Assembly (NCBI RefSeq): GCF_001648895.1
Contig: NZ_LXUF01000001.1
Span: forward strand, 1,161,726 to 1,225,725
Length of the DNA stretch: 64,000 nucleotides
Reading direction: 5' to 3'
Source: Methylovorus sp. MM2
GTDB lineage: Bacteria > Pseudomonadota > Gammaproteobacteria > Burkholderiales > Methylophilaceae
Part shown: positions 1-64,000 of the stretch, in pieces
Layout: every line of letters starts with the position of its first letter
How positions within the stretch are numbered: position 1 is the first letter of the stretch
The notes under the pieces: model-generated
Seen by the model: the letters and a program-made list of their open reading frames with translations, nothing else
What the model was told of the DNA's origin: nothing
Database searches by the model: none
Program-made: the position numbers and the translations under genes

Positions 1-356
1 AACGTGGCTGGCAGCACCGTGCGATCGTCTGGCTGCCGAGTGAAATGGTGCTGGCTGACGAGACTATCCCTACTAATTGGCAGGTCACATCAGATAGCTT
101 GGCTGCTTGGCTGGCAAGTAAGCTGAATGCTGAACATCTCATATTAGTGAAATCCGAACGCTTGGACCTTGACCAGATATCACTAGAGCGCCTGACAAAA
201 GAAGGTTTCGTCGATGAGCATTTTGGTGACTATATCGTCGGCAAGACATTCAACACTTGGGTATTAGGTAAGCAGGATCACAATATTTTTCATGACAAAT
301 TATCAGAAGAGATTTTGACTGAAACTGGTTTGCCCGTCATGTGTTCCTGGAACTAA
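1..356 (+). CDS. Amino acid kinase family protein, C-terminal fragment
   Basis: The reading frame is open from the left edge (first full codon at base 3) to the TAA at 354-356, so only the C-terminal part of the gene is present. The visible part has the alternating strand/helix character of the end of an amino-acid-kinase (aspartokinase/uridylate-kinase fold) domain, including a segment reading LILVKSERLDLD and a GLPVMCSWN tail. Kinase-like proteins of this kind sit in tetrahydromethanopterin cofactor clusters of methylotrophs, and the pterin dehydratase gene starting 12 bases downstream fits that. Family assignment is tentative because the nucleotide-binding N-terminus lies outside the window. 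Confidence 0.5.
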   Translation, partial: RGWQHRAIVWLPSEMVLADETIPTNWQVTSDSLAAWLASKLNAEHLILVKSERLDLDQISLERLTKEGFVDEHFGDYIVGKTFNTWVLGKQDHNIFHDKLSEEILTETGLPVMCSWN

Positions 357-367
357 AGGAGAGCGAT

Positions 368-760
368 ATGAACGATGTGACTGATAAACCAAGTGATGAA
401 CATGTGTATAGCCTTGATGAAATCAATGTTAAATTGGCGGCTGAACTTCCTCATTGGTATTTTGAAGATGGCTGGATTCGCCGTAAGTACAAGACCAGTG
501 GCTGGAAGGGTACGTTAATGGTGGTGAATACGGTCGGGCATTTGGCTGAAGCTGCATGGCATCATCCAGATCTGACAGTTTCTTATGCGTTTGTCATCGT
601 TAAGCTATGCACACATAGCGCCAAAGGCATTACAGATAAAGACTGGACGCTAGCCAAGAAGATAGAGGACGTCATCCAATGGCAACCGGGCAAAGAAGCT
701 GGGGCGCTTGAAGGCACACCCAACGACGATGCTCGTTTCAAATATATCAAATACGATTAA
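368..760 (+). CDS. Pterin-4a-carbinolamine dehydratase
   Basis: The product (130 aa) has the signature of the PCD/DCoH family: HLAEAAWHHPDL followed by a beta segment and THSAKGITDKDWTLAKKIE. The family dehydrates 4a-hydroxytetrahydrobiopterin in phenylalanine hydroxylase systems. In methylotrophs a homologue (often called pcd) lies in the tetrahydromethanopterin cluster. An AAAGGAG at 356-362 sets the start at 368, although the frame stays open nine codons further upstream. It follows the kinase gene by 11 bases and is probably co-transcribed. Its stop overlaps the stop of the convergent RND pump gene by four bases, so no separate terminator is seen between them. Confidence 0.8.
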   Translation: MNDVTDKPSDEHVYSLDEINVKLAAELPHWYFEDGWIRRKYKTSGWKGTLMVVNTVGHLAEAAWHHPDLTVSYAFVIVKLCTHSAKGITDKDWTLAKKIEDVIQWQPGKEAGALEGTPNDDARFKYIKYD

Positions 761-3700
761 ATCGCTTCGCGTTTTTCAAAGCGTCCGAAGTGCAGCATGA
801 TGGTCGGCAGTATCAATAAGTTCAGGATGGTAGATGTAATGAGACCGCCTACAATGATCATGGCCATCGGCCCTTCGATTTCCTTGCCTGGCTGACCACT
901 TCCTGCTGCTAAGGGTAGTAAGCCTAATGCCGTCACCAATGCGGTCATCAATATAGATGGCAAGCGTTCAGATGCGCCTCTTATGGCAGTTTCCAATCCC
1001 CATGTCATGCCTTCAGCATCTATCAGGTGCTGGTAGTGTGAGACCAGCATGATTGAATTGCGTAATGTGATGCCGAAAAGTGTCACGAAACCGACCATGG
1101 TGCCGAGTGATACCCAACCGCCTGAGAGTATCGCTGCCAGCACACCACCAATGAGTGCAAAAGGCAGGTTTGCGAAGGTCAGCAACAGATTGCGTAGTTG
1201 ACCAAATGCGATATAAAGCATAATGAAAATGCCCGCAACCGCCAAAATCGAATGTACGATCAAGTCGCGTCGTGATTGTGCCTCTGCCTCTGCTGAGCCT
1301 GTGTAGGAGACGTAATTCCCCGGTGAGAGCTGCACTTCGGATTTGATACGCTTCTTTAATTCATCTGAGAAAGATTGGATATCGCGCCCCGTGACATTGG
1401 CTGTCACGCTTTGTATACGTTTCGCGCCTGAATGCAGAATCTTGGAGCGCCCGTTTTCCTGTGATATGTCTGCGATATCGCTCAGGCGAACCAAGCGGCC
1501 TTCATTATTGATCAAAGGTAATTTTGCTACCTGCTGTATGTTGTTGCGCGATTTTTCATCAAGTACGACACTCACGCCGATGACACGACTATTCTGGAAA
1601 ACTTGCGCAACCGGCACACTTTCATAAGCTGCACGAATGTTATCGAGTACATCGGTGACCTGGAAGCCGAGCTGCAAGAGTTTCTCTGGGCGTAACCGTA
1701 TAACGAGCTGTGGTGTGCCCGGTGGCGACTGAATCAGCACATCGTTAGCCCCTTGGATGCCGGAAATGACACCCGCGATCTTTTGTGCATCACGATCCAA
1801 TGCATCCAGATTGTTGCCATAGATATTGATCACTTGCGATGCTGCATAGCCGGAGATGGTTTCTTCAATGCGTTCGGTCAAAAATGTATTGATCGCAAAA
1901 TTGACACCAACAAACCCTGGTGGAGTAGGGCCGTCATCATCATAGCCTGAAAGCTTTTCTCGGATATCTTCGAGTATCCTGTTTTGCTCATCGCCGGATA
2001 ATGCGCCGATCTCGATCTCGAATTCGCTGTAATGCGTGCCAAAAGTATCTGCGGCATTAGGTGCCCGGCCGACCCACTGGGCGACTGAGCGTACGCCACG
2101 AATGCTGCTAACCACCTCAGCGACTTTTTTACCAATGCGCAAAGATTCTTTTTCTGATGTTCCCGGCACTGCCGTCATGTGCATGATGTAGTGGCCTTCA
2201 TACAAGTTGGGTATGAATTGGCTTTGGAACAAAGGCAGAATGCCTAAACCAATAGCGATGAACATGACGGTGACCGCAATAATCACCTTATATTGTTTTT
2301 CTATACGGTAAAGTAACTTCACATAGCCTTGTTTGATATAACGGATCATCGGTGAATCATCGCTTTCAAGCGCTGCTTTGCTGAGTAGCAGGTAACAAAG
2401 CGCCGGTGTTAAGGTTAAGGCAACGACCAATGAAGCGATAATCGCGGTGATGTATGAGATGCCTAGCGGTGCAAATAACTTACCTGCCACACCAGAGAGT
2501 GTAAGTAAGGGCATGAATACCAGTGCCACGATGATCGTAGCGTAGAACACAGAGCTGCGAACCTCGATTGACGCATCGAATACGACCTTGTATGCGGGCA
2601 AGGGCTGACTTAGCAACCGATTTTCCCGCAGTCGGCGAAAGATGTTCTCTGTATCGATGATCGCATCATCGACGACCTCGCCCAATGCAATGGCAAGACC
2701 ACCAAGCACCATGATGTTCAAGCCGATATTAAAGTGATTTAGCACGACGATCGCGGTTAATAGCGAAAGAGGGATTGCCGTTGCGGAGATAAGCGCAGTA
2801 CGTACATTGAACAAAAACATGAACAGCACGCTGATCACCAAGACCGAGCCAATCAATATATCGGTCTGTACGCCATCTATGGCTGTCTCAATAAAGTTAG
2901 CAGGGCGGAATAGCTTGCTGTGTAAGGTGACTTGTTCATCCTTGAGACTAGGTTCAAGCTCATGCAACGCTTTTTCGATCGCACGGGTGACGCCATGGGT
3001 ATTCGCCCCTAGTTGGCCTTGTATGGAAAGGTAGATGCCATCATGCCCATCAATGGCCGCGGCGCTGATAGAGGGTGCAGCACCCTCTACTACGCGCCCT
3101 ATATCGGTCAGGCGTATGGTTTGCCCATTACGATGTAATAAAGTCGTTTGCGCAAGTTGTTGAGGGGAGAGTGCTTGCCCTTCACTGTTGATGACGATGC
3201 GTTGATTACTGTTTTCTATAAAGCCGCCACCGCGTACACCGGTCGCTTTTTTTGCGGCCTCCATGACTTCTTGCAGTGAGATGTTGTAGCGCACCAGTTT
3301 CTCAGGGTCTACCTGAATCTGGAACTGCCTCACTTCTCCGCCGAATACGTTGACATCAGCTACGCCGGGTACTGCAAGCAGATGCGGCCTGATGGTCCAA
3401 TCGACCAATGTGCGTAACTCCATCATTGTGCGCGATTGCGACGTGATGCCAATACCTAAGACTGTGCTCGCAGAAGAGGTAAGTGGGGTGATGTTTGGTG
3501 TGATGCCTTGCGGCAATCGGTTCGATAATGTTGCAAGGCTCTCTGCAATCACTTGCCGATTGCGATATACATCAGAGCCTTCTTTGAATATCACGGTGAC
3601 AACAGACAATCCCGGTATCGATTGCGAACGCGTCATTTCGATACCCACCGTACCTGCAATGCTATTCTCTATCGGTTGAGTAACAAGTGACTCCACCAAT

Positions 3701-3876
3701 TCAGCCGATAATCCCGGAGATTCCGTCTGAATAACGATCAGCGTGGGAGAGAATTCCGGGAACACATCCAGATTACTCTGTGAAAGAGTATAGATGCCAT
3801 ATAAGACAATCAGGCTCGCAAGGCCTATCACCACGCCGCTAAAGCGGATGGAGAACCTGATGATAGAGGCCATCAT
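757..3876 (-). CDS. RND efflux pump, CusA/CzcA-like inner-membrane transporter
   Basis: At 1039 aa this is a full-length RND pump: an N-terminal membrane helix followed by DVFPEFSPTLIVIQTE, two large periplasmic loops and twelve predicted membrane segments in two repeats. RND pumps drive proton-coupled export across the envelope as trimers with an adaptor and an outer-membrane channel. The closest flavour is the heavy-metal (HME) branch. The fourth helix, however, carries ALGEVVDDAIIDTEN rather than the classical DFG-DGA-VEN pattern of CzcA/CusA, so the substrate is open. It is the last gene of a three-gene leftward operon, 6 bases after the adaptor. Confidence 0.85.
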   Translation of the reverse strand: MMASIIRFSIRFSGVVIGLASLIVLYGIYTLSQSNLDVFPEFSPTLIVIQTESPGLSAELVESLVTQPIENSIAGTVGIEMTRSQSIPGLSVVTVIFKEGSDVYRNRQVIAESLATLSNRLPQGITPNITPLTSSASTVLGIGITSQSRTMMELRTLVDWTIRPHLLAVPGVADVNVFGGEVRQFQIQVDPEKLVRYNISLQEVMEAAKKATGVRGGGFIENSNQRIVINSEGQALSPQQLAQTTLLHRNGQTIRLTDIGRVVEGAAPSISAAAIDGHDGIYLSIQGQLGANTHGVTRAIEKALHELEPSLKDEQVTLHSKLFRPANFIETAIDGVQTDILIGSVLVISVLFMFLFNVRTALISATAIPLSLLTAIVVLNHFNIGLNIMVLGGLAIALGEVVDDAIIDTENIFRRLRENRLLSQPLPAYKVVFDASIEVRSSVFYATIIVALVFMPLLTLSGVAGKLFAPLGISYITAIIASLVVALTLTPALCYLLLSKAALESDDSPMIRYIKQGYVKLLYRIEKQYKVIIAVTVMFIAIGLGILPLFQSQFIPNLYEGHYIMHMTAVPGTSEKESLRIGKKVAEVVSSIRGVRSVAQWVGRAPNAADTFGTHYSEFEIEIGALSGDEQNRILEDIREKLSGYDDDGPTPPGFVGVNFAINTFLTERIEETISGYAASQVINIYGNNLDALDRDAQKIAGVISGIQGANDVLIQSPPGTPQLVIRLRPEKLLQLGFQVTDVLDNIRAAYESVPVAQVFQNSRVIGVSVVLDEKSRNNIQQVAKLPLINNEGRLVRLSDIADISQENGRSKILHSGAKRIQSVTANVTGRDIQSFSDELKKRIKSEVQLSPGNYVSYTGSAEAEAQSRRDLIVHSILAVAGIFIMLYIAFGQLRNLLLTFANLPFALIGGVLAAILSGGWVSLGTMVGFVTLFGITLRNSIMLVSHYQHLIDAEGMTWGLETAIRGASERLPSILMTALVTALGLLPLAAGSGQPGKEIEGPMAMIIVGGLITSTILNLLILPTIMLHFGRFEKREAI

Positions 3877-3882
3877 GCCGGT

Positions 3883-4953
3883 CTAGTCCTCATTCTCGTT
3901 CTTGATCTGGTATTTAAACTCTTCTGATAGCAATAACTGGGCGCCATTAATCACGATTTCATCAGATGTTTTAATGGTGCCACTATTAAACCAGCCACCA
4001 TCTGTTTCATTCTCAGTACTGATCGGAAAGCGCATGAATTTATCATCCCCCAGCCTTTTATAAATCCAAGCTTTACCGCTATACCAGACCACAGCACTTG
4101 TTGGCACCATTACTCCATCAGCAGATTTCCCCGTCGATTGCATGCCAACACTCACACGCATGCCCGCGCGCAAGTCATCCGCTACTGCGCGATAGTAAAA
4201 GGTACGACCCTGAACTGTGTTATCTGTCTGTGCCGAGGTCGATACGAACTTTGCCTGCACCGCTTTGCCTTGAGTGCCTGTTGGCGTGACATTCAATGTG
4301 TCTCCCGCTTTTGGGTTTGCGCTCTCAAAGGGAAGGGTGATCTGTAATAAAACTTCTTTGTGCAGGAGCAAGTCTTGCATCATCGCTCCTGCATCCTGCC
4401 TAGTGATATCTGCTGCCAGTGCCTCACCCCATAATTGGCGTATGTTGTCGCGTATATTGTTCGCTAGGGTCTCTGCTGCAGCAACTTTTGCCTGGTCTGT
4501 CTTCCATGCTGATTCTGCTGCAATCACGGCACGATCCGAGATATTGCGATTATCCTGATTGAGTTGCGATAAACGCTGGTATTCCTGTTGACTATTTGAA
4601 AGGGATGCGCGCGCGATCTCAGCCTCTGCTTTTGCAGTCAGGTAACGTGTTCGTAACTCGATTAAGGGGTCGATGCTGACTACATATCCTAATGACGACA
4701 ACACATTCTGGTAATGCGCAGGTTTTAACTGCGTGGTTTCAATGCCGCTTTGCACTTGAGATGCTGGAGTGACAGTGATTGTTGTAATGCCTGATTCAAT
4801 ATTGACGCGATTAGGCGACTCAATTTCCTCTTCTTGCCCATGTTTGTAGGCTTCGTATTCATCTTTGCCATAAAATACAATCACCCAGAACATCAGGATG
4901 ATGATCAAAGCCTGCAAGCCGATGATGAGGGCCAATTTCCTATTCATATGCAT
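3883..4953 (-). CDS. RND efflux periplasmic adaptor (membrane fusion protein)
   Basis: The protein (356 aa) has one N-terminal membrane anchor (residues about 6-28). A short barrel-sandwich segment, a coiled-coil hairpin (residues about 105-170, ARASLSNSQQEYQRLSQLNQ) and beta-rich distal domains ending near VMVPTSAVVWYSGKAWIYK follow. This is the HlyD/CusB-type adaptor layout; it links pump and outer-membrane channel. It lies three bases downstream of the channel gene and six upstream of the pump gene, so the three form one operon read leftward. No metal-binding Met or His cluster stands out, so the exported substrate cannot be read from this protein. Confidence 0.85.
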   Translation of the reverse strand: MHMNRKLALIIGLQALIIILMFWVIVFYGKDEYEAYKHGQEEEIESPNRVNIESGITTITVTPASQVQSGIETTQLKPAHYQNVLSSLGYVVSIDPLIELRTRYLTAKAEAEIARASLSNSQQEYQRLSQLNQDNRNISDRAVIAAESAWKTDQAKVAAAETLANNIRDNIRQLWGEALAADITRQDAGAMMQDLLLHKEVLLQITLPFESANPKAGDTLNVTPTGTQGKAVQAKFVSTSAQTDNTVQGRTFYYRAVADDLRAGMRVSVGMQSTGKSADGVMVPTSAVVWYSGKAWIYKRLGDDKFMRFPISTENETDGGWFNSGTIKTSDEIVINGAQLLLSEEFKYQIKNENED

Positions 4954-4956
4954 TCC

Positions 4957-6429
4957 TTAGCGCTTCTCTATATTTAAACTTGCGCGATTGACGGTGTCTT
5001 CAATATTGATTGGTGAACTCACTTGGCTATTTAACGGGCGCTGTATGACGTCTTCAAGTCTGGCAAGCGCTCGTTGAGCCTTATAGCTTGTATTGATCAG
5101 GTTTTGCAGGGCCAAGATGTTTTCCAGTTTGGTTGTCGTTAGCTCAAGGCGATCAGCATAGCCCGCATCGAATTGATTTTGTATTTGGCGACTGCGTGCT
5201 TCAGTATCATCTAAAAATTGTTGTGCCTTAACTAACTCTTCCTGCGCTGATTGGTAATTTGCTTTGGCTTTTTCCAACTCGCTAATGATGTTGGCCTGCA
5301 ATGCTTCAAATTGGGCCGCTTCAACTTCCCGTAGTGATTGAGCTTCTGCGATCAGTGCACGATTCTTGTTGATCAAGGTCAATAATCCACTTAATCCTAA
5401 AGACCATATCCTGTCGCCCTGATCATAGCTATAACCTGGGGAGGCGATAATGTCAGGATACTGTTTCGCAATCTCCAGCCGCAGTTTGGCTTCGGCTGCC
5501 GCATATCGTGCCAATGCCGCCCTAATATCGAGACGGTTTAGCAAGGCGGCTTCCTGAAATTCAGCATTCACCGCATCATCAAATACGATGGTTTGTTTTT
5601 TACTATTAAGTGCAGAGATCGGTACAGATTCAATATTCAATTGCTTGAATATTGCAAGTGGGAGTCCTGCATTGCCTGCAAGGGATGCTCGCAGTGCGGG
5701 GATTTGCCCTTGCACTGCTGCAAGCCCTTGCTGGGCTTTCTGCAACTGCAAACGTGCATTGCTGGATTCAACAGTAGATACCATGCCAGCTTTCAAGCGC
5801 GCATCCAGCATCGAGACGATATCCTGCCGCAAGCTTACTTCACTTTGCATTGCCTGAACCTGATAATCCGCATTGAGATAATCGATCAATGCGTTGATGG
5901 CAAGGCTGCGTACCTGCCACGCAGTTTGTGCGATTTCTATTCTTGCCGCTTCCGAAAGGTTGTTGGCACGATCGATTCTTGCCTCGCGTTTTCCGGCGGT
6001 CTCGATCGGTATGTCTATACCCAAACCGTATGTCCAAGGTGATACACCGCCATCACGCTGGCTATGGTTTTCCACATTGCTTGATATTGCCGGTATCGGG
6101 CGTTGGCGCGCAGTATTGCCGCTAGCCATCGCGGCGCGCCACTGGGCGCGGGCAACATCCAGTTGCGGATTAAAGAATAGGGCGACATAGGTTAATTCAG
6201 ATTCACCCCATTGCGTGATCGGCAGACGATTCTCAGGGTAACCAGAAGCAATCAGGAATTCCCGAAACTCAACGCTGTCAGGGTCATGCTTTAAGTAGCG
6301 GGTTGCTATTTTTGAGGGGTCTATAGGTTTTGCCGTATAGGATTGAAAGCCGCAACTCACCAGCAATAGGCAAACAAAAGCAATGCCTGCACCATAAACC
6401 GCAGATGTTGCTTTCATGCCTTTCTCCAT
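4957..6429 (-). CDS. TolC-family outer-membrane efflux lipoprotein
   Basis: The 490-aa product begins with a lipoprotein signal peptide ending in the lipobox LLVSC (Cys at about residue 26). Long alternating coiled-coil helices typical of the outer membrane efflux protein (OEP) fold follow, with internal duplication. It would form the trimeric outer-membrane duct for the pump encoded downstream. Two ATG codons four residues apart (6429 and 6417) could serve as start, and both leave the signal peptide intact. It is the first gene of the operon. The 199-base gap upstream must hold the promoter, but I could not pick a convincing one. Confidence 0.85.
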   Translation of the reverse strand: MEKGMKATSAVYGAGIAFVCLLLVSCGFQSYTAKPIDPSKIATRYLKHDPDSVEFREFLIASGYPENRLPITQWGESELTYVALFFNPQLDVARAQWRAAMASGNTARQRPIPAISSNVENHSQRDGGVSPWTYGLGIDIPIETAGKREARIDRANNLSEAARIEIAQTAWQVRSLAINALIDYLNADYQVQAMQSEVSLRQDIVSMLDARLKAGMVSTVESSNARLQLQKAQQGLAAVQGQIPALRASLAGNAGLPLAIFKQLNIESVPISALNSKKQTIVFDDAVNAEFQEAALLNRLDIRAALARYAAAEAKLRLEIAKQYPDIIASPGYSYDQGDRIWSLGLSGLLTLINKNRALIAEAQSLREVEAAQFEALQANIISELEKAKANYQSAQEELVKAQQFLDDTEARSRQIQNQFDAGYADRLELTTTKLENILALQNLINTSYKAQRALARLEDVIQRPLNSQVSSPINIEDTVNRASLNIEKR

Positions 6430-6628
6430 CGCCTGACCAAATCCGATAAGTAATGCGCTATCGGTTTGGTTGTAGATATTATTATCGTTTTCAATTTGCC
6501 TAGCCTAATCTACTTCCATGCGATATTACATGCAGAGTAAACAAGCGGCAATTTACAATTGATTTACATTGTGACAATCACGATAACGGCGATGGATTTT
6601 ATACGGTCAAAATACTTTGGATGGGAGG

Positions 6629-6877
6629 TTAGAGCGCAATAGCCGCTTGAACTGAAGTCAGGGCATCCTGCAAAGATTCTTCTGTCAGGTTGTTGATACT
6701 TGCTGAAAGTAATTCAGCAGCCTCAATAGCGCCTTTAGGTAAATCGTGGCTATCAATCTCTGCAATCAGGCCAGCAGCAGCGCCAGTCACTTTAAGTAAA
6801 GCGTGGCGTTCTTTCATTAAAAGCTCTATTTCAGAACGTAACATGTTGATTTCCTGCTGATTGATCGTGCTATGCAT
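6629..6877 (-). CDS. Small hypothetical helical protein
   Basis: An 82-aa reading frame with no family I recognise. The N-terminal third is strongly helical and charged (EIELLMKERHALL). The middle contains an Ala/Gly-rich stretch, and the C-terminus (ESLQDALTSVQAAIAL) is again helical. A second ATG at residue 12 is a possible start. It reads away from the tRNA-Leu gene and is separated from the efflux operon by about 200 bases without other genes. Coding bias looks host-like. It may be a small regulator or structural peptide, but nothing in the sequence says which. Confidence 0.55.
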   Translation of the reverse strand: MHSTINQQEINMLRSEIELLMKERHALLKVTGAAAGLIAEIDSHDLPKGAIEAAELLSASINNLTEESLQDALTSVQAAIAL

Positions 6878-6980
6878 AATTCGGTTTCCGTAACGCTTTA
6901 TTGATAATGAATGGAGTACATCATGCTATCTGAAAAGGGGGTGTGTCAATCCGTTAATGATATTTGTCTTAAACAAGTAG

Positions 6981-7009
6981 TTTTCTCTAATCATAGAGTG
7001 CGCTACAAT
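6981..7009 (+). promoter_or_regulatory. Candidate sigma-70 promoter of tRNA-Leu
   Basis: A TACAAT -10 box (7004-7009) lies 17 bases after a weak TTTTCT (6981-6986). The transcript would run about 140 nt before the mature tRNA-Leu 5' end and includes a perfect 7-bp GAAA-tetraloop hairpin at 7073-7090. Before prophage insertion this promoter probably also fed tig. Confidence 0.4.
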
Positions 7010-7158
7010 AGCGTTCTTGTCTAAACAAGCAAGGTCATTAACTTAGAAATTAAGTTTGCTTTGTGTATAAGCGCATGATGAAAATCATGCAGCAGATACC
7101 GAAAGTTAAATGTAAAATAAACCAGAATAATTCGTTAAGTCTGGCAAGTTTCTAAAGT

Positions 7159-7243
7159 GGGGATGTGGCGGAATTGGTAGACGCACTGGATTTAGGTTCC
7201 AGCGCCGCAAGGTGTGAGAGTTCGAGTCTCTCCGTCCCCACCA
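7159..7243 (+). tRNA. tRNA-Leu (anticodon UAG)
   Basis: The 85-nt gene folds into a class II tRNA. The acceptor GGGGATG pairs with CGTCCCC (one U-G pair), the anticodon stem CTGGA/TCCAG carries loop TTTAGGT with anticodon TAG, and there is a long variable arm, a GTTCGAGTC T-loop and encoded CCA. It decodes CUN leucine codons. The 3' 60 bases are duplicated at 47518-47577, showing that it is the prophage attachment site. Integration regenerated the complete gene here, so the host keeps a functional tRNA. Confidence 0.97.
7184..7243 (+). repeat. attL (60-bp tRNA-Leu 3' repeat)
   Basis: Bases 7184-7243 are identical to 47518-47577 and run from within the anticodon stem to the CCA end of tRNA-Leu. 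The flanking bases differ on both sides (G against C before; A against T after). Strand exchange happened inside this block, probably in the anticodon or T-arm region as for other tRNA-targeting tyrosine recombinases. Confidence 0.95.
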
Positions 7244-7285
7244 ACCTTTGTAGTTAGCTCTGTGTCGTATTTGAGACAAAAGATA

Positions 7286-7310
7286 GGGATAAACACCCAC
7301 TACAGGAGAG
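7286..7310 (+). promoter_or_regulatory. Candidate phage RNA polymerase promoter P1
   Basis: GGGATAAACACCCACTACAG followed by GAGAG belongs to a family of five similar sites in the prophage. The core CCACTRYAGGA resembles the CACTATAGGGAGA core of T7 promoters. The site stands only 42 bases past attL and upstream of the RNA polymerase gene, which would make the polymerase gene self-activating once some polymerase exists. Confidence 0.7.
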
Positions 7311-7316
7311 AATCAT

Positions 7317-7365
7317 AGTGTTAATACTTTAAGTGTTACTTAAGGTGTTACCTAAGGTTTAACCC
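7317..7365 (+). repeat. Tandem dyad repeats (TAAGTGTTACTTA type)
   Basis: Three to four near-tandem units lie directly after P1. They are AGTGTTAATACTT, TAAGTGTTACTTA (7330-7342, a perfect 5-3-5 dyad), AGGTGTTACCT and AGGTTTAACC. Similar units recur near 22590-22660, 42005-42060, 42250-42300 and 42795-42845. Their symmetry and their place between promoter and polymerase gene suggest operators. Confidence 0.6.
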
Positions 7366-7384
7366 AAAGTAGTAAGTTTATTTT

Positions 7385-7421
7385 AGCCTCTTCAGGTTCA
7401 ACCCTGTAGGGGCTTTCTTTT
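7385..7421 (+). terminator. Rho-independent terminator before the RNA polymerase gene
   Basis: AGCCTCTTCAGG (7385-7396) pairs with CCTGTAGGGGCT (7403-7414) with one mismatch, one G-U pair and a 6-base loop, followed by a T-rich run to 7421. It would stop transcripts entering from tRNA-Leu, or act as an attenuator, 32 bases before the polymerase start codon. Confidence 0.65.
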
Positions 7422-7452
7422 GTCTGTATCTATAACATAGGGAATAGTTGTA

Positions 7453-9867
7453 ATGAACTTACATGAACGACAATTAGAATTAGAGGCTAACGCAGTTGGC
7501 TTAGGGATTGATAGATATAGAAAGGGATTAGAAGCACAAGGGGAAGCTCAGAAGACACCGGGTATGAAGCTCATAAGGGAAGCTATAGTCCCACTGGCAG
7601 ATGCTATTAAGGCATTCGCTGAAGAAGCTAACTCAGGTCGTCCGGGCAGAGATATAGGTAGGGCTAAGTTCTTGACTCAGTTTCCACCACAGACAGTAGC
7701 GTACCTCACTGCTAAGGTGTGTATCAATGCTGTGAGTGCAAAGGGGCAAGAGAAGCCTGTACAAGGTGCTGCAATGACGATAGCTACCATGCTTGAGGAC
7801 ACTCTTAACTTCGACTTGATTAAAGAGAAAGAACCTAAGGTTTACTCTCGGTTACTCAATAAGATTAAGAATGGTTCAGGCAATGGTCACTATCAGCACG
7901 TCATAATGCGTAATGCTCAGAACAAAGCTAAGATTGATACGATCAAGTGGGGACGTTCAGAGAAGCTAGCATTAGGACTACACCTCATACGTCTTTTGGA
8001 GCAGGTCACAGGGTACATCGTCCTGACTCGTGCTACAGAAGGGCGTAATGACACGCCTATATACATCCTGCCTACACCACACATTCAGGAATGGCTAGAG
8101 AAGTCCCACGCTAAGTGCGAGCTGCTCAATCCAGTCAACATGCCTATGGTTGTGCCTCCTAGAGAATGGCAGCAGCCATACAATGGTGGCTACATGACTC
8201 GTGCCTTAAGCTATCCTTTGGTACGTGCTAGGAATCGTAACTTTATTGAAGAGCTGAAGAACTGGGATATGCCTAAGGTCTACAAGGCTATCAACGCTTT
8301 GCAGAACACTGGATGGAGAATCAATAAGGCTGTTCACTCAGTGATGACTGAGGTATGGGCTAGTGGTGGTATGTTGGGTGGTCTCCCACCAAGGGATGAC
8401 TTACCTCTTCCAGCTCAATCCTATACCGACCCTGAAGCTAACCCTGAGGCACACCGTGAGTGGAAACGTAAGGCCGCTGAAGTGTATAACGCTAATCAGC
8501 AGCTACGTGGTAAGCGTAGGGTCATGGGTCATAAGCTGCGAATCGCTGATGAGTTCTCCCAGTATGACGTTATGTACTTCCCTCATGTAATGGATTGGCG
8601 AGGCCGTGTGTACCCAGTAGCAGCGTATCTTAATCCTCAGTCAGATGATTCAGGTAAGGCACTACTACAGTTCTCTGAAGGTAAAGCCTTAGGTGACAAC
8701 GGAGCATTCTGGTTAGCTGTTCATGGTGCTAACTGCGCTGGTGTTGATAAGGTGAGCTTTGAGGATAGGGTACAGTGGGTTGAAGAACACCACACCGAGA
8801 TCATAGACAGTGCTTTATCACCTCTCGATGGTCAACGCTTTTGGGCTGAACAGGATAGTCCTTACCAATTCCTAGCGTTTTGCTTTGAGTGGTTAGGGTA
8901 CTCACTTCAGGGTTCTAACTATGTATCTCATATCTCAGTGTCTTGGGATGGGTCATGCAATGGTCTTCAGAACTTCTCAGCCATGCTTAAGGATGAAGTA
9001 GGGGGTAAAGCTACCAACCTTATCCCTAGTGATACACCTTCAGACATATATGCTGAGGTTGCAAGGGCAGCTACGCTTATCGTTGAGGGCTTTGCCTTAA
9101 ACAAAGTAGAAGAGGCCGTACACTGGCGCGGAAAGATTACTAGAGGTATTGCTAAACGCCCAACCATGACCTTACCTTATGGTGCAGGTCGATATGGATT
9201 TAGTGACCAGATTATTGCAGAGCTGGACAAACTAAACGAGGGCAAGTCAGAGCCGTACCTTCAAGGTGATGACTTCCGCAATGCTACCTTCCTAGCTGGT
9301 GTCATGGAGGATGCTATTGGTAACGTGGTAGTGAAGGCTAAGGAAGCTATGGATTGGCTGAAGGAAGTAGCCAAGATTGCAGCTAAGGGTGGCCTACCTA
9401 TTCACTGGACTACACCTAGTGGATTCCTTGTCGCTCAAGACTATCGTAAGCAGATTGGGAATCGTGTTGACACTGTTATTTGCGGTGTCCGCACTAAGCT
9501 CATGCTACAGGTGGAGAGTGATGAGCTTGACTCCCGTAAGCAAGCACAAGGTATCGCTCCTAACTTCGTTCACTCATTAGATGCCTCTCACTTGGTACTA
9601 ACGATTGATCGCTGTGTGGATGATGGTATCACCAGCCTAGCAATGATTCATGATTCGTATGGTACCCATGCTGCTGATGCAGAGCGCCTCTCAGTTAACT
9701 TAAGGGAGGCATTCATAGACCAATACTCCGGTGATGTATTAGCTGGATTCATTGAGAACCTCAGGACACAACTACCACCCGAACTTATGGATGAGCTACC
9801 TAAACCGCCGACCTCCGGCACTCTGGACTTAGAAGGCGTAAGAGACAGTAAGTATTTCTTTGCCTAA
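7453..9867 (+). CDS. T7-type single-subunit DNA-directed RNA polymerase (gp1)
   Basis: The 804-aa protein (T7: 883) transcribes phage genes from its own short promoters. All palm and finger motifs are present: SWDGSCNGLQN with the catalytic Asp at 499, RGIAKRPTMTLPYGAGRYGF with Lys568 and Tyr576, and MIHDSYGT with catalytic Asp734. The specificity hairpin corresponds to residues about 667-697, just before QGIAPNFVHSLDASH, and the chain ends in the aromatic FFA foot. The N-terminal domain is shorter than in T7. The ATG at 7453 follows a weak AGGGAA. It is the first gene after attL and is preceded by P1, dyad repeats and a terminator, so its expression looks tightly gated. Confidence 0.97.
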   Translation: MNLHERQLELEANAVGLGIDRYRKGLEAQGEAQKTPGMKLIREAIVPLADAIKAFAEEANSGRPGRDIGRAKFLTQFPPQTVAYLTAKVCINAVSAKGQEKPVQGAAMTIATMLEDTLNFDLIKEKEPKVYSRLLNKIKNGSGNGHYQHVIMRNAQNKAKIDTIKWGRSEKLALGLHLIRLLEQVTGYIVLTRATEGRNDTPIYILPTPHIQEWLEKSHAKCELLNPVNMPMVVPPREWQQPYNGGYMTRALSYPLVRARNRNFIEELKNWDMPKVYKAINALQNTGWRINKAVHSVMTEVWASGGMLGGLPPRDDLPLPAQSYTDPEANPEAHREWKRKAAEVYNANQQLRGKRRVMGHKLRIADEFSQYDVMYFPHVMDWRGRVYPVAAYLNPQSDDSGKALLQFSEGKALGDNGAFWLAVHGANCAGVDKVSFEDRVQWVEEHHTEIIDSALSPLDGQRFWAEQDSPYQFLAFCFEWLGYSLQGSNYVSHISVSWDGSCNGLQNFSAMLKDEVGGKATNLIPSDTPSDIYAEVARAATLIVEGFALNKVEEAVHWRGKITRGIAKRPTMTLPYGAGRYGFSDQIIAELDKLNEGKSEPYLQGDDFRNATFLAGVMEDAIGNVVVKAKEAMDWLKEVAKIAAKGGLPIHWTTPSGFLVAQDYRKQIGNRVDTVICGVRTKLMLQVESDELDSRKQAQGIAPNFVHSLDASHLVLTIDRCVDDGITSLAMIHDSYGTHAADAERLSVNLREAFIDQYSGDVLAGFIENLRTQLPPELMDELPKPPTSGTLDLEGVRDSKYFFA

Positions 9868-9922
9868 ATGTATTCCCTAAGTAATTAAATTCCCTTGAAT
9901 AACAAGGACTTTTCAGCAGGAG

Positions 9923-9950
9923 GGGGATAAACCCCCACTGTTGGAATAAG
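9923..9950 (+). promoter_or_regulatory. Candidate phage RNA polymerase promoter P2
   Basis: GGGGATAAACCCCCACTGTT followed by GGAATAAG matches P1, P3 and P4, with a C for A change in the middle of the motif and TTGG for TAGG at the presumed start. It would drive the DNA-metabolism block. No TAAGTGTTACTTA-type dyads lie beside it. Confidence 0.7.
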
Positions 9951-9981
9951 AACCGTAAACCTCAAAGCACAAGGAGACCTG

Positions 9982-10251
9982 TTGCCGAAATTGAATACCG
10001 ACAAACTGAACTCAACTGCGGCACATGCTGTAGCTGTAGCAGCGTTCAGAACAATCGACTCCCTTCAAGACCTTTCTAGGGAAATGCAAGTAAACGCCAT
10101 AGCCGTACTCTTCAAGCTGTTATCTGAGGAGTACGGCCTTTCTATTTCTAGCCTCTTATCACGAGCTGACTTAATCATCAAAGACGCGGACAAGTATTAC
10201 CACGCCGAGGTGAAAGCTCTTAGGGACTACATTCGATTGGAACTTAAATAA
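9982..10251 (+). CDS. Small hypothetical phage protein (89 aa)
   Basis: The TTG start at 9982 follows AAGGAGACC with good spacing, and its stop TAA overlaps the next ATG as TAATG, which supports it as a real gene. The protein is almost entirely helical (AVAVAAFRTIDSLQDLSREM, then RADLIIKDADKYYHAEVKAL) and lacks cysteine. No family was recognised. It is the first gene behind P2, so it should be expressed with the SSB and nuclease genes. Confidence 0.7.
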   Translation: MPKLNTDKLNSTAAHAVAVAAFRTIDSLQDLSREMQVNAIAVLFKLLSEEYGLSISSLLSRADLIIKDADKYYHAEVKALRDYIRLELK

Positions 10252-10469
10252 TGTACTCAACTAAATCAAGACACCCTCTAATTCAAAGCCTATTACATAT
10301 CGTCGCACTTTTGGCGGTCGGTTCAGTTGTCCCTTCAGGAAACCAGAAGCCTGAGTATCTCCGTAACGTTGGTAAGAACAAACAGTTACCAGATCACCGA
10401 GCTTATGAGCGTAACAAGTACGCACCTTGGGGACGTGGCGTAGCTGGTGGAAAGGCGGTGGCAGCATGA
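10251..10469 (+). CDS. Small hypothetical phage protein (72 aa)
   Basis: The start codon overlaps the preceding stop (TAATG) and the stop overlaps the next start (ATGA), the tight packing expected of a phage operon. Residues 8-28 (PLIQSLLHIVALLAVGSVVP) are hydrophobic and may insert in the membrane. The rest is basic and hydrophilic. No family was recognised. Confidence 0.6.
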   Translation: MYSTKSRHPLIQSLLHIVALLAVGSVVPSGNQKPEYLRNVGKNKQLPDHRAYERNKYAPWGRGVAGGKAVAA

Positions 10470-10615
10470 ACTACCGTGACCACCTAGTAATGAGAGCGCG
10501 TTCCTTTTGGGGCAACGATGAGCAGCTACCGCTTGAGTTGTTCGCTGAAATGAACGCTGAAGGTATCGACATTGATGCTGAAGAAAATAAGTTTTACAAC
10601 ACTAACGCCGACTAA
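10466..10615 (+). CDS. Small hypothetical phage protein (49 aa)
   Basis: The ATG at 10466 overlaps the preceding TGA and sits behind a GGAAAGG; the frame is open further upstream but that part is overlapped by the previous gene. The product begins MNYRDHLVMRARSFWG and is acidic in its second half (EGIDIDAEENK). Function unknown. It ends 11 bases before the SSB gene. Confidence 0.6.
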   Translation: MNYRDHLVMRARSFWGNDEQLPLELFAEMNAEGIDIDAEENKFYNTNAD

Positions 10616-10626
10616 GGACATTCCAC

Positions 10627-11307
10627 ATGGCTGAAGATTCAAAACCAAAGCGCGAACGCTTACTGTCCCCTAAGGGTTCAGCAGTATATCCACGCTTAAC
10701 TGTACCAGATACAAAATACAACAAGGATGGCGAGTACAACACTGGCCTCCTGTTATCCATTGATGATGCTTCAGACTTAATGGCAGACCTTGACGCTCGT
10801 GTCGATGCTGCCTTTGCTAAAGCTATCGCTGACAACAAGGGTAAGACCTTCAAGATCGTTAAGGGTAAGAAGACAGATATTGTCCGCAACTCTCCTTACG
10901 TTATTGAACTGGATGAGGACGGTAACGAGACAGGTAATGTCCGTTTCAACTTCACCATGAAGGCTACGTTCATTGACCCTAAGACAAAGGAAGTGCTGCA
11001 ACGTAAGCCTACACTTGTCGATGGTAAAGGTAACGTAATCAAGGGTCGCGTCAATGTGTACGGTGGTTCAATCATCAAGGTTAACTACACACCGTCTGCA
11101 TACGATTCAAACTTCGGTGTTGGCGTGAAGCTGTACCTCAATGCTGCTCAGATTATCAAGTTAGTTACAGGCGGTGGTTCTAACCACGGCTTCGGCGCTG
11201 ATGAAGATGCTGAGTACGAGTATGAAGCTCCTGACAATGATTCAGGTTTCGGTAACGAGTCTAGTGCCGAAGCTCCTGATGAAGACGAGGAAGACGATCA
11301 GTTCTAA
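10627..11307 (+). CDS. Single-stranded DNA-binding protein, T7 gp2.5-like
   Basis: The 226-aa protein has the gp2.5 pattern: a single OB-fold body with PRLTVPDTKYNKDGEYNT near the N-terminus and KVNYTPSAYDSNFGVGVKL around residues 150-170. A very acidic C-terminal tail (ESSAEAPDEDEEDDQF) ends in phenylalanine, as in T7, where the tail and terminal Phe contact the polymerase and helicase. It coats single-stranded DNA during replication and recombination. The gene overlaps the endonuclease I start by 29 bases. Confidence 0.92.
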   Translation: MAEDSKPKRERLLSPKGSAVYPRLTVPDTKYNKDGEYNTGLLLSIDDASDLMADLDARVDAAFAKAIADNKGKTFKIVKGKKTDIVRNSPYVIELDEDGNETGNVRFNFTMKATFIDPKTKEVLQRKPTLVDGKGNVIKGRVNVYGGSIIKVNYTPSAYDSNFGVGVKLYLNAAQIIKLVTGGGSNHGFGADEDAEYEYEAPDNDSGFGNESSAEAPDEDEEDDQF

Positions 11308-11716
11308 AAAGTTTGGTATCCGTAGTCGAGCAATCGCTGAAGGGTACCGCTCAGGACTAGAAGAAACCACAGGACAAGACCTCACTCTTCGCGGAGTGGG
11401 GTACACCTATGAAGAGCTAGTCATTGAGTACACCAAGCCTGAGTCTAAACATAAATACACACCTGATTTTGTCCTGTTACATAACGGCATCATCGTTGAA
11501 ACCAAAGGTCGTTTCCTTTCGGAAGACCGTAAGAAACACATCCTAGTTAAACAACAACATCCACACCTCGACATTCGATTCGTATTCAGTAGCTCCAAGA
11601 CCAAGATAAGCAAGACTTCTAAGACTTCTTATGCCATGTGGTGTGAGTCTAAGGGCTTCCTTTATGCGGACAAAAAGATACCTGAGGCGTGGCTCCAAGA
11701 GAAAGGTAAGTCATGA
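11279..11716 (+). CDS. Endonuclease I (Holliday junction resolvase, T7 gp3-like)
   Basis: The product (145 aa; T7: 149) carries the gp3 nuclease core: YRSGLEE, the metal-binding YTPDFVL, then VETKGRFLSEDRKKHILVKQ and HLDIRFVFSSSKTKISK. In T7 this dimeric enzyme resolves branched DNA and helps degrade host DNA. The frame is open to 11174, but the ATG at 11279 gives the family's usual length and places the start inside the SSB tail codons. Its stop overlaps the next ATG (ATGA). Confidence 0.93.
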   Translation: MKTRKTISSKKFGIRSRAIAEGYRSGLEETTGQDLTLRGVGYTYEELVIEYTKPESKHKYTPDFVLLHNGIIVETKGRFLSEDRKKHILVKQQHPHLDIRFVFSSSKTKISKTSKTSYAMWCESKGFLYADKKIPEAWLQEKGKS

Positions 11717-11910
11717 CTTTAAAGGTCAAGAAGACAGCCAAAGGAAATGTAAAGATTACCTTAAGCATCACAGACGCTCTCCGTCTAAGAGAGCTTGTGA
11801 ATATCAGCCATTTCATACCGCCACATCGGTACTGCAATAACGTGGCATCAATGACTGAAGTTGAACAGGTGTCTGACACACTCCATAGCAAGCTGAGTTT
11901 GATTTTGTAA
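11713..11910 (+). CDS. Small hypothetical phage protein (65 aa)
   Basis: It is coupled on both sides: ATGA overlap with endonuclease I and TAATG overlap with the amidase gene. The sequence starts with a basic beta-like segment (TLKVKKTAKGNVKITLSITD) and continues with a helical portion containing two His and one Cys (HFIPPHRYCNN). No family was recognised. Confidence 0.6.
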   Translation: MTLKVKKTAKGNVKITLSITDALRLRELVNISHFIPPHRYCNNVASMTEVEQVSDTLHSKLSLIL

Positions 11911-12350
11911 TGGCATCTAAGCCCCTCACTCCTGAGGCGGTGAAGTACCTCGCAGTACATTGTTCCGCAACTCAAACCAAAACAGATTTAACAGCAGCAG
12001 ACATTGATGTGATGCACCGTAAGCGTGGGTTCCTAAAGATTGGATACCACTTCGTTATACGGCGTAACGGTACAGTCGAAAAGGGACGTGACCTGACGGA
12101 AGTTGGAGCGCACGTTGAGGGGTACAACTCACAGTCATTAGGTATTTGCCTAGTGGGTGGCGTAGATAAAGACCTTAAACCTGAGAACAACTTTACACCA
12201 GCACAATTCAATGCTCTGTCCGCTTTGCTCAAAGACCTCTCTCTGAAATTCCCTAAGGCTACCGTCCAAGGACACAGAGATTTTCCAAACGTAAAGAAAG
12301 ACTGCCCTTGCTTCGACGTGAAGCCTTGGTGGTTAAAACATAAGGACTAA
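11910..12350 (+). CDS. N-acetylmuramoyl-L-alanine amidase (T7 lysozyme, gp3.5-like)
   Basis: The 146-aa protein aligns by eye with T7 lysozyme over its full length. Zinc ligands His17, His122 and Cys132 and catalytic Tyr46 and Lys130 are all present (AVHCSAT, GYHFVI, GHRDFPNVKKDC). It cleaves the amide bond between muramic acid and the stem peptide. T7 lysozyme also binds and inhibits the phage RNA polymerase, timing the shift to late genes, and the same dual role is plausible here. No other endolysin gene was found, so it is also the likely lysis enzyme. Confidence 0.95.
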   Translation: MASKPLTPEAVKYLAVHCSATQTKTDLTAADIDVMHRKRGFLKIGYHFVIRRNGTVEKGRDLTEVGAHVEGYNSQSLGICLVGGVDKDLKPENNFTPAQFNALSALLKDLSLKFPKATVQGHRDFPNVKKDCPCFDVKPWWLKHKD

Positions 12351-12358
12351 ACAAACAA

Positions 12359-12835
12359 ATGAATCCAACAACAAAGCAGGTGTTCGACGTAGGTAGCATT
12401 GTGGTAGCACTTGGAGGTGCTAACTATGGCAGCTACAAAGAAGGTGAAATGGGTGTAGTAACTGATATCGACCATCGTCCTTATCCTAAAATCCAATTCA
12501 AGACTTGGCATGGCTGGCCTATGGTTGGCAACGTTCGTCTTGCCACTCCAGAAGAAGTTGTCTTATTCCTAGAAGCCAAACTTAAAGATGCTCAAGCATG
12601 GGTAGCTAAAGCTAAGTGTATTCAACCTGAAGAGATTTTTGCAGGTGCTATCTTTAATTTCTACGGTGAAGATAGAGTGATCGTAGGTAGCTTAGGTAAG
12701 GGCTATCTAAGTTTGTGCCGCTCATCTTGCAATTTTGGCGGTGGTACAGTCTTTAAAAGCGCAGAAGAAATGGCAGATTACGCTAATTCGGCGGGGTATG
12801 AGCGCTCTGACAAAACACTTAAGGACTTCCTATGA
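12359..12835 (+). CDS. Hypothetical phage protein (158 aa)
   Basis: Not recognised. The first half (VGSIVVALGGANYGSYKEGE through YPKIQFKTWHGWP) has an SH3-like/KOW-like beta pattern. A helical linker rich in Lys and Ala follows, and the second half has another beta-rich part (FNFYGEDRVIVGSLGKGYLS) with two cysteines. The stop overlaps the next ATG (ATGA). Being between lysozyme and primase-helicase it should be expressed with replication genes. Confidence 0.6.
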   Translation: MNPTTKQVFDVGSIVVALGGANYGSYKEGEMGVVTDIDHRPYPKIQFKTWHGWPMVGNVRLATPEEVVLFLEAKLKDAQAWVAKAKCIQPEEIFAGAIFNFYGEDRVIVGSLGKGYLSLCRSSCNFGGGTVFKSAEEMADYANSAGYERSDKTLKDFL

Positions 12836-13152
12836 GACTAAACCCTTTCGCTCTTAACGTCACAGGCGTAATGGCTTCCTTCCAGAAGACCGTTGACCGC
12901 CTCGATAAGATTGCTAACAAGCAAACTAAAGAGATCATTGTATTGGCAGCAGTTGGCGATAAGGTTAACTCCATTGCTATCACACTGTACTCCTTCATTG
13001 ATCGTGCGGCTGAGTATCTCTACAACTTAGTAGTAGATGCTGAAGACGCTATCGAAGACTACATTGATGACAAGATCGCTGAAGCTGATAACGAAGCCCA
13101 AGCTGCTGAAATGTTATCCGAGAAGTTGAAAGAATCTTTCGGCCTCAAATAA
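12832..13152 (+). CDS. Hypothetical helical phage protein (106 aa)
   Basis: Starts in an ATGA overlap with the gene before. The protein is predicted all-helical with heptad character (VDRLDKIANKQTKEIIVLAA) and an acidic C-terminal half (VVDAEDAIEDYIDDKIAEAD). No family was recognised. A terminator follows 29 bases downstream. Confidence 0.65.
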   Translation: MRLNPFALNVTGVMASFQKTVDRLDKIANKQTKEIIVLAAVGDKVNSIAITLYSFIDRAAEYLYNLVVDAEDAIEDYIDDKIAEADNEAQAAEMLSEKLKESFGLK

Positions 13153-13181
13153 CCCTAGGCTAATACCCTCGCTAAGTTAAG

Positions 13182-13206
13182 ACCCGCCTCGTGCGGGTTT
13201 TTCTTT
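13182..13206 (+). terminator. Rho-independent terminator
   Basis: ACCCGC (13182-13187) pairs with GCGGGT (13193-13198) around a 5-base loop, followed by a T-rich run to 13206. It closes the first DNA-metabolism block and lies 35 bases before the next start codon. Confidence 0.75.
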
Positions 13207-13240
13207 TATACAACTACTACCTTTTTAGGAGAGTGTAAGC

Positions 13241-13708
13241 ATGACAAACACAAACAAATTATCACCTCAGGTTCAAACCTTATTAACACACCTTCAGAAA
13301 CACGGAAGTATCTCTAGTGCTGAAGCTGATACCGTTTACAAGATGCGCTCATTGCCTCGTCGTATCTGCGACTTGAAAGATGCAGGGTATGCAATCTCCC
13401 GTGAGCTTAAGAAAGACCCTACAGGTCAACGCTATGCGCGTTACACGTTGGTAGGTAGTCCAGCCCATGAAGCTAAACTTGTAGCCGAACCACAGCAGAC
13501 ACTACCCCTAGCAACTGAAGTAGTACCCCCAGTGTTACGTGTAGGTGCAACTATTCGTGTGACTGACCCCGTAGCTATGGAAGAGTACGAATCAGGAGAT
13601 CAAGGAACGGTCGTTGAAGTTGACTCTGACGGTGCCGTATATGCAACCTTTGATACGATTGAAGGTAGGCACTTCCTGTTGTCCTTCGAGTTTGAGGTGA
13701 TTGCTTAA
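13241..13708 (+). CDS. HTH protein with C-terminal SH3-like domain
   Basis: Residues about 8-60 (LTHLQKHGSISSAEADTVYK, then SLPRRICDLKDAGYAI) match the phage helix-turn-helix type (HTH_39-like) in which the RRICDLK helix is diagnostic. A Pro-rich linker leads to a C-terminal beta domain (VGATIRVTDPVAMEEYESGD, then GTVVEVDSDGAVYATF) of KOW/SH3 type. It probably binds DNA or the transcription complex. Good AGGAGAG ribosome site. It opens the block that continues into primase-helicase. Confidence 0.65.
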   Translation: MTNTNKLSPQVQTLLTHLQKHGSISSAEADTVYKMRSLPRRICDLKDAGYAISRELKKDPTGQRYARYTLVGSPAHEAKLVAEPQQTLPLATEVVPPVLRVGATIRVTDPVAMEEYESGDQGTVVEVDSDGAVYATFDTIEGRHFLLSFEFEVIA

Positions 13709-13908
13709 TGGTCGTACTCAATACCACTATGCGTCTAGCCTTTGCCCGTATCCCAGTGCCAGCTTTAGTAGCTCCCTTGGGTGATCGTATCATCCGTAGC
13801 CTTACCAAAGGTTCCGGTCAGTACAAACCTAAACGCTGCTGGAATGCTAGCCTTAGCTACCGTACCCACCAGAAGCTAGTACACACAGGGTTCATGCCAC
13901 AATCTTAA
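13708..13908 (+). CDS. Small basic hypothetical phage protein (66 aa)
   Basis: The ATG overlaps the preceding TAA (TAATG) and the stop overlaps the primase-helicase ATG in the same way, so it is probably translated. The product is strongly basic (KGSGQYKPKRCWNASLSYRT) after a hydrophobic start. No family was recognised. Confidence 0.5.
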   Translation: MVVLNTTMRLAFARIPVPALVAPLGDRIIRSLTKGSGQYKPKRCWNASLSYRTHQKLVHTGFMPQS

Positions 13909-15542
13909 TGGCTGAATCTGATGCAGAGTACATAGCCAAAGAGCCTTGTCCTAAATGCAGCAGCAGTGACGCTCTCGCCCGTTATGCGGATGGGGGCGCA
14001 CATTGCTTTAGTATGGGCTGTGGCTACCATGAGTTTCCTGATGGCAAACAATCAGAAGTAACCCTAGATAAATCCGAAGCCAAGGCTAAGGGTCTCATTA
14101 GGGATGGAGAATATAAACCTCTCCTGAAGCGTGGCATCACGTTAGAAACAGTTAAGAAGTGGGGCTATGAAACAGGTACCTTCAATGGTCGGCCTGTCCA
14201 GATAGCTAACTACGTTAAAGGCAATGCCCGTATAGCTCAGAAGGTACGCTTCCCGGATAAGGACTTCACGTTCTTAGGTGATGGGAAAACCTCAGGCCTC
14301 TATGGTCAACACCTATGGCGTGACGGTGGTAAGAAAATCGTAATCACTGAAGGTGAGATTGATGCACTTACTGTCTCCCAATTACAAAGCAACAAGTGGC
14401 CTGTAGTTTCTCTACCTAAGGGAGCGCAGGGTGCTAAGAAGTCACTCTCTCAAGAACTCCAATGGCTTGAGCAATACGAAGAGATCATACTGATGTTCGA
14501 CAATGACGAACCCGGTAATCTTGCAGTAGAAGAGTGCGCCCCGTTATTCACTCCCGGTAAATGTAAGGTAGCTAGGCTTCCCCTCAAGGATGCCAACGAA
14601 ATGCTACTGGCTAACCGAGGGTCTGAAGTAGTACAAGCGATATGGGATGCTAGGGTCTATCGGCCTGAAGCTGTCTTGTCTGTCATGGACGTATTCGATG
14701 TAGCAATCAAGGCTCCTGAAATGGGATTGCCTTGGCCTTGGGCTACACTCACTGCACTAACCTTTGGTATTCAACGAAGGACAGCCTATTACTTGGGCGC
14801 TGGTGTCGGTATAGGTAAGACCAACTGGGCGCAGGAACTACAGTCATGGCTAGTGAATAAACTAGGACTAGCTGTAGGTGTGTTCATGTTGGAGCAACCC
14901 TTAGGCCGTACCCTCAAAGGTATTGCAGGTAAGTTCACAGGCAAGGCTTTCCATAGGCCTGACGGTGATTGGTCTCAAGCTGAACTCACAGCAGCTATCC
15001 AAGACTTAGACAATAAGGTGTACCTCTACAATCATCCCACCAGCGGAACCGATTGGGACTCCATTAAGGCAGCTATCAGATACATGGTAGTCAGTTGTGG
15101 GGTCAAGGATATTTTCCTAGACAACCTCACAGTAATGGTTGCACACCTTCCGTCCTCTGAAGCTAACGATGAAGTAAATCGTATCGCTAAAGAAATGGCC
15201 GGACTTCTACAAGAGTTGGACTTCACACTGTACGGCTTCTCGCATCTTAATCCACCAGCTACAGGCGCAAGCCATGAGCGTGGCGGTAAGGTACTTGAGT
15301 CTCAGTTCACAGGTTCGCGAGGGCTTATGCGCTTCGGTCACTACATGTTTGGTATCGAGCGTAACAAAGACCCTGAGCTACCTGAGGATGAACGCAATGT
15401 GTCCACATTCGTATTACTTAAAGACCGCGAGTATGGAAACGTAGGCCGCTTTGAAATTACATACAACCCTAAGACTGATAAGTACCTAGAGCCTGAGCTG
15501 TTCGGGGACTCATCGTCTGATACTGAAGAGGAAATGTTCTGA
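13908..15542 (+). CDS. Bifunctional DNA primase-helicase (T7 gp4-like)
   Basis: The 544-aa protein (T7: 566) has a zinc-binding primase domain (Cys14, Cys17, Cys33, Cys38) and a TOPRIM core (ITEGEID at 147-152, MFDNDEPG at 197-203). A RecA-like helicase domain follows, with Walker A GAGVGIGKT (297-305) and Walker B DIFLDNLTVM, ending in an acidic tail that in T7 binds the polymerase. It unwinds the fork and makes RNA primers as a hexamer. The start overlaps the previous stop; its stop abuts the next gene's TTG directly. Confidence 0.97.
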   Translation: MAESDAEYIAKEPCPKCSSSDALARYADGGAHCFSMGCGYHEFPDGKQSEVTLDKSEAKAKGLIRDGEYKPLLKRGITLETVKKWGYETGTFNGRPVQIANYVKGNARIAQKVRFPDKDFTFLGDGKTSGLYGQHLWRDGGKKIVITEGEIDALTVSQLQSNKWPVVSLPKGAQGAKKSLSQELQWLEQYEEIILMFDNDEPGNLAVEECAPLFTPGKCKVARLPLKDANEMLLANRGSEVVQAIWDARVYRPEAVLSVMDVFDVAIKAPEMGLPWPWATLTALTFGIQRRTAYYLGAGVGIGKTNWAQELQSWLVNKLGLAVGVFMLEQPLGRTLKGIAGKFTGKAFHRPDGDWSQAELTAAIQDLDNKVYLYNHPTSGTDWDSIKAAIRYMVVSCGVKDIFLDNLTVMVAHLPSSEANDEVNRIAKEMAGLLQELDFTLYGFSHLNPPATGASHERGGKVLESQFTGSRGLMRFGHYMFGIERNKDPELPEDERNVSTFVLLKDREYGNVGRFEITYNPKTDKYLEPELFGDSSSDTEEEMF

Positions 15543-16049
15543 TTGGAATTTAAGGCATGGCCTAAAACACCAAGGCTTTCTAACGAAAGATACTGGGTGA
15601 CAGAAAAGATTGACGGTACCAATGCTTGTATCGTAATTCAAGACGGTGAGTTTGCCTGTCAGTCTCGTAACAAATTTATAACTCCTGAAGATGACAACTA
15701 CGGATTCGCTCGATGGGCTTACGCACACAAGGATGAGTTGCTGAAGTTAGGAGAAGGTTATCACTACGGAGAATGGTGGGGTAATGGTATTCAACGAGGC
15801 TATGATAAGGCTGGTAAACATTTCAGCTTATTCGATGTAGTCCGCTGGAATCCTGACAACCCTAACCGTCCTGATTGTGTAAGTGTGGTGCCGCTACTTG
15901 GTAACTTCTCTCCAGTAGATTTAGATGAGGTACTTCAGGACTTATCCACTAACGGTTCTAAAGCAGCTCCGGGATTCATGCGTGTTGAAGGTGTTGTCGT
16001 ATTTAGTCAACTCACCCGCCAGCGCTACAAGGTAATCCTAGACAAGTAA
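15543..16049 (+). CDS. RNA ligase-like nucleotidyltransferase (minimal ligase)
   Basis: At 168 aa the product consists almost only of a ligase adenylation domain. It has motif I EKIDGTN (lysine 22 the adenylation site), motif III YGEWWGNGIQRGY (75-87), motif IIIa FSLFDV (94-99), motif IV EGVVVF (149-154) and motif V YKVILDK at the C-terminus. There is no OB-fold extension. Such proteins belong to the RNA_ligase family and may seal RNA nicks. T7 instead has a DNA ligase in its early region. The TTG start directly abuts the primase-helicase stop. RNA and DNA substrates cannot be told apart from motifs alone. Confidence 0.8.
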   Translation: MEFKAWPKTPRLSNERYWVTEKIDGTNACIVIQDGEFACQSRNKFITPEDDNYGFARWAYAHKDELLKLGEGYHYGEWWGNGIQRGYDKAGKHFSLFDVVRWNPDNPNRPDCVSVVPLLGNFSPVDLDEVLQDLSTNGSKAAPGFMRVEGVVVFSQLTRQRYKVILDK

Positions 16050-16071
16050 TTCTCCATAGTAATCTCCCCTC

Positions 16072-16113
16072 AAGCCTCATGCCGGAACAACTCTGGTGTG
16101 GGGCTTTCTTTTT
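16072..16113 (+). terminator. Terminator-like hairpin before DNA polymerase
   Basis: AAGCCTCATGCCGG (16072-16085) folds back onto CTGGTGTGGGGCTT (16093-16106) with several G-U pairs, followed by TTTCTTTTT-type sequence to 16113. It ends just before the AAAGGA ribosome site of the polymerase gene, so it could tune polymerase expression. Confidence 0.55.
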
Positions 16114-16130
16114 GTAAAGGAATCACCTCT

Positions 16131-18080
16131 CTGGAAGTCCTACTGTTCGATACCGAAACCAACGGATACCTAGAACAAAGCACTGAACTACATTGCTTGG
16201 TAATCAAGAATGTAAATACAAAGGAGACAGTAAGGTACAACGATCAGCCGGGAGGTATTCCACTAGCGGTCGGCCTTAAGCGTTTAGAAGACGCTGAGAT
16301 AATCATAGCCCATAACGCTATTGAGTTTGATGTACCTGTACTCCGTAAGCTGTACCCCAATATTAAGATAGACGACAAACGTGTCCTAGATACGTTAGTC
16401 ATGGCTCGACTAATCTACCCTGACACCTATGACAAAGACCAGAAGCTAGTCCTAGCAGGTAAGTTAGATAAAGCCCTAGTTAAACGACACTCATTGAAAG
16501 CATGGGGTCAACGACTAGGCGAACACAAGGCTGACTATGACGGTGGTTTCGAGAGTTGGAACCTTCCGATGGAAGACTATTGTGAGCAAGACGTTCACAC
16601 CTTAGGTGTCCTATATCTACACCTCCTGACGAAACAATGCAGCCCTAGCGCCTTACGCCTTGAACATGATGTTAGATGGATTATCACTCGACAAGAGAAG
16701 TTCGGTTTCCCATTCAATGTAGTTAAAGCAGCGGCACTATACGTCAAGCTATCCAAACGAAAGATAGAACTTGAAGGCGCATGTAAGGAAGTCTTTAAGC
16801 CTTTCTATGTGCGTGACGGTAAGACCTCTGAAGGTAAGGGCAGTCGCCGCACCCAAGTAGAAGAGCTAGGTCTTGACTATAAGCGTCCTCTTTACGAAGG
16901 CAAGGGTAAAGAGAAGAAGCAAGTAGGGTACTACTACAAGACTATGGACTACACCGATGGTGTCCCATATACCAAAGTTAAGCTCTTAGAATTTAATCCG
17001 GGATCCCGTGACCACATTGCTAACCGTCTGACTAAGTTATTCGGGTGGCAACCTAAAGAGTTCACCAATAGTGGGAAGCCTGAGATCAACGAAACTGTAC
17101 TTGAAAGTCTCGTATATCCCCAAGCCAAAGTCCTACAGGAATACTTCTTAGTCGATAAGCGAATCTCTCAGTTAGCTGAGGGTAATCAAGCGTGGCTGAA
17201 GAAAGAGAAGGACGGAAGGCTGTACTGCCGCCTTAACACCATGGGCGCTGTCACTTCCCGAATGACACACTCCGAGCCGAACCTTGCTCAAGTACCTGCT
17301 GTTAAGAAGAACAAGAATGGTGAAGTCCTTTGGGGTGATGAAGGTTTGTATGGCGCTGATTGCCGCGAACTCTTTGAAGCTCCTAAAGGAATGGTCATGG
17401 TTGGGGCTGATGCCTCAGGCCTAGAGCTTCGAGCCTTAGCAGGATACATGGCTAAGTGGGATGGTGGTAAGTACATCATCACTGTATGCGAAGGGCGCAA
17501 TGAAGACGGTACTGATATTCATACCGTTAACCAGAAAGCCTTAGGCATTGACAGTCGTGATACCGCTAAGACATTCATCTATGCGTTCCTCTATGGAGCT
17601 GGTGACGAAAAGATAGGTGTCACCTTATACAACTCCAAGGGTACCAAAGCTAGGCGGCAGGGTAGGGAAGCGAAGGATAACTTCACTAACCGTATTCCAG
17701 CTATCGGCAAACTCATTCAGGCTGTTCAGAAAGCAGCTAAGAAGAAGGGCTGGATTAAAGGTCTCGATGAGAGAGCTATACCTATCCGCTCTGCTCACGC
17801 TGCACTCAACACTCTCCTGCAATCCGCAGGGGCAATCATTATGAAGCGAGCCTTAGTAATACTCGATGACTCACTGAAGGTCTGGTGGGTACCGGGTGTT
17901 GACTATGAGTTCATGGCAAACATCCATGATGAATGGCAGATAGCTTGTATTCCTGAGATCGCTGATGAAGTTGGTCGCCTAGCTGTTCAAGCCATTAAAG
18001 AATCAGGTGAGTTCTATGACTTCAAGTGTCCCCTTACAGGTGAATACAAAGTCGGTACCAACTGGAAAGAAACTCACTAA
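16131..18080 (+). CDS. DNA polymerase, T7 gp5-like (family A)
   Basis: The protein (649 aa from the proposed start; T7: 704) has an N-terminal 3'-5' exonuclease (LLFDTETNG, LDTLVMARL, YCEQDV). The polymerase domain has motif A GADASGLELRALAGYM, motif B RDTAKTFIYAFLYGAGDEKI and motif C IHDEWQ. It replicates phage DNA with the host thioredoxin as probable processivity factor. Homology requires a start just before EVLLFDTE. The only candidate with a ribosome site is a CTG at 16131, nine bases after AAAGGA. A GTG at 16098 lies inside the terminator hairpin and is less likely. The stop overlaps the next ATG. Confidence 0.95.
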   Translation: MEVLLFDTETNGYLEQSTELHCLVIKNVNTKETVRYNDQPGGIPLAVGLKRLEDAEIIIAHNAIEFDVPVLRKLYPNIKIDDKRVLDTLVMARLIYPDTYDKDQKLVLAGKLDKALVKRHSLKAWGQRLGEHKADYDGGFESWNLPMEDYCEQDVHTLGVLYLHLLTKQCSPSALRLEHDVRWIITRQEKFGFPFNVVKAAALYVKLSKRKIELEGACKEVFKPFYVRDGKTSEGKGSRRTQVEELGLDYKRPLYEGKGKEKKQVGYYYKTMDYTDGVPYTKVKLLEFNPGSRDHIANRLTKLFGWQPKEFTNSGKPEINETVLESLVYPQAKVLQEYFLVDKRISQLAEGNQAWLKKEKDGRLYCRLNTMGAVTSRMTHSEPNLAQVPAVKKNKNGEVLWGDEGLYGADCRELFEAPKGMVMVGADASGLELRALAGYMAKWDGGKYIITVCEGRNEDGTDIHTVNQKALGIDSRDTAKTFIYAFLYGAGDEKIGVTLYNSKGTKARRQGREAKDNFTNRIPAIGKLIQAVQKAAKKKGWIKGLDERAIPIRSAHAALNTLLQSAGAIIMKRALVILDDSLKVWWVPGVDYEFMANIHDEWQIACIPEIADEVGRLAVQAIKESGEFYDFKCPLTGEYKVGTNWKETH

Positions 18081-18304
18081 TGAAATGCAGCAGTAAAGAA
18101 GTGGAAGTAATCGCTAGAGCTTGGGAGGGAGGGTTCACCCTTCAGTCCAACTTCTACCGTGACAACGCAGTAACAGTAGCCCTTTGTGCAAGCGAAGGGT
18201 TCATCACCACAAAGACTTCTAAGGGTGGCTTCGGGAATATCTGGAGGCCTACCCCTAAGGGTCTCCATGAAGTATTCACTAAAACCAAACACCTGAAGGA
18301 ATAA
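18080..18304 (+). CDS. Small hypothetical phage protein (74 aa)
   Basis: TAATG overlap with the polymerase stop. The order of helix, helix and beta hairpin (EVEVIARAWEGGFTLQSNFY, GGFGNIWRPTPKGLHEVF) resembles a winged-helix-like fold, but I do not recognise the family. The next gene starts two bases after its stop. Confidence 0.6.
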   Translation: MKCSSKEVEVIARAWEGGFTLQSNFYRDNAVTVALCASEGFITTKTSKGGFGNIWRPTPKGLHEVFTKTKHLKE

Positions 18305-18306
18305 CG

Positions 18307-18639
18307 ATGACAACACCACGTAAACATGCGCGTCTAATTAAGGCTTGGGCTGACGGAGCCGAGATTCAGTATAGAAATAACATAGGCTCTGATTGGACAG
18401 ACATATCGGCTCCTAATTTTCTTGATGACTTTGAGTACCGTATCAAGCCTAACCACACGGTGCTATACACGAGAGTTACTGGGTTTGCTGAAGTACCTTC
18501 AAGCCGCACTAGGCCGGGTCTTAAAAGTTGGGGTATCCGAAGCGGGAGAGCCTATGAGTTTAGCGACATCTCCGACAATCTTAAGCTGACTTTCAATGCC
18601 GACACTCACAAGTTGATAGCTGCCGAAGTCCTCATCTAA
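18307..18639 (+). CDS. Hypothetical phage protein with KHAxLIKAWADG motif (110 aa)
   Basis: The N-terminal pattern KHARLIKAWADGAEIQYRN and a following DFEYRIKP are common in uncharacterised phage proteins of about this length; the function is unknown. Its stop overlaps the ATG of the next small membrane gene. Confidence 0.65.
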   Translation: MTTPRKHARLIKAWADGAEIQYRNNIGSDWTDISAPNFLDDFEYRIKPNHTVLYTRVTGFAEVPSSRTRPGLKSWGIRSGRAYEFSDISDNLKLTFNADTHKLIAAEVLI

Positions 18640-18764
18640 TGAATCAAAACGATAAGTACGTAGCTGAGTATGCCGAAGGGTTTGCTCAGGGAATCGTATT
18701 CACTTTCATTATGGCTGTAGCAATTACTGGCCTAACACTTTTATTAGCACGAGGTACTTTATGA
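18639..18764 (+). CDS. Small single-pass membrane protein (41 aa)
   Basis: The ATG overlaps the preceding TAA, and its own TGA overlaps the next ATG (ATGA). A hydrophilic N-terminus (MNQNDKYVAEYAEG) is followed by one clear membrane helix (IVFTFIMAVAITGLTLLLA). It may belong to the lysis functions, but that is a guess. Confidence 0.6.
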   Translation: MNQNDKYVAEYAEGFAQGIVFTFIMAVAITGLTLLLARGTL

Positions 18765-19357
18765 GTTTCGTTGAAGACACCAAAGAGCAGGTTAAAGCGT
18801 GGCAAGGTTTGATCGGGATTGCTGTAGCAAGTCTAGCCTTCTTGGTTATGACGCAATGCAACCACCCATTGCCAGCACCTACAGCTACACCACAAATCGC
18901 CATAGTTAATCCTGAGGTTAAACATGCCAAAACAATTGACGTACCACTTACCACCCCTAATAGAACGATCAAGGCTTATAGCTCCGAGGCCAAGGCAAAT
19001 ATCGCACTACCAAAGGATGTACTTGATGATGCTGCAAAATCCGTCACAAGCTCCAGTATTCTTAGCAGCTCGGAGTCTAGGCAAGTCGTCACTTCAGTAT
19101 TGGATACTCAAACTGGAACAACAACGGCTTATGTATCAAGTGCAGCAGACCCTTGGTTCGCTACTGAAACCAGAGGGCAGTTCACAATCGACTACGGATT
19201 CAAACGCGGAACTCAAGGACTTGGGGTTAGCCCAGTTGGAAGAGCGAATTATCGCCTCGACCTTATACAAACCAAACGTATTCACTGGGGCTTATCCGCT
19301 TCAGCGTACACAGATGGTGATGCCTTCGTGGGAGTAGGAGGTAGCTACCGTTGGTAG
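18761..19357 (+). CDS. Membrane-anchored hypothetical protein, possible envelope/lysis factor (198 aa)
   Basis: A short cytoplasmic N-terminus is followed by a hydrophobic segment (GLIGIAVASLAFLVMTQC) ending in cysteine, then a Pro/Thr-rich linker. The C-terminal part is beta-rich (FTIDYGFKRG, then HWGLSASAYTDGDAFVGVGG) and ends in aromatic YRW. The layout suggests an inner-membrane-anchored periplasmic protein. A spanin-like role is conceivable, because it follows a small membrane gene and no other spanin candidate is obvious. No family was recognised. Confidence 0.6.
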   Translation: MSFVEDTKEQVKAWQGLIGIAVASLAFLVMTQCNHPLPAPTATPQIAIVNPEVKHAKTIDVPLTTPNRTIKAYSSEAKANIALPKDVLDDAAKSVTSSSILSSSESRQVVTSVLDTQTGTTTAYVSSAADPWFATETRGQFTIDYGFKRGTQGLGVSPVGRANYRLDLIQTKRIHWGLSASAYTDGDAFVGVGGSYRW

Positions 19358-19608
19358 AGGATATTTTAGGTAACGAACTTAAAGCGGGGGATACCTTCGC
19401 TTACTCCTTACCCCTCTACAACACAGCCATTGTGGTACGTGTCTACAAGCTACTGGAGATCACTGATACAGGTCGATTGAAAGCCGAGTGTATTCACACG
19501 CCATTGAACAGTGACAGAGCCTTAGGGTTTATCACTTCATTCCATGCCGACCAAGCAAAACTTAAAGCAGTGAAGCTATGGTTAACCTTTGAAGGAGACA
19601 AGAAGTGA
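19351..19608 (+). CDS. Hypothetical phage protein (85 aa)
   Basis: TTG start overlapping the previous stop; its TGA overlaps the next GTG. The sequence is beta-rich (GDTFAYSLPLYNTAIVVRVY) with a short helical end (ADQAKLKAVKLWLTFEG). Function unknown. Confidence 0.6.
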   Translation: MVEDILGNELKAGDTFAYSLPLYNTAIVVRVYKLLEITDTGRLKAECIHTPLNSDRALGFITSFHADQAKLKAVKLWLTFEGDKK

Positions 19609-19835
19609 GCTTTCCAGTACCGGATTTAGAAAACATTAAGCATGATCTTGATTCTATCCCGCCTTACGAATACACACCTGATGTGTTTATCCAGACGATC
19701 ATAGGCGCAGTAACCTTAGCTGCCATTATTGGTCTCGTAGCTTGGGCGTGGCTAGCTCCTTTAGTCCTAGGTTTTACGGTAGCTGCTATTGGGGTTTCGT
19801 ACCTAGTAGGGCGCATGGTGTGTTCTATTCACTGA
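19605..19835 (+). CDS. Two-helix membrane protein (76 aa)
   Basis: GTG start in a GTGA overlap with the gene before. The first 30 residues are soluble and acidic; the rest forms a helical hairpin of two membrane spans (IIGAVTLAAIIGLVAWAWLA and VLGFTVAAIGVSYLVG). A holin-like or membrane-remodelling role is possible, but the better holin candidate is at 39677-39952. Confidence 0.6.
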   Translation: MSFPVPDLENIKHDLDSIPPYEYTPDVFIQTIIGAVTLAAIIGLVAWAWLAPLVLGFTVAAIGVSYLVGRMVCSIH

Positions 19836-19862
19836 ATTAGCAGGATATTAAATAGGAAGTAA

Positions 19863-20018
19863 ATGCAGTACATCATCATTGATAAAAACGGGAATCCTCT
19901 TACAACTGATAAGGGCGGTTCACGAGTAATAACCTACAGAGAATACAGAGACGCAGTAGCGGTCTGTAAAGATTTACCCAAAGGCTACGCTGTAGGAATC
20001 CTCAAGGAGAAAGCATAA
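19863..20018 (+). CDS. Small hypothetical phage protein (51 aa)
   Basis: It starts at ATG 19863 after AGGAAGTAA. The protein begins MQYIIIDKNGNPLTTD and contains YREYRDAVAVCKDLPKGYAV. Its last codons hold the ribosome site of the exonuclease gene, and its stop (TAA, 20016-20018) overlaps the exonuclease AUA start as ATAA. No family was recognised. Confidence 0.65.
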   Translation: MQYIIIDKNGNPLTTDKGGSRVITYREYRDAVAVCKDLPKGYAVGILKEKA

Positions 20019-20869
20019 CCACAACACTCTTAATTGATGCGGACATTCTAGCTTATAGAACCGCCTCAGCTAATGAGAAAAGATATGATTGGGGTGAGGG
20101 CGTAACCTCTCACATAGTCAACGATGACTTTGAAGCTATCAAGAAAGACATTCAATCTGAACTTGATGATCTACTTCTAAGGACTGAAGCTGACGACTTT
20201 CTAATCTGCCTATCTGACGACAATTACAACTGGCGTAAGAAGGTTCTCCCTAGCTACAAACAACACCGTAAGAACTCCATACGTCCTGAGCTTCTGTACC
20301 CACTCAAGGATTACCTATTCGAGAACTACCCTAGCTACCGTAAGGAAACACTAGAGGCAGATGACGTTATGGGTATCTTGAGTACGCACCCTAAGTTGAT
20401 CGCTGGAAAAAAGATCATCGTATCTGAAGACAAGGATATGAAGACGATTCCCGGATGGCTATTCAACCCAAAGAAAGACAAGAAGCCACGCCTCATTACT
20501 CCTGAAGCTGCGGATAGATTCCACATGTACCAAACCATCACAGGTGATACCACAGATGGGTACAAAGGGTGTCCTGATGTTGGCGATAAGGGGGCTATTG
20601 AAATGCTCGATAGTCCGTTCCTAATGGTTCCTTATGAATACGAGTTCCAAAGAGGAAAGCGCAAAGGAACTACTGAAGTTCGCTATGAGCAAGCACCAGC
20701 GCCTAGCCTATGGGAAGGCATAGTGTCTCTCTACGAATGGAAGGGACTTACTGAATATGACGCAATCACTCAAGCCCGTGTTGCAAGAATCCTGCGACAT
20801 ACCGACTACGATTTTAAAACAAAGGAAGTTATTTATTGGAACCCCGTAAAGCCACAGACAACGAAGTAG
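20015..20869 (+). CDS. 5'-3' exonuclease (T7 gp6-like), AUA start
   Basis: From the proposed start the protein is 284 aa (T7: 300). It contains LLIDADILAYRTA, NYNWRKKVLPSYKQHRK, LEADDVMGIL, VSEDKDMKTIP and GDTTDGYKGCPDVGDKGA, the FEN/5' nuclease acidic clusters. It removes primers and digests host DNA. There is no ATG, GTG or TTG from the upstream in-frame stop (19967) until ATG 20369, which would delete the first 118 residues. An AUA at 20015, five bases after AAGGAG and overlapping the previous stop, is by far the best start. The gene before is therefore translationally coupled. Confidence 0.9.
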   Translation: MTTTLLIDADILAYRTASANEKRYDWGEGVTSHIVNDDFEAIKKDIQSELDDLLLRTEADDFLICLSDDNYNWRKKVLPSYKQHRKNSIRPELLYPLKDYLFENYPSYRKETLEADDVMGILSTHPKLIAGKKIIVSEDKDMKTIPGWLFNPKKDKKPRLITPEAADRFHMYQTITGDTTDGYKGCPDVGDKGAIEMLDSPFLMVPYEYEFQRGKRKGTTEVRYEQAPAPSLWEGIVSLYEWKGLTEYDAITQARVARILRHTDYDFKTKEVIYWNPVKPQTTK

Positions 20870-21258
20870 CTCAACATACAGCTTATCGTGGTCTTGAGGA
20901 TGCATACGACACAAACAGTTTGAGTATTCCTGAACTAGCTGAACGTATGACATTCAAAGCTGTAAGCGCTATTCCTAACGGTGTATCCCTTGAAGAATAT
21001 GTCTCCAAGTTAACACCTGAGCCTACACCTAAAGCAGCACCCTCAGCTCTTGACGTACAAGTATCAGGCACTCACTACAAGAACCTAAAGATTCAACCTG
21101 TGGAATACATCCACGCAAACAACATCCCCTTTGCTGAAGGCAGTGTCATCAAGTATGTGTCTCGCTGGCGCAACAAGAATGGGATTAAAGACTTGGAGAA
21201 AGCTAAACACTTCCTTGAGTTGTTGATTGAGTTGGAACGGCAGAACGGTACTGAGTAG
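20836..21258 (+). CDS. DUF3310 family protein (T7 gp1.7 C-domain-like)
   Basis: The 140-aa product carries a DUF3310 domain in its second half: VSGTHYKNLKIQPVEYIHAN, then VIKYVSRWRNKNGIKDLEKA and KHFLELLIELE. T7 gp1.7, a nucleotide kinase, contains the same domain. The N-terminal 65 residues are variable. The TTG start at 20836 lies inside the exonuclease 3' end behind AAAGGA. The stop abuts the GTG of the next gene. Confidence 0.85.
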   Translation: MEPRKATDNEVAQHTAYRGLEDAYDTNSLSIPELAERMTFKAVSAIPNGVSLEEYVSKLTPEPTPKAAPSALDVQVSGTHYKNLKIQPVEYIHANNIPFAEGSVIKYVSRWRNKNGIKDLEKAKHFLELLIELERQNGTE

Positions 21259-21414
21259 GTGGAGTGGTTCCTAAACCCACGCTTATTTAATTACATCCTT
21301 ATTGGTTTATTCCTTGTCAGTGCAATTCGTTGGGCTGTAGAGGGTAAACCTCATGACGTGATGTATTGGGTAGGCGCTTCAATTTGTACCCTCGCAGTAA
21401 CCCTTAAATCTTGA
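21259..21414 (+). CDS. Small two-span membrane protein (51 aa)
   Basis: GTG start immediately after the DUF3310 stop. The protein starts VEWFLNPRLFNYILIGLFLV and has a second hydrophobic stretch (VMYWVGASICTLAVTL). Very similar short proteins beginning WFLNPR-NY recur in T7-like genomes at this place; function unknown. Its TGA overlaps the TTG of the next gene. Confidence 0.75.
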   Translation: MEWFLNPRLFNYILIGLFLVSAIRWAVEGKPHDVMYWVGASICTLAVTLKS

Positions 21415-21569
21415 GTAACACCAATCCCCACACCGGAGACCTACTAAGGACTAAACCCCCTAGTGAGGCCTACCGGAATAACTTTGATCAAATTTTCAGG
21501 AAGCAACCTGAAGAGACACCTAAGGAAAACACCGATGTTAAAGAAACTCTGGCAACACGTAGTAGCTAA
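21411..21569 (+). CDS. Small conserved podophage protein (52 aa)
   Basis: Starts at TTG 21411 (TTGA overlap). It reads SNTNPHTGDLLRTKPPSEAY followed by RNNFDQIF, a pattern I know from small T7-like phage proteins of this region whose function is not established. The C-terminal part is hydrophilic and overlaps the next gene in another frame by 35 bases. Confidence 0.7.
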   Translation: MSNTNPHTGDLLRTKPPSEAYRNNFDQIFRKQPEETPKENTDVKETLATRSS

Positions 21570-21885
21570 GTTCAAGTTTGTAGCTGGAATCATCCAAGAA
21601 AAGATCGAAGCGTTCACTGTGTTTGCTAAAGACTTCATGGGTAATTCTGGAATTATGGAACAGCCTGAGTTCTTCTCATGGGCTGAAGTTAAGGCTGCTC
21701 CAGATCACACCTATAAAGAAACCTCTAAGGCTTTCGGATACCTCCTTCTTTCCGTGTTTAAAACAACCACAGAATTAGTCCAATGGATTGTTTGGTATGG
21801 CCTAGCGTTCTTTCTCGTTGGGTACTACACCGTTCGATATACGTACCGACTAGCGAAGGCGAAGGTTCGTGCTAGTTCTAACTAA
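21535..21885 (+). CDS. Membrane-associated hypothetical protein (116 aa)
   Basis: The frame opens at 21463, but the ATG at 21535 with upstream AAGGAAAAC is the better start. An amphipathic helical N-terminus (LKKLWQHVVAKFKFVAGIIQ) leads to a soluble middle and a C-terminal membrane hairpin (LVQWIVWYGLAFFLVGYYTV) followed by a basic tail. No family was recognised. Confidence 0.6.
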   Translation: MLKKLWQHVVAKFKFVAGIIQEKIEAFTVFAKDFMGNSGIMEQPEFFSWAEVKAAPDHTYKETSKAFGYLLLSVFKTTTELVQWIVWYGLAFFLVGYYTVRYTYRLAKAKVRASSN

Positions 21886-22279
21886 CAGAGGCTTTGAGCC
21901 TGTTCAGTGTCTGGAAGAGTTTAAGGCCAGCACTGTCCTTGATGTTCACCCTACGGGAAGCAGATTCATTTGTAATCCACCGCCGCTAACTACTGATGAA
22001 GACTACGTGGTTTACGTCCGAGACCTTCCTATCTTTGCTGCCTATGCAGAATCTTTAGGATGGGAACCGGATGCCGCTAATGAATATGAAGATGACGAGT
22101 TCAATTCCTTCCGTAAAGGTGAGTTCAACATAATTGTTACCGACAAATGCTCCTTCTTCAGCAGTATGGTACTCAGTACCCAAGTCTGTAAGAAACTAAA
22201 CCTACTAAATAAGGCTGACCGCATTATGGTATTTGACGCTATCCAGAAAGGGGTTCTAACCATTGAAAGCAATTTATAA
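21869..22279 (+). CDS. Nucleotidyltransferase-fold protein (136 aa)
   Basis: Residues 30-32 (GSR) followed by DEDYVVYV at 43-50 reproduce the core of the polymerase-beta-like nucleotidyltransferase fold, where GS sits on the first helix and the acidic pair binds metal. The downstream FNIIVTDKCSFFSSMVLSTQ could supply the third acidic residue. GTG start inside the previous gene's end. It overlaps the next gene by 17 bases, suggesting coupling. Substrate unknown; tRNA or nucleotide targets are typical of such small enzymes. Confidence 0.6.
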   Translation: MLVLTNRGFEPVQCLEEFKASTVLDVHPTGSRFICNPPPLTTDEDYVVYVRDLPIFAAYAESLGWEPDAANEYEDDEFNSFRKGEFNIIVTDKCSFFSSMVLSTQVCKKLNLLNKADRIMVFDAIQKGVLTIESNL

Positions 22280-22574
22280 GAAAACGGCTTATGACAAGCT
22301 AGTGGAATTATTCATGGAAGCTGAGTATGAGCGTAGGCCTATCGACTACTTCTTAGTTACGCCTGATGAATGGGGCGAGATAATTGTTGATCGAAGGGCA
22401 GGAGCGTATGTGTCGTTGCCAGACTATATGTGCCGTGCTGATGTTTCAGCCCCTATCCGCTACGTTGATCTAAAGCCTAAGAGTGGTCACAGGTATGACT
22501 ATAAGCGTTTCCTAATTCGCCACGAAAAGTTCATGGGTCATGACGTAGTAGTCGCACCTATCGAGTATCACTAG
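22263..22574 (+). CDS. Hypothetical phage protein (103 aa)
   Basis: TTG start overlapping the nucleotidyltransferase gene. The protein mixes a helical N-terminus (AYDKLVELFMEAEYERRPID) with beta-rich, histidine-containing later parts (GHRYDYKRFLIRHEKF). It has no HEPN RX4-6H motif, so it is not the classical partner of MNT-type transferases. No family was recognised. Promoter P3 follows 25 bases downstream. Confidence 0.6.
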   Translation: MKAIYKKTAYDKLVELFMEAEYERRPIDYFLVTPDEWGEIIVDRRAGAYVSLPDYMCRADVSAPIRYVDLKPKSGHRYDYKRFLIRHEKFMGHDVVVAPIEYH

Positions 22575-22585
22575 CAATCAATCAC

Positions 22586-22661
22586 TTAAGTAACACCTAG
22601 GGGATAAACACCCACTGTAGGAATAAGAACACCTTTCCTATTACCTTTAGGTGTTACTTAA
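22586..22661. repeat. Inverted dyad repeats flanking promoter P3
   Basis: AAGTAACACCTA (22588-22599) and its exact reverse complement TAGGTGTTACTT (22648-22659) flank P3, and a weaker AAAGTGTCACT follows. Each arm is itself related to the dyad TAAGTGTTACTTA seen after P1, so a dimeric protein could bind both sides of the promoter, or the arms could pair in RNA. Confidence 0.6.
22600..22629 (+). promoter_or_regulatory. Candidate phage RNA polymerase promoter P3 (structural genes)
   Basis: The site contains the motif ATAAACACCCACTGTAGGA (from 22604) followed by ATAAGAAC, nearly identical to P2 and P4. It stands before the portal-scaffold-capsid block, where T7 also has strong late promoters. 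Confidence 0.75.
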
Positions 22662-22682
22662 AGTGTCACTAAAGGAAACACT

Positions 22683-22883
22683 ATGGATAAAGAATCCTTA
22701 GGGTCTCTAGTCTCTAACGAATTAATCGAACACCTCAATCACTTCTATCCGCTACGTGGAATCCAGAAGGGGCAATCCCTTGAAGATGCACATGCAGAAA
22801 GAGGGAACCGGGAAGTAATCGACTTACTGACTTCAGCACTAGCAGACTTCACCGCAAACTCAAGAATTATCACCAAAGGATAG
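22683..22883 (+). CDS. Small hypothetical phage protein (66 aa)
   Basis: First gene behind P3, with AAAGGAAAC upstream. The protein (KESLGSLVSNELIEHLNHFY, then GQSLEDAHAERGNREVIDLL) is helical and of a type often seen before the portal genes of T7-like phages. Its function is not known to me. Confidence 0.65.
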   Translation: MDKESLGSLVSNELIEHLNHFYPLRGIQKGQSLEDAHAERGNREVIDLLTSALADFTANSRIITKG

Positions 22884-22892
22884 ACCGCTTAA

Positions 22893-23096
22893 ATGTGTCT
22901 CCCAAAATCTAAATCCTACAAGGCACCAGTTATTGCTACTGCACCTGCTGAAGCAGCGGATGTAGCGCCTATGGCTTCACCTGAGGATAACACTTCAAGT
23001 TCAGATGTATCCCCCAATGTAGGTACTCGTAAGAAACTTCGTATCGACTTAAGCTCGGCCTCAACAGGCAATGGGTTAAACATCCCCCAAGGCTAA
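22893..23096 (+). CDS. Small virion/tail assembly protein, T7 gp7.3-like
   Basis: The 67-aa protein starts MCLPKSKSYK, has a low-complexity Ala/Pro/Ser middle, and ends with RKKLRIDLSSASTGNGLNIP. That C-terminal pattern resembles the end of T7 gp7.3, a minor virion protein needed for tail attachment. Position directly before the portal gene agrees. The N-terminal MCLPK cysteine is shared by related small phage proteins. Confidence 0.65.
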   Translation: MCLPKSKSYKAPVIATAPAEAADVAPMASPEDNTSSSDVSPNVGTRKKLRIDLSSASTGNGLNIPQG

Positions 23097-24665
23097 ATGA
23101 CCTCAGTTAATACTGAAGGCAAAACTAAAGCTAGGTACCAATTACTCAGTACAGGACGTGAAGAATATCTCGCTCGTGGTAGAGAGGTATCCAAGCTAAC
23201 AATCCCGCACTTGCTCCCACCTTTGGGACACACTGCAACTAGCAGATTGCCTACACCTTACTCAAGCCTTCCGGCTCGTGGTGTTAACAATCTTGCTTCT
23301 AAGTACACGCTGGCTTTGTTTCCAGCTAACACACCGTTCTTCCGTTTGACCATTGATGACTTCATGTTGCAGCGCCTCACTAAGAAAGAGGGTATGCGAG
23401 CTGAGGTTGAAGAAGCTCTGAACTCTATCGAGCGTAGCGTTATGAATGAGATTGAAACCTCAACACTTCGCTCTTCAATCACAGAAGCCTTGAAGCATCT
23501 TATCGTGGTCGGCAACTCGTTACTCTATGTGTTACCTAAGGGTGGCGTTAGGGTATTCAGACTTGACCGATACGTAGTTAAACGTGACCCGATGGGTAAT
23601 GTACTAGAGATCATCGTTCAAGAAGACCTATCACCGATGGAGCTTGAAGAAGAGATACGTAACTTCGTTCTCGAACAGTCCACCGATAGTGATAAGGGCG
23701 AGAGTCCTGATGACTCAATCGAACTATACACACACGTAAAGCGTACCAAGACAGGCTGGAGTATCTCCCAAGAGATTAACGGTAAGTTAGTCCCCGGTTC
23801 TGAAGGTACATACCCTGAGGATAAATCCCCATGGGTTCCTTTACGATACATTTCAGCAGCTAATGAAGACTACGGACGCAGCTTCGGAGAAGAGTACCTA
23901 GGTGATATTAAATCACTTGAGGCTCTCCGTAAGGCAATTGTCCAAGGCGCAGCAGCAGCAGCAAAGGTACTCTTTCTAGTTAAACCTAACGGAACCACTA
24001 AGGCTAAGGTCTTAGCTGAATCCGAAAGTGGAGACATTAAAGAGGGTAATAAAGATGACGTGTCTGTCCTCCAAATGGATAAGTTCGCTGACTTCCGTAT
24101 TGCTCAAGAGACAGCTAAGACTATCTCTGAAGACCTATCCTTTGCATTCCAGCTTAATACAGCGATTCAACGTAATGGTGAACGTGTAACAGCAGAAGAG
24201 ATTAGATTCATGGCTCAAGAGCTTGATGCTTCCCAAGGGGGTATCTACTCATTACTAGGTCAAGAGTTACAGCTCCCTGTAGTTCGACGCATCATGCACC
24301 AAATGGAACGCTCTAATCGTTTACCTACGCTTCCTAAAGGCTTAGTCAAACCTGCTATCACTACAGGTATTGAGGCTATCGGGCGTGGTAACGATCAAAC
24401 CAAACTAGCGTCCTTACTAGCAGACCTGCAACCACTTGGCGAGGCAGCATTCAAGTACCTAATTATTCCTGACTATATCAAGCGTCAAGGGGCAGCTAAG
24501 GGTATTGATATGAAAGGCCTGATTAAGACTCCTGAGATGATTGATCAAGAAGGCCAGCAAGCTCAAATGGCAGCAATGATGCAGCAAGGATTGAACCCAA
24601 TGATTAACCAAGCTGGCGGCATGATGAAACAGCAGCTAGCACAAGAAGGAAACCCTAATGGCTAA
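23097..24665 (+). CDS. Head-tail connector (portal) protein, T7 gp8-like
   Basis: Length (522 aa; T7: 536) and sequence (REEYLARGREVSKLTIPHLL near the N-terminus, then SLPARGVNNLASKYTLALFP) identify the portal. It forms the dodecameric ring at one capsid vertex through which DNA enters and leaves. The C-terminus is rich in Met and Gln (AQMAAMMQQGLNPMINQAGG). The ATG directly follows the previous stop. The 3' end overlaps the next small gene by eight bases. Confidence 0.96.
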   Translation: MTSVNTEGKTKARYQLLSTGREEYLARGREVSKLTIPHLLPPLGHTATSRLPTPYSSLPARGVNNLASKYTLALFPANTPFFRLTIDDFMLQRLTKKEGMRAEVEEALNSIERSVMNEIETSTLRSSITEALKHLIVVGNSLLYVLPKGGVRVFRLDRYVVKRDPMGNVLEIIVQEDLSPMELEEEIRNFVLEQSTDSDKGESPDDSIELYTHVKRTKTGWSISQEINGKLVPGSEGTYPEDKSPWVPLRYISAANEDYGRSFGEEYLGDIKSLEALRKAIVQGAAAAAKVLFLVKPNGTTKAKVLAESESGDIKEGNKDDVSVLQMDKFADFRIAQETAKTISEDLSFAFQLNTAIQRNGERVTAEEIRFMAQELDASQGGIYSLLGQELQLPVVRRIMHQMERSNRLPTLPKGLVKPAITTGIEAIGRGNDQTKLASLLADLQPLGEAAFKYLIIPDYIKRQGAAKGIDMKGLIKTPEMIDQEGQQAQMAAMMQQGLNPMINQAGGMMKQQLAQEGNPNG

Positions 24666-24783
24666 AGCCCAAACAGCTCAGAAAGATGAAACACAAGAAG
24701 TAACTACTACTGATACTTCAAGTGGTGTTTATGAACCAAAGGTAGTTGAACTGCCTGATGGTACTGTCCGGGAGGACTTCTAA
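24658..24783 (+). CDS. Small hypothetical protein before scaffold (41 aa)
   Basis: ATG 24658 lies within the last codons of the portal gene, and the stop at 24781-24783 abuts the scaffold TTG. The product is Thr/Gln-rich, then ends VVELPDGTVREDF, a compact C-terminal motif that looks conserved. Function unknown; position suggests a role in head assembly. Confidence 0.6.
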   Translation: MAKAQTAQKDETQEVTTTDTSSGVYEPKVVELPDGTVREDF

Positions 24784-25596
24784 TTGGCGGGGGAAAATTC
24801 CCCTGTCATTGGTACCCCTGAGTACGATGCAGCAATGATCGCTAAAGCTGATGCCTTAGAGCCTCAGTCACAGCAGGAAGTAACATCCGAAGAAACAACT
24901 CAAGAGCAACGCCCTGAGTGGTTGGATGAGAAATTCAAGACTCCTGAAGAATTAGCTAAGGCCTACACTGAACTGCAAAAACAGTTAGGTGCCAAGACCA
25001 AAGAAGCACCAGCACAAGCTGAAAATTCTCAAGAGCAAACAACTGAAGAAGAACCTGAAGCCAACCCGGAAGGTACACCTGAAGCTGAACTAGCTAAGGT
25101 CGGTATCGACTACGGTGCATTGACTGAAGAGTTTGAAACAAGTGGTACCTTAAGTGACGAGAGTTACAAGGCGCTAGCTGATAAGGCTGGCTTACCGCGT
25201 GAATACGTAGACAGCTATATCGCTGGTCAAGCTGCCTTGGTACGTGAAGCTCAAACACGAGCTTTCGATATCGCAGGTGGTGAGGCTCAATACAAGGATA
25301 TGGTTAACTGGGCTTCTGGCAATCTAACACCAGCCGAAGTTAAAGCCTACGATCAAGCTATCGAAGGTACGCCTGAGCAAGTTGCACTAGCTGTAGCTGG
25401 CCTCAAGTCTAAATTCGTAGCAGCCAATGGTAGTGAACCTAACCTAGTGTCTGGAGAATCTAATAGCTCTACAGGCGCTCAAGGCTTCGCTTCACGAGCT
25501 GAAATGACTACAGCAATGCGTGACCCACGCTACGCTAAAGATGCTGCCTATCGTAAATCGGTAGAACAGAAAATTTCTGTAAGCACAATATTCTAA
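24784..25596 (+). CDS. Capsid assembly scaffolding protein, T7 gp9-like
   Basis: The 270-aa acidic, helical protein has the scaffold hallmarks. An acidic N-terminal half is rich in Glu and Thr, and SDESYKALADKAGLPREYVD and YIAGQAALV lie in the centre. The C-terminal GFASRAEMTTAMRDPRYAKD closely parallels the C-terminus of T7 gp9 that binds the capsid protein. It is expelled during DNA packaging. The TTG start at 24784 follows GGGAGGACTTC and directly abuts the previous stop. Confidence 0.93.
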   Translation: MAGENSPVIGTPEYDAAMIAKADALEPQSQQEVTSEETTQEQRPEWLDEKFKTPEELAKAYTELQKQLGAKTKEAPAQAENSQEQTTEEEPEANPEGTPEAELAKVGIDYGALTEEFETSGTLSDESYKALADKAGLPREYVDSYIAGQAALVREAQTRAFDIAGGEAQYKDMVNWASGNLTPAEVKAYDQAIEGTPEQVALAVAGLKSKFVAANGSEPNLVSGESNSSTGAQGFASRAEMTTAMRDPRYAKDAAYRKSVEQKISVSTIF

Positions 25597-25605
25597 AGTT
25601 TTAAT

Positions 25606-25681
25606 TCCCTAGTAGCTCAGATGGTAGAGCGTCCGACTGTTAATCGGAAGGTCGTTGGTTCGAGTCCAACCTTCGGAGCCA
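25606..25681 (+). tRNA. Phage-encoded tRNA-Asn (anticodon GUU)
   Basis: The 76-nt sequence folds as a cloverleaf with D stem GCTC/GAGC, anticodon stem TCCGA/TCGGA around loop CTGTTAA (anticodon GTT), T stem GTTGG/CCAAC and encoded CCA. The acceptor stem TCCCTAG/CTTCGGA has two adjacent mismatches (C4-C69 and U5-U68), unusual for a working tRNA. It sits between scaffold and capsid genes, nine bases after the scaffold stop, and would be part of the late transcript. Confidence 0.85.
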
Positions 25682-25895
25682 AGTTTTAATAACTCCCCTA
25701 AGGCGTGTCCTTAGGCTCATTCCGGCAGTGCAACGCTGCTGGTCTGCAATTGTAGTACCCGCGACAGAAGCAAACAAAGCAGTTCTTAGCCTCCTGAGGG
25801 AGACAACTTTGTAGCGAGCTAGTGAGCAACTTGAGTGATTCCCATCGAACCGTCCTAGGTTCATATCATTTCAAATCTCATGTAAGGAAGTAATT
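25682..25895 (+). other. Non-coding leader between tRNA-Asn and capsid gene
   Basis: No supported gene lies in these 214 bases. There is a perfect 7-bp hairpin (CCTAAGG/CCTTAGG, 25697-25715) and a weaker GCAG/CTGC hairpin further on. No copy of the phage promoter motif is present, although T7 has its strongest promoter here. A structured 5' leader of the capsid mRNA, released by tRNA processing, is one possibility. The capsid ribosome site GTAAGGAAG lies at its end. Confidence 0.45.
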
Positions 25896-26864
25896 ATGGC
25901 TAATGCCAACGTAACCCGTTTAGGTCAAATCAATGGAGCTGGCGATACCGATGCGCTGTTCCTAAAAGTATATGCTGGTGAAGTATTAACTGCATACGAA
26001 ACTGCAACCGTGACTGAAAGCCGTCACCGTGTCCGTAAGATCAATAGCGGTAAGAGCGCACAGTTCCCTGCAACTGGCAAAATCTCTGGCGGCTACCACA
26101 CTCCGGGTAACGAATTAGTCGGTAAGACTGTAAACCAAGCTGAACGTGTAATCACTATCGACTCCTTGTTGGTATCTGATGCGTTCGTAGCGTCTATCGA
26201 CGAAGCAAAGAATCACTATGACGTGCGTTCAATCTACTCCAATGAACAAGGTATCTTCCTTGGTAACAACATGGATAAGAACGTTCTACGTGTTGGTGTA
26301 TTGGCGGCTCGTGCTGCTGCTACTGTAACAGGTGGCTTTGGTGGTTCAGCATTGACTAATGCTAACTATGGCTCTGACGGTGCTGTTCTAGCTGGTGGTA
26401 TCTTTGCTGCTGCTCAGATCATGGACGAGAAAGACATTCCTGCAAGTGAGCGTTATGCTTACGTTAAGCCAGCGCAATACTACCTGTTAGCGCAAACAAC
26501 TAACGTAATCAACTCTCAATGGGGTGGTGAAGGTTCTTACGCTGAAGGTTCAGTACGCCGTATCGCTGACATTCCTTTGGTTAAGACTAACAACTTGCCT
26601 AACGGCTTGAACTTAACTGATGACACAACCATCGCTGCTGCTGGTATCGACCCAACATTGGTACCTGCTGCTTATCGTGGCAACTTCACAAACACTAAGG
26701 CTCTTGTCTTGCACAAGGAAGCTGTAGGTACCGTGAAGCTGTTAGACCTCGGTATGGAAATGGCTTACGACATTCGCCGTCAAGGTACATTGATCGTAGC
26801 TAAGTACGCAGTTGGTCATGGCGCTCTTCGTCCTGAAGGCGCTGTAGAACTGAAGTCAGCTTAA
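25896..26864 (+). CDS. Major capsid protein, T7 gp10-like
   Basis: The 322-aa protein matches the T7 capsid family: LFLKVYAGEVLTAYETATVT near the N-terminus, the loop with FPATGKISGGYHTPG, and VGHGALRPEGAVELK at the C-terminus. It forms the HK97-fold icosahedral shell. Length is slightly below T7 gp10A (345). A strong ribosome site (AAGGAAG) precedes the ATG and a strong terminator follows, as in T7, which makes this the best-expressed late gene. I see no sign of a gp10B-style frameshift extension, since the terminator starts 14 bases past the stop. Confidence 0.96.
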   Translation: MANANVTRLGQINGAGDTDALFLKVYAGEVLTAYETATVTESRHRVRKINSGKSAQFPATGKISGGYHTPGNELVGKTVNQAERVITIDSLLVSDAFVASIDEAKNHYDVRSIYSNEQGIFLGNNMDKNVLRVGVLAARAAATVTGGFGGSALTNANYGSDGAVLAGGIFAAAQIMDEKDIPASERYAYVKPAQYYLLAQTTNVINSQWGGEGSYAEGSVRRIADIPLVKTNNLPNGLNLTDDTTIAAAGIDPTLVPAAYRGNFTNTKALVLHKEAVGTVKLLDLGMEMAYDIRRQGTLIVAKYAVGHGALRPEGAVELKSA

Positions 26865-26878
26865 GCAATAACAATTAA

Positions 26879-26911
26879 GGGATGCCCCCATAAAGGGTGT
26901 CCCTTTTTTTT
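26879..26911 (+). terminator. Terminator after the capsid gene (T-phi equivalent)
   Basis: GGGATGCCC (26879-26887) pairs with GGGTGTCCC (26895-26903) with two G-U pairs, followed by eight T. It is at the position of the single strong T7 RNA polymerase terminator behind gene 10. Confidence 0.88.
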
Positions 26912-26923
26912 ACGAAAGACTAA

Positions 26924-27706
26924 ATGACTCTTCTAGCAACAACAGCAAATGGCACAAGTAAGGTAGTGAACGTTCCTCCTTTCTTAGGCACACCTACAGT
27001 TAAAGTTAATGGTTCAGCAGCGGCGTTCACTCTACGTGATGAGACGACTATTATCTTAACGTTACTCCCTGCAAAGGATGACGCGATTACTGTAGATTAC
27101 ACTCCGGTATCTTCACCTTCAGCAGTTAATCCTAAGATTACCTATGCCGAATTCCGTACTAAGTTCTTAGCAGGGTTTGTAGGGACAGCAACCCTTACAG
27201 ATTTACCGGGCGCACTGCAAGTGTTCTCTAACGGGCAGCGTTGGGTTCCCTTAGAGCCTATCGTTAATTCGGCTCAACCGATTACTTTAGCCGCAAATAC
27301 CACTGAACAGGTACTAGCAAGCGTATCTCTTCCAGTTAATTTTATTGGAACCGATGATGCTCTTTTCATTGATTACATTAAACACAGTACAAATAGCGCT
27401 GGCTCAAAAACCGTAAGGTTCTACCTGAATGGTTCCCTAGTGTATGAAGACGGTGTTACCACAGCTTCTACAGGACGTGCCTTCTTTAAGGTTCTGTTTA
27501 AAGATTTAAATACAGCCATTGGACAAAATAGTTTCGGTGGGCCGGGCGTAGGTAGTGGATACGCTGGTAGCACGATCTTTACAGCAGCCTTTGATGCCTC
27601 CACTGTGAACACTCTCCAATTGCGGGGTGTTAAGTCGGTTGCGGGGGATGAGCTAACTTTAGATGGTTTAAGTATTCGCTTAGAAAAAGGTAAGCAATTT
27701 CCGTGA
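26924..27706 (+). CDS. Probable virion surface/adhesin protein (260 aa)
   Basis: Not present in T7 at this place. Beta-rich and low in charge, it has an N-terminal region (VNVPPFLGTPTVKVNGSAAA) resembling fibre-attachment modules. A middle segment has FSNGQRWVPLEP, and a C-terminal half (FIDYIKHSTNSAGSKTVRFY and later LTLDGLSIRLEKG) resembles jelly-roll tip domains of fibres. It is a candidate head fibre, spike or decoration protein. It is coupled to the glycosidase-like gene by a GTGA overlap, so the two probably work together. Confidence 0.5.
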   Translation: MTLLATTANGTSKVVNVPPFLGTPTVKVNGSAAAFTLRDETTIILTLLPAKDDAITVDYTPVSSPSAVNPKITYAEFRTKFLAGFVGTATLTDLPGALQVFSNGQRWVPLEPIVNSAQPITLAANTTEQVLASVSLPVNFIGTDDALFIDYIKHSTNSAGSKTVRFYLNGSLVYEDGVTTASTGRAFFKVLFKDLNTAIGQNSFGGPGVGSGYAGSTIFTAAFDASTVNTLQLRGVKSVAGDELTLDGLSIRLEKGKQFP

Positions 27707-28788
27707 AGCGGCTATTAGCTTCGCTGAGTGGAGGGGTAATTTTCCCTCCCTCAAGTAGCTTTATTCCTGATGCTCCAACAGTAATTCGCGATACCTCATG
27801 GCACCCACCAGCATATTTCATGTATGAGAAGCTACCTAAGGCTCTCCGAAGTGTAGAACATTGGGCTTGCTCCGCTGGATATGGGGACAGTCCCGGTGCG
27901 TGGATTTACCCCGAAGCCCTTGATCTATGTGGGGGAGGGTTCGTACAGCAGATGCAGTGGAAAATGGTGGAGCCTACCCAAGGCAGCTATAACTTCAGCA
28001 CAGTGCTATCAGCTTTGAATTGGATGGCTACTAACCGTCCGGGATTAAAGGTCATGCTGCGACTCAGGGATAAAAGCTATTCCCGCACTTCCAGTGTTTT
28101 CCTAGACGACACCCTAAGGAACCTACCAGATTACTTTGCAACTTTAGGCTACTACGATGTTTATCAATCGACTGTAGCTACGGGGTTTGGCGCAAAGCTA
28201 TGGCTCCCTGAAGTGAAGGATAGATACTTAGCTTTATTGGAAGCTATGACTGCTTCGTTCGGAAGTCATAGCGCTTTCGGGGGAATCATATTTGATGAAT
28301 GTACCCTCAGTATGAGCTATCCCGCACCAGCAGGGTTTGACCCTAGTATTACCTTGGCAAATCGTAAAGAAGTGCTACTACGAGCTAAGGCCTTATTCCA
28401 ATCCAAAGTAATTCAACCTGTGAACTTCTTAGACACAGGCGATTACAGTCCTACCTCCTTTAGTGCTGCTGAAGGAAACTTTGTGGATTGGCTTGGCGAT
28501 TCCAATATCAACGTATCACTTGTAGATACATGCCCAACAACACCTAGCTTCTCGTACTCAATGCATACAGCCCTGAGAAAGGGGTTAGGGTTTCCCGTAG
28601 ATGCAATTATTGATGCCGGGCGCGTTTACCCACGCACGGATATGAGTGCCGGAGCGGAGCTAGCTAACGTCACTGAGAATTTTAGAGACATTACGAAATG
28701 GCTTAAACGTTATGAAAATATACGCCGTGTCTTCTGGCCTATTTCCACACAGAACACTTTAACGGCCTTAACCGCCGTTCTTTCCTAA
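27703..28788 (+). CDS. Predicted TIM-barrel glycoside hydrolase-like protein
   Basis: The 361-aa protein shows an alpha/beta-barrel glycosidase pattern: MQWKMVEPTQGSYNFSTVLS (84-103), GLKVMLRLRDKSY after the next helix, ALLEAMTASFG, and FGGIIFDECTLSM with a candidate acid/base Glu199 after a beta-strand. The W-K-x-V-E-P-x-x-G-x-Y-x-F signature is typical of clan A-type enzymes. It probably degrades host exopolysaccharide or another surface glycan. GTG start overlaps the preceding TGA. This gene and its partner are inserted between capsid and tail genes, where T7 has none. The second catalytic residue could not be placed with certainty. Confidence 0.6.
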   Translation: MKRLLASLSGGVIFPPSSSFIPDAPTVIRDTSWHPPAYFMYEKLPKALRSVEHWACSAGYGDSPGAWIYPEALDLCGGGFVQQMQWKMVEPTQGSYNFSTVLSALNWMATNRPGLKVMLRLRDKSYSRTSSVFLDDTLRNLPDYFATLGYYDVYQSTVATGFGAKLWLPEVKDRYLALLEAMTASFGSHSAFGGIIFDECTLSMSYPAPAGFDPSITLANRKEVLLRAKALFQSKVIQPVNFLDTGDYSPTSFSAAEGNFVDWLGDSNINVSLVDTCPTTPSFSYSMHTALRKGLGFPVDAIIDAGRVYPRTDMSAGAELANVTENFRDITKWLKRYENIRRVFWPISTQNTLTALTAVLS

Positions 28789-28797
28789 AGGAGTCCC

Positions 28798-29379
28798 TTG
28801 GACAATCTAACACCCACAACCGAGTTAGAAGCTATTAATACTATGCTTGATTGCATAGGAGAATCTCCAGTGTCCTCATTGGATGGTACAGGTTTAGCTG
28901 ATGTAGCTTCTGCAAAGCGTATCCTTCGTGAGACCTCTCGTGAGGTTCAGAATCGTGGATGGGACTTTAACTCGGAAAAGAATTACCCATTACCTCTAAG
29001 TGTGGATGGCTTCATTTACACACCTACAAATACACTTCGCATTGACACCACAAAAGAGTTTCAGGATGTGGATGTAGTACACCGAGGTTCACGCCTCTAT
29101 GATCGCGGTAATCGTACCTATGTCTTCACTAAGACTATCAAGGTGGATTTACTTCTAGGCTTGCCCTTTGAAGAGTTACCTGAAGCTGCGCGACATTACA
29201 TCACTATCCGGTCTGCTCGTAAGTTCGTTGATCGTGATATGCCTTCTGAAGCGGGACACGTCTATACACAGAAAGATGAAGACCTAGCCTTAGTGACACT
29301 CAAGGAAGCTGAAGGGGATACTGGCGATTACAATATGTTTAACGGTAGTAATTCCGTAGCTCGTATCTTGGAGCGTTAA
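28798..29379 (+). CDS. Tail tubular protein A, T7 gp11-like
   Basis: The 193-aa product (T7: 196) has the gp11 pattern: TELEAINTMLDCIGESPVSS at the N-terminus, SREVQNRGWDFNSEKNYPL in the middle, and LPFEELPEAARHYITIRSAR towards the end. It forms the gatekeeper ring below the portal. The start is a TTG at 28798, four bases after AAGGAG. The stop overlaps the gp12-like ATG. Confidence 0.95.
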   Translation: MDNLTPTTELEAINTMLDCIGESPVSSLDGTGLADVASAKRILRETSREVQNRGWDFNSEKNYPLPLSVDGFIYTPTNTLRIDTTKEFQDVDVVHRGSRLYDRGNRTYVFTKTIKVDLLLGLPFEELPEAARHYITIRSARKFVDRDMPSEAGHVYTQKDEDLALVTLKEAEGDTGDYNMFNGSNSVARILER

Positions 29380-32003
29380 TGTCATTGATAAGTAGAATCA
29401 TCCCTAACTTATTCAATGGCGTATCACAACAACCAGCAACACTTCGCACTACCTCTCAGGCCGAGCTGGTGGAGAATGCTTATCCCTCTATAGCCGTTGG
29501 CCTAGGGAAGCGACCACCTACAGAACATGTAGCTAAAATCTCCGATGCGGTACTGAGTAATGCCTTTGTCACTACACTTAATCGTGATGCAACTGAGCGC
29601 TATTCCTTGGTGATTACCGATGGTGTTATCAAAGTGTTTGACCTGTTTACAGGTACCGAGAAGACGATTAATCCTTCTTTTAGTATGGACTACCTCACTG
29701 GCATCAATGCTGCTGAAGACGTGTCTGTAGTGACTGTGGCTGATTACAGCTTCGTCATTAACAAGAAGAAGACCGTTAAGATGACTCAGGAGCTTTTCGG
29801 TAAGACATACGCAGGACAGACAATAACTTCCCTGACTAAGTATCCTTCAGTAACCCTTGATAACTTCGACTTTGAAGGTTCACAGGTGTTTTCAGTAACG
29901 TGGGAGTACATTGCAGGGACGAACGGTAACATTCAATTCCTAGCACCACTTAATGCGCCGGGCTTTGGGGTAGGTTCTAAAGTACGTTTAACGGCTGCTG
30001 GTACTGTTTATGATTCGAGGGTTAATACCTTATTGAATCGTGACTTCATCGTTACCTACATGCTTGATGATGCCTCAGGGTTAAGTGCCAAGATTGTTAA
30101 AGTGGTTTCACCTACCTTCTTTGGTAATGGGTCACAAACCTCAATCTCTATGGCTAACTTCTCGACACTGGCTACATATAGTGCGAAGGTAGTAACTAGC
30201 GCGGTTCACGGACTTACCGCTAGCAGCTTTGTACGTATCGAAGCTGCCACTCCAGAAGGATACAATGCGTCATCCGTAGTCTCTGCAATTCCGACAACCA
30301 CATCCTTTGAGTATAACGCAGCAGTGCATGGCGCTTTAGACGTAGGCTCTGGCTCGATGCGGTATGTCGTGATTCAAGGATTTAAAGGCTCCAAGCAGAA
30401 GTTCTCCGACCTACCTACTTCAGGTCAAATTGAAGGGGACATGTGGAAGATCGCCGGAGACCCTTCACAGCAACGCTCAAGGTACTACGTTATGTGGGAC
30501 TCTATTAACACGGTGTGGGTTGAATGCGCTGACCCAACTGTGAGTGTAGCCTTTGACCCTACTACCATGCCTCATAAGCTGGTACGGGAAGCGGACGGTA
30601 CCTTTACCTTCACTGAAGTAGAGTGGGACAAGAGGTTAGTAGGGGATAATAAATCAATCCCTATCCCTTCCTTCGTTGATCGCACAATATCCGATACAGT
30701 CTTCTATCGTAATCGCTTAGGGTTCCTCTCAGATGAATCCTTAATCCTGTCACGCTCTGGGACTTACTTCAACTTTTGGGGTGAGACTGCTACAGCCGTG
30801 CTGGATTCTGACCCGATTGATATTACTGCTGCACACACTAAGGTCTCAATCCTAAATTGGGCAGTGGGCTTTAATAAGGCTCTCCTGCTGTATTCAGATT
30901 TAACACAGTTCCAGTTAGCTTCAGGTGATGTACTAACGCCTAAGACTGCAAAGCTAGAAACGGTGTCTGAGTTTGAGTCTTCAAATAAGGCTAGGCCTGT
31001 CCCTGCTGGTCAAAATGTATTCTTTACATTAGACAAGGGTACCTTCTCAATCATGCGGGAATACTATGTAGACGTGGATTCCTATACTAATGACGCTGCT
31101 GATGTAACGGCACACGTTCCTAAGTATCTCCCCGGAGGCATCTACAAGTTAGCCGCTAGTTCCAGTGAGGACATTCTGTTAGCTCTTTCCATGAAGGAGC
31201 GCAATGTAATCTATGTCTATAAATACTACTGGGGTGCAACTGAGAAGCTGCAATCAGCGTGGGTAAAGTGGACGTTCCCTGAAGGGGATACTATCCTGAA
31301 TCTTGACCTGATTACTTCCACACTAAGTCTGACTATTCAGCGCAGTGATGGGGTGTATCTGGAAAAGGTAAATCTCCAACAAGGGGAGACAGTAGAAGCT
31401 GTAGGTCATCCAGTATATTTAGATCGCCGTGTAGAGCTTACAGGGACGTTTAACGCATCAACTAAACGTACCACATGGGCGCTTCCATACAGTGAGCCTG
31501 AAGCTCTTTCTGTAGTGTTAGCAGAGGGCTTTGATAATGCTGGTGCCTTGATTCCTTCAACACAACCTACCGCCACTACCGTAGAAGCCAATGGCGACCA
31601 CACCTCAGGGAAAGTCTTGATCGGTAGGCCTTACACGAAACGCTATAGATTCTCAGAGCAATACCTTAAAGATTCCAATAATGCTGCTGTCCTAATGGGA
31701 CGCTTGCAGATGCGAAGCATGAAGGTTAGCTACAGCAACTCAGGATACTTCCGAGCGGAGGTAACACCTAAGGCTCGTGAGAAGAATACCTATAGCTGGA
31801 CAGGTAAGCGTATCGGCAACGTAGGCTTTATCTTAGGCCAAACCAATATTGAAGACGGCGAGTTTACATTCCCCATTAAAGCTAGATCATCGGAAGTCAC
31901 GATTGATTTAGTCAATGACTCGCACCTACCTTCTTTCTTTAACTCAGCAGAATGGGCTGCAACATTTACTTCTAATACATCAAGGAGAACAGCATCTATG
32001 TAA
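29379..32003 (+). CDS. Tail tubular protein B (nozzle), T7 gp12-like
   Basis: At 874 aa (T7: 794) this is the largest tail component. The N-terminus LFNGVSQQPATLRTTSQAEL with VENAYPSIAVGLGKRPPTEH is diagnostic for the family. The middle contains RNRLGFLSDESLILSRSGTY and FNFWGETA. It builds the hexameric nozzle and, in T7, carries fibre attachment. It starts in a TAATG overlap. Its 3' end overlaps the proposed start of the next gene by ten bases. Confidence 0.95.
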   Translation: MSLISRIIPNLFNGVSQQPATLRTTSQAELVENAYPSIAVGLGKRPPTEHVAKISDAVLSNAFVTTLNRDATERYSLVITDGVIKVFDLFTGTEKTINPSFSMDYLTGINAAEDVSVVTVADYSFVINKKKTVKMTQELFGKTYAGQTITSLTKYPSVTLDNFDFEGSQVFSVTWEYIAGTNGNIQFLAPLNAPGFGVGSKVRLTAAGTVYDSRVNTLLNRDFIVTYMLDDASGLSAKIVKVVSPTFFGNGSQTSISMANFSTLATYSAKVVTSAVHGLTASSFVRIEAATPEGYNASSVVSAIPTTTSFEYNAAVHGALDVGSGSMRYVVIQGFKGSKQKFSDLPTSGQIEGDMWKIAGDPSQQRSRYYVMWDSINTVWVECADPTVSVAFDPTTMPHKLVREADGTFTFTEVEWDKRLVGDNKSIPIPSFVDRTISDTVFYRNRLGFLSDESLILSRSGTYFNFWGETATAVLDSDPIDITAAHTKVSILNWAVGFNKALLLYSDLTQFQLASGDVLTPKTAKLETVSEFESSNKARPVPAGQNVFFTLDKGTFSIMREYYVDVDSYTNDAADVTAHVPKYLPGGIYKLAASSSEDILLALSMKERNVIYVYKYYWGATEKLQSAWVKWTFPEGDTILNLDLITSTLSLTIQRSDGVYLEKVNLQQGETVEAVGHPVYLDRRVELTGTFNASTKRTTWALPYSEPEALSVVLAEGFDNAGALIPSTQPTATTVEANGDHTSGKVLIGRPYTKRYRFSEQYLKDSNNAAVLMGRLQMRSMKVSYSNSGYFRAEVTPKAREKNTYSWTGKRIGNVGFILGQTNIEDGEFTFPIKARSSEVTIDLVNDSHLPSFFNSAEWAATFTSNTSRRTASM

Positions 32004-32452
32004 TCCGTGCCGCTGAGGTTTCTGATAGTGAAGCCTTAGCTAAAACTATGAGGCCTATTGATAGGCTTGAAGTCTCAGTGGAATGGGGCGATAGAGTCCT
32101 TGAAGGAGTACGTAAGGCAATACTACGCTCGACATTGTGTTGGGCTGTAGAGAACGAGAGGGGGGAGCTACTTACAGTGTTTGGGGTAGCCCCTCTCCCT
32201 CAAGACGGTGTGGGTAGTCCTTGGCTCCTAGCTACTACGCACTTTAAGGGTTACAGCAAGGAACTCCTTAGGAACTCCCGTAGGTATATCAACCTCATGA
32301 ATCGGGCGTATCCCTTCCTTTATAACCGCGCACATCCAGACAACAAGGCTACCTTACGGTGGCTCCAATGGTGCGGCTTTGAACTTGAACCACAAATGGT
32401 TCCTGTAGGTATAAGCCAGACACTATTCCAACCCTTCACTAGGAAATTTTAA
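31994..32452 (+). CDS. gp13-like virion assembly protein with GNAT-like fold, AUC start
   Basis: The region from ATG 32048 encodes 134 aa ending ATLRWLQWCGFELE, the C-terminal pattern of T7 gp13 and GNAT-like folds. In-frame codons upstream read YVIRAAEVSDSEALAKT, exactly the usual opening of such a domain. An AUC at 31994 stands six bases after AAGGAG (31982-31987), while the ATG at 32048 has no ribosome site and would cut off the first strand and helix. I therefore place the start at AUC, giving 152 aa. In T7 the protein is needed for core assembly. The stop overlaps the gp14-like ATG. Confidence 0.75.
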   Translation: MYVIRAAEVSDSEALAKTMRPIDRLEVSVEWGDRVLEGVRKAILRSTLCWAVENERGELLTVFGVAPLPQDGVGSPWLLATTHFKGYSKELLRNSRRYINLMNRAYPFLYNRAHPDNKATLRWLQWCGFELEPQMVPVGISQTLFQPFTRKF

Positions 32453-32946
32453 TGTGTGACCCCGCCTCCGCAATGCTGGCTTTGAGTATTGGTACGACTG
32501 CGCTTTCTTTTATAGACCAAGCTAATCAAGCCGATGCTGCTACTGACAGTATTAAAGACAGTTACGAACTACAAGCCAAACAAGTACAAGAGCAGCAGAA
32601 ACAGATCAATGCTAATGCTCAAGATGATATGTCCCAAAGAGCAAGAGAAGCAACCATTGAACGTGGGCGACTTAAAGCCATTCAAGGTGAATCAGGCTTA
32701 ATAGGAAACACTGCCGACCGAATCATGAATGAGAGCTACTTCAATGAAGAATCAGACATAGCTTCTATCGAGTCTAACCGTGTCAATTCAATCAAACAAT
32801 CAAGTCTGGAAGCACAAGGCCTAACAGCTAGGACGCAATCAGAACTCAATTCAATCAAGAGGCCTTCGGCTTTAAGTGCTGGCCTTCAAATTGGTACAGC
32901 AGTTGCGGGCTACAAACAAGCCACAGCTAAACCTAAGACACCCTAA
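32452..32946 (+). CDS. Internal virion protein B, T7 gp14-like
   Basis: The 164-aa protein starts CDPASAMLALSIGTTALSFI and continues with a long Gln- and Ala-rich helix (AKQVQEQQKQINANAQDDMS, EATIERGRLKAIQGESGLIG), the pattern of gp14. In T7 it is ejected into the cell and forms the outer-membrane part of the DNA channel. ATG overlaps the previous stop. Confidence 0.9.
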   Translation: MCDPASAMLALSIGTTALSFIDQANQADAATDSIKDSYELQAKQVQEQQKQINANAQDDMSQRAREATIERGRLKAIQGESGLIGNTADRIMNESYFNEESDIASIESNRVNSIKQSSLEAQGLTARTQSELNSIKRPSALSAGLQIGTAVAGYKQATAKPKTP

Positions 32947-32959
32947 GGAGCCGTAATAC

Positions 32960-34582
32960 ATGGTGCGTAAAGTACAGAACAGCTTAGAGGGAAACCGCGA
33001 GCTAGCAACAACATCCAATCCGGTTTCCACTAGGGTTGTAGCACGTCCAGTAGACACTTCAGTTACACCCGGCGATACCGAGCTTACACGTCTACTAGGT
33101 GCCTTATCTACTATCCGACCTTCATTGAATCAGTACCTAGCTAAAGAGGGTGACAATGAAGAGGTTGCAGGTAAGAATGACGCTCAGTTAGGGCGAGAGG
33201 CAGCTTCAGATAGTGCGCGATACCAACATGGGTATATGGGCATTAAGGGTAGTAATGATGCTGTACGGGACGTTGACGAGTTTAAGGTTCACCTAGAGTC
33301 TAACTTCAATCCTGACAATGACGACTTCGATACGGTAGCCCGTGAGTGGGTTACTAAGAAGTCTGGAGGCCTAACCGATAAGGGATACCTAGAGGGTTAC
33401 GCTCCGATCATGAATGATGCCATTACCAAGATGAAGGTACAGGTAGCCGACCAGAAAGTAGCACTCGTTAAGGATGCTACTAATGCTCAAGCTATGCAGT
33501 TTCTTCAAACAGGTATGGAGGCCTTCGCTAATCGTGGTGAGCCTGTCCCTGAGACGTGGTTAGAGAACACTAAGAAATACTTTGGTGAGTCCTTTAAGAC
33601 TTCGGGTACTGAGTTCAATGAGCTTCAGTTCTCTGCTGCTAAGAAAATTGGCGATGGGGGTAACTTCTCTATCTACGAGCAGTTCAAGCGTGACCGTCCT
33701 GATGGTACACCCGGCATGTACTACATTCCTAAATGGAAAGAACGTATCGACGCTGCTGAAGTGGCCTCTAAGCAACACTTTGTGACACTCTCTACCCAAG
33801 CTGAAGTAGCCGCAAAGAAAGACCGTGAGAAGCGTCAAGATTCAACCTTGGCTGACACCTTCACTGAAGCCTTAACGGGTGACTATGGTTCGGCTATGGC
33901 TAAGTTCAAAACTACCATTAAGGATAATCCTGGGCTTTTCTCTGCAAGTGATGTTTCAGAGTGGACAGGTAAGTTCTCAAGCCTCGCTAAAGCCTCCAAT
34001 GCTGAAGAAACTGACTCACAGAAAACCTACGCTACAACACTCCTAGCTGGAATCTATGAAGGCAAGGTCGGTATCAAAGGTGTACTAGCAGCGGCTACAA
34101 GTGAGCAGGTGTCATACACTCAATCACGACAGCTTCTCGATAGTGTTAATACCTATCAAAGCCAGATGCGAGCCTTAGCTGCTCAGTCTGATAAAGGCGA
34201 ACGTGCTATCTACAAGAGTCCTGAATATACCTCAGGTAAGGAATACCTCAATGGTGTCCTAAAGAGCCAAGCAACTATGACCGACCCCTTAGGTGAGGGT
34301 ACGGCTCAAGACCGTCAGCAACGAGCAGAGGCAGTCCTTGAGTTCACTACTAGAGCAGCCAGCTTGGAACCTAAGGATGTACCTAAGTTACGTGATGAGA
34401 TCGCTGACAGATACCTTAAGCGTAAGACCGATAGGACTAAAGAACCTATCAAACAATTCGATGGACGTATTCGATACGACACTCCAGCCCTAGCAGCGCA
34501 AGCGTACAGGGAAGGTAAGTTAACTATCGACCAACTCCGTACACACAACGACTATTTTAAACTAAAGGCACAACCTAAATAA
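32960..34582 (+). CDS. Internal virion protein C, T7 gp15-like
   Basis: The 540-aa protein is shorter than T7 gp15 (747). It has the expected location and an elongated all-helical makeup, with RLLGALSTIRPSLNQYLAKE near the N-terminus, GYLEGYAPIMNDAITKMK in the middle and a basic C-terminus. It would form the periplasmic channel with gp16 after ejection. Ribosome site AAGGAG at 32944-32949. The stop overlaps the gp16-like ATG. Confidence 0.85.
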   Translation: MVRKVQNSLEGNRELATTSNPVSTRVVARPVDTSVTPGDTELTRLLGALSTIRPSLNQYLAKEGDNEEVAGKNDAQLGREAASDSARYQHGYMGIKGSNDAVRDVDEFKVHLESNFNPDNDDFDTVAREWVTKKSGGLTDKGYLEGYAPIMNDAITKMKVQVADQKVALVKDATNAQAMQFLQTGMEAFANRGEPVPETWLENTKKYFGESFKTSGTEFNELQFSAAKKIGDGGNFSIYEQFKRDRPDGTPGMYYIPKWKERIDAAEVASKQHFVTLSTQAEVAAKKDREKRQDSTLADTFTEALTGDYGSAMAKFKTTIKDNPGLFSASDVSEWTGKFSSLAKASNAEETDSQKTYATTLLAGIYEGKVGIKGVLAAATSEQVSYTQSRQLLDSVNTYQSQMRALAAQSDKGERAIYKSPEYTSGKEYLNGVLKSQATMTDPLGEGTAQDRQQRAEAVLEFTTRAASLEPKDVPKLRDEIADRYLKRKTDRTKEPIKQFDGRIRYDTPALAAQAYREGKLTIDQLRTHNDYFKLKAQPK

Positions 34583-37500
34583 TGGATGATTCGATTGTAA
34601 GTGACCTGCAAGGGTCTCGTGAAGAGCGTCATAAGCCTGAGGCCGATGCAATCCTGCAAGAGCTTGATGCTATGTCCGCTCAACAGGAAGCACCCCAAGC
34701 CTCACCTACAGCGCGTCCTAGTGCTGCACCTCAAGTAGCTCCTACAGAACAGCCTCAAGGTACAACCTTAGGTGAAGCCGCAATGGATACCGGAAGGGCG
34801 CTATTGGGCGCTCCCCGTGATGCTATTCAGTCCGGTATTGATATGTACTATGACGGTGTTAACTATGCTTCAGAGAAGTTCTTTGACTACCGCTTCAATA
34901 CACCCCAGTTACCTGAGGTTGGTGCACAAACAACTACAGGTGGCGCTATTGCACGTCCTTTGCTTCAGTTCTTTGTACCATTCAGTCTAGCCCTTAAAGC
35001 ACTTAAGCCTATCAAAGGTGTGAGTGAACTATCTAAGGCAGCTACCGCTGGTGCAGTTACAGACTTCTCAGCCTTTGACCCACACGAGAAGCGACTATCT
35101 AACCTTGTGCTGGATATGACTGATGGCAACCCATTACTGGGTAAGGGCGTATTCCAATACTTAGCCGCTAGTCCAGACGATAGTAATGCTGAAGGACGCT
35201 TTAAGAATATGCTTGAAGGTCTTGGTGCTGGTGCTGCTGTAGATGGAGCCTTGAAACTCTTTAAGGGAGCTAGAGGTTACTTCCAAGCTAAAGGCCAGAA
35301 CCCCGCTGAAGCTATCGAAACGATAGGCCGAGGTGCTACACCTGAGGGCGCACCTGTAGAGCAATCCATTGGTGAACAGATTGATGAGATTCATGGTGTC
35401 AAACCTGAAGAGGGTAAGGATGTAGTCAAGGTAGGCGGTGAACGTAGTGCTGCCGATATGGATGCAGAAGACGCTATCGCTGCTGAAATGCAAGCTAAGG
35501 CTGATGCTGAAGATGCGCTACCTCCGTCCGCTGTAGTCCAGCCTGAAGAAGCACCTAATGTAACTATCGAAGGTGATGCTGAGACTATTGACTCACTAGC
35601 AGAAGCCTTCCCGGATGCAGCTAGGGTTGAACAGCCTCAAGCTGAAGTTGCTGCTCTCGATATTAAAGACCCTGAGACAACGATCAAGACGTATGACCCA
35701 GTGGCCGATAAATTATCACGTCCTGAGTTTGCCTCCATTGCTCCGATCACACGTAAGGCTTCACCTAAGATTAGCCAAGCCAAAGTTACTGAGATCATGG
35801 ATGCAGCAGGTAACGGGTCACTGAAGGATATTGCTGACAAGGTTGAGACTTCAGACTTTAACTTCGCTCACATTGATAACGATGAGGACATTACCTCGTT
35901 GATTGATGCCACTAGCAAAGTGTTTGAGAAAGAGATTAGCCAAGCCACAGGTGGCACACAGAGCTTCGCTGCTATTAAAGAGTTAGCTGAGACCTTAGGT
36001 ACAAGCACCAGCTCCCTTAAGGAACTCTATGGAGACACTTCTAACTTGGCAGCGCGTGTAACAGCTAACCGTGTGCTACTTGCAGCTTCCGCTAAGAAGA
36101 CCTCAGAGTTAGCTAGAGATGCTAGTACAGGTGATGCAATGTCACTGCTGGCCTTCCGTAAACAAGTCATGCTGCATAGCTCTATTCAATCGCAGATGAA
36201 GGGCGTACAGACTGAAGTAGCTCGTGCCTTGGGTGCTATGCGTATTCAAGCTAAGTCTTCAGACCTAGTAATCAATGAGGTGGATGACTTGCTGAGTTCC
36301 TTAGGTGGTCGTCAAGTGAACCTAGACTTCGCTAAGAAGCTAGCTACTACAACTGACCCTGCTAAGATTGCTGCTATGGCTCGTAAAGGGGCTATGGCTC
36401 GTACCCAAAATGCTGTATTTGAAATGTGGGTTAACGGTATCCTATCCGCGCCAACAACACACGTAGTGAACGCTGTAGGTAACTCCTTAGTCAGCTTAAT
36501 GTCTGTAGCCGAACGTGGCACAACTGCGGCTATTGGTAAGGTATTCCGAGGTGGCGCTGATGATCGTGTGGCCTTGGGTGAAGTTCAAGCCCAGTTGTTC
36601 GGCATGGTCGAAGGATTGAAGGATGTATTTAGTATTACTGGCGAAGGTCTTAAGGCCATGCGTCAAGCCACAGGTGAAGCTGTAACAGGCAACCTAGCTG
36701 GTGCTAAGGATATCCTCAAGACCAATGAAGGTGAGTTTGGTAACGTATATCAAGCCTTCGTTCACGATACCCCAATCCTAGATAACGCATTGTTTGGCAC
36801 TAAGGAGTTCGATTTACAGACTCCTGCTATATCTGCTGATGGTTTAGGTATTGATGTTAAGAGCTGGACAGGCACCTTAGCTGATGTACTAGGTACACTT
36901 ATCCGTACACCGGGACGTGTCCTTACTTCTACCGATGAAGTATTTAAAGCTATCCATTACCGGGGTGAGCTGAAGGCTCAAGCCTATCGTCTAGCCAAAG
37001 GTGAAGGCCTAGAGGGTCAAGAGTTCATTGATCGCGTAGGTAACTTAGTGAGTGAGCGTGAAATGCCTATCAATGGTGATGTACTCTCAGGCATGGCTAT
37101 GGATGCAGCCCGTAAAGGTACCTTCACTAACTCCTTAGGTGATGGCGGTAAGACAGTCCAAAGGCTTGTAAGCAATGTGCCGGGCGCTCGATATGTTCTC
37201 CCATTCATCCGCACTCCAGCCAACATTATGAATTACACATGGGAACGTACCCCTATGCTGAATATCTTGAATAGCCAGATGCGTGAAGACTTCATGGCTG
37301 GTGGTGTCCGTAGAGATACTGCTATGGCTAAGACAACTATTGGTGGTGCCCTGTACGCAATGGCAGCTCAGTTGTCCGCTGAAGGAGCTATTACAGGTGG
37401 CGGTGAGTCTAACAAGACAGCCGAACAACTTAACGGTTGGAAGCCATACTCGTTGAAGGTAGGGGACACATACTATGCTTTCAATAAGCTAGACCCTATC

Positions 37501-38352
37501 GGCATGATCTTCGGGCTGGCTGCTGACTTCTCTGATATGTCCGGGAATATCTCCAAGGGCGATACTGACAAGTTAGCTGGTGCCTTGATTATGGCTGTCT
37601 CTAATAACCTCTTATCTAAATCGTACCTAAGTTCAGTCTCAGATATTTTCACAGCAATTAGTGAGGATAAACGAACTGGAGAAGGTAAAGCTGTAGGCCG
37701 TTACTTGAACAAACTAACAGCTTCCTTCGTGCCGTTCTCTTCTCTAAATCGAGCTATACGCCGAGAGGACGACCCTACAGTACGTGAGGTATGGGACTTA
37801 ATGGATAACGTTAAGAATGGTATACCGGGACTGAGCAAGACACTCTCGCCGCACCGTAACGTCTTTGGAGACCCAGTGCAGTACACCGGAGGTTTAGGGT
37901 TAGATATTGCCTCTCCTATCTACACCAGCAAGGAAAGCGATAACCCTGCGGCTAATGAGATTGCACGTCTGAATATCGACCTTCAGTTACCCGCTAAGAC
38001 AATCTCCAGTGGGAAGGGCGCACCTCCTATCGACTTGACACATGAGCAGTATGATCGCTTCGTAGAGTTGGCAGGTAATGGCTCCAAGATTTTCCAAGGT
38101 AAAGGCTTCAAGGACTTCCTGACAGAGTACGTACAGTCAGAGCATTATCAGAATCAGACAGACGACCCTGACGATTACACCGGAGGTAAGCGCCTTGAGA
38201 TTCAATCCTTGTACTCAGCAGCTAAGAGGGCAGCACTCTATCAAATGCTTGAAGAGAACCCTGAGCTTAATAAGCGGTACATCCAAAACCTAGAGAACAC
38301 AGGTAACGCCCTTAAGGGTAGACCGATAGTTCCTATTCTGATTGAGCAATAA
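34582..38352 (+). CDS. Internal core protein D, T7 gp16-like (no SLT domain seen)
   Basis: At 1256 aa it is by far the largest phage protein. A Pro/Gln/Ala-rich disordered N-terminus (about 1-60) leads to a hydrophobic segment near 120-150 and long helical regions with alternating acidic stretches. The C-terminal half contains LVSNVPGARYVLPFIRTPAN, typical of this family. T7 gp16 begins with a lytic transglycosylase domain. I see no catalytic Glu-Ser motif of that domain here, so wall digestion on entry may be done otherwise. A terminator follows 12 bases after the stop. Confidence 0.85.
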   Translation: MDDSIVSDLQGSREERHKPEADAILQELDAMSAQQEAPQASPTARPSAAPQVAPTEQPQGTTLGEAAMDTGRALLGAPRDAIQSGIDMYYDGVNYASEKFFDYRFNTPQLPEVGAQTTTGGAIARPLLQFFVPFSLALKALKPIKGVSELSKAATAGAVTDFSAFDPHEKRLSNLVLDMTDGNPLLGKGVFQYLAASPDDSNAEGRFKNMLEGLGAGAAVDGALKLFKGARGYFQAKGQNPAEAIETIGRGATPEGAPVEQSIGEQIDEIHGVKPEEGKDVVKVGGERSAADMDAEDAIAAEMQAKADAEDALPPSAVVQPEEAPNVTIEGDAETIDSLAEAFPDAARVEQPQAEVAALDIKDPETTIKTYDPVADKLSRPEFASIAPITRKASPKISQAKVTEIMDAAGNGSLKDIADKVETSDFNFAHIDNDEDITSLIDATSKVFEKEISQATGGTQSFAAIKELAETLGTSTSSLKELYGDTSNLAARVTANRVLLAASAKKTSELARDASTGDAMSLLAFRKQVMLHSSIQSQMKGVQTEVARALGAMRIQAKSSDLVINEVDDLLSSLGGRQVNLDFAKKLATTTDPAKIAAMARKGAMARTQNAVFEMWVNGILSAPTTHVVNAVGNSLVSLMSVAERGTTAAIGKVFRGGADDRVALGEVQAQLFGMVEGLKDVFSITGEGLKAMRQATGEAVTGNLAGAKDILKTNEGEFGNVYQAFVHDTPILDNALFGTKEFDLQTPAISADGLGIDVKSWTGTLADVLGTLIRTPGRVLTSTDEVFKAIHYRGELKAQAYRLAKGEGLEGQEFIDRVGNLVSEREMPINGDVLSGMAMDAARKGTFTNSLGDGGKTVQRLVSNVPGARYVLPFIRTPANIMNYTWERTPMLNILNSQMREDFMAGGVRRDTAMAKTTIGGALYAMAAQLSAEGAITGGGESNKTAEQLNGWKPYSLKVGDTYYAFNKLDPIGMIFGLAADFSDMSGNISKGDTDKLAGALIMAVSNNLLSKSYLSSVSDIFTAISEDKRTGEGKAVGRYLNKLTASFVPFSSLNRAIRREDDPTVREVWDLMDNVKNGIPGLSKTLSPHRNVFGDPVQYTGGLGLDIASPIYTSKESDNPAANEIARLNIDLQLPAKTISSGKGAPPIDLTHEQYDRFVELAGNGSKIFQGKGFKDFLTEYVQSEHYQNQTDDPDDYTGGKRLEIQSLYSAAKRAALYQMLEENPELNKRYIQNLENTGNALKGRPIVPILIEQ

Positions 38353-38364
38353 GCTCATATCTCT

Positions 38365-38403
38365 AGTCCCCTGAGGGTAACACCTTGGGGGCTTCTTTAT
38401 TTT
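38365..38403 (+). terminator. Rho-independent terminator after the core-protein gene
   Basis: AGTCCCC (38365-38371) with GAGG (38373-38376) pairs with CCTT-GGGGGCT (38383-38393) with one bulged T, followed by a T-rich run. It separates core genes from the fibre gene, which starts 14 bases later. Confidence 0.65.
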
Positions 38404-38416
38404 CACTAAAGGAAAC

Positions 38417-39466
38417 ATGGCTTACTCAAGAGTCTCATACCTTGGGGATGGCGTTAATAAGCTATTCTCAGTAACCTTCCCTTATATCGACCCTTCCCAT
38501 GTAACAGCCCTAGTCGGTGGCGTGTCAGTACCTTTTACATGGATTAGTCCTTCTCAGATTCAGATCACTACAGCTCCCGGTGTTGCAGCCGCAATTGTCT
38601 TGCAGCGTAACTCCGTACCAGCAGGTAGGTTAGTAGACTTTCAGGATGACTCGATGGCAACTGAGGCCTTGTTCAATCTAAACTCAGATCAATTACTATT
38701 CGTAGCTCAAGAAGCTATTGATAGTAAGCTCGATGATGCCGTAGTAGCTTTGATTCAAGGCTATAGTGACGCAGCAGTATCCGCAGCAGCGACAGCATCC
38801 CTCAAAGCTACTCAAGCTACAGCCGCCGTGGCAGCTATTACCTTGCCTATCCCTTTAACTTCAGGCGGCACTGGCGCAACAACCGCAGCCGCAGCACGGA
38901 CAGCCTTAGGTTTAGGTTCTGGTGCTACTAGGGCTGTAGGTGTTGCAGTTGGTAATGTAATAGAAGTGCTTACAGGAACTAAGTTACCTGTACTTGATGG
39001 TACAAACCTGACAGGTTTCCGACAAATCCTCCAAGACTCAACTGTAAGTGTGAACACAGTCCTGACAGGTACCGCCTTGATTCCTAGTGATGATACGATT
39101 CCTCAGAACACGGAGGGCTTCCAGCTTTTGACAGGAGCTATAACACCTACTGCAATAGGTAATAAGATTGTAGTGGAGGTGAATGTATCCCTTTCAAGTT
39201 CGGTGGCTAATCCCTTGGCGGTGGCTTTATTCCGTGATGCAGGGGTGGATGCAGTGGCAGTTGCTTCTTCAACTGGAGGTGTTAGTTCGATTGTAAATCC
39301 TTGTACTCGTTATGAGTTTACCGCCACAGCTACTTCAGTTATTAACTTCTATATCCGAGTAGGTGGAAGTGCTGCCGGAACTACAACTGTGAATGGTGGT
39401 ACAGCTCTTCGTAGATATGGAGGGGCTTTAAGTTCTTTCATGCGTATGTATGAGGTCAAGGGATGA
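38417..39466 (+). CDS. Tail fibre protein, T7 gp17-like N-terminus
   Basis: The 349-aa protein starts with the T7 fibre attachment domain (RVSYLGDGVNKLFSVTFPYI, then VLQRNSVPAGRLVDFQDDS, residues 4-110). A short coiled-coil and Ala-rich stalk follow, then a GTGATTAAAARTALGLGSGA repeat typical of fibre shafts, and a C-terminal beta tip (from about residue 200). It is much shorter than T7 gp17 (553), so part of the receptor binding may rest on the extra proteins at 26924-28788. Confidence 0.9.
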   Translation: MAYSRVSYLGDGVNKLFSVTFPYIDPSHVTALVGGVSVPFTWISPSQIQITTAPGVAAAIVLQRNSVPAGRLVDFQDDSMATEALFNLNSDQLLFVAQEAIDSKLDDAVVALIQGYSDAAVSAAATASLKATQATAAVAAITLPIPLTSGGTGATTAAAARTALGLGSGATRAVGVAVGNVIEVLTGTKLPVLDGTNLTGFRQILQDSTVSVNTVLTGTALIPSDDTIPQNTEGFQLLTGAITPTAIGNKIVVEVNVSLSSSVANPLAVALFRDAGVDAVAVASSTGGVSSIVNPCTRYEFTATATSVINFYIRVGGSAAGTTTVNGGTALRRYGGALSSFMRMYEVKG

Positions 39467-39669
39467 CCCTAAACCATTTAATGGAAGCATTGCTGAGTCT
39501 TGTACCGAGTGCTTCCCTGTCCGTGTGGCCTGAAGAGCCTCCGTTCGAGGCCTCAGAAGACACTTCAGTAACACGTCATGATCGCTTCGGCTTCATCGTG
39601 TGTTGGGCTAATACCAACACTTCCCCTTGCCCTTCAGAAGAAGAGCTTTCAGCAGTAACAATCCCTTAG
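39463..39669 (+). CDS. Small hypothetical protein downstream of fibre (68 aa)
   Basis: ATGA overlap with the fibre gene. A hydrophobic N-terminus (LMEALLSLVPSASLSVWPEE) is followed by an acidic part with two cysteines. A fibre chaperone or lysis-related role is possible from position only. Confidence 0.55.
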   Translation: MTLNHLMEALLSLVPSASLSVWPEEPPFEASEDTSVTRHDRFGFIVCWANTNTSPCPSEEELSAVTIP

Positions 39670-39676
39670 GAGAATC

Positions 39677-39952
39677 ATGTTAGACAGCACCACCAAGGAA
39701 CTAGGCTTACTCGCAGGAGTAGGAGCCTTAGTAGGCCTTGGTCAACTCCTTGTATCTAAGGAACCACTTACATTTCGCGTCATAGTGGGACGTGCAATCT
39801 GCTCTGGTGGCATAGGTTTAGCTGCTGCCTCAGCGGTAGTGTTTATTCCGGGACTCAGCTTAGGTGCCTCCATTGGTATTGCGTGTGTCCTAGCAAGCCT
39901 CGGCACCAGCGGTCTTGAGAAAGTAGTGCAGCGCATCACAGGAGGCGGTTAA
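39677..39952 (+). CDS. Putative holin (three membrane segments)
   Basis: The 91-aa protein has hydrophobic segments at about 8-24 (LGLLAGVGALVGLGQLL), 37-56 (IVGRAICSGGIGLAAASAVV) and 58-78 (IPGLSLGASIGIACVLASLG), with a positively charged C-terminus. Its place just before the terminase small subunit is that of the T7 holin gp17.5. It would permeabilise the inner membrane for the amidase. Good AGGAG ribosome site; the stop overlaps the next ATG. Confidence 0.75.
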   Translation: MLDSTTKELGLLAGVGALVGLGQLLVSKEPLTFRVIVGRAICSGGIGLAAASAVVFIPGLSLGASIGIACVLASLGTSGLEKVVQRITGGG

Positions 39953-40233
39953 TGGCTAGTAACTCAAAGCTAACCCGAATCTTTAATGCACTTGCGGACA
40001 CACTCGGAGATATTGTTGCTGAAGGTGTCCCCCTGCAAGACCCTGAAACTGGAAAGATCACAGTTCAACCAGCAGCCGCAGCTTACTTAGCTGTAGCTCG
40101 GCAATTCCTTAAGGATAACAACTATGAGGCTGACGCGGATAAACACCCCGGCCTGAAGAAGTTGGCTCAAACACTTCCTTTTGCTGGTGAAGAAGAACTT
40201 GCCCTAGCAGGTAAGGAACAATACACGCATTAA
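39952..40233 (+). CDS. Terminase small subunit, T7 gp18-like
   Basis: The 93-aa product (T7: 89) reads LTRIFNALADTLGDIVAEGV, then AAAYLAVARQFLKDNNYEAD, and HPGLKKLAQTLPF, the pattern of gp18. It recognises concatemeric DNA for packaging. TAATG overlap with the holin gene. A strong terminator follows the gene and separates it from the large subunit. Confidence 0.9.
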   Translation: MASNSKLTRIFNALADTLGDIVAEGVPLQDPETGKITVQPAAAAYLAVARQFLKDNNYEADADKHPGLKKLAQTLPFAGEEELALAGKEQYTH

Positions 40234-40284
40234 CTAAGGATGCCCTATACAAAGATATAGGCTCACCTTAAATAATCACTCCTA

Positions 40285-40317
40285 GACCCCTTTGCGCGAA
40301 GCACTGGGGTCTTTTTT
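40285..40317 (+). terminator. Rho-independent terminator between terminase genes
   Basis: GACCCC (40285-40290) pairs with GGGGTC (40306-40311), with an imperfect GCGC-containing loop between, followed by six T (40312-40317). It lies 19 bases before the proposed large-subunit start, so terminase large-subunit expression must come from read-through. Confidence 0.85.
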
Positions 40318-40335
40318 CGTTGTAAAGGATTAGAA

Positions 40336-42006
40336 ATAGCAATCATAGAAGACATTGACCCCGTTAAAGCGGACTTTAGAAACTTCTTGTACCTCGTTTG
40401 GAAACACTTAAACCTTCCTGACCCAACACCAATTCAATATGACATTGCACATTATCTCCAACACGCACCTAAGCGCTGTGTTATTGAGGCTTTCCGAGGT
40501 GTTGGCAAATCTTGGATTACTTCAGCCTTCGTATGCTGGCTCTTGCTCCGTGACCCACAGACTAAAATACTTGTGGTGTCAGCTTCAAAGGGGCGTTCGG
40601 ATGACTTCAGTTCATTCACTAAGCGTCTTATCGCTGATATGCCTGAGCTACAGCACCTTATCCCTAAGGACGGACAGCGTGACTCAATGGTCGCCTTCGA
40701 TGTGGCACCAGCTCTTAACTCTCACGCACCTTCAGTTAAATCCTTAGGTATCACAGGGCAGCTTACAGGGTCACGAGCTGACGTAATCATTGCCGATGAC
40801 ATTGAAGTAGCCAATAACTCCTTAACTCAGATGCTCCGCGATAAGCTGAGTCAGTCTATTAAAGAGTTTGATGCCTTACTTACGACTAAACCTGAAGCTC
40901 GAATCATCTATCTAGGTACGCCTCAGACTGAAATGTCGGTCTATAACTCACTCCCTGAGCGTGGCTATGAGGTACGTATCTGGACAGCTAGGTTCCCAAA
41001 TCCTAGCCAGATTGAAAAGTACATGGGAAGGGTAGCACCTTACATTACTGACGCTTTAGATAGAGACCCTGCACTAGCAGGTAAGACTTCAGACCCTAAG
41101 CGATTCACTGACATTGACTTAATGGAACGTGAGGCCTCTTACGGTCGTTCCGGCTTTGCCCTTCAGTTCATGATGGACACCAGCTTAAGTGATGCTGATA
41201 GGTATCCTCTGAAGTTAATCGACCTATTAATCTTTGACATTGATCGTGACGTAGCCCCAGTTAAACTTACATGGGCTGGCTCTCCTGAGTACACCATTCC
41301 GACACTTCCAAGTGTTGGCTTCATTGGCGACCGATACCAGCGCCCAATGTTTAGCTCCAAGGAGTTTACTGACTTCCAAGGTTCGGTAATGTCTATCGAC
41401 CCTTCAGGCCGGGGAGCCGATGAGACAGGGTATGCAGTAGTGAAGATGCTTAACGGTATGCTGTATTGTCCTGTAGCTAGTGGCTTCAAAGGGGGATATG
41501 ACGATGAAACACTCAAGTCCCTTGCACTCGTAGCTAAGAACCAGAAGGTTAACCTCATCATCATTGAGTCTAACTTCGGTGATGGTATGTTCACTAAGCT
41601 ATTCACACCTTGGTTAGCTAAAGTGGGCTATACGTGTACGACCATAGAAGAACGTTCGGTAGGGCAGAAGGAGAGGCGTATCATTGATACTCTGGAGCCT
41701 GTATTGAATCAGCATAGGCTGGTGGTTAGTGAGAACGTAGCCAAGGAAGACCTTAAGACTGAAGACCCTAGGTATCAGCTTATGTTTCAGCTCACACGTA
41801 TCACTAAGGACAGAGGCTCTCTTGTCAAAGATGACAGACTCGATGCTCTAGCTATCGCTGTGAAGTATTGGGTCGAGCAGATGGATAAGGATACCTCCAC
41901 CAGCTTAGATGAGTACAAGACTCGAATGCTTGAAGAAGAGCTTGAGAGATTCGCAGACACCGTGTTCGGTCATTCAGATCATTCCCTCACATGGGCTAAT
42001 GCTTAA
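40336..42006 (+). CDS. Terminase large subunit, T7 gp19-like, AUA start
   Basis: The protein (556 aa from the proposed start) has the packaging ATPase with Walker A FRGVGKSWITSAF, Walker B VIIADDIEV and coupling motif IYLGTPQTE. The RNase H-fold nuclease has SIDPSGRGADETGYAV, IIESNFGDGMF and DDRLDALAIAV. Homology to gp19 extends upstream of the first TTG (40387) through DFRNFLYLVWKHLNL. From the upstream stop to that TTG there is no ATG, GTG or TTG. AUA at 40336, six bases after AAAGGA (40324-40329), is the best start; TTG 40387 would lose about 17 conserved residues. Confidence 0.93.
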   Translation: MAIIEDIDPVKADFRNFLYLVWKHLNLPDPTPIQYDIAHYLQHAPKRCVIEAFRGVGKSWITSAFVCWLLLRDPQTKILVVSASKGRSDDFSSFTKRLIADMPELQHLIPKDGQRDSMVAFDVAPALNSHAPSVKSLGITGQLTGSRADVIIADDIEVANNSLTQMLRDKLSQSIKEFDALLTTKPEARIIYLGTPQTEMSVYNSLPERGYEVRIWTARFPNPSQIEKYMGRVAPYITDALDRDPALAGKTSDPKRFTDIDLMEREASYGRSGFALQFMMDTSLSDADRYPLKLIDLLIFDIDRDVAPVKLTWAGSPEYTIPTLPSVGFIGDRYQRPMFSSKEFTDFQGSVMSIDPSGRGADETGYAVVKMLNGMLYCPVASGFKGGYDDETLKSLALVAKNQKVNLIIIESNFGDGMFTKLFTPWLAKVGYTCTTIEERSVGQKERRIIDTLEPVLNQHRLVVSENVAKEDLKTEDPRYQLMFQLTRITKDRGSLVKDDRLDALAIAVKYWVEQMDKDTSTSLDEYKTRMLEEELERFADTVFGHSDHSLTWANA

Positions 42007-42058
42007 CACCTAAGGTAACACTTAGAGTCACACCCAAAGTAACACCATAAGATACACC
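42005..42058 (-). repeat. Dyad repeat array after terminase (reverse orientation)
   Basis: On the minus strand the stretch reads as four units, GGTGTATCTT, GGTGTTACTTT, GTGTGACTCT and AAGTGTTACCTTAGG, spaced about one helical turn. They belong to the same family as the units after P1 and around P3. Confidence 0.55.
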
Positions 42059-42134
42059 CTAGGCTCGCGCTAAGGCCTCTACGACTGATTATTTATAGTC
42101 AGCTAGAGGTTTGCCTAGGGTGTATCTTTTTTTT
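42051..42134 (+). terminator. Large hairpin terminator at the end of the late region
   Basis: GATACACCCTAGGC (42051-42064) pairs perfectly with GCCTAGGGTGTATC (42113-42126). An inner CCTCTA/TAGAGG stem (42076-42081/42104-42109) and a GACT/AGTC stem lie within, and eight T follow. The 14-bp outer stem is the longest in the prophage and should stop transcription at the end of the late genes; it could also form a cruciform. Confidence 0.85.
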
Positions 42135-42186
42135 CATTCCTTAGTGTTGGGACACTTAAGGTATTCCCCAATGTACTCATGGAGTT

Positions 42187-42224
42187 ATTACACTATAGGG
42201 GGATAAACACCCACTGTAGGAGTA
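42187..42224 (+). promoter_or_regulatory. Candidate phage promoter P4 with an upstream second core
   Basis: ATAAACACCCACTGTAGGA (from 42203) is identical to P3 over 19 bases. Fifteen bases upstream, ACACTATAGGGGG repeats the T7 core CACTATAGGG itself. In T7 a promoter near the right end (phi-OR) serves replication and packaging, and P4 is in the equivalent place. Confidence 0.7.
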
Positions 42225-42245
42225 TGTATATATCTTATAGTGTAT

Positions 42246-42300
42246 AACTATAAGTGTTACCTATAGTGTTACTTAAGGTGTAACACTAAGTGTATGCTTA
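42246..42300 (+). repeat. Dyad repeat array downstream of P4
   Basis: Units AAGTGTTACCTA, TAGTGTTACTTAAGG, GTGTAACACTAAG and AGTGTATGCTTAG follow each other without spacers. This is the same arrangement as the units after P1. Confidence 0.55.
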
Positions 42301-42363
42301 GATCACACTACAGATACTTATAGTGTGACTGTACCTCTCCTTAGTCTTTGCTTGAATTATTAA

Positions 42364-42573
42364 TTAGCAACCTGATAAGAAGTAAGTCCTGATATTAGTA
42401 TCACCTATAGGCTTAGAATCTACAGCACACACTTTAGTATCCCCATTGTGAGTGTTAGTGATAACGATTAGGCCATTACTGTAGGTAGACTGATAGCTAG
42501 CTTGAGGGCTGAACACCCATAGTGCTAGTATGATCGCTATAGTTGAACCGAGAATAGCTTGAGGTGTTGTCAT
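42364..42573 (-). CDS. Lone leftward small exported/membrane protein (69 aa)
   Basis: The only credible leftward gene of the prophage. It begins at ATG 42573 behind AGGGGAAC (minus strand). An N-terminal membrane helix or signal sequence (ILGSTIAIILALWVFSPQA) is followed by a 45-residue domain with two cysteines (TKVCAVDSKP and the C-terminal SGC) that could form a disulphide outside the cytoplasm. Being opposite to the lytic transcripts, it may be expressed in the lysogen, for example as a superinfection-exclusion protein. No family was recognised. Confidence 0.55.
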   Translation of the reverse strand: MTTPQAILGSTIAIILALWVFSPQASYQSTYSNGLIVITNTHNGDTKVCAVDSKPIGDTNIRTYFLSGC

Positions 42574-42604
42574 TAGTTGTTCCCCTAGTTGTTAATGGGA
42601 AATA

Positions 42605-42617
42605 TTTTACAGTAAAA
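42605..42617. promoter_or_regulatory. Palindrome upstream of the leftward gene
   Basis: TTTTAC-A-GTAAAA is a perfect 6-1-6 dyad about 32 bases before the leftward start codon, in an AT-rich stretch suited to a promoter. It differs from the TAAGTGTTACTTA family. Candidate operator only. Confidence 0.35.
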
Positions 42618-42619
42618 AT

Positions 42620-43063
42620 GTGAAACCCTATACGACCGTTGCGGCGCGGAATAAACCCCCCTCTGCCCCTCACCGTTTTGACCCCTTGGCACAGGCATTC
42701 CGTCTCACTTTGGTCTCACTTACGTCACACTAGATGCATAAGCCCATGATTTAAAAGGCCTCGCACTGGATAAAGTGTCCAGTTAGTAGGGCATAAGGTA
42801 ACACTAATCACTATATCTTGTGGTTTACCTTGAGTGTTACCACTATATATTGTGCTTTATTGTTCTATATCCCATTATATCTATTTTTTTTCTTATCTAT
42901 ATATAGTATGCACACCTAATGTCACACTATCACCAACACCACCAGCCATCACCTCTAGCGCAATCTGTACCTCAATCACCATAGACAACACGGTCAGCCA
43001 GCTATTGATTGCCTGTATTGTTGCTTAAATGACACACCAAGTATTCTCTAAGTAATAATTAAC
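42620..43063. other. AT-rich non-coding stretch, presumed virion-end junction
   Basis: No supported gene. It contains an ACTGGA/TCCAGT inverted repeat (42765-42783), dyad-type units near 42794 and 42832, and two CACTATAT-TTGTG direct repeats (42809-42823 and 42841-42855, two differences) 32 bases apart. Early sequence around 42640-42710 is C-rich and unlike the rest. In T7 gene order this interval separates the last and first virion genes, so the packaging cut and terminal repeat are expected here; I cannot place the cut. Confidence 0.45.
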
Positions 43064-43092
43064 TTGTGCATTAACTATTCTTTATGTAATAC
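43064..43092 (+). promoter_or_regulatory. Host-type (sigma-70) early promoter
   Basis: TTGTGC (43064-43069), a 17-base spacer and TAATAC (43087-43092) make the best sigma-70 promoter seen in the prophage. It lies just before the early gene run, as the host-polymerase promoters of T7 do. Confidence 0.6.
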
Positions 43093-43114
43093 TTGAATCT
43101 CAGTAACACGAAAC

Positions 43115-43133
43115 GACCTTAAAGGGTCTTTTT
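43115..43133 (+). terminator. Short attenuator-like hairpin after the early promoter
   Basis: GACC (43115-43118) pairs with GGTC (43125-43128), followed by TTTTT. The stem is only four pairs, so it is a weak terminator or pause site about 15-30 bases past the expected start of transcription. Confidence 0.35.
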
Positions 43134-43166
43134 ATCGGTTCTTACTATTACTTAGGGAATACTTAA

Positions 43167-43289
43167 ATGACTACACAGACAGTTAAACACCTACAAGCCC
43201 AATGCGGAACGTTCGCTATTGCTAAACACTTAAAGAGCCAAGGCTATCCGCTGTATATGGCTATCCACTTACTAGCTAAGAAAGGTTAA
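43167..43289 (+). CDS. Early small phage protein (40 aa)
   Basis: First gene after the host-type promoter, ATG 43167 with AGGGA upstream. The peptide is helical and basic (TVKHLQAQCGTFAIAKHLKS, then GYPLYMAIHLLAKKG). The next gene starts two bases after its stop. Function unknown; a host take-over peptide is plausible from position. Confidence 0.6.
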   Translation: MTTQTVKHLQAQCGTFAIAKHLKSQGYPLYMAIHLLAKKG

Positions 43290-43291
43290 TC

Positions 43292-43504
43292 ATGTCATTC
43301 ATATTTATTATTAAACCCAATGTACCAACGCTGCCCGATGTTATCGGCGTAAAGCTAGGGGAGAAAGGCTACTGGGATTTCACAGGGTATGAGCCTGACG
43401 TGTTGCCTGAGGATGTAGCAGATAGTGCTTACTGTGGTTCTTTGTTTGGATGGGACGTCCCTGCCGCTCGCGTTGCAAAGAAGTATGCCGAGGCTAACCA
43501 ATGA
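43292..43504 (+). CDS. Early hypothetical protein (70 aa)
   Basis: Beta-type N-terminus (FIFIIKPNVPTLPDVIGVKL), then an acidic middle (GYEPDVLPEDVADSAYCGSL) and a basic helical end. The stop overlaps the next ATG (ATGA). No family was recognised. Confidence 0.6.
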   Translation: MSFIFIIKPNVPTLPDVIGVKLGEKGYWDFTGYEPDVLPEDVADSAYCGSLFGWDVPAARVAKKYAEANQ

Positions 43505-43614
43505 GCAAGAGACCTAACCAAATTAACCGTGAGGCAACTGACGGCGCTTTTATCGGGATGGTGCTGTTTATTATTGTCCCTCTCATTTTGATGTACTTAG
43601 CAATAACTTATTAA
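43501..43614 (+). CDS. Early single-pass membrane peptide (37 aa)
   Basis: ATGA overlap with the previous gene. A basic N-terminus (SKRPNQINREATDG) is followed by one membrane helix (FIGMVLFIIVPLILMYLAIT). The position in the early region suggests a membrane-directed effect on the host cell, but no homologue is recognised. Confidence 0.6.
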   Translation: MSKRPNQINREATDGAFIGMVLFIIVPLILMYLAITY

Positions 43615-43627
43615 GGATTCTACGATC

Positions 43628-43867
43628 ATGAGCAACACATATAACGGCTGGACTAACCGCGAAACATGGCTAATAAACGTATGGTTTGCCCCTGAATCGA
43701 AGGCTGACGTTCAAAACGCTAGAGAGCAAATCGAATCAGATATTGAAGGCATCCCTCAGTATCTTCAGGACTTCGTCAACGATAGTGCAATCAACTGGGA
43801 TGAACTTGAAGCTCATTTTGAGGATGATGCTGAAGAGTCTGAGGAAGAAGAAGCGGAGCCGGATTAG
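43628..43867 (+). CDS. Early acidic NGWTNRETW protein (79 aa)
   Basis: The N-terminal NGWTNRETWLINVWF is the hallmark of a widespread small phage domain (DUF7249-type) of unknown role. The C-terminal half is extremely acidic (EAHFEDDAEESEEEEAEPD). Such acidity in an early protein recalls DNA mimics like T7 Ocr, but the fold here is unknown. Confidence 0.7.
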   Translation: MSNTYNGWTNRETWLINVWFAPESKADVQNAREQIESDIEGIPQYLQDFVNDSAINWDELEAHFEDDAEESEEEEAEPD

Positions 43868-43870
43868 TTC

Positions 43871-43890
43871 GCCTAAATGTATTCCCTAAG
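43871..43890 (+). repeat. 20-bp exact repeat shared with 9862-9881
   Basis: GCCTAAATGTATTCCCTAAG occurs identically here and at 9862-9881, each directly behind a gene end. Related sequence is at 43043-43064 and, inverted, at 43151-43167. It may be a regulatory or recombination motif. Confidence 0.5.
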
Positions 43891-43912
43891 GAATAGTTCA
43901 GGGTGGCAATTT

Positions 43913-43941
43913 AAGCCTCTCACCAGCAACACGAGGGGCTT
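43913..43941 (+). terminator. Hairpin of the GGGGCTT family between early genes
   Basis: AAGCCTCTC (43913-43921) pairs with GAGGGGCTT (43933-43941). The arms match those of the hairpins at 7385 and 16072, but no T-run follows, so termination may be weak; it could instead be an RNA processing or stability element. Confidence 0.4.
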
Positions 43942-43978
43942 ATGTGGCAATCCTGCCAAGTTGAAAGAGAGGTACGAA

Positions 43979-44212
43979 ATGACGGAAAACAGACCTTCCT
44001 TGTACACACAGGCAAACAGTCTTTGTAACGAGATTGACGGCTTGATGGTTGATGCTTCCAAAGCCCTTGCGGGGTATCCATGCCGGAGAGAGTTTGAAGG
44101 CTTAGGAAAACTTCAGGAGGCCTTTACAGCAGCTTCAAGAGCTAGGGGCTTACTACTAGAGGCTGAAAAGGTGCTTAACAGTTCCACACTTCTTAAGGGG
44201 GTACCGGAATGA
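43979..44212 (+). CDS. Early hypothetical protein (77 aa)
   Basis: The frame is open from 43877, but the ATG at 43979 follows GAGAGG and the upstream part overlaps a hairpin. The protein is helical with an amphipathic middle (YTQANSLCNEIDGLMVDASK, FTAASRARGLLLEAEKVL). The stop overlaps the next ATG. Function unknown. Confidence 0.55.
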   Translation: MTENRPSLYTQANSLCNEIDGLMVDASKALAGYPCRREFEGLGKLQEAFTAASRARGLLLEAEKVLNSSTLLKGVPE

Positions 44213-44439
44213 TTAAAGCCATTGACCTGCGATTCTTTTCTCATTGCTTTAACGAGCAGGGAGAGCAGGAGATTGTGGAGGTTACTGAAGCCCAGTTTCT
44301 AGCACTTAAGGAGACACCTAACGCTTCAATCTCATACGCAAGGCACTCAGTACACACCAACGGAGTGCGACAAGTTTGTTTAACAGTGGACGTGGAAGAC
44401 TGCCCACATTTAGAGGATTTAGAAAGGTTCAAATCATGA
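44209..44439 (+). CDS. Early hypothetical protein (76 aa)
   Basis: ATGA overlaps on both sides. It reads IDLRFFSHCFNEQGEQEIVE and then VTEAQFLALKETPNASISY, a mixed alpha/beta protein with three cysteines and an acidic end. No family was recognised. Confidence 0.6.
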   Translation: MIKAIDLRFFSHCFNEQGEQEIVEVTEAQFLALKETPNASISYARHSVHTNGVRQVCLTVDVEDCPHLEDLERFKS

Positions 44440-44579
44440 GATTCAAATTCGAAGTGACAACACCTAATGGGACGCTTAAAGGCTATCGTTTCGCGGACTC
44501 CTTAAGCCAAGTATCGGGCTGGCTCTGGAAGTTACGCCCTAACGCAATCTGTGTGCATGTGAAGAAGGTGACAGCATGA
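44436..44579 (+). CDS. Early small basic protein (47 aa)
   Basis: The frame is open from 44376, but the ATG at 44436, overlapping the preceding TGA, is the natural start. The product (RFKFEVTTPNGTLKGYRFAD, then PNAICVHVKKV) is beta-rich and basic. The stop overlaps the next ATG. Confidence 0.55.
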   Translation: MRFKFEVTTPNGTLKGYRFADSLSQVSGWLWKLRPNAICVHVKKVTA

Positions 44580-44806
44580 GCCAACGATACAGAGTAAGCC
44601 AGTACGCCTATGTGACTGTATACGTTGACGCTGACAGCCCTGAAGAGGCTTGCAGATTGATAGCTGACAGATACATCGAGCTAAAGGCGACTTGCTCAGG
44701 TGAAGAGCTGGAAGCGGATTTAAGCGACTGCATGGGCTTTGATGTAGATGAGGCTGACAACCCTAACAGCGAATCAGACACCTTGTACGAAGGAAAGGAC
44801 TTCTAG
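44576..44806 (+). CDS. Early acidic hypothetical protein (76 aa)
   Basis: ATGA overlap with the gene before. The opening RYRVSQYAYVTVYVDADSPE, then EACRLIADRYIE, has the beta-beta-alpha look of small phage regulators. The second half is acidic (DVDEADNPNSESDTLYEG). Function unknown. Confidence 0.6.
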   Translation: MSQRYRVSQYAYVTVYVDADSPEEACRLIADRYIELKATCSGEELEADLSDCMGFDVDEADNPNSESDTLYEGKDF

Positions 44807-44808
44807 CC

Positions 44809-44982
44809 GTGAAACACCTATTCGTAATGGTTCAAATCCCATCAACAAAGGCGTGGAGGTACGTTAAAGATTCACCTGAAGGCATACGCGAAGGTATCTA
44901 TTGCATCAACGGCCTTCAAGGGGCTGAAGCACTGGAAAGATGCCGAGCTTTATACCCAATGCTTACTTTTGAATTGCGGTAA
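44809..44982 (+). CDS. Early hypothetical protein (57 aa), GTG start
   Basis: GTG at 44809 is two bases after the previous stop, with AGGAAAGG upstream. The protein reads VMVQIPSTKAWRYVKDSPEG, then YCINGLQGAEALERCRALY. Compact spacing and good ribosome site support translation; no family was recognised. Confidence 0.55.
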   Translation: MKHLFVMVQIPSTKAWRYVKDSPEGIREGIYCINGLQGAEALERCRALYPMLTFELR

Positions 44983-45066
44983 TTGAGTCCTTCACTCGAT
45001 ACGCCTTAAGCAAACACTTAGGGCTTATCAGGGGAATGTCTCCCACGATCACCGGAAAGGATATTT

Positions 45067-45321
45067 ATGGTTGATTTAGACGGACAAGCAATCCCTGTGT
45101 CTGTACCCAAGAAGTTAGCAGCGCTGGTTGCCTATTGGGACGATGAAAGGGGAATAGGTAACAGCCTGATAGTTACCACTAAAGAGGGGTTCGCTTTTGA
45201 CCCCAATGAGAAAGAGCATGTAAGAGGTTTCGACACAGTTAAGGAAGCTATAACAGACCTTCACGATGTTGTGCCATGCACATGTGCCGAATGTTTAAAA
45301 CCACAAGGGAGTAACACATGA
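45067..45321 (+). CDS. Early hypothetical protein (84 aa)
   Basis: Good GGAAAGG ribosome site. The protein contains IPVSVPKKLAALVAYWDDER and VTTKEGFAFDPNEKEHVRGF; its end has a CTCAEC cysteine cluster that could bind metal. The stop overlaps the next ATG (ATGA). Between it and the previous gene lie 84 bases without features. Confidence 0.6.
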   Translation: MVDLDGQAIPVSVPKKLAALVAYWDDERGIGNSLIVTTKEGFAFDPNEKEHVRGFDTVKEAITDLHDVVPCTCAECLKPQGSNT

Positions 45322-45413
45322 ACGAATCACTACTAAACGAATTGGCCTCTGAGGGTGCTGATGAATTAATCGAAGCTATCAAAGAGGGTACAACCAATGT
45401 TTGCCTCGGCTGA
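45318..45413 (+). CDS. Early 31-residue peptide
   Basis: A short acidic peptide (NESLLNELASEGADELIEAI) coupled to its neighbours: ATGA overlap before and a 17-base overlap with the next gene. Real translation is likely from this packing but unproven. Confidence 0.4.
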   Translation: MNESLLNELASEGADELIEAIKEGTTNVCLG

Positions 45414-45645
45414 AGTGACTGAGGTAAGGCACCTAAAGAAACACGATGTGGTTATGCATCAAGGGCTACGAAAGACTGTGGAAACAGTTATGCATCCTGA
45501 AGATTCACCCATCGTGCGCCTGTACTTCAAGGAGCCGCAATACAAATACTTTGAGGCAGAGGCATCAACCCGAATAGTTACGGTGCCTAAGGAGCTTCCA
45601 GCGCCTAAGAAGCGGTACCCATCCATCATGCAATCTAACGTATAA
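45397..45645 (+). CDS. Early hypothetical protein (82 aa)
   Basis: Basic, beta-rich protein (EVTEVRHLKKHDVVMHQGLR, IVRLYFKEPQYKYFEAEAST) with an SH3-like feel. Starts inside the preceding 31-residue gene behind AAAGAGGG. No family was recognised. Confidence 0.55.
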   Translation: MFASAEVTEVRHLKKHDVVMHQGLRKTVETVMHPEDSPIVRLYFKEPQYKYFEAEASTRIVTVPKELPAPKKRYPSIMQSNV

Positions 45646-45655
45646 AGGGCACCAC

Positions 45656-45850
45656 ATGAAACTAACTGTTATAGCTTTAGCCTTGATACTATCCGCTTGT
45701 GTCTCCACACCTAACTACGAGTGTGCAGCATGGGAGGCGCACGAGGAAACACAAACAATCCAGATAGGCTCAGGGGCTAACTACAATCGGGTGGATTTTC
45801 CGAAGGTAGAAGGTAAGCACTGCGTTAAATGGTCAAAGATTGGCAAGTAA
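45656..45850 (+). CDS. Small lipoprotein (64 aa)
   Basis: A signal peptide ending in the lipobox LSAC (Cys15) makes this a lipoprotein. The mature part has two further cysteines (YECAAWEA and KHCVKWSK), probably forming a disulphide. Phage lipoproteins of this size serve superinfection exclusion, conversion or as outer-membrane spanins. The early/regulatory location argues for an exclusion or conversion role rather than lysis. Ends before the regulator region. Confidence 0.65.
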   Translation: MKLTVIALALILSACVSTPNYECAAWEAHEETQTIQIGSGANYNRVDFPKVEGKHCVKWSKIGK

Positions 45851-45880
45851 CACCAAGATAGTAAAGTAACAGGGGGAGTT

Positions 45881-45968
45881 AGTGTAGCGATTTTACACTG
45901 GGACAAAGTGAGTGATGGGGAGTCCCGAAGGGTTATGAATTGCGATAGAATCAATACCTCAGGGTATT
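45881..45968 (+). promoter_or_regulatory. Regulatory region of the MarR-like gene with two dyads
   Basis: Two inverted repeats lie upstream of the regulator: AGTGTA/TACACT (45881-45886/45894-45899) and AATACC-TCAG-GGTATT (45953-45968). The second is a 16-bp palindrome of the size bound by MarR dimers and lies in an AT-rich stretch (CATAAT at 45982) likely to hold the promoter, so autoregulation is plausible. Confidence 0.45.
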
Positions 45969-46002
45969 TAATAATTTAAAGCATAATAAAAGGGACTTCA
46001 TT

Positions 46003-46356
46003 ATGAATACAAAGTTATTGCGTATCGTCATCGACTCACTAGAGGCACTTAAGGATGAAACAGGACGTGAAGACCTTAGGTTGCCTTTAGTTCTCACCTT
46101 GCTACACGTAGCGGATAGAAAAGAAGTGTCACACCAAGAACTGAGCAAGTTAACACGGGTATCTCAATCAGCGACAGCTAAGAATCTGATGACGCTAGGA
46201 GAGGGTACACCAGCTAAGGGATTGGAAGGTTTTGGGCTAGTAGATTCATTTGAAGACCCATTAGAGCGCCGGAGAAAGCTGGCAAGATTAACAACCAAAG
46301 GAAAGGAGGTAATGAAGGCAATAGAAACTAAAGCCGGAAGGTTCATCAACGCTTAA
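46003..46356 (+). CDS. MarR-like winged-helix regulator, candidate lysogeny control
   Basis: The 117-aa protein has the MarR core. Helices RLPLVLTLLHVADRKEVSHQ, recognition helix region LTRVSQSATAKNLMTLGEG and a wing reading DPLERRRKLARLTTKGKEV, where the DxRRR-like pattern contacts DNA, are all visible. It lacks part of the long terminal dimerisation helices and is slightly short for the family (about 140). It lies 15 bases before the integrase gene and is the only recognisable one-component repressor in the prophage. A palindrome upstream suggests autoregulation. Confidence 0.75.
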   Translation: MNTKLLRIVIDSLEALKDETGREDLRLPLVLTLLHVADRKEVSHQELSKLTRVSQSATAKNLMTLGEGTPAKGLEGFGLVDSFEDPLERRRKLARLTTKGKEVMKAIETKAGRFINA

Positions 46357-46371
46357 ACATAGGAGGTATTT

Positions 46372-47379
46372 ATGTTAGTTTTGAGAGAAGGTTTTTGGTA
46401 CATAGACCTAACTCACCCAGTAACAAGTAAGCGGGTTCGGAAGTCCACCAAGACGACCGATAAGAAACAGGCCGAAGCTCTACACGCTAAGATTCAAAAC
46501 GATATGTTTATGAGTCAGTGGGAAGGGGATAAGCCTAAAGAGTGTGAACTGACGCTACAGGAGGCTTACGATAAGGCCGTTAAACAACGCTGGAGCAGGA
46601 GCGGTACCCCTGACACAGTGCAGTATAACTTCAACCGACTTGTAAGGTTTCTGGATAGAGCTACGTTGATAAGGGATGTCACCAGCCCTTTGATATGGGA
46701 AGTAATCGGAGAGTTAAGGGATGACAGTTACCCTGATTCCACGATCAATCGAAGTCTAGCCGTACTCAGTACAATCCTAAAGATGGCAAGGGATGATTGG
46801 GAAGTGTTAGGCAAGATACCCAAGGTTCCTAAACTAGACGAAGGTTCGGGAAGGCTCAGGTGGCTCCAAGAAGGGGAAGAAGAGGTAATCACTGATTGGT
46901 TCAGAGCTAAAGGTGACAACGATATGGGCGACCTAATCGAAGTACTGTTAGATACTGGGTGCAGAGTTAGTGAAGTGTTAGAGCTTCGGAACAATGATGT
47001 TCTACTCGATGACCGTATGCTGGTGCTAAGAAAGACCAAGAAAGGGTCATGGGATACACAGCCTTTAACAAATCGTGCATTGCAGATATTCGCAAGACGC
47101 ACTAAAATGTTTGACTTGCCCTTCGGAGGACTAACAAGACACGCAGCAATCCATAGGTTTCACACTATGAAGAAACACTGCGGGTTTGAAAGCGACAAGG
47201 AACTAATCCTACACACGATGAGACACACTACAGCGTCCCGTCTAGTGATGAAGGGTACAGACCTCAAGCGAGTCCAAGAGTTTATGCGTCACGCGGACAT
47301 TAACACTACGTTAAGATATGCGAAACTCTCTACCAAAGAGAAGCTGAAAACAGCCGAAGTATTAGAAATAGTAGTGTGA
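46372..47379 (+). CDS. int: Tyrosine recombinase, phage integrase
   Basis: The 335-aa protein has an N-terminal arm-binding domain (WYIDLTHPVTSKRVRKSTKT), a SAM-like core-binding domain (about 60-155) and the catalytic domain. Arg198 (DTGCRVSEVLELR), Lys near 221-224, His281 and Arg284 (HTMRHT), His307 and nucleophile Tyr316 (TTLRYA) complete the active site. It catalyses integration at the tRNA-Leu 3' end and, with an accessory factor, excision. AGGAGG precedes the ATG. It is 138 bases from attR. No excisionase gene was recognised. Confidence 0.96.
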   Translation: MLVLREGFWYIDLTHPVTSKRVRKSTKTTDKKQAEALHAKIQNDMFMSQWEGDKPKECELTLQEAYDKAVKQRWSRSGTPDTVQYNFNRLVRFLDRATLIRDVTSPLIWEVIGELRDDSYPDSTINRSLAVLSTILKMARDDWEVLGKIPKVPKLDEGSGRLRWLQEGEEEVITDWFRAKGDNDMGDLIEVLLDTGCRVSEVLELRNNDVLLDDRMLVLRKTKKGSWDTQPLTNRALQIFARRTKMFDLPFGGLTRHAAIHRFHTMKKHCGFESDKELILHTMRHTTASRLVMKGTDLKRVQEFMRHADINTTLRYAKLSTKEKLKTAEVLEIVV

Positions 47380-47399
47380 CGTAAGTGTGTCACAAGCAT

Positions 47400-47426
47400 T
47401 GGCAGTGTGGCTAAAACTGGCAGTGT
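47400..47426 (+). repeat. Direct repeats near attR (possible integrase arm sites)
   Basis: TGGCAGTGT occurs at 47400-47408 and 47418-47426, 18 bases apart, between int and attR. A TGTGAC...GTCACA inverted repeat lies just upstream, at the end of int. Such repeats are typical of arm-type or excisionase sites. Confidence 0.4.
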
Positions 47427-47447
47427 AATATAGTGGGTGTTTATACC
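47425..47447 (-). promoter_or_regulatory. Leftward phage-promoter-like site P5
   Basis: On the minus strand the site reads TATAAACACCCACTATATTA, matching P1-P4 through the CCACTRTA core but with TTA instead of GGA at the presumed start. It would transcribe antisense to int. The TATAAT at 47453-47458 just to its right could be a host promoter -10 box on the plus strand. Confidence 0.45.
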
Positions 47448-47517
47448 AAGTTTATAATACAAGTTGTTGAATTAAGACAACTAATAGAGATGGTCATAAA
47501 GGTAAACGGTAGTGTTC

Positions 47518-47577
47518 CACTGGATTTAGGTTCCAGCGCCGCAAGGTGTGAGAGTTCGAGTCTCTCCGTCCCCACCA
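47518..47577 (+). repeat. attR (60-bp tRNA-Leu 3' fragment)
   Basis: Perfect copy of 7184-7243, lacking the 5' 25 bases of the tRNA, so it is a non-functional tRNA remnant. Host sequence resumes after it, 44 bases before the tig ATG. Confidence 0.95.
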
Positions 47578-47621
47578 TTTATTTAATGACATCAAAATTC
47601 ATGATTTAAGGAACTCAGCAC

Positions 47622-48926
47622 ATGGTCGCAACCGTTGAAACCATCAGCAGTCTTGAGCGTCGCATTACAGTCACCGTCCCGTTAAAACCAATCCAAGAAG
47701 AAGTCAGTCAGCGTATTAGCCGTTTATCACGCACGGTGAAACTTTCTGGTTTCCGTCCGGGTAAAGTGCCGCTAAAGCTTGTCGAACAGCAGTTTGGTCC
47801 ACAAGTGCGTGATGAGGTACTTTCAAGCACTGTTGAGCGTACTTTTGGTGAAGCCGTGGAAGAAAATAAGCTACGTGTGGCTGGCTTCCCTGATATCGAA
47901 CATAAGCCATTCTCTGAGACTGCTGAGCAGTTTGAATATACCGCTACTTTTGAAGTATTCCCGGAAGTGCAAATTGGCGATCTGAGCAAAGTGAAGATCG
48001 AACGTCCAGCGCTTGAAGTGGCAGAGGCTGATGTTAAAAGAACGATCGATGTATTGCTGCGTCAGCGTGCTACTTATGAAGCGGTAAAACGCGCTGCCAA
48101 AAAAGGCGATAAAGTGACAGTAGCACTGACTGCTTCTGTTGATGGTCAGGAAGTCGAAAGCACCGGCGAAGAAGGTATTCAGTTGGTGCTTGGTGAAGGT
48201 GGTCGCGTGCCTGAATTTGATGACAGCATCATCGGTAGCAAGGCTGGTAGCGATAAAACCTTTGAAATTACATATCCTGCAGATCACAAGCCGGAACAAT
48301 TAGCGGGTAAAACGGTCTCTTATAACGTAATCATCAAGAATGTCGAGCAAGCTATACTGCCTGAACTGAATGCTGATTTTGCTCGTGGACTTGGTGTTGA
48401 AGATGGCGATGTGGAAAAGATGCAAGCTGAAATCAAGCAAAGCTTGGTTCAGGAAGTAGATAAACGTATTCGTGCAAAGCTTAAAGAGCAAGTATTCCAA
48501 GCGCTGATCGAGAATGTCACTGTTGATTTGCCAAAGGCGATTATCAACGCTGAGATCAACCGTTTGATGGGTGCTACACAAAAAGATTTAGAGCAACGCG
48601 GTGTTGATTTGAGTAATGTAACGCTTGAGCCAAGCATGTTTGAAGATCAAGCTAAACGCCATGCGAGCCTGCGATTGATTCTTTCAGAGGTAGTAGTAAA
48701 GAATGAGTTGCAAGCGAATGCAGATCAAGTGCGTGCGATGGTTAATCAGTTCGCACAAAGTTTTGAGCGACCAGAAGATGTAGTACGTTGGTATTATGAT
48801 GATAGCAAACGTCTGGATGAGCCTGCAGCATTAGCAACTGAAGAGAATGTCGTAAGTTGGGTTTTGGCTGCTGCCAAAGTAGCAGACAAAAAAGTGAAAT
48901 TTGAAGAATTGATGGGAAATTCCTAA
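47622..48926 (+). CDS. tig: Trigger factor
   Basis: The 434-aa protein is the ribosome-bound chaperone. The N-terminal ribosome-binding domain contains the signature GFRPGKVP with its conserved Phe-Arg-Lys. The FKBP-type prolyl isomerase domain follows (AKKGDKVTVALTASVDGQEV, ending near VIIKNVEQAILPELN), then the long helical arm domain. It opens the tig-clpP-clpX block. The prophage ends only 44 bases upstream, so the native promoter region has been displaced. Ribosome site AAGGAAC. The clpP ATG follows the stop without a gap. Confidence 0.97.
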   Translation: MVATVETISSLERRITVTVPLKPIQEEVSQRISRLSRTVKLSGFRPGKVPLKLVEQQFGPQVRDEVLSSTVERTFGEAVEENKLRVAGFPDIEHKPFSETAEQFEYTATFEVFPEVQIGDLSKVKIERPALEVAEADVKRTIDVLLRQRATYEAVKRAAKKGDKVTVALTASVDGQEVESTGEEGIQLVLGEGGRVPEFDDSIIGSKAGSDKTFEITYPADHKPEQLAGKTVSYNVIIKNVEQAILPELNADFARGLGVEDGDVEKMQAEIKQSLVQEVDKRIRAKLKEQVFQALIENVTVDLPKAIINAEINRLMGATQKDLEQRGVDLSNVTLEPSMFEDQAKRHASLRLILSEVVVKNELQANADQVRAMVNQFAQSFERPEDVVRWYYDDSKRLDEPAALATEENVVSWVLAAAKVADKKVKFEELMGNS

Positions 48927-49571
48927 ATGGTCATGCAAAACCGTACTGACTTCCAAAGCCAATGGGAACCGCAAGGTCTCGGCCTTGTTCCGATGGTTAT
49001 CGAACAAAGCGGCAGAGGCGAGCGCGCTTATGATATCTACTCACGTTTATTGCGTGAGCGTATCGTGTTCCTAGTCGGTCCTGTGAATGATATGACAGCT
49101 AATCTTGTCGTAGCGCAATTGCTATTCCTGGAAGCTGAGAATCCAGATAAAGATATCTCGCTCTATATCAACTCACCAGGTGGTTCGGTGACTGCTGGTA
49201 TGGCGATCTATGACACGATGCAGTTCATCAAACCTGATGTCAGCACACTTTGTATCGGTCAGGCAGCCAGCATGGGCGCATTCCTGTTGACTGCTGGTAC
49301 TAAAGGCAAGCGTTTTAGCTTGCCTAACTCACGCATGATGATCCATCAGCCTCTTGGCGGTTTTCAAGGCCAGGCTTCTGATATCGAGATCCATGCGAAA
49401 GAGATTTTATATCTGCGTGAAAAGTTGAATGGCATCATGTCTCATCACACAGGTCAGCCAATAGAGGTTATCGATCGTGATACAGATCGCGATAACTTCA
49501 TGAGCGCTGAGCAATCAGCCACATACGGCTTGATTGATAAGGTGATTGCCAATCGCGCTGATGCCGCATAA
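48927..49571 (+). CDS. clpP: ATP-dependent Clp protease proteolytic subunit
   Basis: 214 aa, with the ClpP catalytic triad in its usual motifs: [14 protein letters not shown] (Ser), MIHQPLGG (His) and a downstream Asp. It forms the double heptameric chamber for ClpX. The ATG follows the tig stop directly; a second in-frame ATG is two codons later. Operon with tig and clpX. Confidence 0.97.
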
Positions 49572-49616
49572 GATAGAAGCGTCAAAAAAACCACTCGTAT
49601 TCATTGGGAATATTGC

Positions 49617-50882
49617 ATGAGCGACAAAGAAAGCGAAAAATTACTTTATTGCTCTTTTTGCGGTAAGAGCCAGCATGAAGTAAGAAAGCTAATAGCAGGG
49701 CCATCCGTATTTATCTGTGATGAATGCGTAGACCTATGCAATGACATCATCCGTGAAGAGGTGCAGGGCGAGAGCGGCCTGAAAGCACGTGATGGTGGTC
49801 TTCCCACCCCTAAAGAAATCTGCGACATCCTTGATCAGTATGTGATCGGTCAATCTCAAGCCAAGAAAAATCTGGCGGTCGCAGTCTATAACCATTACAA
49901 ACGTCTTGACCAAAGTGCTAATAAAGACGATGTCGAGATCGCCAAAAGTAACATTCTTATCATCGGGCCGACTGGTTCCGGTAAGACATTGCTCGCACAA
50001 ACCTTAGCGCGTTTGTTGGATGTGCCTTTTGTGATGGCAGATGCAACGACGCTGACAGAAGCAGGTTATGTCGGTGAAGATGTCGAGAACATCATGCAAA
50101 AGTTATTGCAGAAATGTGATTACGACATTGAAAAAGCACAGCGCGGCATTGTGTATATCGATGAAATCGACAAGATTTCACGTAAGTCTGATAACCCATC
50201 TATTACGCGTGATGTATCCGGTGAGGGTGTGCAACAAGCATTACTCAAACTTATTGAAGGTACGATTGCTTCAGTGCCGCCTCAGGGTGGCCGTAAGCAC
50301 CCAAATCAAGAGTTCGTTCAGCTTGATACGAAGAACATACTGTTTATCTGCGGTGGCGCTTTCGATGGCCTAGATACAGTTATTCGTCGTCGCTCTGAAA
50401 AGGGCGGTATCGGTTTTGGTGCAGAAGTTAAAAGTAAGAGTGATGCACGTGCAATCGGTGAAGTCTTGCGAGACGTAGAGCCTGAGGATTTGATCAAGTT
50501 TGGTTTGATTCCAGAATTCGTAGGCCGCTTGCCAGCGATTGCGACTTTGGAGTCTCTGGACGAAGATGCTTTAATGAAGATTCTCGTTGAACCAAAGAAT
50601 GCGCTGACCAAGCAATATGCCAAATTATTCAAAATGGAAGGTGTTGACCTCGAGTTCAGAGAGTCTGCATTGAAGTTGATCTCTCAAAAAGCGCTGGAAA
50701 GAAAAACCGGCGCACGTGGTTTACGTTCGATCATGGAACATTCATTGCTTGAGATTATGTTCGATCTGCCATCGATTCCTAACTTAAGTAAAGTTGTGGT
50801 CGATGATGGTGTGATTCGTGGCGAAACGCCACCGATTATGATCTACTCTGATGAAGGCCGTCTGGCTGAATCAGCAAGCTGA
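49617..50882 (+). CDS. clpX: ATP-dependent Clp protease ATP-binding subunit ClpX
   Basis: 421 aa with an N-terminal zinc-binding domain (CSFCGKSQ and CDECVDLC), Walker [13 protein letters not shown], Walker [11 protein letters not shown], the substrate-gripping loop region and sensor motif [10 protein letters not shown]. It unfolds tagged substrates and feeds ClpP. It is 45 bases after clpP with no terminator between, so it is part of the same transcript. Confidence 0.97.
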
Positions 50883-50909
50883 TTTTATTTAAGCTGGTTC
50901 TATCCTAGT

Positions 50910-50978
50910 TTAGTAGTTGAAAGCTTAGTAGTTGAAATAGTGCGCTGGCACTTGAAGCACCAGTGTTTGCCCCCACTT
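50910..50978 (+). promoter_or_regulatory. Candidate heat-shock (sigma-32) promoter of lon, with tandem repeat
   Basis: CTTGAAG (50951-50957), 12 bases, then CCCCCACTT (50970-50978) closely follows the sigma-32 consensus CTTGAAA / CCCCATNT. Just upstream TTAGTAGTTGAAA occurs twice in tandem (50910-50922, 50925-50937). Confidence 0.6.
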
Positions 50979-51034
50979 GAAAAACATACGCGCATGGTAT
51001 GTTGCCATGCGCGGCCAACACTGAAGGTTTTTCC

Positions 51035-53470
51035 ATGACAGAACAGACTTTGCCAGTTTTTTCCGCCGACTCTGGCTTGATGCCACTGCTTCCATTACGT
51101 GATGTAGTGGTCTACCCGCATCTTGTTATCCCGCTATTTGTTGGCCGTGCCAAATCTGTTAAAGCGCTTGAGCTCGCCTCAGAAAATGACAAGCAGATAT
51201 TGCTTGTTGCGCAAAAATTCCCCAATAAAGATGAGCCGGATGCTTCTGACCTCTACGAGGTAGGCACTATCGCTACGGTTCTGCAAATGCTCAAGCTGCC
51301 AGATGGCACCGTAAAGGTGCTTGTTGAGGGTATTGATCGCGCAAAAGTCATTAGGTTTGTTGAAACTGAAGAGTGCTTTGCGGCTCAGGCTGAGCGTATC
51401 GATAATGCAACCGATGATGATAATGAACTACAAGCGCTCATGCGTACTGTTTTTACGCAGTTTGATCAGTACGTCAAACTGAACAAGAAGATTCCCCCCG
51501 AGATTCTTACCTCGCTTGCAACCATCGATAATGCAGGCCGCCTTGCAGACACGATCACTGCACATCTCACATTGAAATTGGAAGAGAAGCAAAGCATTTT
51601 GGAGATGTTTAGTGTCTCTGAACGTCTTGAACATCTATTGAGCTTGCTCGAAGCTGAGATCGATATTCTTCAGGTAGAAAAACGTATCCGTGGCCGTGTT
51701 AAGCGCCAAATGGAAAAAAGTCAGCGCGAGTACTACTTGAATGAACAAGTGAAAGCGATTCAGAAAGAACTTGGCGAGCAGGACGAAAGTGCCGAGATCG
51801 ATGAGCTTGAGAAGAAAATCAAGATGGCGCATATGCCTAAAGATGCGGCTATCAAAGCGAATGCTGAGCTTAAAAAACTTAGGTTAATGTCTCCCATGTC
51901 AGCCGAGGCAAGTGTGGTGCGTAATTACATTGATACGCTCGTTAATCTGCCGTGGAAGAAAAAGACCAAGATCAGTAAGGATCTATTAGTCGCTGAGAAT
52001 ATCCTGGACGAAGATCACTATGGTCTTGATAAGGTAAAAGAACGTATCGTCGAATATCTTGCTGTGCAGCAGCGAGTAGACAAGTTGAAAGCCCCCATCT
52101 TATGTCTAGTTGGCCCTCCTGGCGTGGGTAAGACTTCGCTTGGCCAAAGTATCGCTAAAGCAGTCAACCGTAAGTTCGTGCGTATGGCATTGGGCGGTGT
52201 ACGCGATGAGTCTGAGATTCGCGGGCATCGTCGTACCTACATCGGCTCTATGCCGGGTAAGGTATTGCAAAGCATGACCAAGGTAGCAGTCCGCAACCCA
52301 TTATTCCTGTTGGATGAAGTGGATAAAATGGGGCAGGATTTCCGTGGAGACCCATCCTCAGCCTTGCTTGAGGTGCTTGATCCTGAACAGAACCACACAT
52401 TTGTCGATCACTACGTCGAAGTCGAATATGACTTATCCGATGTGATGTTCGTTGCGACGGCTAACTCATTGAATATTCCAGGCCCGTTATTGGATCGTAT
52501 GGAAGTGATTCGTCTTGCCGGTTATACAGAGGCTGAAAAAGTGAATATCGCGATGCGATATTTATTGCCGAAGCAGCTTAAGACGCATGGCTTGAAAGAA
52601 ACTGAAATCAATGTATCTGAAGCTGCTGTAAGAGATATCGTGCGTTATTTCACTCGCGAGGCGGGTGTACGTAGTCTTGACCGTGAAATCTCAAAAATTG
52701 CGCGTAAGGTCGTCAAAGAACTGCTGACGGCTAAGGCAAAATCAAGCAAAGTGGTGCGTAAAATCACTGTTACGCCAAAGAATCTTGAGAAATATCTTGG
52801 TGTACACAGATTTGATTATGGCGTTGCTGCTAAAGATAATCAGGTCGGACAAGTCACAGGCTTAGCTTGGACAGAAGTGGGCGGCGAATTGCTGACCATT
52901 GAATCGGTACTATTGCCCGGTAAAGGTAAAGTAATCACCACAGGTAAACTCGGTGAGGTCATGCAAGAGTCTATTCAAGCCGCAATGAGCGTGGTACGTA
53001 GCCGTGCGAAATTGTTAGGTATCTCTGAAGACTTTTATGAGAAGAGTGATATCCACATTCACTTGCCTGAAGGCGCAACGCCTAAAGATGGTCCGAGTGC
53101 GGGTATCGCCATCTCTACTGCGTTGGTATCAATCCTGACCAAGATTCCAGTGCGGGCTGATGTTGCCATGACAGGTGAGATCACTTTGCGTGGCGAGGTA
53201 TTACCTATCGGTGGATTAAAGGAGAAGCTTCTGGCGGCACACCGTGGTGGCATTAAGACCGTCTTGATTCCTGATCAGAATGTGAAGGACTTGATCGAGA
53301 TTCCAGATAACATCAAGGATCATCTTGAGATACATCCAGTAAAATGGATCGACGAGGTCTTAGAGTTTGCGCTGGAAAGAATGCCGCATGCCATTGAAAG
53401 TGAAGTGCCGGTGGCGGATGTTGCAGCAGAAGCAAAACCAGCAGATTCTCTGCTTGTCACTAAACATTAA
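51035..53470 (+). CDS. lon: ATP-dependent protease Lon
   Basis: The start at ATG 51035 gives 811 aa, the usual length; a frame extension to 50999 is not needed. Domain order: N-terminal substrate domain ([20 protein letters not shown]), AAA+ module with Walker [13 protein letters not shown] and Walker [11 protein letters not shown], and a C-terminal peptidase with the Ser-Lys dyad in [10 protein letters not shown] and [14 protein letters not shown]. It degrades misfolded and regulatory proteins. The heat-shock-type promoter upstream fits its usual regulation. Confidence 0.97.
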
Positions 53471-53491
53471 ATAATAATTAGCGGGAAAGGC

Positions 53492-53521
53492 TTGACACGG
53501 CCTTTCACCGCTTGCTATAAA
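53492..53521 (+). promoter_or_regulatory. Sigma-70 promoter of hupB
   Basis: TTGACA (53492-53497), an 18-base spacer and TATAAA (53516-53521) give a near-consensus promoter. The GAAAGGC/GCCTTTC hairpin (53485-53506) overlaps its -35 region and may be the lon transcript end. Confidence 0.75.
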
Positions 53522-53591
53522 GCCAAACACAGGTGCAGTATCCTGTCTTCTTAAACAAATAGTCTTTAATAATGCCCAAAAGGGGATTCAC

Positions 53592-53867
53592 ATGGCAAAT
53601 AAGTCTGAATTGATTGATCAAATCGCAAAAGCTGCTGGAATTTCAAAAGCTGCTGCTGGTCGTGCTTTAGATGCAACTACTGCTGCAATCACCAAGTCTT
53701 TGAAGAAAGGTGAGCTCGTTACTCTGATTGGTTTTGGTACATTTTATGTAGGTAAGCGTGCTGCTCGCAATGGTCGTAATCCACGTACAGGCGCAACTAT
53801 TAAGATCAAGGCTGCAAATTCTCCTAAATTTAGGGCTGGCAAAGCGCTCAAAGATGCTGTAAACTAG
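53592..53867 (+). CDS. hupB: DNA-binding protein HU-beta
   Basis: 91-aa HU-family nucleoid protein with the complete fold: [20 protein letters not shown] at the N-terminus, [20 protein letters not shown] as the DNA-binding arm and [12 protein letters not shown] at the end. It bends and compacts DNA and often helps phage recombination. The tRNA-Val begins 21 bases after the stop with no terminator between, so hupB and the tRNAs may share a transcript. Confidence 0.97.
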
Positions 53868-53888
53868 CGGTCTTCGTTGGTGATGAAC

Positions 53889-53964
53889 GGGTGCTTAGCT
53901 CAGTTGGTAGAGCGTCGCCCTTACAAGGCGAATGTCGGCGGTTCGACCCCGTCAGCACCCACCA
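53889..53964 (+). tRNA. tRNA-Val (anticodon UAC)
   Basis: GGGTGCT/AGCACCC acceptor, TCGCC/GGCGA anticodon stem with loop CTTACAA (anticodon TAC), GTTCGACCC T-arm and encoded CCA. All stems pair. Confidence 0.97.
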
Positions 53965-54015
53965 AATCATCAACAGAAAGTCGTAGTAGTCTAAGTAGCT
54001 ACCGCGCATAGTTTT

Positions 54016-54092
54016 GGAGTGGTAGTTCAGTTGGTTAGAATACCGGCCTGTCACGCCGGGGGTCGCGGGTTCGAGTCCCGTCCACTCCGCCA
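54016..54092 (+). tRNA. tRNA-Asp (anticodon GUC)
   Basis: GGAGTGG/CCACTCC acceptor with G73-CCA, CCGGC/GCCGG-type anticodon stem with GTC, and GTTCGAGTC T-loop. It follows tRNA-Val by 51 bases. Confidence 0.97.
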
Positions 54093-54100
54093 ATGACGAT

Positions 54101-54151
54101 AAATCCCGTTTTACTAGACTTTTAAATAAGTCATAGGAAACGGGATTTTTT
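54101..54151 (+). terminator. Strong terminator after the tRNA pair
   Basis: AAATCCCGTTT (54101-54111) pairs perfectly with AAACGGGATTT (54138-54148), with an inner GACTT/AAGTC stem and a T-run to 54151. It ends the hupB-tRNA transcript. Confidence 0.9.
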
Positions 54152-54543
54152 CGTTTCTGCTAATGAGGCACTAAAAATAGTGAAGCAATACAATCGAAAA
54201 TGTAAGGCTTTGTCCTACAAATGTATCAGACAAACTCCACTTAGCTAATGTGGTAGAACCCGATATCATGTCTTCACATCATCTCCCCTGATAGATGTGT
54301 GTTATTTTATGCCCGTATCGTTTCCCCGCGATGCGGGCATTTTTTTGCCTACAGAATGTGAAATGTTTAAGCGGTTCTATTATTCATAGTCGATGTTTCA
54401 AATCCTGCTGTACAAGACCTGTTATATCAGCCTGTCATGACCTATCTGAGTATGGTATATTGACCGACTAATTTTATTGGCTGGGCAAGCGCTTTGTCGC
54501 ATTTTCAGCTGTTTTTTGGCATCGAATTCAGAAGGTGTACGTT
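54152..54543 (+). other. Intergenic region with orphan terminator (possible small RNA) and ppiD promoter
   Basis: No gene is seen. A strong terminator (ATGCCCG/CGGGCAT, 54309-54340, then seven T) has no reading frame in front of it. The 150 bases before it hold two perfect small stems (CACTA/TAGTG near 54170 and CACATC/GATGTG near 54277-54299), which would fit a small RNA. A candidate ppiD promoter is CTGTCA (54432-54437), 18 bases, TATATT (54456-54461). Confidence 0.45.
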
Positions 54544-56445
54544 ATGTTGGACGCAATCCGTGAACATTCCAAAGGTTGGCTGGCTAAGGTAATTCTTGCA
54601 GCGATTACTATTCCATTTGCATTGGTCGGTATAGATACATATTTACGTGACGCTGGATCAAACGTACCGATAGCTAAAGTCGGTAGTGAGTCGATCTCAG
54701 TACAGGAATACGGAAATTCGCTGCAAAAGTTACGCAATCAATTACAGGAGGAAGGTAAGACTGATCCTTCTGTACTGGATAACCCGGATGTTAAGCGCTC
54801 GATACTTGATCGCTTGATTGCGACCAAGTTGATTAACGCTGAGGCAAATCATTTGCGCTTTATTATTAGTGATGATCAGGTGCATCAATACCTGCTCAAT
54901 ATGCCTCAATTCCAGCAAGATGGCGCATTCTCGGAAGACCTGTACTATCGTTTGCTTTCAAGCAACCGTATGAGTGCATCACAGTTTGAGAACTCCTTAC
55001 GTGCAGACATGTTGTTGCAACAAACGCGTCAAGGGATCGTGGCTACGGCCTATAACACTAAAGCGGCGGCTGAGCATGCTTTGAGTATTGAGCATCAGCA
55101 ACGTGAAGTTAGCGTGGCTGAGATCAAGACAGCAGATTTCTTAACGCAAGTAAAAGTGGATCCTGCTGAAGTAAAAGCATTTTACGATAAGCACCAAGAT
55201 AATTTCCGCGTACCAGATCAAGTGAAGCTTGAGTTTGTCTTGATGTCAGCGAGTTCTTTGATTCAAGGTATTCAAGTGACTGATCAGGAAGTAAAACAAG
55301 AGTTTGAAAAAAACGCTTCAAAATTCCAAGGTGATGAGCAGCGGCAGGCTAGCCATATCCTGATTGGTTTCGGCGTAAGCGCTACACCAGAGACAAAGCA
55401 GGCTGCGAAGAAGAAAGCCCAGGAAATATTGGCTGAGGTTAAGCAATCTCCAACTAAATTCGCAGAACTCGCCAAAAAATATTCACAAGATCCTGGTTCA
55501 AAAGATAAAGGTGGTGATTTAGGTGCATTTGGCCGCGGTATGATGGTTAAGCCTTTTGAGGATGCTGTTTACTCAATGCAACCGGGGCAGGTGAGTGATC
55601 TTGTTGAGTCAGAATTTGGTTATCACATCATCAAATTGACCGGCATTACAGGCCAAGCACAAAGTTTTGATGCGGTAAAAGCGCAACTCAAGGGCGATTT
55701 GTTATATCAAAAGGCCTTGGCAAAGTTCTCTGAGCAGGCTGAGAATTTCAGCAATATGGTATATGAGCAATCTACCAGCTTGCAGCCTGTGGCGGATGCG
55801 TTTGGTATACAAGTACAAACGTCAGCATGGCTGACGCGTGCTGATGGCGCTAAATTCTTCAAGAGCGATAAGTTGATGAATAGCGTATTCAGTGATGAGG
55901 TATTAAAAGACCGCCGTAATACTGAGGCAGTTGAAGTGTCATCGAATAATCTTGTGGCAGCACGTGTTGTTGATTACAAACCTGCTTCACCTCGTACATT
56001 TGATGAGGTAAAAGCTGGAATTGAGGATTACCTTAAGCTTGAGAAGGCTTCTAAACTGGCAGCAGAAAAAGGCGAGGCTGCGCTTGCAGGCTTAAAGCAA
56101 GGTAAAGATGCAGATCATTTGGAGTGGATTCCACCTGTGACAGTTGATCGTAAGAATGCACAGGGCTTGACTGAGTTGACTATGTCAAATGTATTCAAGA
56201 TCGACACAAGTAAGCTACCAGCTTACACAGGTGCGCTTAATAGCAACAAGGGATACCAGTTGATTAAAGTCACCAAGGTGAGTTCTGAGTTGGCTGAGGA
56301 TGATAGTGCCAAGAAAGCGGCCGCTGCGGAATTGAAGTCGGCATTGGCAGCTGAATATCTTGCCGCTTATGTCGAATCTTTGAAAGCAAAGGCTAAGGTT
56401 AATATCAATGAGCAATTGCTAAGTGCAGGTTCGCTTACTCAGTAA
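54544..56445 (+). CDS. ppiD: Periplasmic folding chaperone PpiD
   Basis: 633 aa from the ATG at 54544; a GTG three codons upstream is less likely. An N-terminal membrane anchor (WLAKVILAAITIPFALVGID) is followed by the SurA-like chaperone region. One parvulin (PPIC) domain lies around residues 265-360 (ASHILIGFG, AKKYSQDPGSKDKGGDLGAF, EFGYHIIKL), and a C-terminal extension follows. It is an inner-membrane-anchored chaperone acting on proteins leaving the Sec translocon. Single-gene unit ended by the bidirectional terminator. Confidence 0.93.
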   Translation: MLDAIREHSKGWLAKVILAAITIPFALVGIDTYLRDAGSNVPIAKVGSESISVQEYGNSLQKLRNQLQEEGKTDPSVLDNPDVKRSILDRLIATKLINAEANHLRFIISDDQVHQYLLNMPQFQQDGAFSEDLYYRLLSSNRMSASQFENSLRADMLLQQTRQGIVATAYNTKAAAEHALSIEHQQREVSVAEIKTADFLTQVKVDPAEVKAFYDKHQDNFRVPDQVKLEFVLMSASSLIQGIQVTDQEVKQEFEKNASKFQGDEQRQASHILIGFGVSATPETKQAAKKKAQEILAEVKQSPTKFAELAKKYSQDPGSKDKGGDLGAFGRGMMVKPFEDAVYSMQPGQVSDLVESEFGYHIIKLTGITGQAQSFDAVKAQLKGDLLYQKALAKFSEQAENFSNMVYEQSTSLQPVADAFGIQVQTSAWLTRADGAKFFKSDKLMNSVFSDEVLKDRRNTEAVEVSSNNLVAARVVDYKPASPRTFDEVKAGIEDYLKLEKASKLAAEKGEAALAGLKQGKDADHLEWIPPVTVDRKNAQGLTELTMSNVFKIDTSKLPAYTGALNSNKGYQLIKVTKVSSELAEDDSAKKAAAAELKSALAAEYLAAYVESLKAKAKVNINEQLLSAGSLTQ

Positions 56446-56462
56446 TAACTGAATTTAGCAGA

Positions 56463-56499
56463 AATAAAAAAGGCGGATTAGATATCCGCCTTTTTTATT
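56463..56499. terminator. Bidirectional terminator between ppiD and fabI
   Basis: AATAAAAAAGGCGGAT (56463-56478) and ATCCGCCTTTTTTATT (56484-56499) form a perfect 16-bp stem with a 5-base loop, with T-runs on both strands. It serves the convergent ppiD and fabI genes. Confidence 0.93.
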
Positions 56500-56525
56500 G
56501 TGTGCCGTTATTGAATGACGATGCG

Positions 56526-57311
56526 TTAATCAATAACACCAGCAGCGGTGATATTCATACCGCCATCAACGTAAGTGATTTCTCCGGTTACGCCTGATGC
56601 CAGGTCGCTACATAGAAATGCGGATACGTTGCCGACTTCTTCTATCGTTACATTGCGGCGTAGTGGGGCATGCTTCACGTTAAAGCCTTGCATCTTGTCG
56701 AAATCTGCAATGCCTGATGCGGCCAATGTCTTGATCGGGCCTGCGGATACAGCATTAACTCGGATACCTTTAGGGCCAAGGCTTTGTGCCATATAGCGCA
56801 CATTGGCTTCCAAGCTTGCTTTGGCTACGCCCATGACGTTGTAATTAGGCAGTGTGCGTTCTGCACCAAGGTAGCTAAGGGTGAGCAGACTGCCGTTGCG
56901 TCCTGCCATCATCGGCTGTGCAGCTTTTGCTAATGCAGCAAAGCTGTATGAGCTGATGTCATGAGCGATACGGAAATATTCGCGCGTGACAGCATCCAGA
57001 TAGTCTCCATCCAGCGCGACTTTGGGGACGAAAGCAACGGAGTGCACGACGATATCGATACCATCCCAATGTTTACCTAGTTCCGTGAACAGGTTTTCAA
57101 TCTGGTCATCTTCTGCGACATCACAGGGTAACACAATGCTGGAATCGAAATCGGAGGCCAGTTTGGTCACACGATCTTGAAATTTATCGATCTGATAGGT
57201 AAATGCAAGTTCTGCACCTTCACGTTTCATGGCTTCCGCAATGCCATAGGCGATAGAGCGGTTGCTAAGTAGACCAACGATAAGTGCACGTTTTCCGGCG
57301 AGGAATCCCAT
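56526..57311 (-). CDS. fabI: Enoyl-[acyl-carrier-protein] reductase (NADH)
   Basis: 261-aa short-chain dehydrogenase of the FabI type. The cofactor site is [13 protein letters not shown], and the catalytic Tyr and Lys lie in [11 protein letters not shown] (Y-x6-K). The substrate loop region is [16 protein letters not shown] and the end [10 protein letters not shown]. It reduces enoyl-ACP in the last step of fatty acid elongation. It is the distal gene of a leftward cluster, 23 bases after the permease gene, and may be transcribed from it or from its own promoter. Confidence 0.96.
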
Positions 57312-57334
57312 GTAGTACTTTCCTTAATTGATAA

Positions 57335-58174
57335 CTATGATGATTTGTTGGCAGTTCTTGGATCTAGAGCGTCTCTCAGCCCCTCCCCAAGCAAATTATA
57401 CCCTAACACGGTAATGAGGATGGCAAGACCGGGGAATAGCGATAGCCACCATGCGAATTCGATATATTCTTTACCATCTGTGAGGATGTTGCCCCATGAA
57501 GCTTGCGGTGCCTGAACGCCAAGACCAAGAAAGCTAAGCCCGGATTCGATGAGTACTGCGCTGGCAACGCCAAGTACTGAACTCACAATAATGGGGGTTA
57601 GGCTGTTTGGCAGTAGATGCTTGAATATTAAACGCCCATCTCTTGCGCCAAGCGCCTGTGAGGCCAGAACGAACTCACGCCCATGCAAGCTCATGAACTC
57701 AGCGCGAACGAGCCTTGTAACCCCCATCCAGGACGTCAGGCCTATCACGATCATGATGTTCCATATCGACGGTGTTAGAAAAGCGATGACTGCCAGAATG
57801 AGAAAGAATGTGGGGATGGATAACATTACATCGACGAGTCGCATGATGAGGACATCTACCCAGCCTCTGTAATATCCTGATATCGCGCCTAATACGATGC
57901 CTATGATGGTGGCAATGCCAACTGCCACAATACCGACTAATAAAGATATACGTGCCCCAAACAGCATGCGTGAGAATACATCGCGGCCTAGGCCGTCTGT
58001 ACCCATCCAATGTTGTGGTGAAGGAGATAGCAGGATCGATTTGACATCGATGGCATCTGGATCGAATGGCGCAAGCACTGGCGCGAATAGGGCGAACAGT
58101 AAAACCGCAGCAATGATGATAAAACCAAGCATTGCCAATGGATTGGATAGCGATTTAATGAGCATTGCCCTCAT
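57335..58174 (-). CDS. Peptide-type ABC transporter permease (OppC/YejE-like)
   Basis: 279 aa with an N-terminal OppC_N segment (LAMLGFIIIAAVLLFALFAP) and HWMGTDGLGRDVFSRMLFGA. Six membrane spans are predicted, with the EAA loop VRAEFMSLHGREFVLASQAL, then GARDGRLIFKHLLPN, that contacts the ATPase. It pairs with the upstream OppB-like permease, overlapping it by four bases. No ATPase gene follows in this window, so the energising subunit must be encoded elsewhere. Confidence 0.9.
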   Translation of the reverse strand: MRAMLIKSLSNPLAMLGFIIIAAVLLFALFAPVLAPFDPDAIDVKSILLSPSPQHWMGTDGLGRDVFSRMLFGARISLLVGIVAVGIATIIGIVLGAISGYYRGWVDVLIMRLVDVMLSIPTFFLILAVIAFLTPSIWNIMIVIGLTSWMGVTRLVRAEFMSLHGREFVLASQALGARDGRLIFKHLLPNSLTPIIVSSVLGVASAVLIESGLSFLGLGVQAPQASWGNILTDGKEYIEFAWWLSLFPGLAILITVLGYNLLGEGLRDALDPRTANKSS

Positions 58175-59190
58175 TGCGAAATTCCTCTGCGTACACGCGG
58201 ATCAGCCCATGCATAAGCTAGGTCAGCCAGCAGATTACCAACGAGCGTAAGCGCTGATCCTATCGTGAGGATGCCCATAATCACTGGGAAATCACGCATG
58301 AGCACTGCATCATAGAATAGCTTGCCCATGCCGGGTATAGCGAAGATGGATTCCGCAATCACTGATCCGCCAATGAGGCCGGGAATCGATAGGCCAAGGA
58401 TTGTTATAAGGGGCAGCAGGGCGTTGCGTAAGGCGTGTTTGTAAACAACGGTATTTTCCTGTAATCCCTTTGCACGGGCAGTGGTAATGTAATCCTGATG
58501 CAGCACATCAAGCATGCCATTACGTATAAAGAGTGAAATGCCCGCCAAACCTCCTAGACTAGAGATGAACACGGGTAACACTAGATGTTTAAGGGTATCC
58601 CAGCCTTGTGCGAGAAAAGCCATTTTTTCATATCCAACACTATGCAGGCCAGATATCGGTAACCAGTTATTTGATACACCTGTCCAATACATCAGCATCA
58701 ATGCTAACCAAAAGCTCGGGATAGCAAAACCGATGAAAACAAAAAGTGTGATTGCGCGATCAGGCGGCCTATTCTGCGTAACAGCTGATATTACGCCTAA
58801 TGGCAATGCAACAGCGATAATGAGCACTAAGCTAAGCACGTTGATCAATAGCGTGATGGGTAATGCTTGCTTGATCATGCCTGAGGAAACATTGCCTTTG
58901 TCGTCTTTTTTATCCCAGAAAACAGGGCGTTGATGGGTCGCAAATGAAGTACCGAAATCCAGAGCGGCGATACGTTTGACCCATAAGCCGTACTGCACGA
59001 GTACGGGCTCATCCAGATGGTAAAGTGCGCGCAGTTTTTGGCGTGACTCTTCGCTTGCCTTGGGGTTAAAGCTCGCTTCAGTTGTCGTGATATCACCGGG
59101 CGCTAGGTGCATGATCAGAAAAGAGATCAGGCTGATACCCACCAACAGCGGCACCATCCAGAATAGACGTTTGAGAAGATATTTAGTCAC
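58171..59190 (-). CDS. Peptide-type ABC transporter permease (OppB/YejB-like)
   Basis: 339-aa inner-membrane permease. It has an N-terminal YLLKRLFWMVPLLVGISLIS membrane segment, HLAPGD, and a large periplasmic loop (about 35-110) as in YejB-type permeases. The EAA motif is YITTARAKGLQENTVVYKHA. It imports peptides or similar solutes with the binding protein encoded upstream, which it overlaps by eight bases. Confidence 0.9.
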   Translation of the reverse strand: MTKYLLKRLFWMVPLLVGISLISFLIMHLAPGDITTTEASFNPKASEESRQKLRALYHLDEPVLVQYGLWVKRIAALDFGTSFATHQRPVFWDKKDDKGNVSSGMIKQALPITLLINVLSLVLIIAVALPLGVISAVTQNRPPDRAITLFVFIGFAIPSFWLALMLMYWTGVSNNWLPISGLHSVGYEKMAFLAQGWDTLKHLVLPVFISSLGGLAGISLFIRNGMLDVLHQDYITTARAKGLQENTVVYKHALRNALLPLITILGLSIPGLIGGSVIAESIFAIPGMGKLFYDAVLMRDFPVIMGILTIGSALTLVGNLLADLAYAWADPRVRRGISQ

Positions 59191-60862
59191 TGCTCATCTC
59201 CGTACGTCTGAGTGGTTTAGGGATGTACCATTCGTATGAGTTATGACCGATACCAGCGGGCGGGGCAGGGTTATCGATACCTTTGACTCGCTTATGGATA
59301 GCGGGCAAGCCGTATCCTGCAAATAGGTAAACAATCGGGCTATCTTCTTGCAATACGCTGGCAAATTCATGATATATCTTCATGCGCTTATCAGGATCAA
59401 GTTCCATGCGACCTTGTTCTAATAATTTATCCACTTGTGGATTGTTGTAGCCGATGAAGTTAAATTGCCCCGGACCTTGCTGGGATGAGTGCCAGATGCT
59501 GAATTGATCAGGGTCTAGTGACAAACCCCAGCCTAGTAGAACAACATCAAAATCACCTGTTTTGATAAAACGGCCTACAAAACTGGCCCATTCCATTACG
59601 CGAATCTTGGCATCGATCCCTATCTCTTTAAGTCTGCGCTGGATAAGCACTGCGCTCATTTCCCGTTGTTTGTTTTGGTTGGTGAGAATCTCGAATGCAA
59701 GCGGTTTGCCATCGCGAATTAGTATGCCATCCCTGTTGTGGTCTTTAAATCCCGCTTCTTTTAATAAGGCGATTGCTTTGGCGGGGTCATATTTGTATGG
59801 TTGTAGATTGGGATTGCTCCAGCGTGTGCCAGGTTTGTATGGCGAGGAAACTGGCTCACCTAGACCGAGTAGTACGCCATCGATGATCTCCTGTTTATTG
59901 ATCGCGTAATTGATGGCTTGTCTGACGCGGATATCATCAAATGGTTTGTGTTTGAGGTTAAACCCCAAGTATGTGTAGTTATTACCCAACTCTTTATATA
60001 GGCCGATTTTCTTGATTAACTCAGGTCTGGCAGGAAATATCCGCGCGTACTGTATCGGGTTCAGGTTCATGGAGTCGATGTTATCTGCGAGTAACTCCAG
60101 AAACTGTGAGGCTGCATCAGGGATGAAGCGAGAAACCAGATGCTCGATCTTTGCTGGGCCTTGCGTGGAATTGGCGTTGCGCACTAGGGATATGCGTTCA
60201 CCATTGCGCCAGCTTTCCAGCTTGTAATAGCTGCTACCTACAGGTTGACGTGCAAAAGCGGTGGTATTGATATCTTGGCCTTCGAGCAGGTGCTTTGGCA
60301 ATATCTGTAAGCCTGCCCATGAATCCATCGCAGGGGCATATGGCTGTGCATACGTCACGCGAAATGTTTGCGCATTAGGGGTTTCTGCCTTGGTAACTAA
60401 CTTATAGTCAGAAGCATAGGGGGTGCGTGTATTGTCATCGGTTACCAGTTTCCATGTGAAAAGTACATCTGCACTGGTTAGTGCTTTGCCATCTGCCCAT
60501 TTAAGGTTTGGCTTTAATGTGAACGTAATAGTTCTTTGATCTGGCGATACCAGCCATGATGTTGCAAGCTCGCCTTCAAGCTCAAGGTTCTTGTCGTATT
60601 TAAGTAAGCTGTTGAATATGTTGCCTGCAACGGCAGAGGCGGCAGACTCACCGGCAATCATTGGAATCAACCCGCTTGGTTCACCTGTCATGGCATCTAC
60701 CAGCGTTCCGCCAGCTTCTGGGGCGTAAACAGTCTCCAGATTTACATCGTTTTCAGTCTTTTGTTTGCCGCACCCTGCCACTAAAAAAACCAGCACAAAG
60801 GCGCTGGTCAAGCGATGCGATATGGCATGTTTTCTTTGGATGTTTTGCACAGCAACGCTCAA
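59183..60862 (-). CDS. Peptide-binding protein of the ABC transporter (SBP family 5)
   Basis: 559-aa periplasmic solute-binding lipoprotein: lipobox LVAGC after a hydrophobic signal, then PEAGGTLVDAMTGEPSGLIP. The family signature lies around DVLFTWKLVTD, and DIRVRQAINYAINKQEIID sits in the hinge region. Start is uncertain: TTG 60862 or an in-frame GTG four codons later, neither with a clear ribosome site, seven bases after the mltD stop. Heads the transporter operon. Confidence 0.88.
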   Translation of the reverse strand: MSVAVQNIQRKHAISHRLTSAFVLVFLVAGCGKQKTENDVNLETVYAPEAGGTLVDAMTGEPSGLIPMIAGESAASAVAGNIFNSLLKYDKNLELEGELATSWLVSPDQRTITFTLKPNLKWADGKALTSADVLFTWKLVTDDNTRTPYASDYKLVTKAETPNAQTFRVTYAQPYAPAMDSWAGLQILPKHLLEGQDINTTAFARQPVGSSYYKLESWRNGERISLVRNANSTQGPAKIEHLVSRFIPDAASQFLELLADNIDSMNLNPIQYARIFPARPELIKKIGLYKELGNNYTYLGFNLKHKPFDDIRVRQAINYAINKQEIIDGVLLGLGEPVSSPYKPGTRWSNPNLQPYKYDPAKAIALLKEAGFKDHNRDGILIRDGKPLAFEILTNQNKQREMSAVLIQRRLKEIGIDAKIRVMEWASFVGRFIKTGDFDVVLLGWGLSLDPDQFSIWHSSQQGPGQFNFIGYNNPQVDKLLEQGRMELDPDKRMKIYHEFASVLQEDSPIVYLFAGYGLPAIHKRVKGIDNPAPPAGIGHNSYEWYIPKPLRRTEMSSD

Positions 60863-60868
60863 GGGGCG

Positions 60869-62521
60869 TTAAGCCTCATCCGACGTAATGACTGTCAGCT
60901 TTAGGCCAGGTGCTATATGGGAACCACTAATCTTGTTCCAGCGTTGCAAATCGTCACGCGCAACATCGAATTTTTTGGCGATGCTATCCAGTGTGTCACC
61001 GCGCTTGACGACGTATTGAATCTTCTTATTAGTAGTTTTCTTGGCTAACTTTGTTTTAGCTGGGGTTTGTTGTTTTGCAATCTGTGTGCTTGGTGAAATA
61101 TTGAGTATTTGGTCAGCTTTGAGTTTTGCATTCTTGAGTTGATTCGCCGCCATGAGCTGTTTAGGGGTAACGCCATAACGTTTTGCGATGGCGGCTAAGG
61201 TCTCATTACTTTTGACGGTATGTTGTTTTGTGTTTTGTTTGTTTGAAGTCGCGACTGACTGATCAGTGAATGTATGATCATCCATGACGATGGGCGTATC
61301 AGAGAGATTTGCACTAGGGACAAGGATCGGCTGTGCGTTGCTTAACATCTTTTTGGATGGCAGATCATTGACATCCCGCAATTGGGCAAGCCCGATACCG
61401 AATTTTCGCGCTATGTTTTCCATGCGCTCGCCACGTTTTGCATGGTAAGTCTGCCAACTGACAAGCGGCTTATCGTAAGCTGCGAGATTCGTCTTGAATT
61501 TATCAGCAGCCCCAACTGGCAGTAATATCTCGTGGACACTACCATTGGCTGTAATCACAGGGCGATTGTACTCAGGGTTTAGCGATACAAACTCTTCAAA
61601 CGTGACTTCTGCCAATTTTGCGGCGAGATGTGAGTCTATCTGTTCTGGCGCGGTAACTTTGGTGAAATAGGGGCGGTTGGCGATTGCTTGGATGCGAAGA
61701 CCATAATCTTCAGGATGGGTCATGATGTTTTTGATGGCTTGCAGCTTAGGCACGTAATTTCTGGTTTCAGGTGGTAGCTGTAAACTTTGATAATCAGTAG
61801 GTAAGCCTTGCGCTCGATTACGCTCGATGGCGCGTCTGACGGTACCTTCACCCGCGTTATATGCAGCAAGTGCCAGATCCCACGAGCCGAACATCACATG
61901 TAGTCTTTGCAGGTAAGTCAATGCGGCATTGGTTGCTGCTGTGACGTCACGGCGGCTATCTACCCACCAATTCTGTTTTAAGCCAAAATCTTTGCCTGTT
62001 GCCGGTACGAACTGCCATATCCCCGATGCCCTGCTGGTTGAATAGGCTTGCGGATTAAAAGCACTTTCCACCATGGGTAGCAGAGCGATTTCCGTGGGCA
62101 TGCCACGCTTTTGGACTTCTTCAACGATATGGAATAGATATTTCTGGCTTCTATCTACCATGCGCCTGACATAATCAGGCCGCGCGGCATACCATGACTC
62201 ATGGTTGGCTGTGTAAGCTGAATCAAGGTCGGGCATCGCATAGCCATCTTTGATGCGTTGCCATAAGTCTTCAGACACCAGTATAGATGTGCTGTCTTTA
62301 GTGCTGTAATTAGGCTGTGCGGGTGGGTTGGGCAGATAGTTTAAAACGGGATCTGTTGCATTACCTGAACTGATGCCTACGCCGTTATCTACCGGACTTT
62401 CATTCAGGATGATGATCTCATCTCCTGCGAGATTGGTATCAGCATAAACTGGACTTGCTAAAGGGATTGCCAAGAGTGCGATGTTCAGCAGGGACTTTAC
62501 AGTCATGAGGAGCTTCTTCAC
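60869..62521 (-). CDS. mltD: Membrane-bound lytic murein transglycosylase D
   Basis: 550 aa. A signal peptide (about 1-27) is followed by an SLT catalytic domain with the catalytic Glu in LLPMVESAFNPQAYSTSRAS, GIWQFVPATG and NAGEGTVRRAI. Three LysM repeats follow (about 350-400, 440-485 and 500-548; for example YVVKRGDTLDSIAKKF). It cleaves glycan strands to anhydromuropeptides in wall turnover. There is no obvious lipobox. The binding-protein gene follows closely, but a functional link is not implied. Confidence 0.94.
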   Translation of the reverse strand: MKKLLMTVKSLLNIALLAIPLASPVYADTNLAGDEIIILNESPVDNGVGISSGNATDPVLNYLPNPPAQPNYSTKDSTSILVSEDLWQRIKDGYAMPDLDSAYTANHESWYAARPDYVRRMVDRSQKYLFHIVEEVQKRGMPTEIALLPMVESAFNPQAYSTSRASGIWQFVPATGKDFGLKQNWWVDSRRDVTAATNAALTYLQRLHVMFGSWDLALAAYNAGEGTVRRAIERNRAQGLPTDYQSLQLPPETRNYVPKLQAIKNIMTHPEDYGLRIQAIANRPYFTKVTAPEQIDSHLAAKLAEVTFEEFVSLNPEYNRPVITANGSVHEILLPVGAADKFKTNLAAYDKPLVSWQTYHAKRGERMENIARKFGIGLAQLRDVNDLPSKKMLSNAQPILVPSANLSDTPIVMDDHTFTDQSVATSNKQNTKQHTVKSNETLAAIAKRYGVTPKQLMAANQLKNAKLKADQILNISPSTQIAKQQTPAKTKLAKKTTNKKIQYVVKRGDTLDSIAKKFDVARDDLQRWNKISGSHIAPGLKLTVITSDEA

Positions 62522-62629
62522 GAACTAGAATTCATTCGATAGTAACGAATTAGCGCGTTGCGCGTCAAGCCAAAATTAGGCCTAGAACTAGGGATTGCCT
62601 CAGGGATTCTGCAAGTGAATGAGAAACGC

Positions 62630-63382
62630 CTAAAAACTATTTCTCATCTTTCTTATGGCTGTAAATACGGCTAGCGCTGATGCATCCTGAAGTCCCGTTA
62701 CGGCTTTAATCGCGATATCGTCACATCTTAAAAATGGATTGGTTTCTAACTCGAGTGCTATGGTGCTTGGTAAGGTAGGTAGATTGGCTGCACGTTTTGC
62801 GGCGGCATCTTGCTGACGTTTTACGATGGCTTTGTTATTGGTATCCAGCATGTGTGCAAATCTCAGATTATGCTCAGTGTACTCATGCGCGCAATATACG
62901 GCGGTATGGCGGGGTAATTTGGCGAGTCTTTGTAATGAATCGAACATTTGTTCGGGCGTGCCCTCAAATAGCCTGCCGCAACCTGCTCCAAAGAGGGTAT
63001 CCCCACAAAATAGGTGATTTGCGCCATAATAGGCCACATGTCCAAGTGTGTGGCCAGGTATATCCATGACGCTGAATTCAAGCTCGATACATTGAAGTTG
63101 AATCTTGTCATTTTCGCTCACCGGAATATGTGGAAAGTTGAATCTTTCTTTCTCAGGCGCATATACCGTCGGGTGGTATCTTTCGATTAACTCGGATACG
63201 CCGTCAATATGGTCTGAGTGGTGATGTGTAATCAGAATGGCATCAAGTGTTAGCGATTGATTAGTTAATACTTTAATCACTGGGGCAGCATCGCCAGGGT
63301 CAACCACAACTGCATGTGTGCCATTATGTAAAAGCCAGATATAGTTATCGGTGAATGCAGGAATGGGTAAAATCTCTAACAT
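62630..63382 (-). CDS. gloB: Hydroxyacylglutathione hydrolase (glyoxalase II)
   Basis: The start at ATG 63382 gives MLEILPIPAFTDNYIWLL, the family's standard N-terminus, and 250 aa; an extension to 63418 is unlikely. The metallo-beta-lactamase fold has the metal motif THHHSDHIDG, with later His at PGHTLGH, CGDTLFGAGCGRLFEG and CAHEYTEHNLRFA. It hydrolyses S-D-lactoylglutathione in methylglyoxal detoxification. Divergently arranged with the methyltransferase gene, 29 bases apart. Confidence 0.96.
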   Translation of the reverse strand: MLEILPIPAFTDNYIWLLHNGTHAVVVDPGDAAPVIKVLTNQSLTLDAILITHHHSDHIDGVSELIERYHPTVYAPEKERFNFPHIPVSENDKIQLQCIELEFSVMDIPGHTLGHVAYYGANHLFCGDTLFGAGCGRLFEGTPEQMFDSLQRLAKLPRHTAVYCAHEYTEHNLRFAHMLDTNNKAIVKRQQDAAAKRAANLPTLPSTIALELETNPFLRCDDIAIKAVTGLQDASALAVFTAIRKMRNSF

Positions 63383-63411
63383 AAGATGGATGATTGGTTT
63401 TAAGCCTTTAA

Positions 63412-64000
63412 ATGTCAATACTTACTCGAGATGAATGGTTGGCAAGCCCGGTCGGGCGCTATCTTTTAGATAGAGAGCAGGCGCTATTCGATCAGGCGGT
63501 TGGTGATCTCTTCGGCTTTAATGCTGTGCAGTTGACTCTGCCGCAGGCGGATATGCTGCGTAACTCACGCATTCCTTTCTTATGTCTTGCAGATTTAACG
63601 CGGGGCGATGTAAATTGCCAGCCGCATCAAATGCCGTTTCTAACAGGAAGCATTGATCTGCTAGTGATGCCGCATGGCTTGGATTTTAGCCAAAATCCGC
63701 ATGAAACATTGCGTGAGGCCGAGCGAGTACTTGTCCCTGAGGGGCATGTCGTGATCACGGGATTTAATCCGCTGAGTAGCTGGGGCATCAAACGATCCAT
63801 CAGGCGGCGCCATGGATTCCCGTGGTATGGCAGTTTTTTGCCTATGTTACGTATTAAGGATTGGCTTGCCTTACTAGGCTTCGAGATAGTCGAATGCCGC
63901 ATGACCTGTTATGCACCACCATTCAACAATGCTAAATGGCTGCATCGATTCAATTTTTTGGATAGATTAGGCAATCTTTGGTGGCCAATGGGCGGCGGCG
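63412..64000 (+). CDS. Class I SAM-dependent methyltransferase, N-terminal part
   Basis: ATG 63412 opens a frame that runs off the right edge (196 codons seen). It has the features of a methyltransferase type 11/UbiE-like protein: SIDLLVMPHGLDFSQNPHET, then LREAERVLVPEGHVVITGFN, the post-motif and motif III region. The N-terminal Rossmann glycine motif is degenerate. The gene commonly lies divergent from gloB in betaproteobacteria. Substrate unknown. Confidence 0.8.
   Translation, partial: MSILTRDEWLASPVGRYLLDREQALFDQAVGDLFGFNAVQLTLPQADMLRNSRIPFLCLADLTRGDVNCQPHQMPFLTGSIDLLVMPHGLDFSQNPHETLREAERVLVPEGHVVITGFNPLSSWGIKRSIRRRHGFPWYGSFLPMLRIKDWLALLGFEIVECRMTCYAPPFNNAKWLHRFNFLDRLGNLWWPMGGG

Follow-up and report, generated by a model that had tools for sequence, protein, structure and literature searches.

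Putative near-cognate translation starts in a temperate T7-like prophage of Methylovorus, including an AUA start for its exonuclease

We put forward evidence that near-cognate translation initiation is probably real in a temperate phage integrated in the genome of Methylovorus sp. MM2, where a T7-type exonuclease would be made from an AUA codon at position 20015, one of at least three such starts in the same phage. AUA starts are already known for a few host genes, and what appears to be new, judging from sequence, is the presence of several near-cognate starts in one temperate phage. Standard gene finders take only ATG, GTG or TTG as start codons, and this restriction truncates genes with near-cognate starts; in the present prophage, standard annotation would shorten the exonuclease, the terminase and a virion protein at their N-termini. 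If real, these starts would be a means of controlling phage genes and more than an oddity of infC, and would provide a testable tie between phage induction and a host initiation fidelity factor. Among the papers listed by searches of an open-access library, none dealt with AUA starts in phages, judged by title or abstract opening.

The prophage and its exonuclease start site

The window, that is, the whole 64,000-nt stretch of DNA analyzed here, is part of contig 1 of a 2.4-Mb genome. It contains a T7-like prophage of ~40 kb, with the following attachment and integration features:

7159-7243, + strand: tRNA-Leu (ARAGORN)
7184..7243, + strand: left attachment repeat, the 3′ part of tRNA-Leu, in a perfect 60-nt direct repeat with 47518-47577
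46372..47379, + strand: tyrosine integrase (PF00589, 2e-18)
47518..47577, + strand: right attachment repeat, a perfect 60-nt match to 7184-7243

The prophage encodes a single-subunit RNA polymerase, a ssDNA-binding protein, an endonuclease, an amidase, a primase-helicase, a DNA polymerase and the exonuclease, and it has genes for the portal, scaffold, capsid, tail, internal virion proteins and terminase, in an order similar to that of the integrase-bearing Autographiviridae RHEph21, LUZ100 and CRP-125. With this RNA polymerase, an integrase, attachment repeats, and replication and head-tail genes of T7 type, it qualifies as a temperate phage of the Autographiviridae type, and it appears to be intact. 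A tRNA-Asn(GTT) gene lies between the scaffold and capsid genes (25606-25681), and LUZ100 and RHEph21 also have an annotated tRNA-Asn between these genes.

The exonuclease start site comprises three elements:

19863..20018, + strand: small upstream gene of 51 codons with an ATG start (sequence; coding score 16)
20004..20009, + strand: Shine-Dalgarno (SD) sequence AAGGAG, with a 5-nt spacer (AAAGC) to ATA 20015
20015..20869, + strand: T7-type 5′-3′ exonuclease of 284 aa, with ATA 20015 as the proposed start (phrog_107, 4.5e-68; PF02739, 5.1e-11)

The phrog_107 profile covers residues 3-269, most of the protein, which by homology is an intact member of the T7-type 5′-3′ exonuclease family. For the upstream gene, neither Pfam nor PHROG gave a match at 0.001. 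The exonuclease frame is open from 19970 and its earliest in-frame ATG, GTG or TTG lies at 20369 (codon 119), so the claim of an earlier sequence-only reading that the first 118 codons contain no canonical start is exact. With codon frequencies taken from 14 prophage genes, exonuclease included, the chance of such a run is ~0.4%. A codon-usage model trained with the exonuclease excluded places the onset of coding at 20018, the codon directly 3′ of the ATA. This boundary bears on another account, in which only a C-terminal product of 166 aa is made from ATG 20369, the first canonical start. We deem this account highly improbable, because the coding signal extends up to 20018 and the short product would lack N-terminal nuclease residues, with 10 of the 23 columns that are invariant in 76 relatives falling within the first 118 residues.

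The proposed start codon occupies 20015-20017, and its surroundings are as the same reading had described them: AAGGAG ends five bases upstream, and the codon overlaps the previous stop, the ATAA at 20015-20018 including the TAA of the 51-codon ORF in a 4-nt overlap. The host 16S 3′ end has CACCTCCTTTC. Overlaps of equal geometry do occur elsewhere in the prophage, as ATGA at 12832 and 18761 and as GTGA at 19605. RNA folding around the exonuclease start revealed nothing special (z 0.67). At the other end of the gene, a DUF3310 gene (20836-21258) overlaps the exonuclease end and has a TTG start after AAAGGA.

The overlap is also the place where a -1 frameshift could fuse the exonuclease to the 51-codon gene, since the exonuclease frame is -1 relative to it and has no stop in the 15 codons that precede the ATA; in one relative, Delftia phage IME-DE1, the exonuclease is annotated with an N-terminal extension. 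Inspection by eye of the end of the upstream gene (CTC AAG GAG AAA GCA TAA), however, reveals no X_XXY_YYZ slippery site, the overlap codons would re-pair poorly one base back, and the 4-nt overlap puts the AUA exactly at the place where relatives start. A fusion would moreover leave the terminase and the gp13-like gene described below unexplained, and we regard it as very improbable.

Comparison with related exonucleases

Relatives were drawn from the best 80 of at least 597 loci; 77 were left once the record of the window itself and two loci lacking the N-terminus had been dropped, and removing one at a contig edge yielded the set of 76. The exonuclease retains all 36 columns conserved at ≥90% in the 76 relatives, including 12/12 within the first 118 residues. 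In every one of the 77 relatives from the best 80 of at least 597 loci, a canonical codon is found 5-12 codons before the DxD motif. The starts chosen in 76 of these comprise 49 ATG, 14 TTG and 13 GTG, and the commonest place is -7 (27 of 76), which is the place of the ATA here. Comparison with these relatives agrees with the proposed start in its location; the codon itself is not conserved, the relatives having ATG, GTG or TTG.

Within the same selection from the best 80 of at least 597 loci, the start overlaps an upstream ORF (≥25 codons) by 4 nt, as NTGA, in 39/76 relatives, 18 of which start with GTG or TTG. Non-ATG starts account for 27/76 exonucleases, versus 6/76 in the DNA polymerase, for which the set of relatives is different. 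Together, the frequency of non-ATG starts and of NTGA overlaps indicates that the exonuclease gene often has weak, overlapping starts. The gp6-type exonucleases of the temperate Autographiviridae Caulobacter phage S2B, LUZ100, RHEph21 and CRP-125 resemble the one analyzed here in gene order and protein family, and overlap their upstream gene by 4-11 nt (4 nt here), but they start at a canonical ATG or TTG.

To see whether exonucleases of this family use AUA repeatedly, we scanned for the LLIDxD motif preceded by ATAA, which returned at least 120 loci. A recurrent use was rejected: among the exonuclease-like matches listed, inspected by eye, only the window's own is devoid of a canonical codon upstream of the motif, so the AUA is not conserved. 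A peptide-pattern scan of genome contigs returned two distant loci. Matches at 1e-20 occur in 1/187 family genomes (the window's own) and in 2/399 order genomes (own included), and the exonuclease in the second order-level match (L247) has an ATG start.

The ATA looks like a one-base step from ATGA that would have preserved the upstream stop. Only one sequence of this phage is available, and the closest relative exonuclease among the best 80 of at least 597 loci is 55% identical; a search for a close relative suited to base-by-base comparison yielded none, the best phage DNA match covering 6% of a 3.5-kb query.

Further candidate near-cognate starts and controls

When the coding ORFs on the plus strand of the prophage were scanned for SD matches at canonical and near-cognate codons, two further genes without a usable canonical start stood out, the terminase large subunit and a gp13-like gene; the DNA polymerase is a probable additional case. 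The features involved are:

16072..16106, + strand: terminator-like hairpin (15 pairs) and T run, just 5′ of the polymerase start
16131..18080, + strand: DNA polymerase, probable start CTG 16131 after AAAGGA (relatives' DxE spacing)
31994..32452, + strand: internal virion gene of GNAT type, gp13-like, with ATC 31994 after AAGGAG as the proposed start (homology)
40284..40312, + strand: terminator-like hairpin and T run, just 5′ of the terminase start (fold of 40265-40345, z-score -3.14)
40336..42006, + strand: terminase large subunit, proposed start ATA 40336 (phrog_38, 2.8e-111)

In the terminase, the first canonical codon is TTG 40387, which lies within the conserved NFLYLVW motif. This motif was found in 72/76 relatives, and 71 of these 72 have a canonical codon 15-31 codons before its tryptophan, the remaining one being interrupted by a contig end. 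ATA 40336 (-21) has AAAGGA 6 nt upstream, and ATA 40345 (-18) is a possible alternative start. The gp13-like gene, matched by Acetyltransf_3 at 0.00028 (under the Pfam cut-off), has its first canonical codon, ATG 32048, internal to the conserved N-terminus, and seven annotated gp13-like relatives have canonical starts at that N-terminus or up to ~20 residues before it, the place occupied here by ATC 31994. For the DNA polymerase, 79 relatives were fetched and 3 without an N-terminus were dropped; in 76/76, a canonical codon precedes the DxE motif by 3-9 codons. Here CTG 16131 occupies -6, and the only canonical codon, GTG 16098, lies at -17, has no SD and sits within the 15-pair hairpin, so that the start is probably CTG 16131, with GTG 16098 as the alternative. 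The near-cognate codons of the exonuclease, terminase, gp13-like and polymerase genes each have a 6-nt SD match. We also considered a TTGTAAAGGA element that occurs ahead of both the polymerase and the terminase start, and discarded it as not significant, with 2 sites against 2.07 expected by chance.

The AUA start of the exonuclease holds up, on the basis of homology, coding boundary, SD spacing, overlap geometry and retained conserved residues, but its portrayal as a lone rare case does not: the same prophage probably has an AUA terminase, an AUC gp13-like gene and a CUG polymerase, and host infC apparently starts at AUA as well.

Controls were run with a script that selects ORFs whose coding signal sets in 10 or more codons ahead of the first canonical codon and that contain a near-cognate codon (AUA, AUC, AUU or CUG) preceded by an SD match of ≥6. 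It was applied to the prophage, to seven related phages and to 400 kb of host DNA, taken as 20 segments of 20 kb each. Such ORFs number 3/53 in the prophage, 0/345 in the related phages and 0/335 in the host; removing the SD condition changes these figures to 4/53, 9/345 and 8/335. The Fisher values of 0.002 for the prophage against each control are descriptive, since the criterion was set after the three cases had been seen. Within genes, a 6-nt SD precedes only 9/541 internal AUH or CUG codons.

The extent to which these starts are unique to this phage was gauged on 16 records of close relatives, which provided 12 polymerase N-termini and, among 11 records with a terminase, 9 readable terminase N-termini. 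The terminase of L473 (a record of L048; minus strand) has no canonical start, only a CTG at -31 with a 4-nt SD, and that of L471 has only a TTG at -31, without an SD. The polymerases have a canonical codon within 13 codons of the motif in 10/12 cases; that of L481 has only a GTG at -14, and that of L482 only a GTG at -21, plus an ATC at -8 with a 5-nt SD. Non-canonical-looking starts thus number 1/9 in the terminases and one or two of 12 in the polymerases of close relatives, which suggests either a broader spread of near-cognate starts across the clade or noise in readings of this kind.

Another possibility is that the prophage is decaying and that the exonuclease has lost its start by mutation and fallen silent. 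Prophages can degenerate, and a single G-to-A change in ATGA would yield ATAA with the upstream gene unharmed, a change compatible with the canonical starts of the 77 relatives; an RNA-ligase-like ORF (168 aa) spans just positions 1-170 of a 341-position profile, and the best hits of the tail-fibre ORF are N-terminal parts of fibre profiles only. Against this, the RNA polymerase, primase-helicase, polymerase, portal and tail tube match their profiles across nearly the whole ORF, the attachment repeats are still perfect over 60 nt, and the exonuclease has lost none of its 36 conserved columns. Three altered start codons would be an odd pattern for neutral decay when the core genes examined showed neither a stop nor a frameshift, and every altered codon is still near-cognate with a good SD. 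We therefore consider decay improbable. A sequencing or assembly error at 20015, which the single sequence of this phage might invite, is even harder to credit and seems highly unlikely, because the same situation recurs at 31994 and 40336, 12 and 20 kb away, and is absent from the host ORFs of the same assembly (0/335).

Host infC and possible control of phage genes

Near-cognate initiation, our preferred reading, has a parallel in the host. Host infC (L245) presents GGAG, 8 nt and then ATA GCT CAA GAT, with no in-frame upstream ATG, GTG or TTG. The gene was detected in 170/187 family genomes, and among 30 loci read from the best-scoring ones, host included (L245, L248-L276), the codon at this place is ATA in 27 and ATC in one, with one ambiguous and one not located by the script, where a motif search indicates ATC; in 5 of the 27 ATA loci, some canonical codon exists elsewhere before the conserved N-terminus. 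The prevalence of ATA at infC makes it very probable that this lineage normally initiates at AUA. Host infC and the exonuclease share a predicted AUA start after an SD with no upstream in-frame canonical codon; infC differs in being a chromosomal IF3 gene, in its spacer (8 nt versus 5) and in having no ATAA overlap. An unusual initiator tRNA was dismissed, a pattern search having returned one host match to the normal CAU-anticodon initiator pattern. The E. coli genes infC and pcnB start at AUU and resemble the present case in their near-cognate codon and low output, differing in the codon and in being host genes.

Staphylococcus aureus infC, ccpN and citZ are reported to have AUA starts; in reporters, those of ccpN and citZ yielded ~10% of AUG in poor medium, and rich medium raised that of ccpN to as much as 30% (PMC13009471). 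As described there, the AUA of infC and ccpN comes with a predicted extended SD motif, akin to the SD-preceded AUA reported here; these two are host genes mapped by ribosome profiling, whereas ours are phage genes and predicted only (PMC13009471). In E. coli reporters, AUU is quoted at ~0.3% of AUG (PMC10666635), and exonuclease output could accordingly be very low. A paper on phage SPP1 reports only AUG, GUG and UUG starts (PMC6316719), and IF3 is reported to increase dissociation of non-canonical initiation complexes (PMC8266586).

Under this reading, the AAGGAG would guide the ribosome to AUA 20015, which the ordinary initiator tRNA would decode as fMet. Ribosomes finishing the overlapping 51-codon gene may also feed this start: translational coupling requires a very close stop and start (PMC10666635), and the 4-nt ATAA overlap provides such proximity for a termination-reinitiation pair. 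Coupling or throttling of exonuclease synthesis, which the sequence-only reading had proposed, is plausible, the 4-nt overlap being shared by 39/76 relatives from the best 80 of at least 597 loci.

Initiation at the near-cognate codons of the prophage (exonuclease AUA, terminase AUA, gp13-like AUC and probably DNA polymerase CUG) would operate well below AUG and under the influence of IF3, in the way predicted for host infC with its AUA start. Such starts may keep dangerous viral enzymes low; our guess at their purpose is that leaky transcription of the exonuclease, terminase and polymerase would hurt the lysogen. The hairpins at 16072-16106 and 40284-40312 are a possible second brake on the polymerase and terminase. 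More tentatively, and with doubts that outweigh our confidence, the AUA/AUA/AUC/CUG set could act as a second, IF3-sensed lock on replication and packaging enzymes, in which normal IF3 nearly silences leaky transcripts in the lysogen and induction, through a drop in free IF3 or a phage factor that acts on initiation, frees all of them together; the same rule would then govern the host's infC. T7 reportedly modifies IF3 by means of a phage kinase.

As a separate observation on the prophage, an identical 19-nt GCCTAAATGTATTCCCTAA occurs at 9862-9880 and 43871-43889 (0.01 expected by chance), one copy spanning the point where the RNA polymerase gene ends and the other the start of an ORF at 43877, and is a candidate phage promoter.
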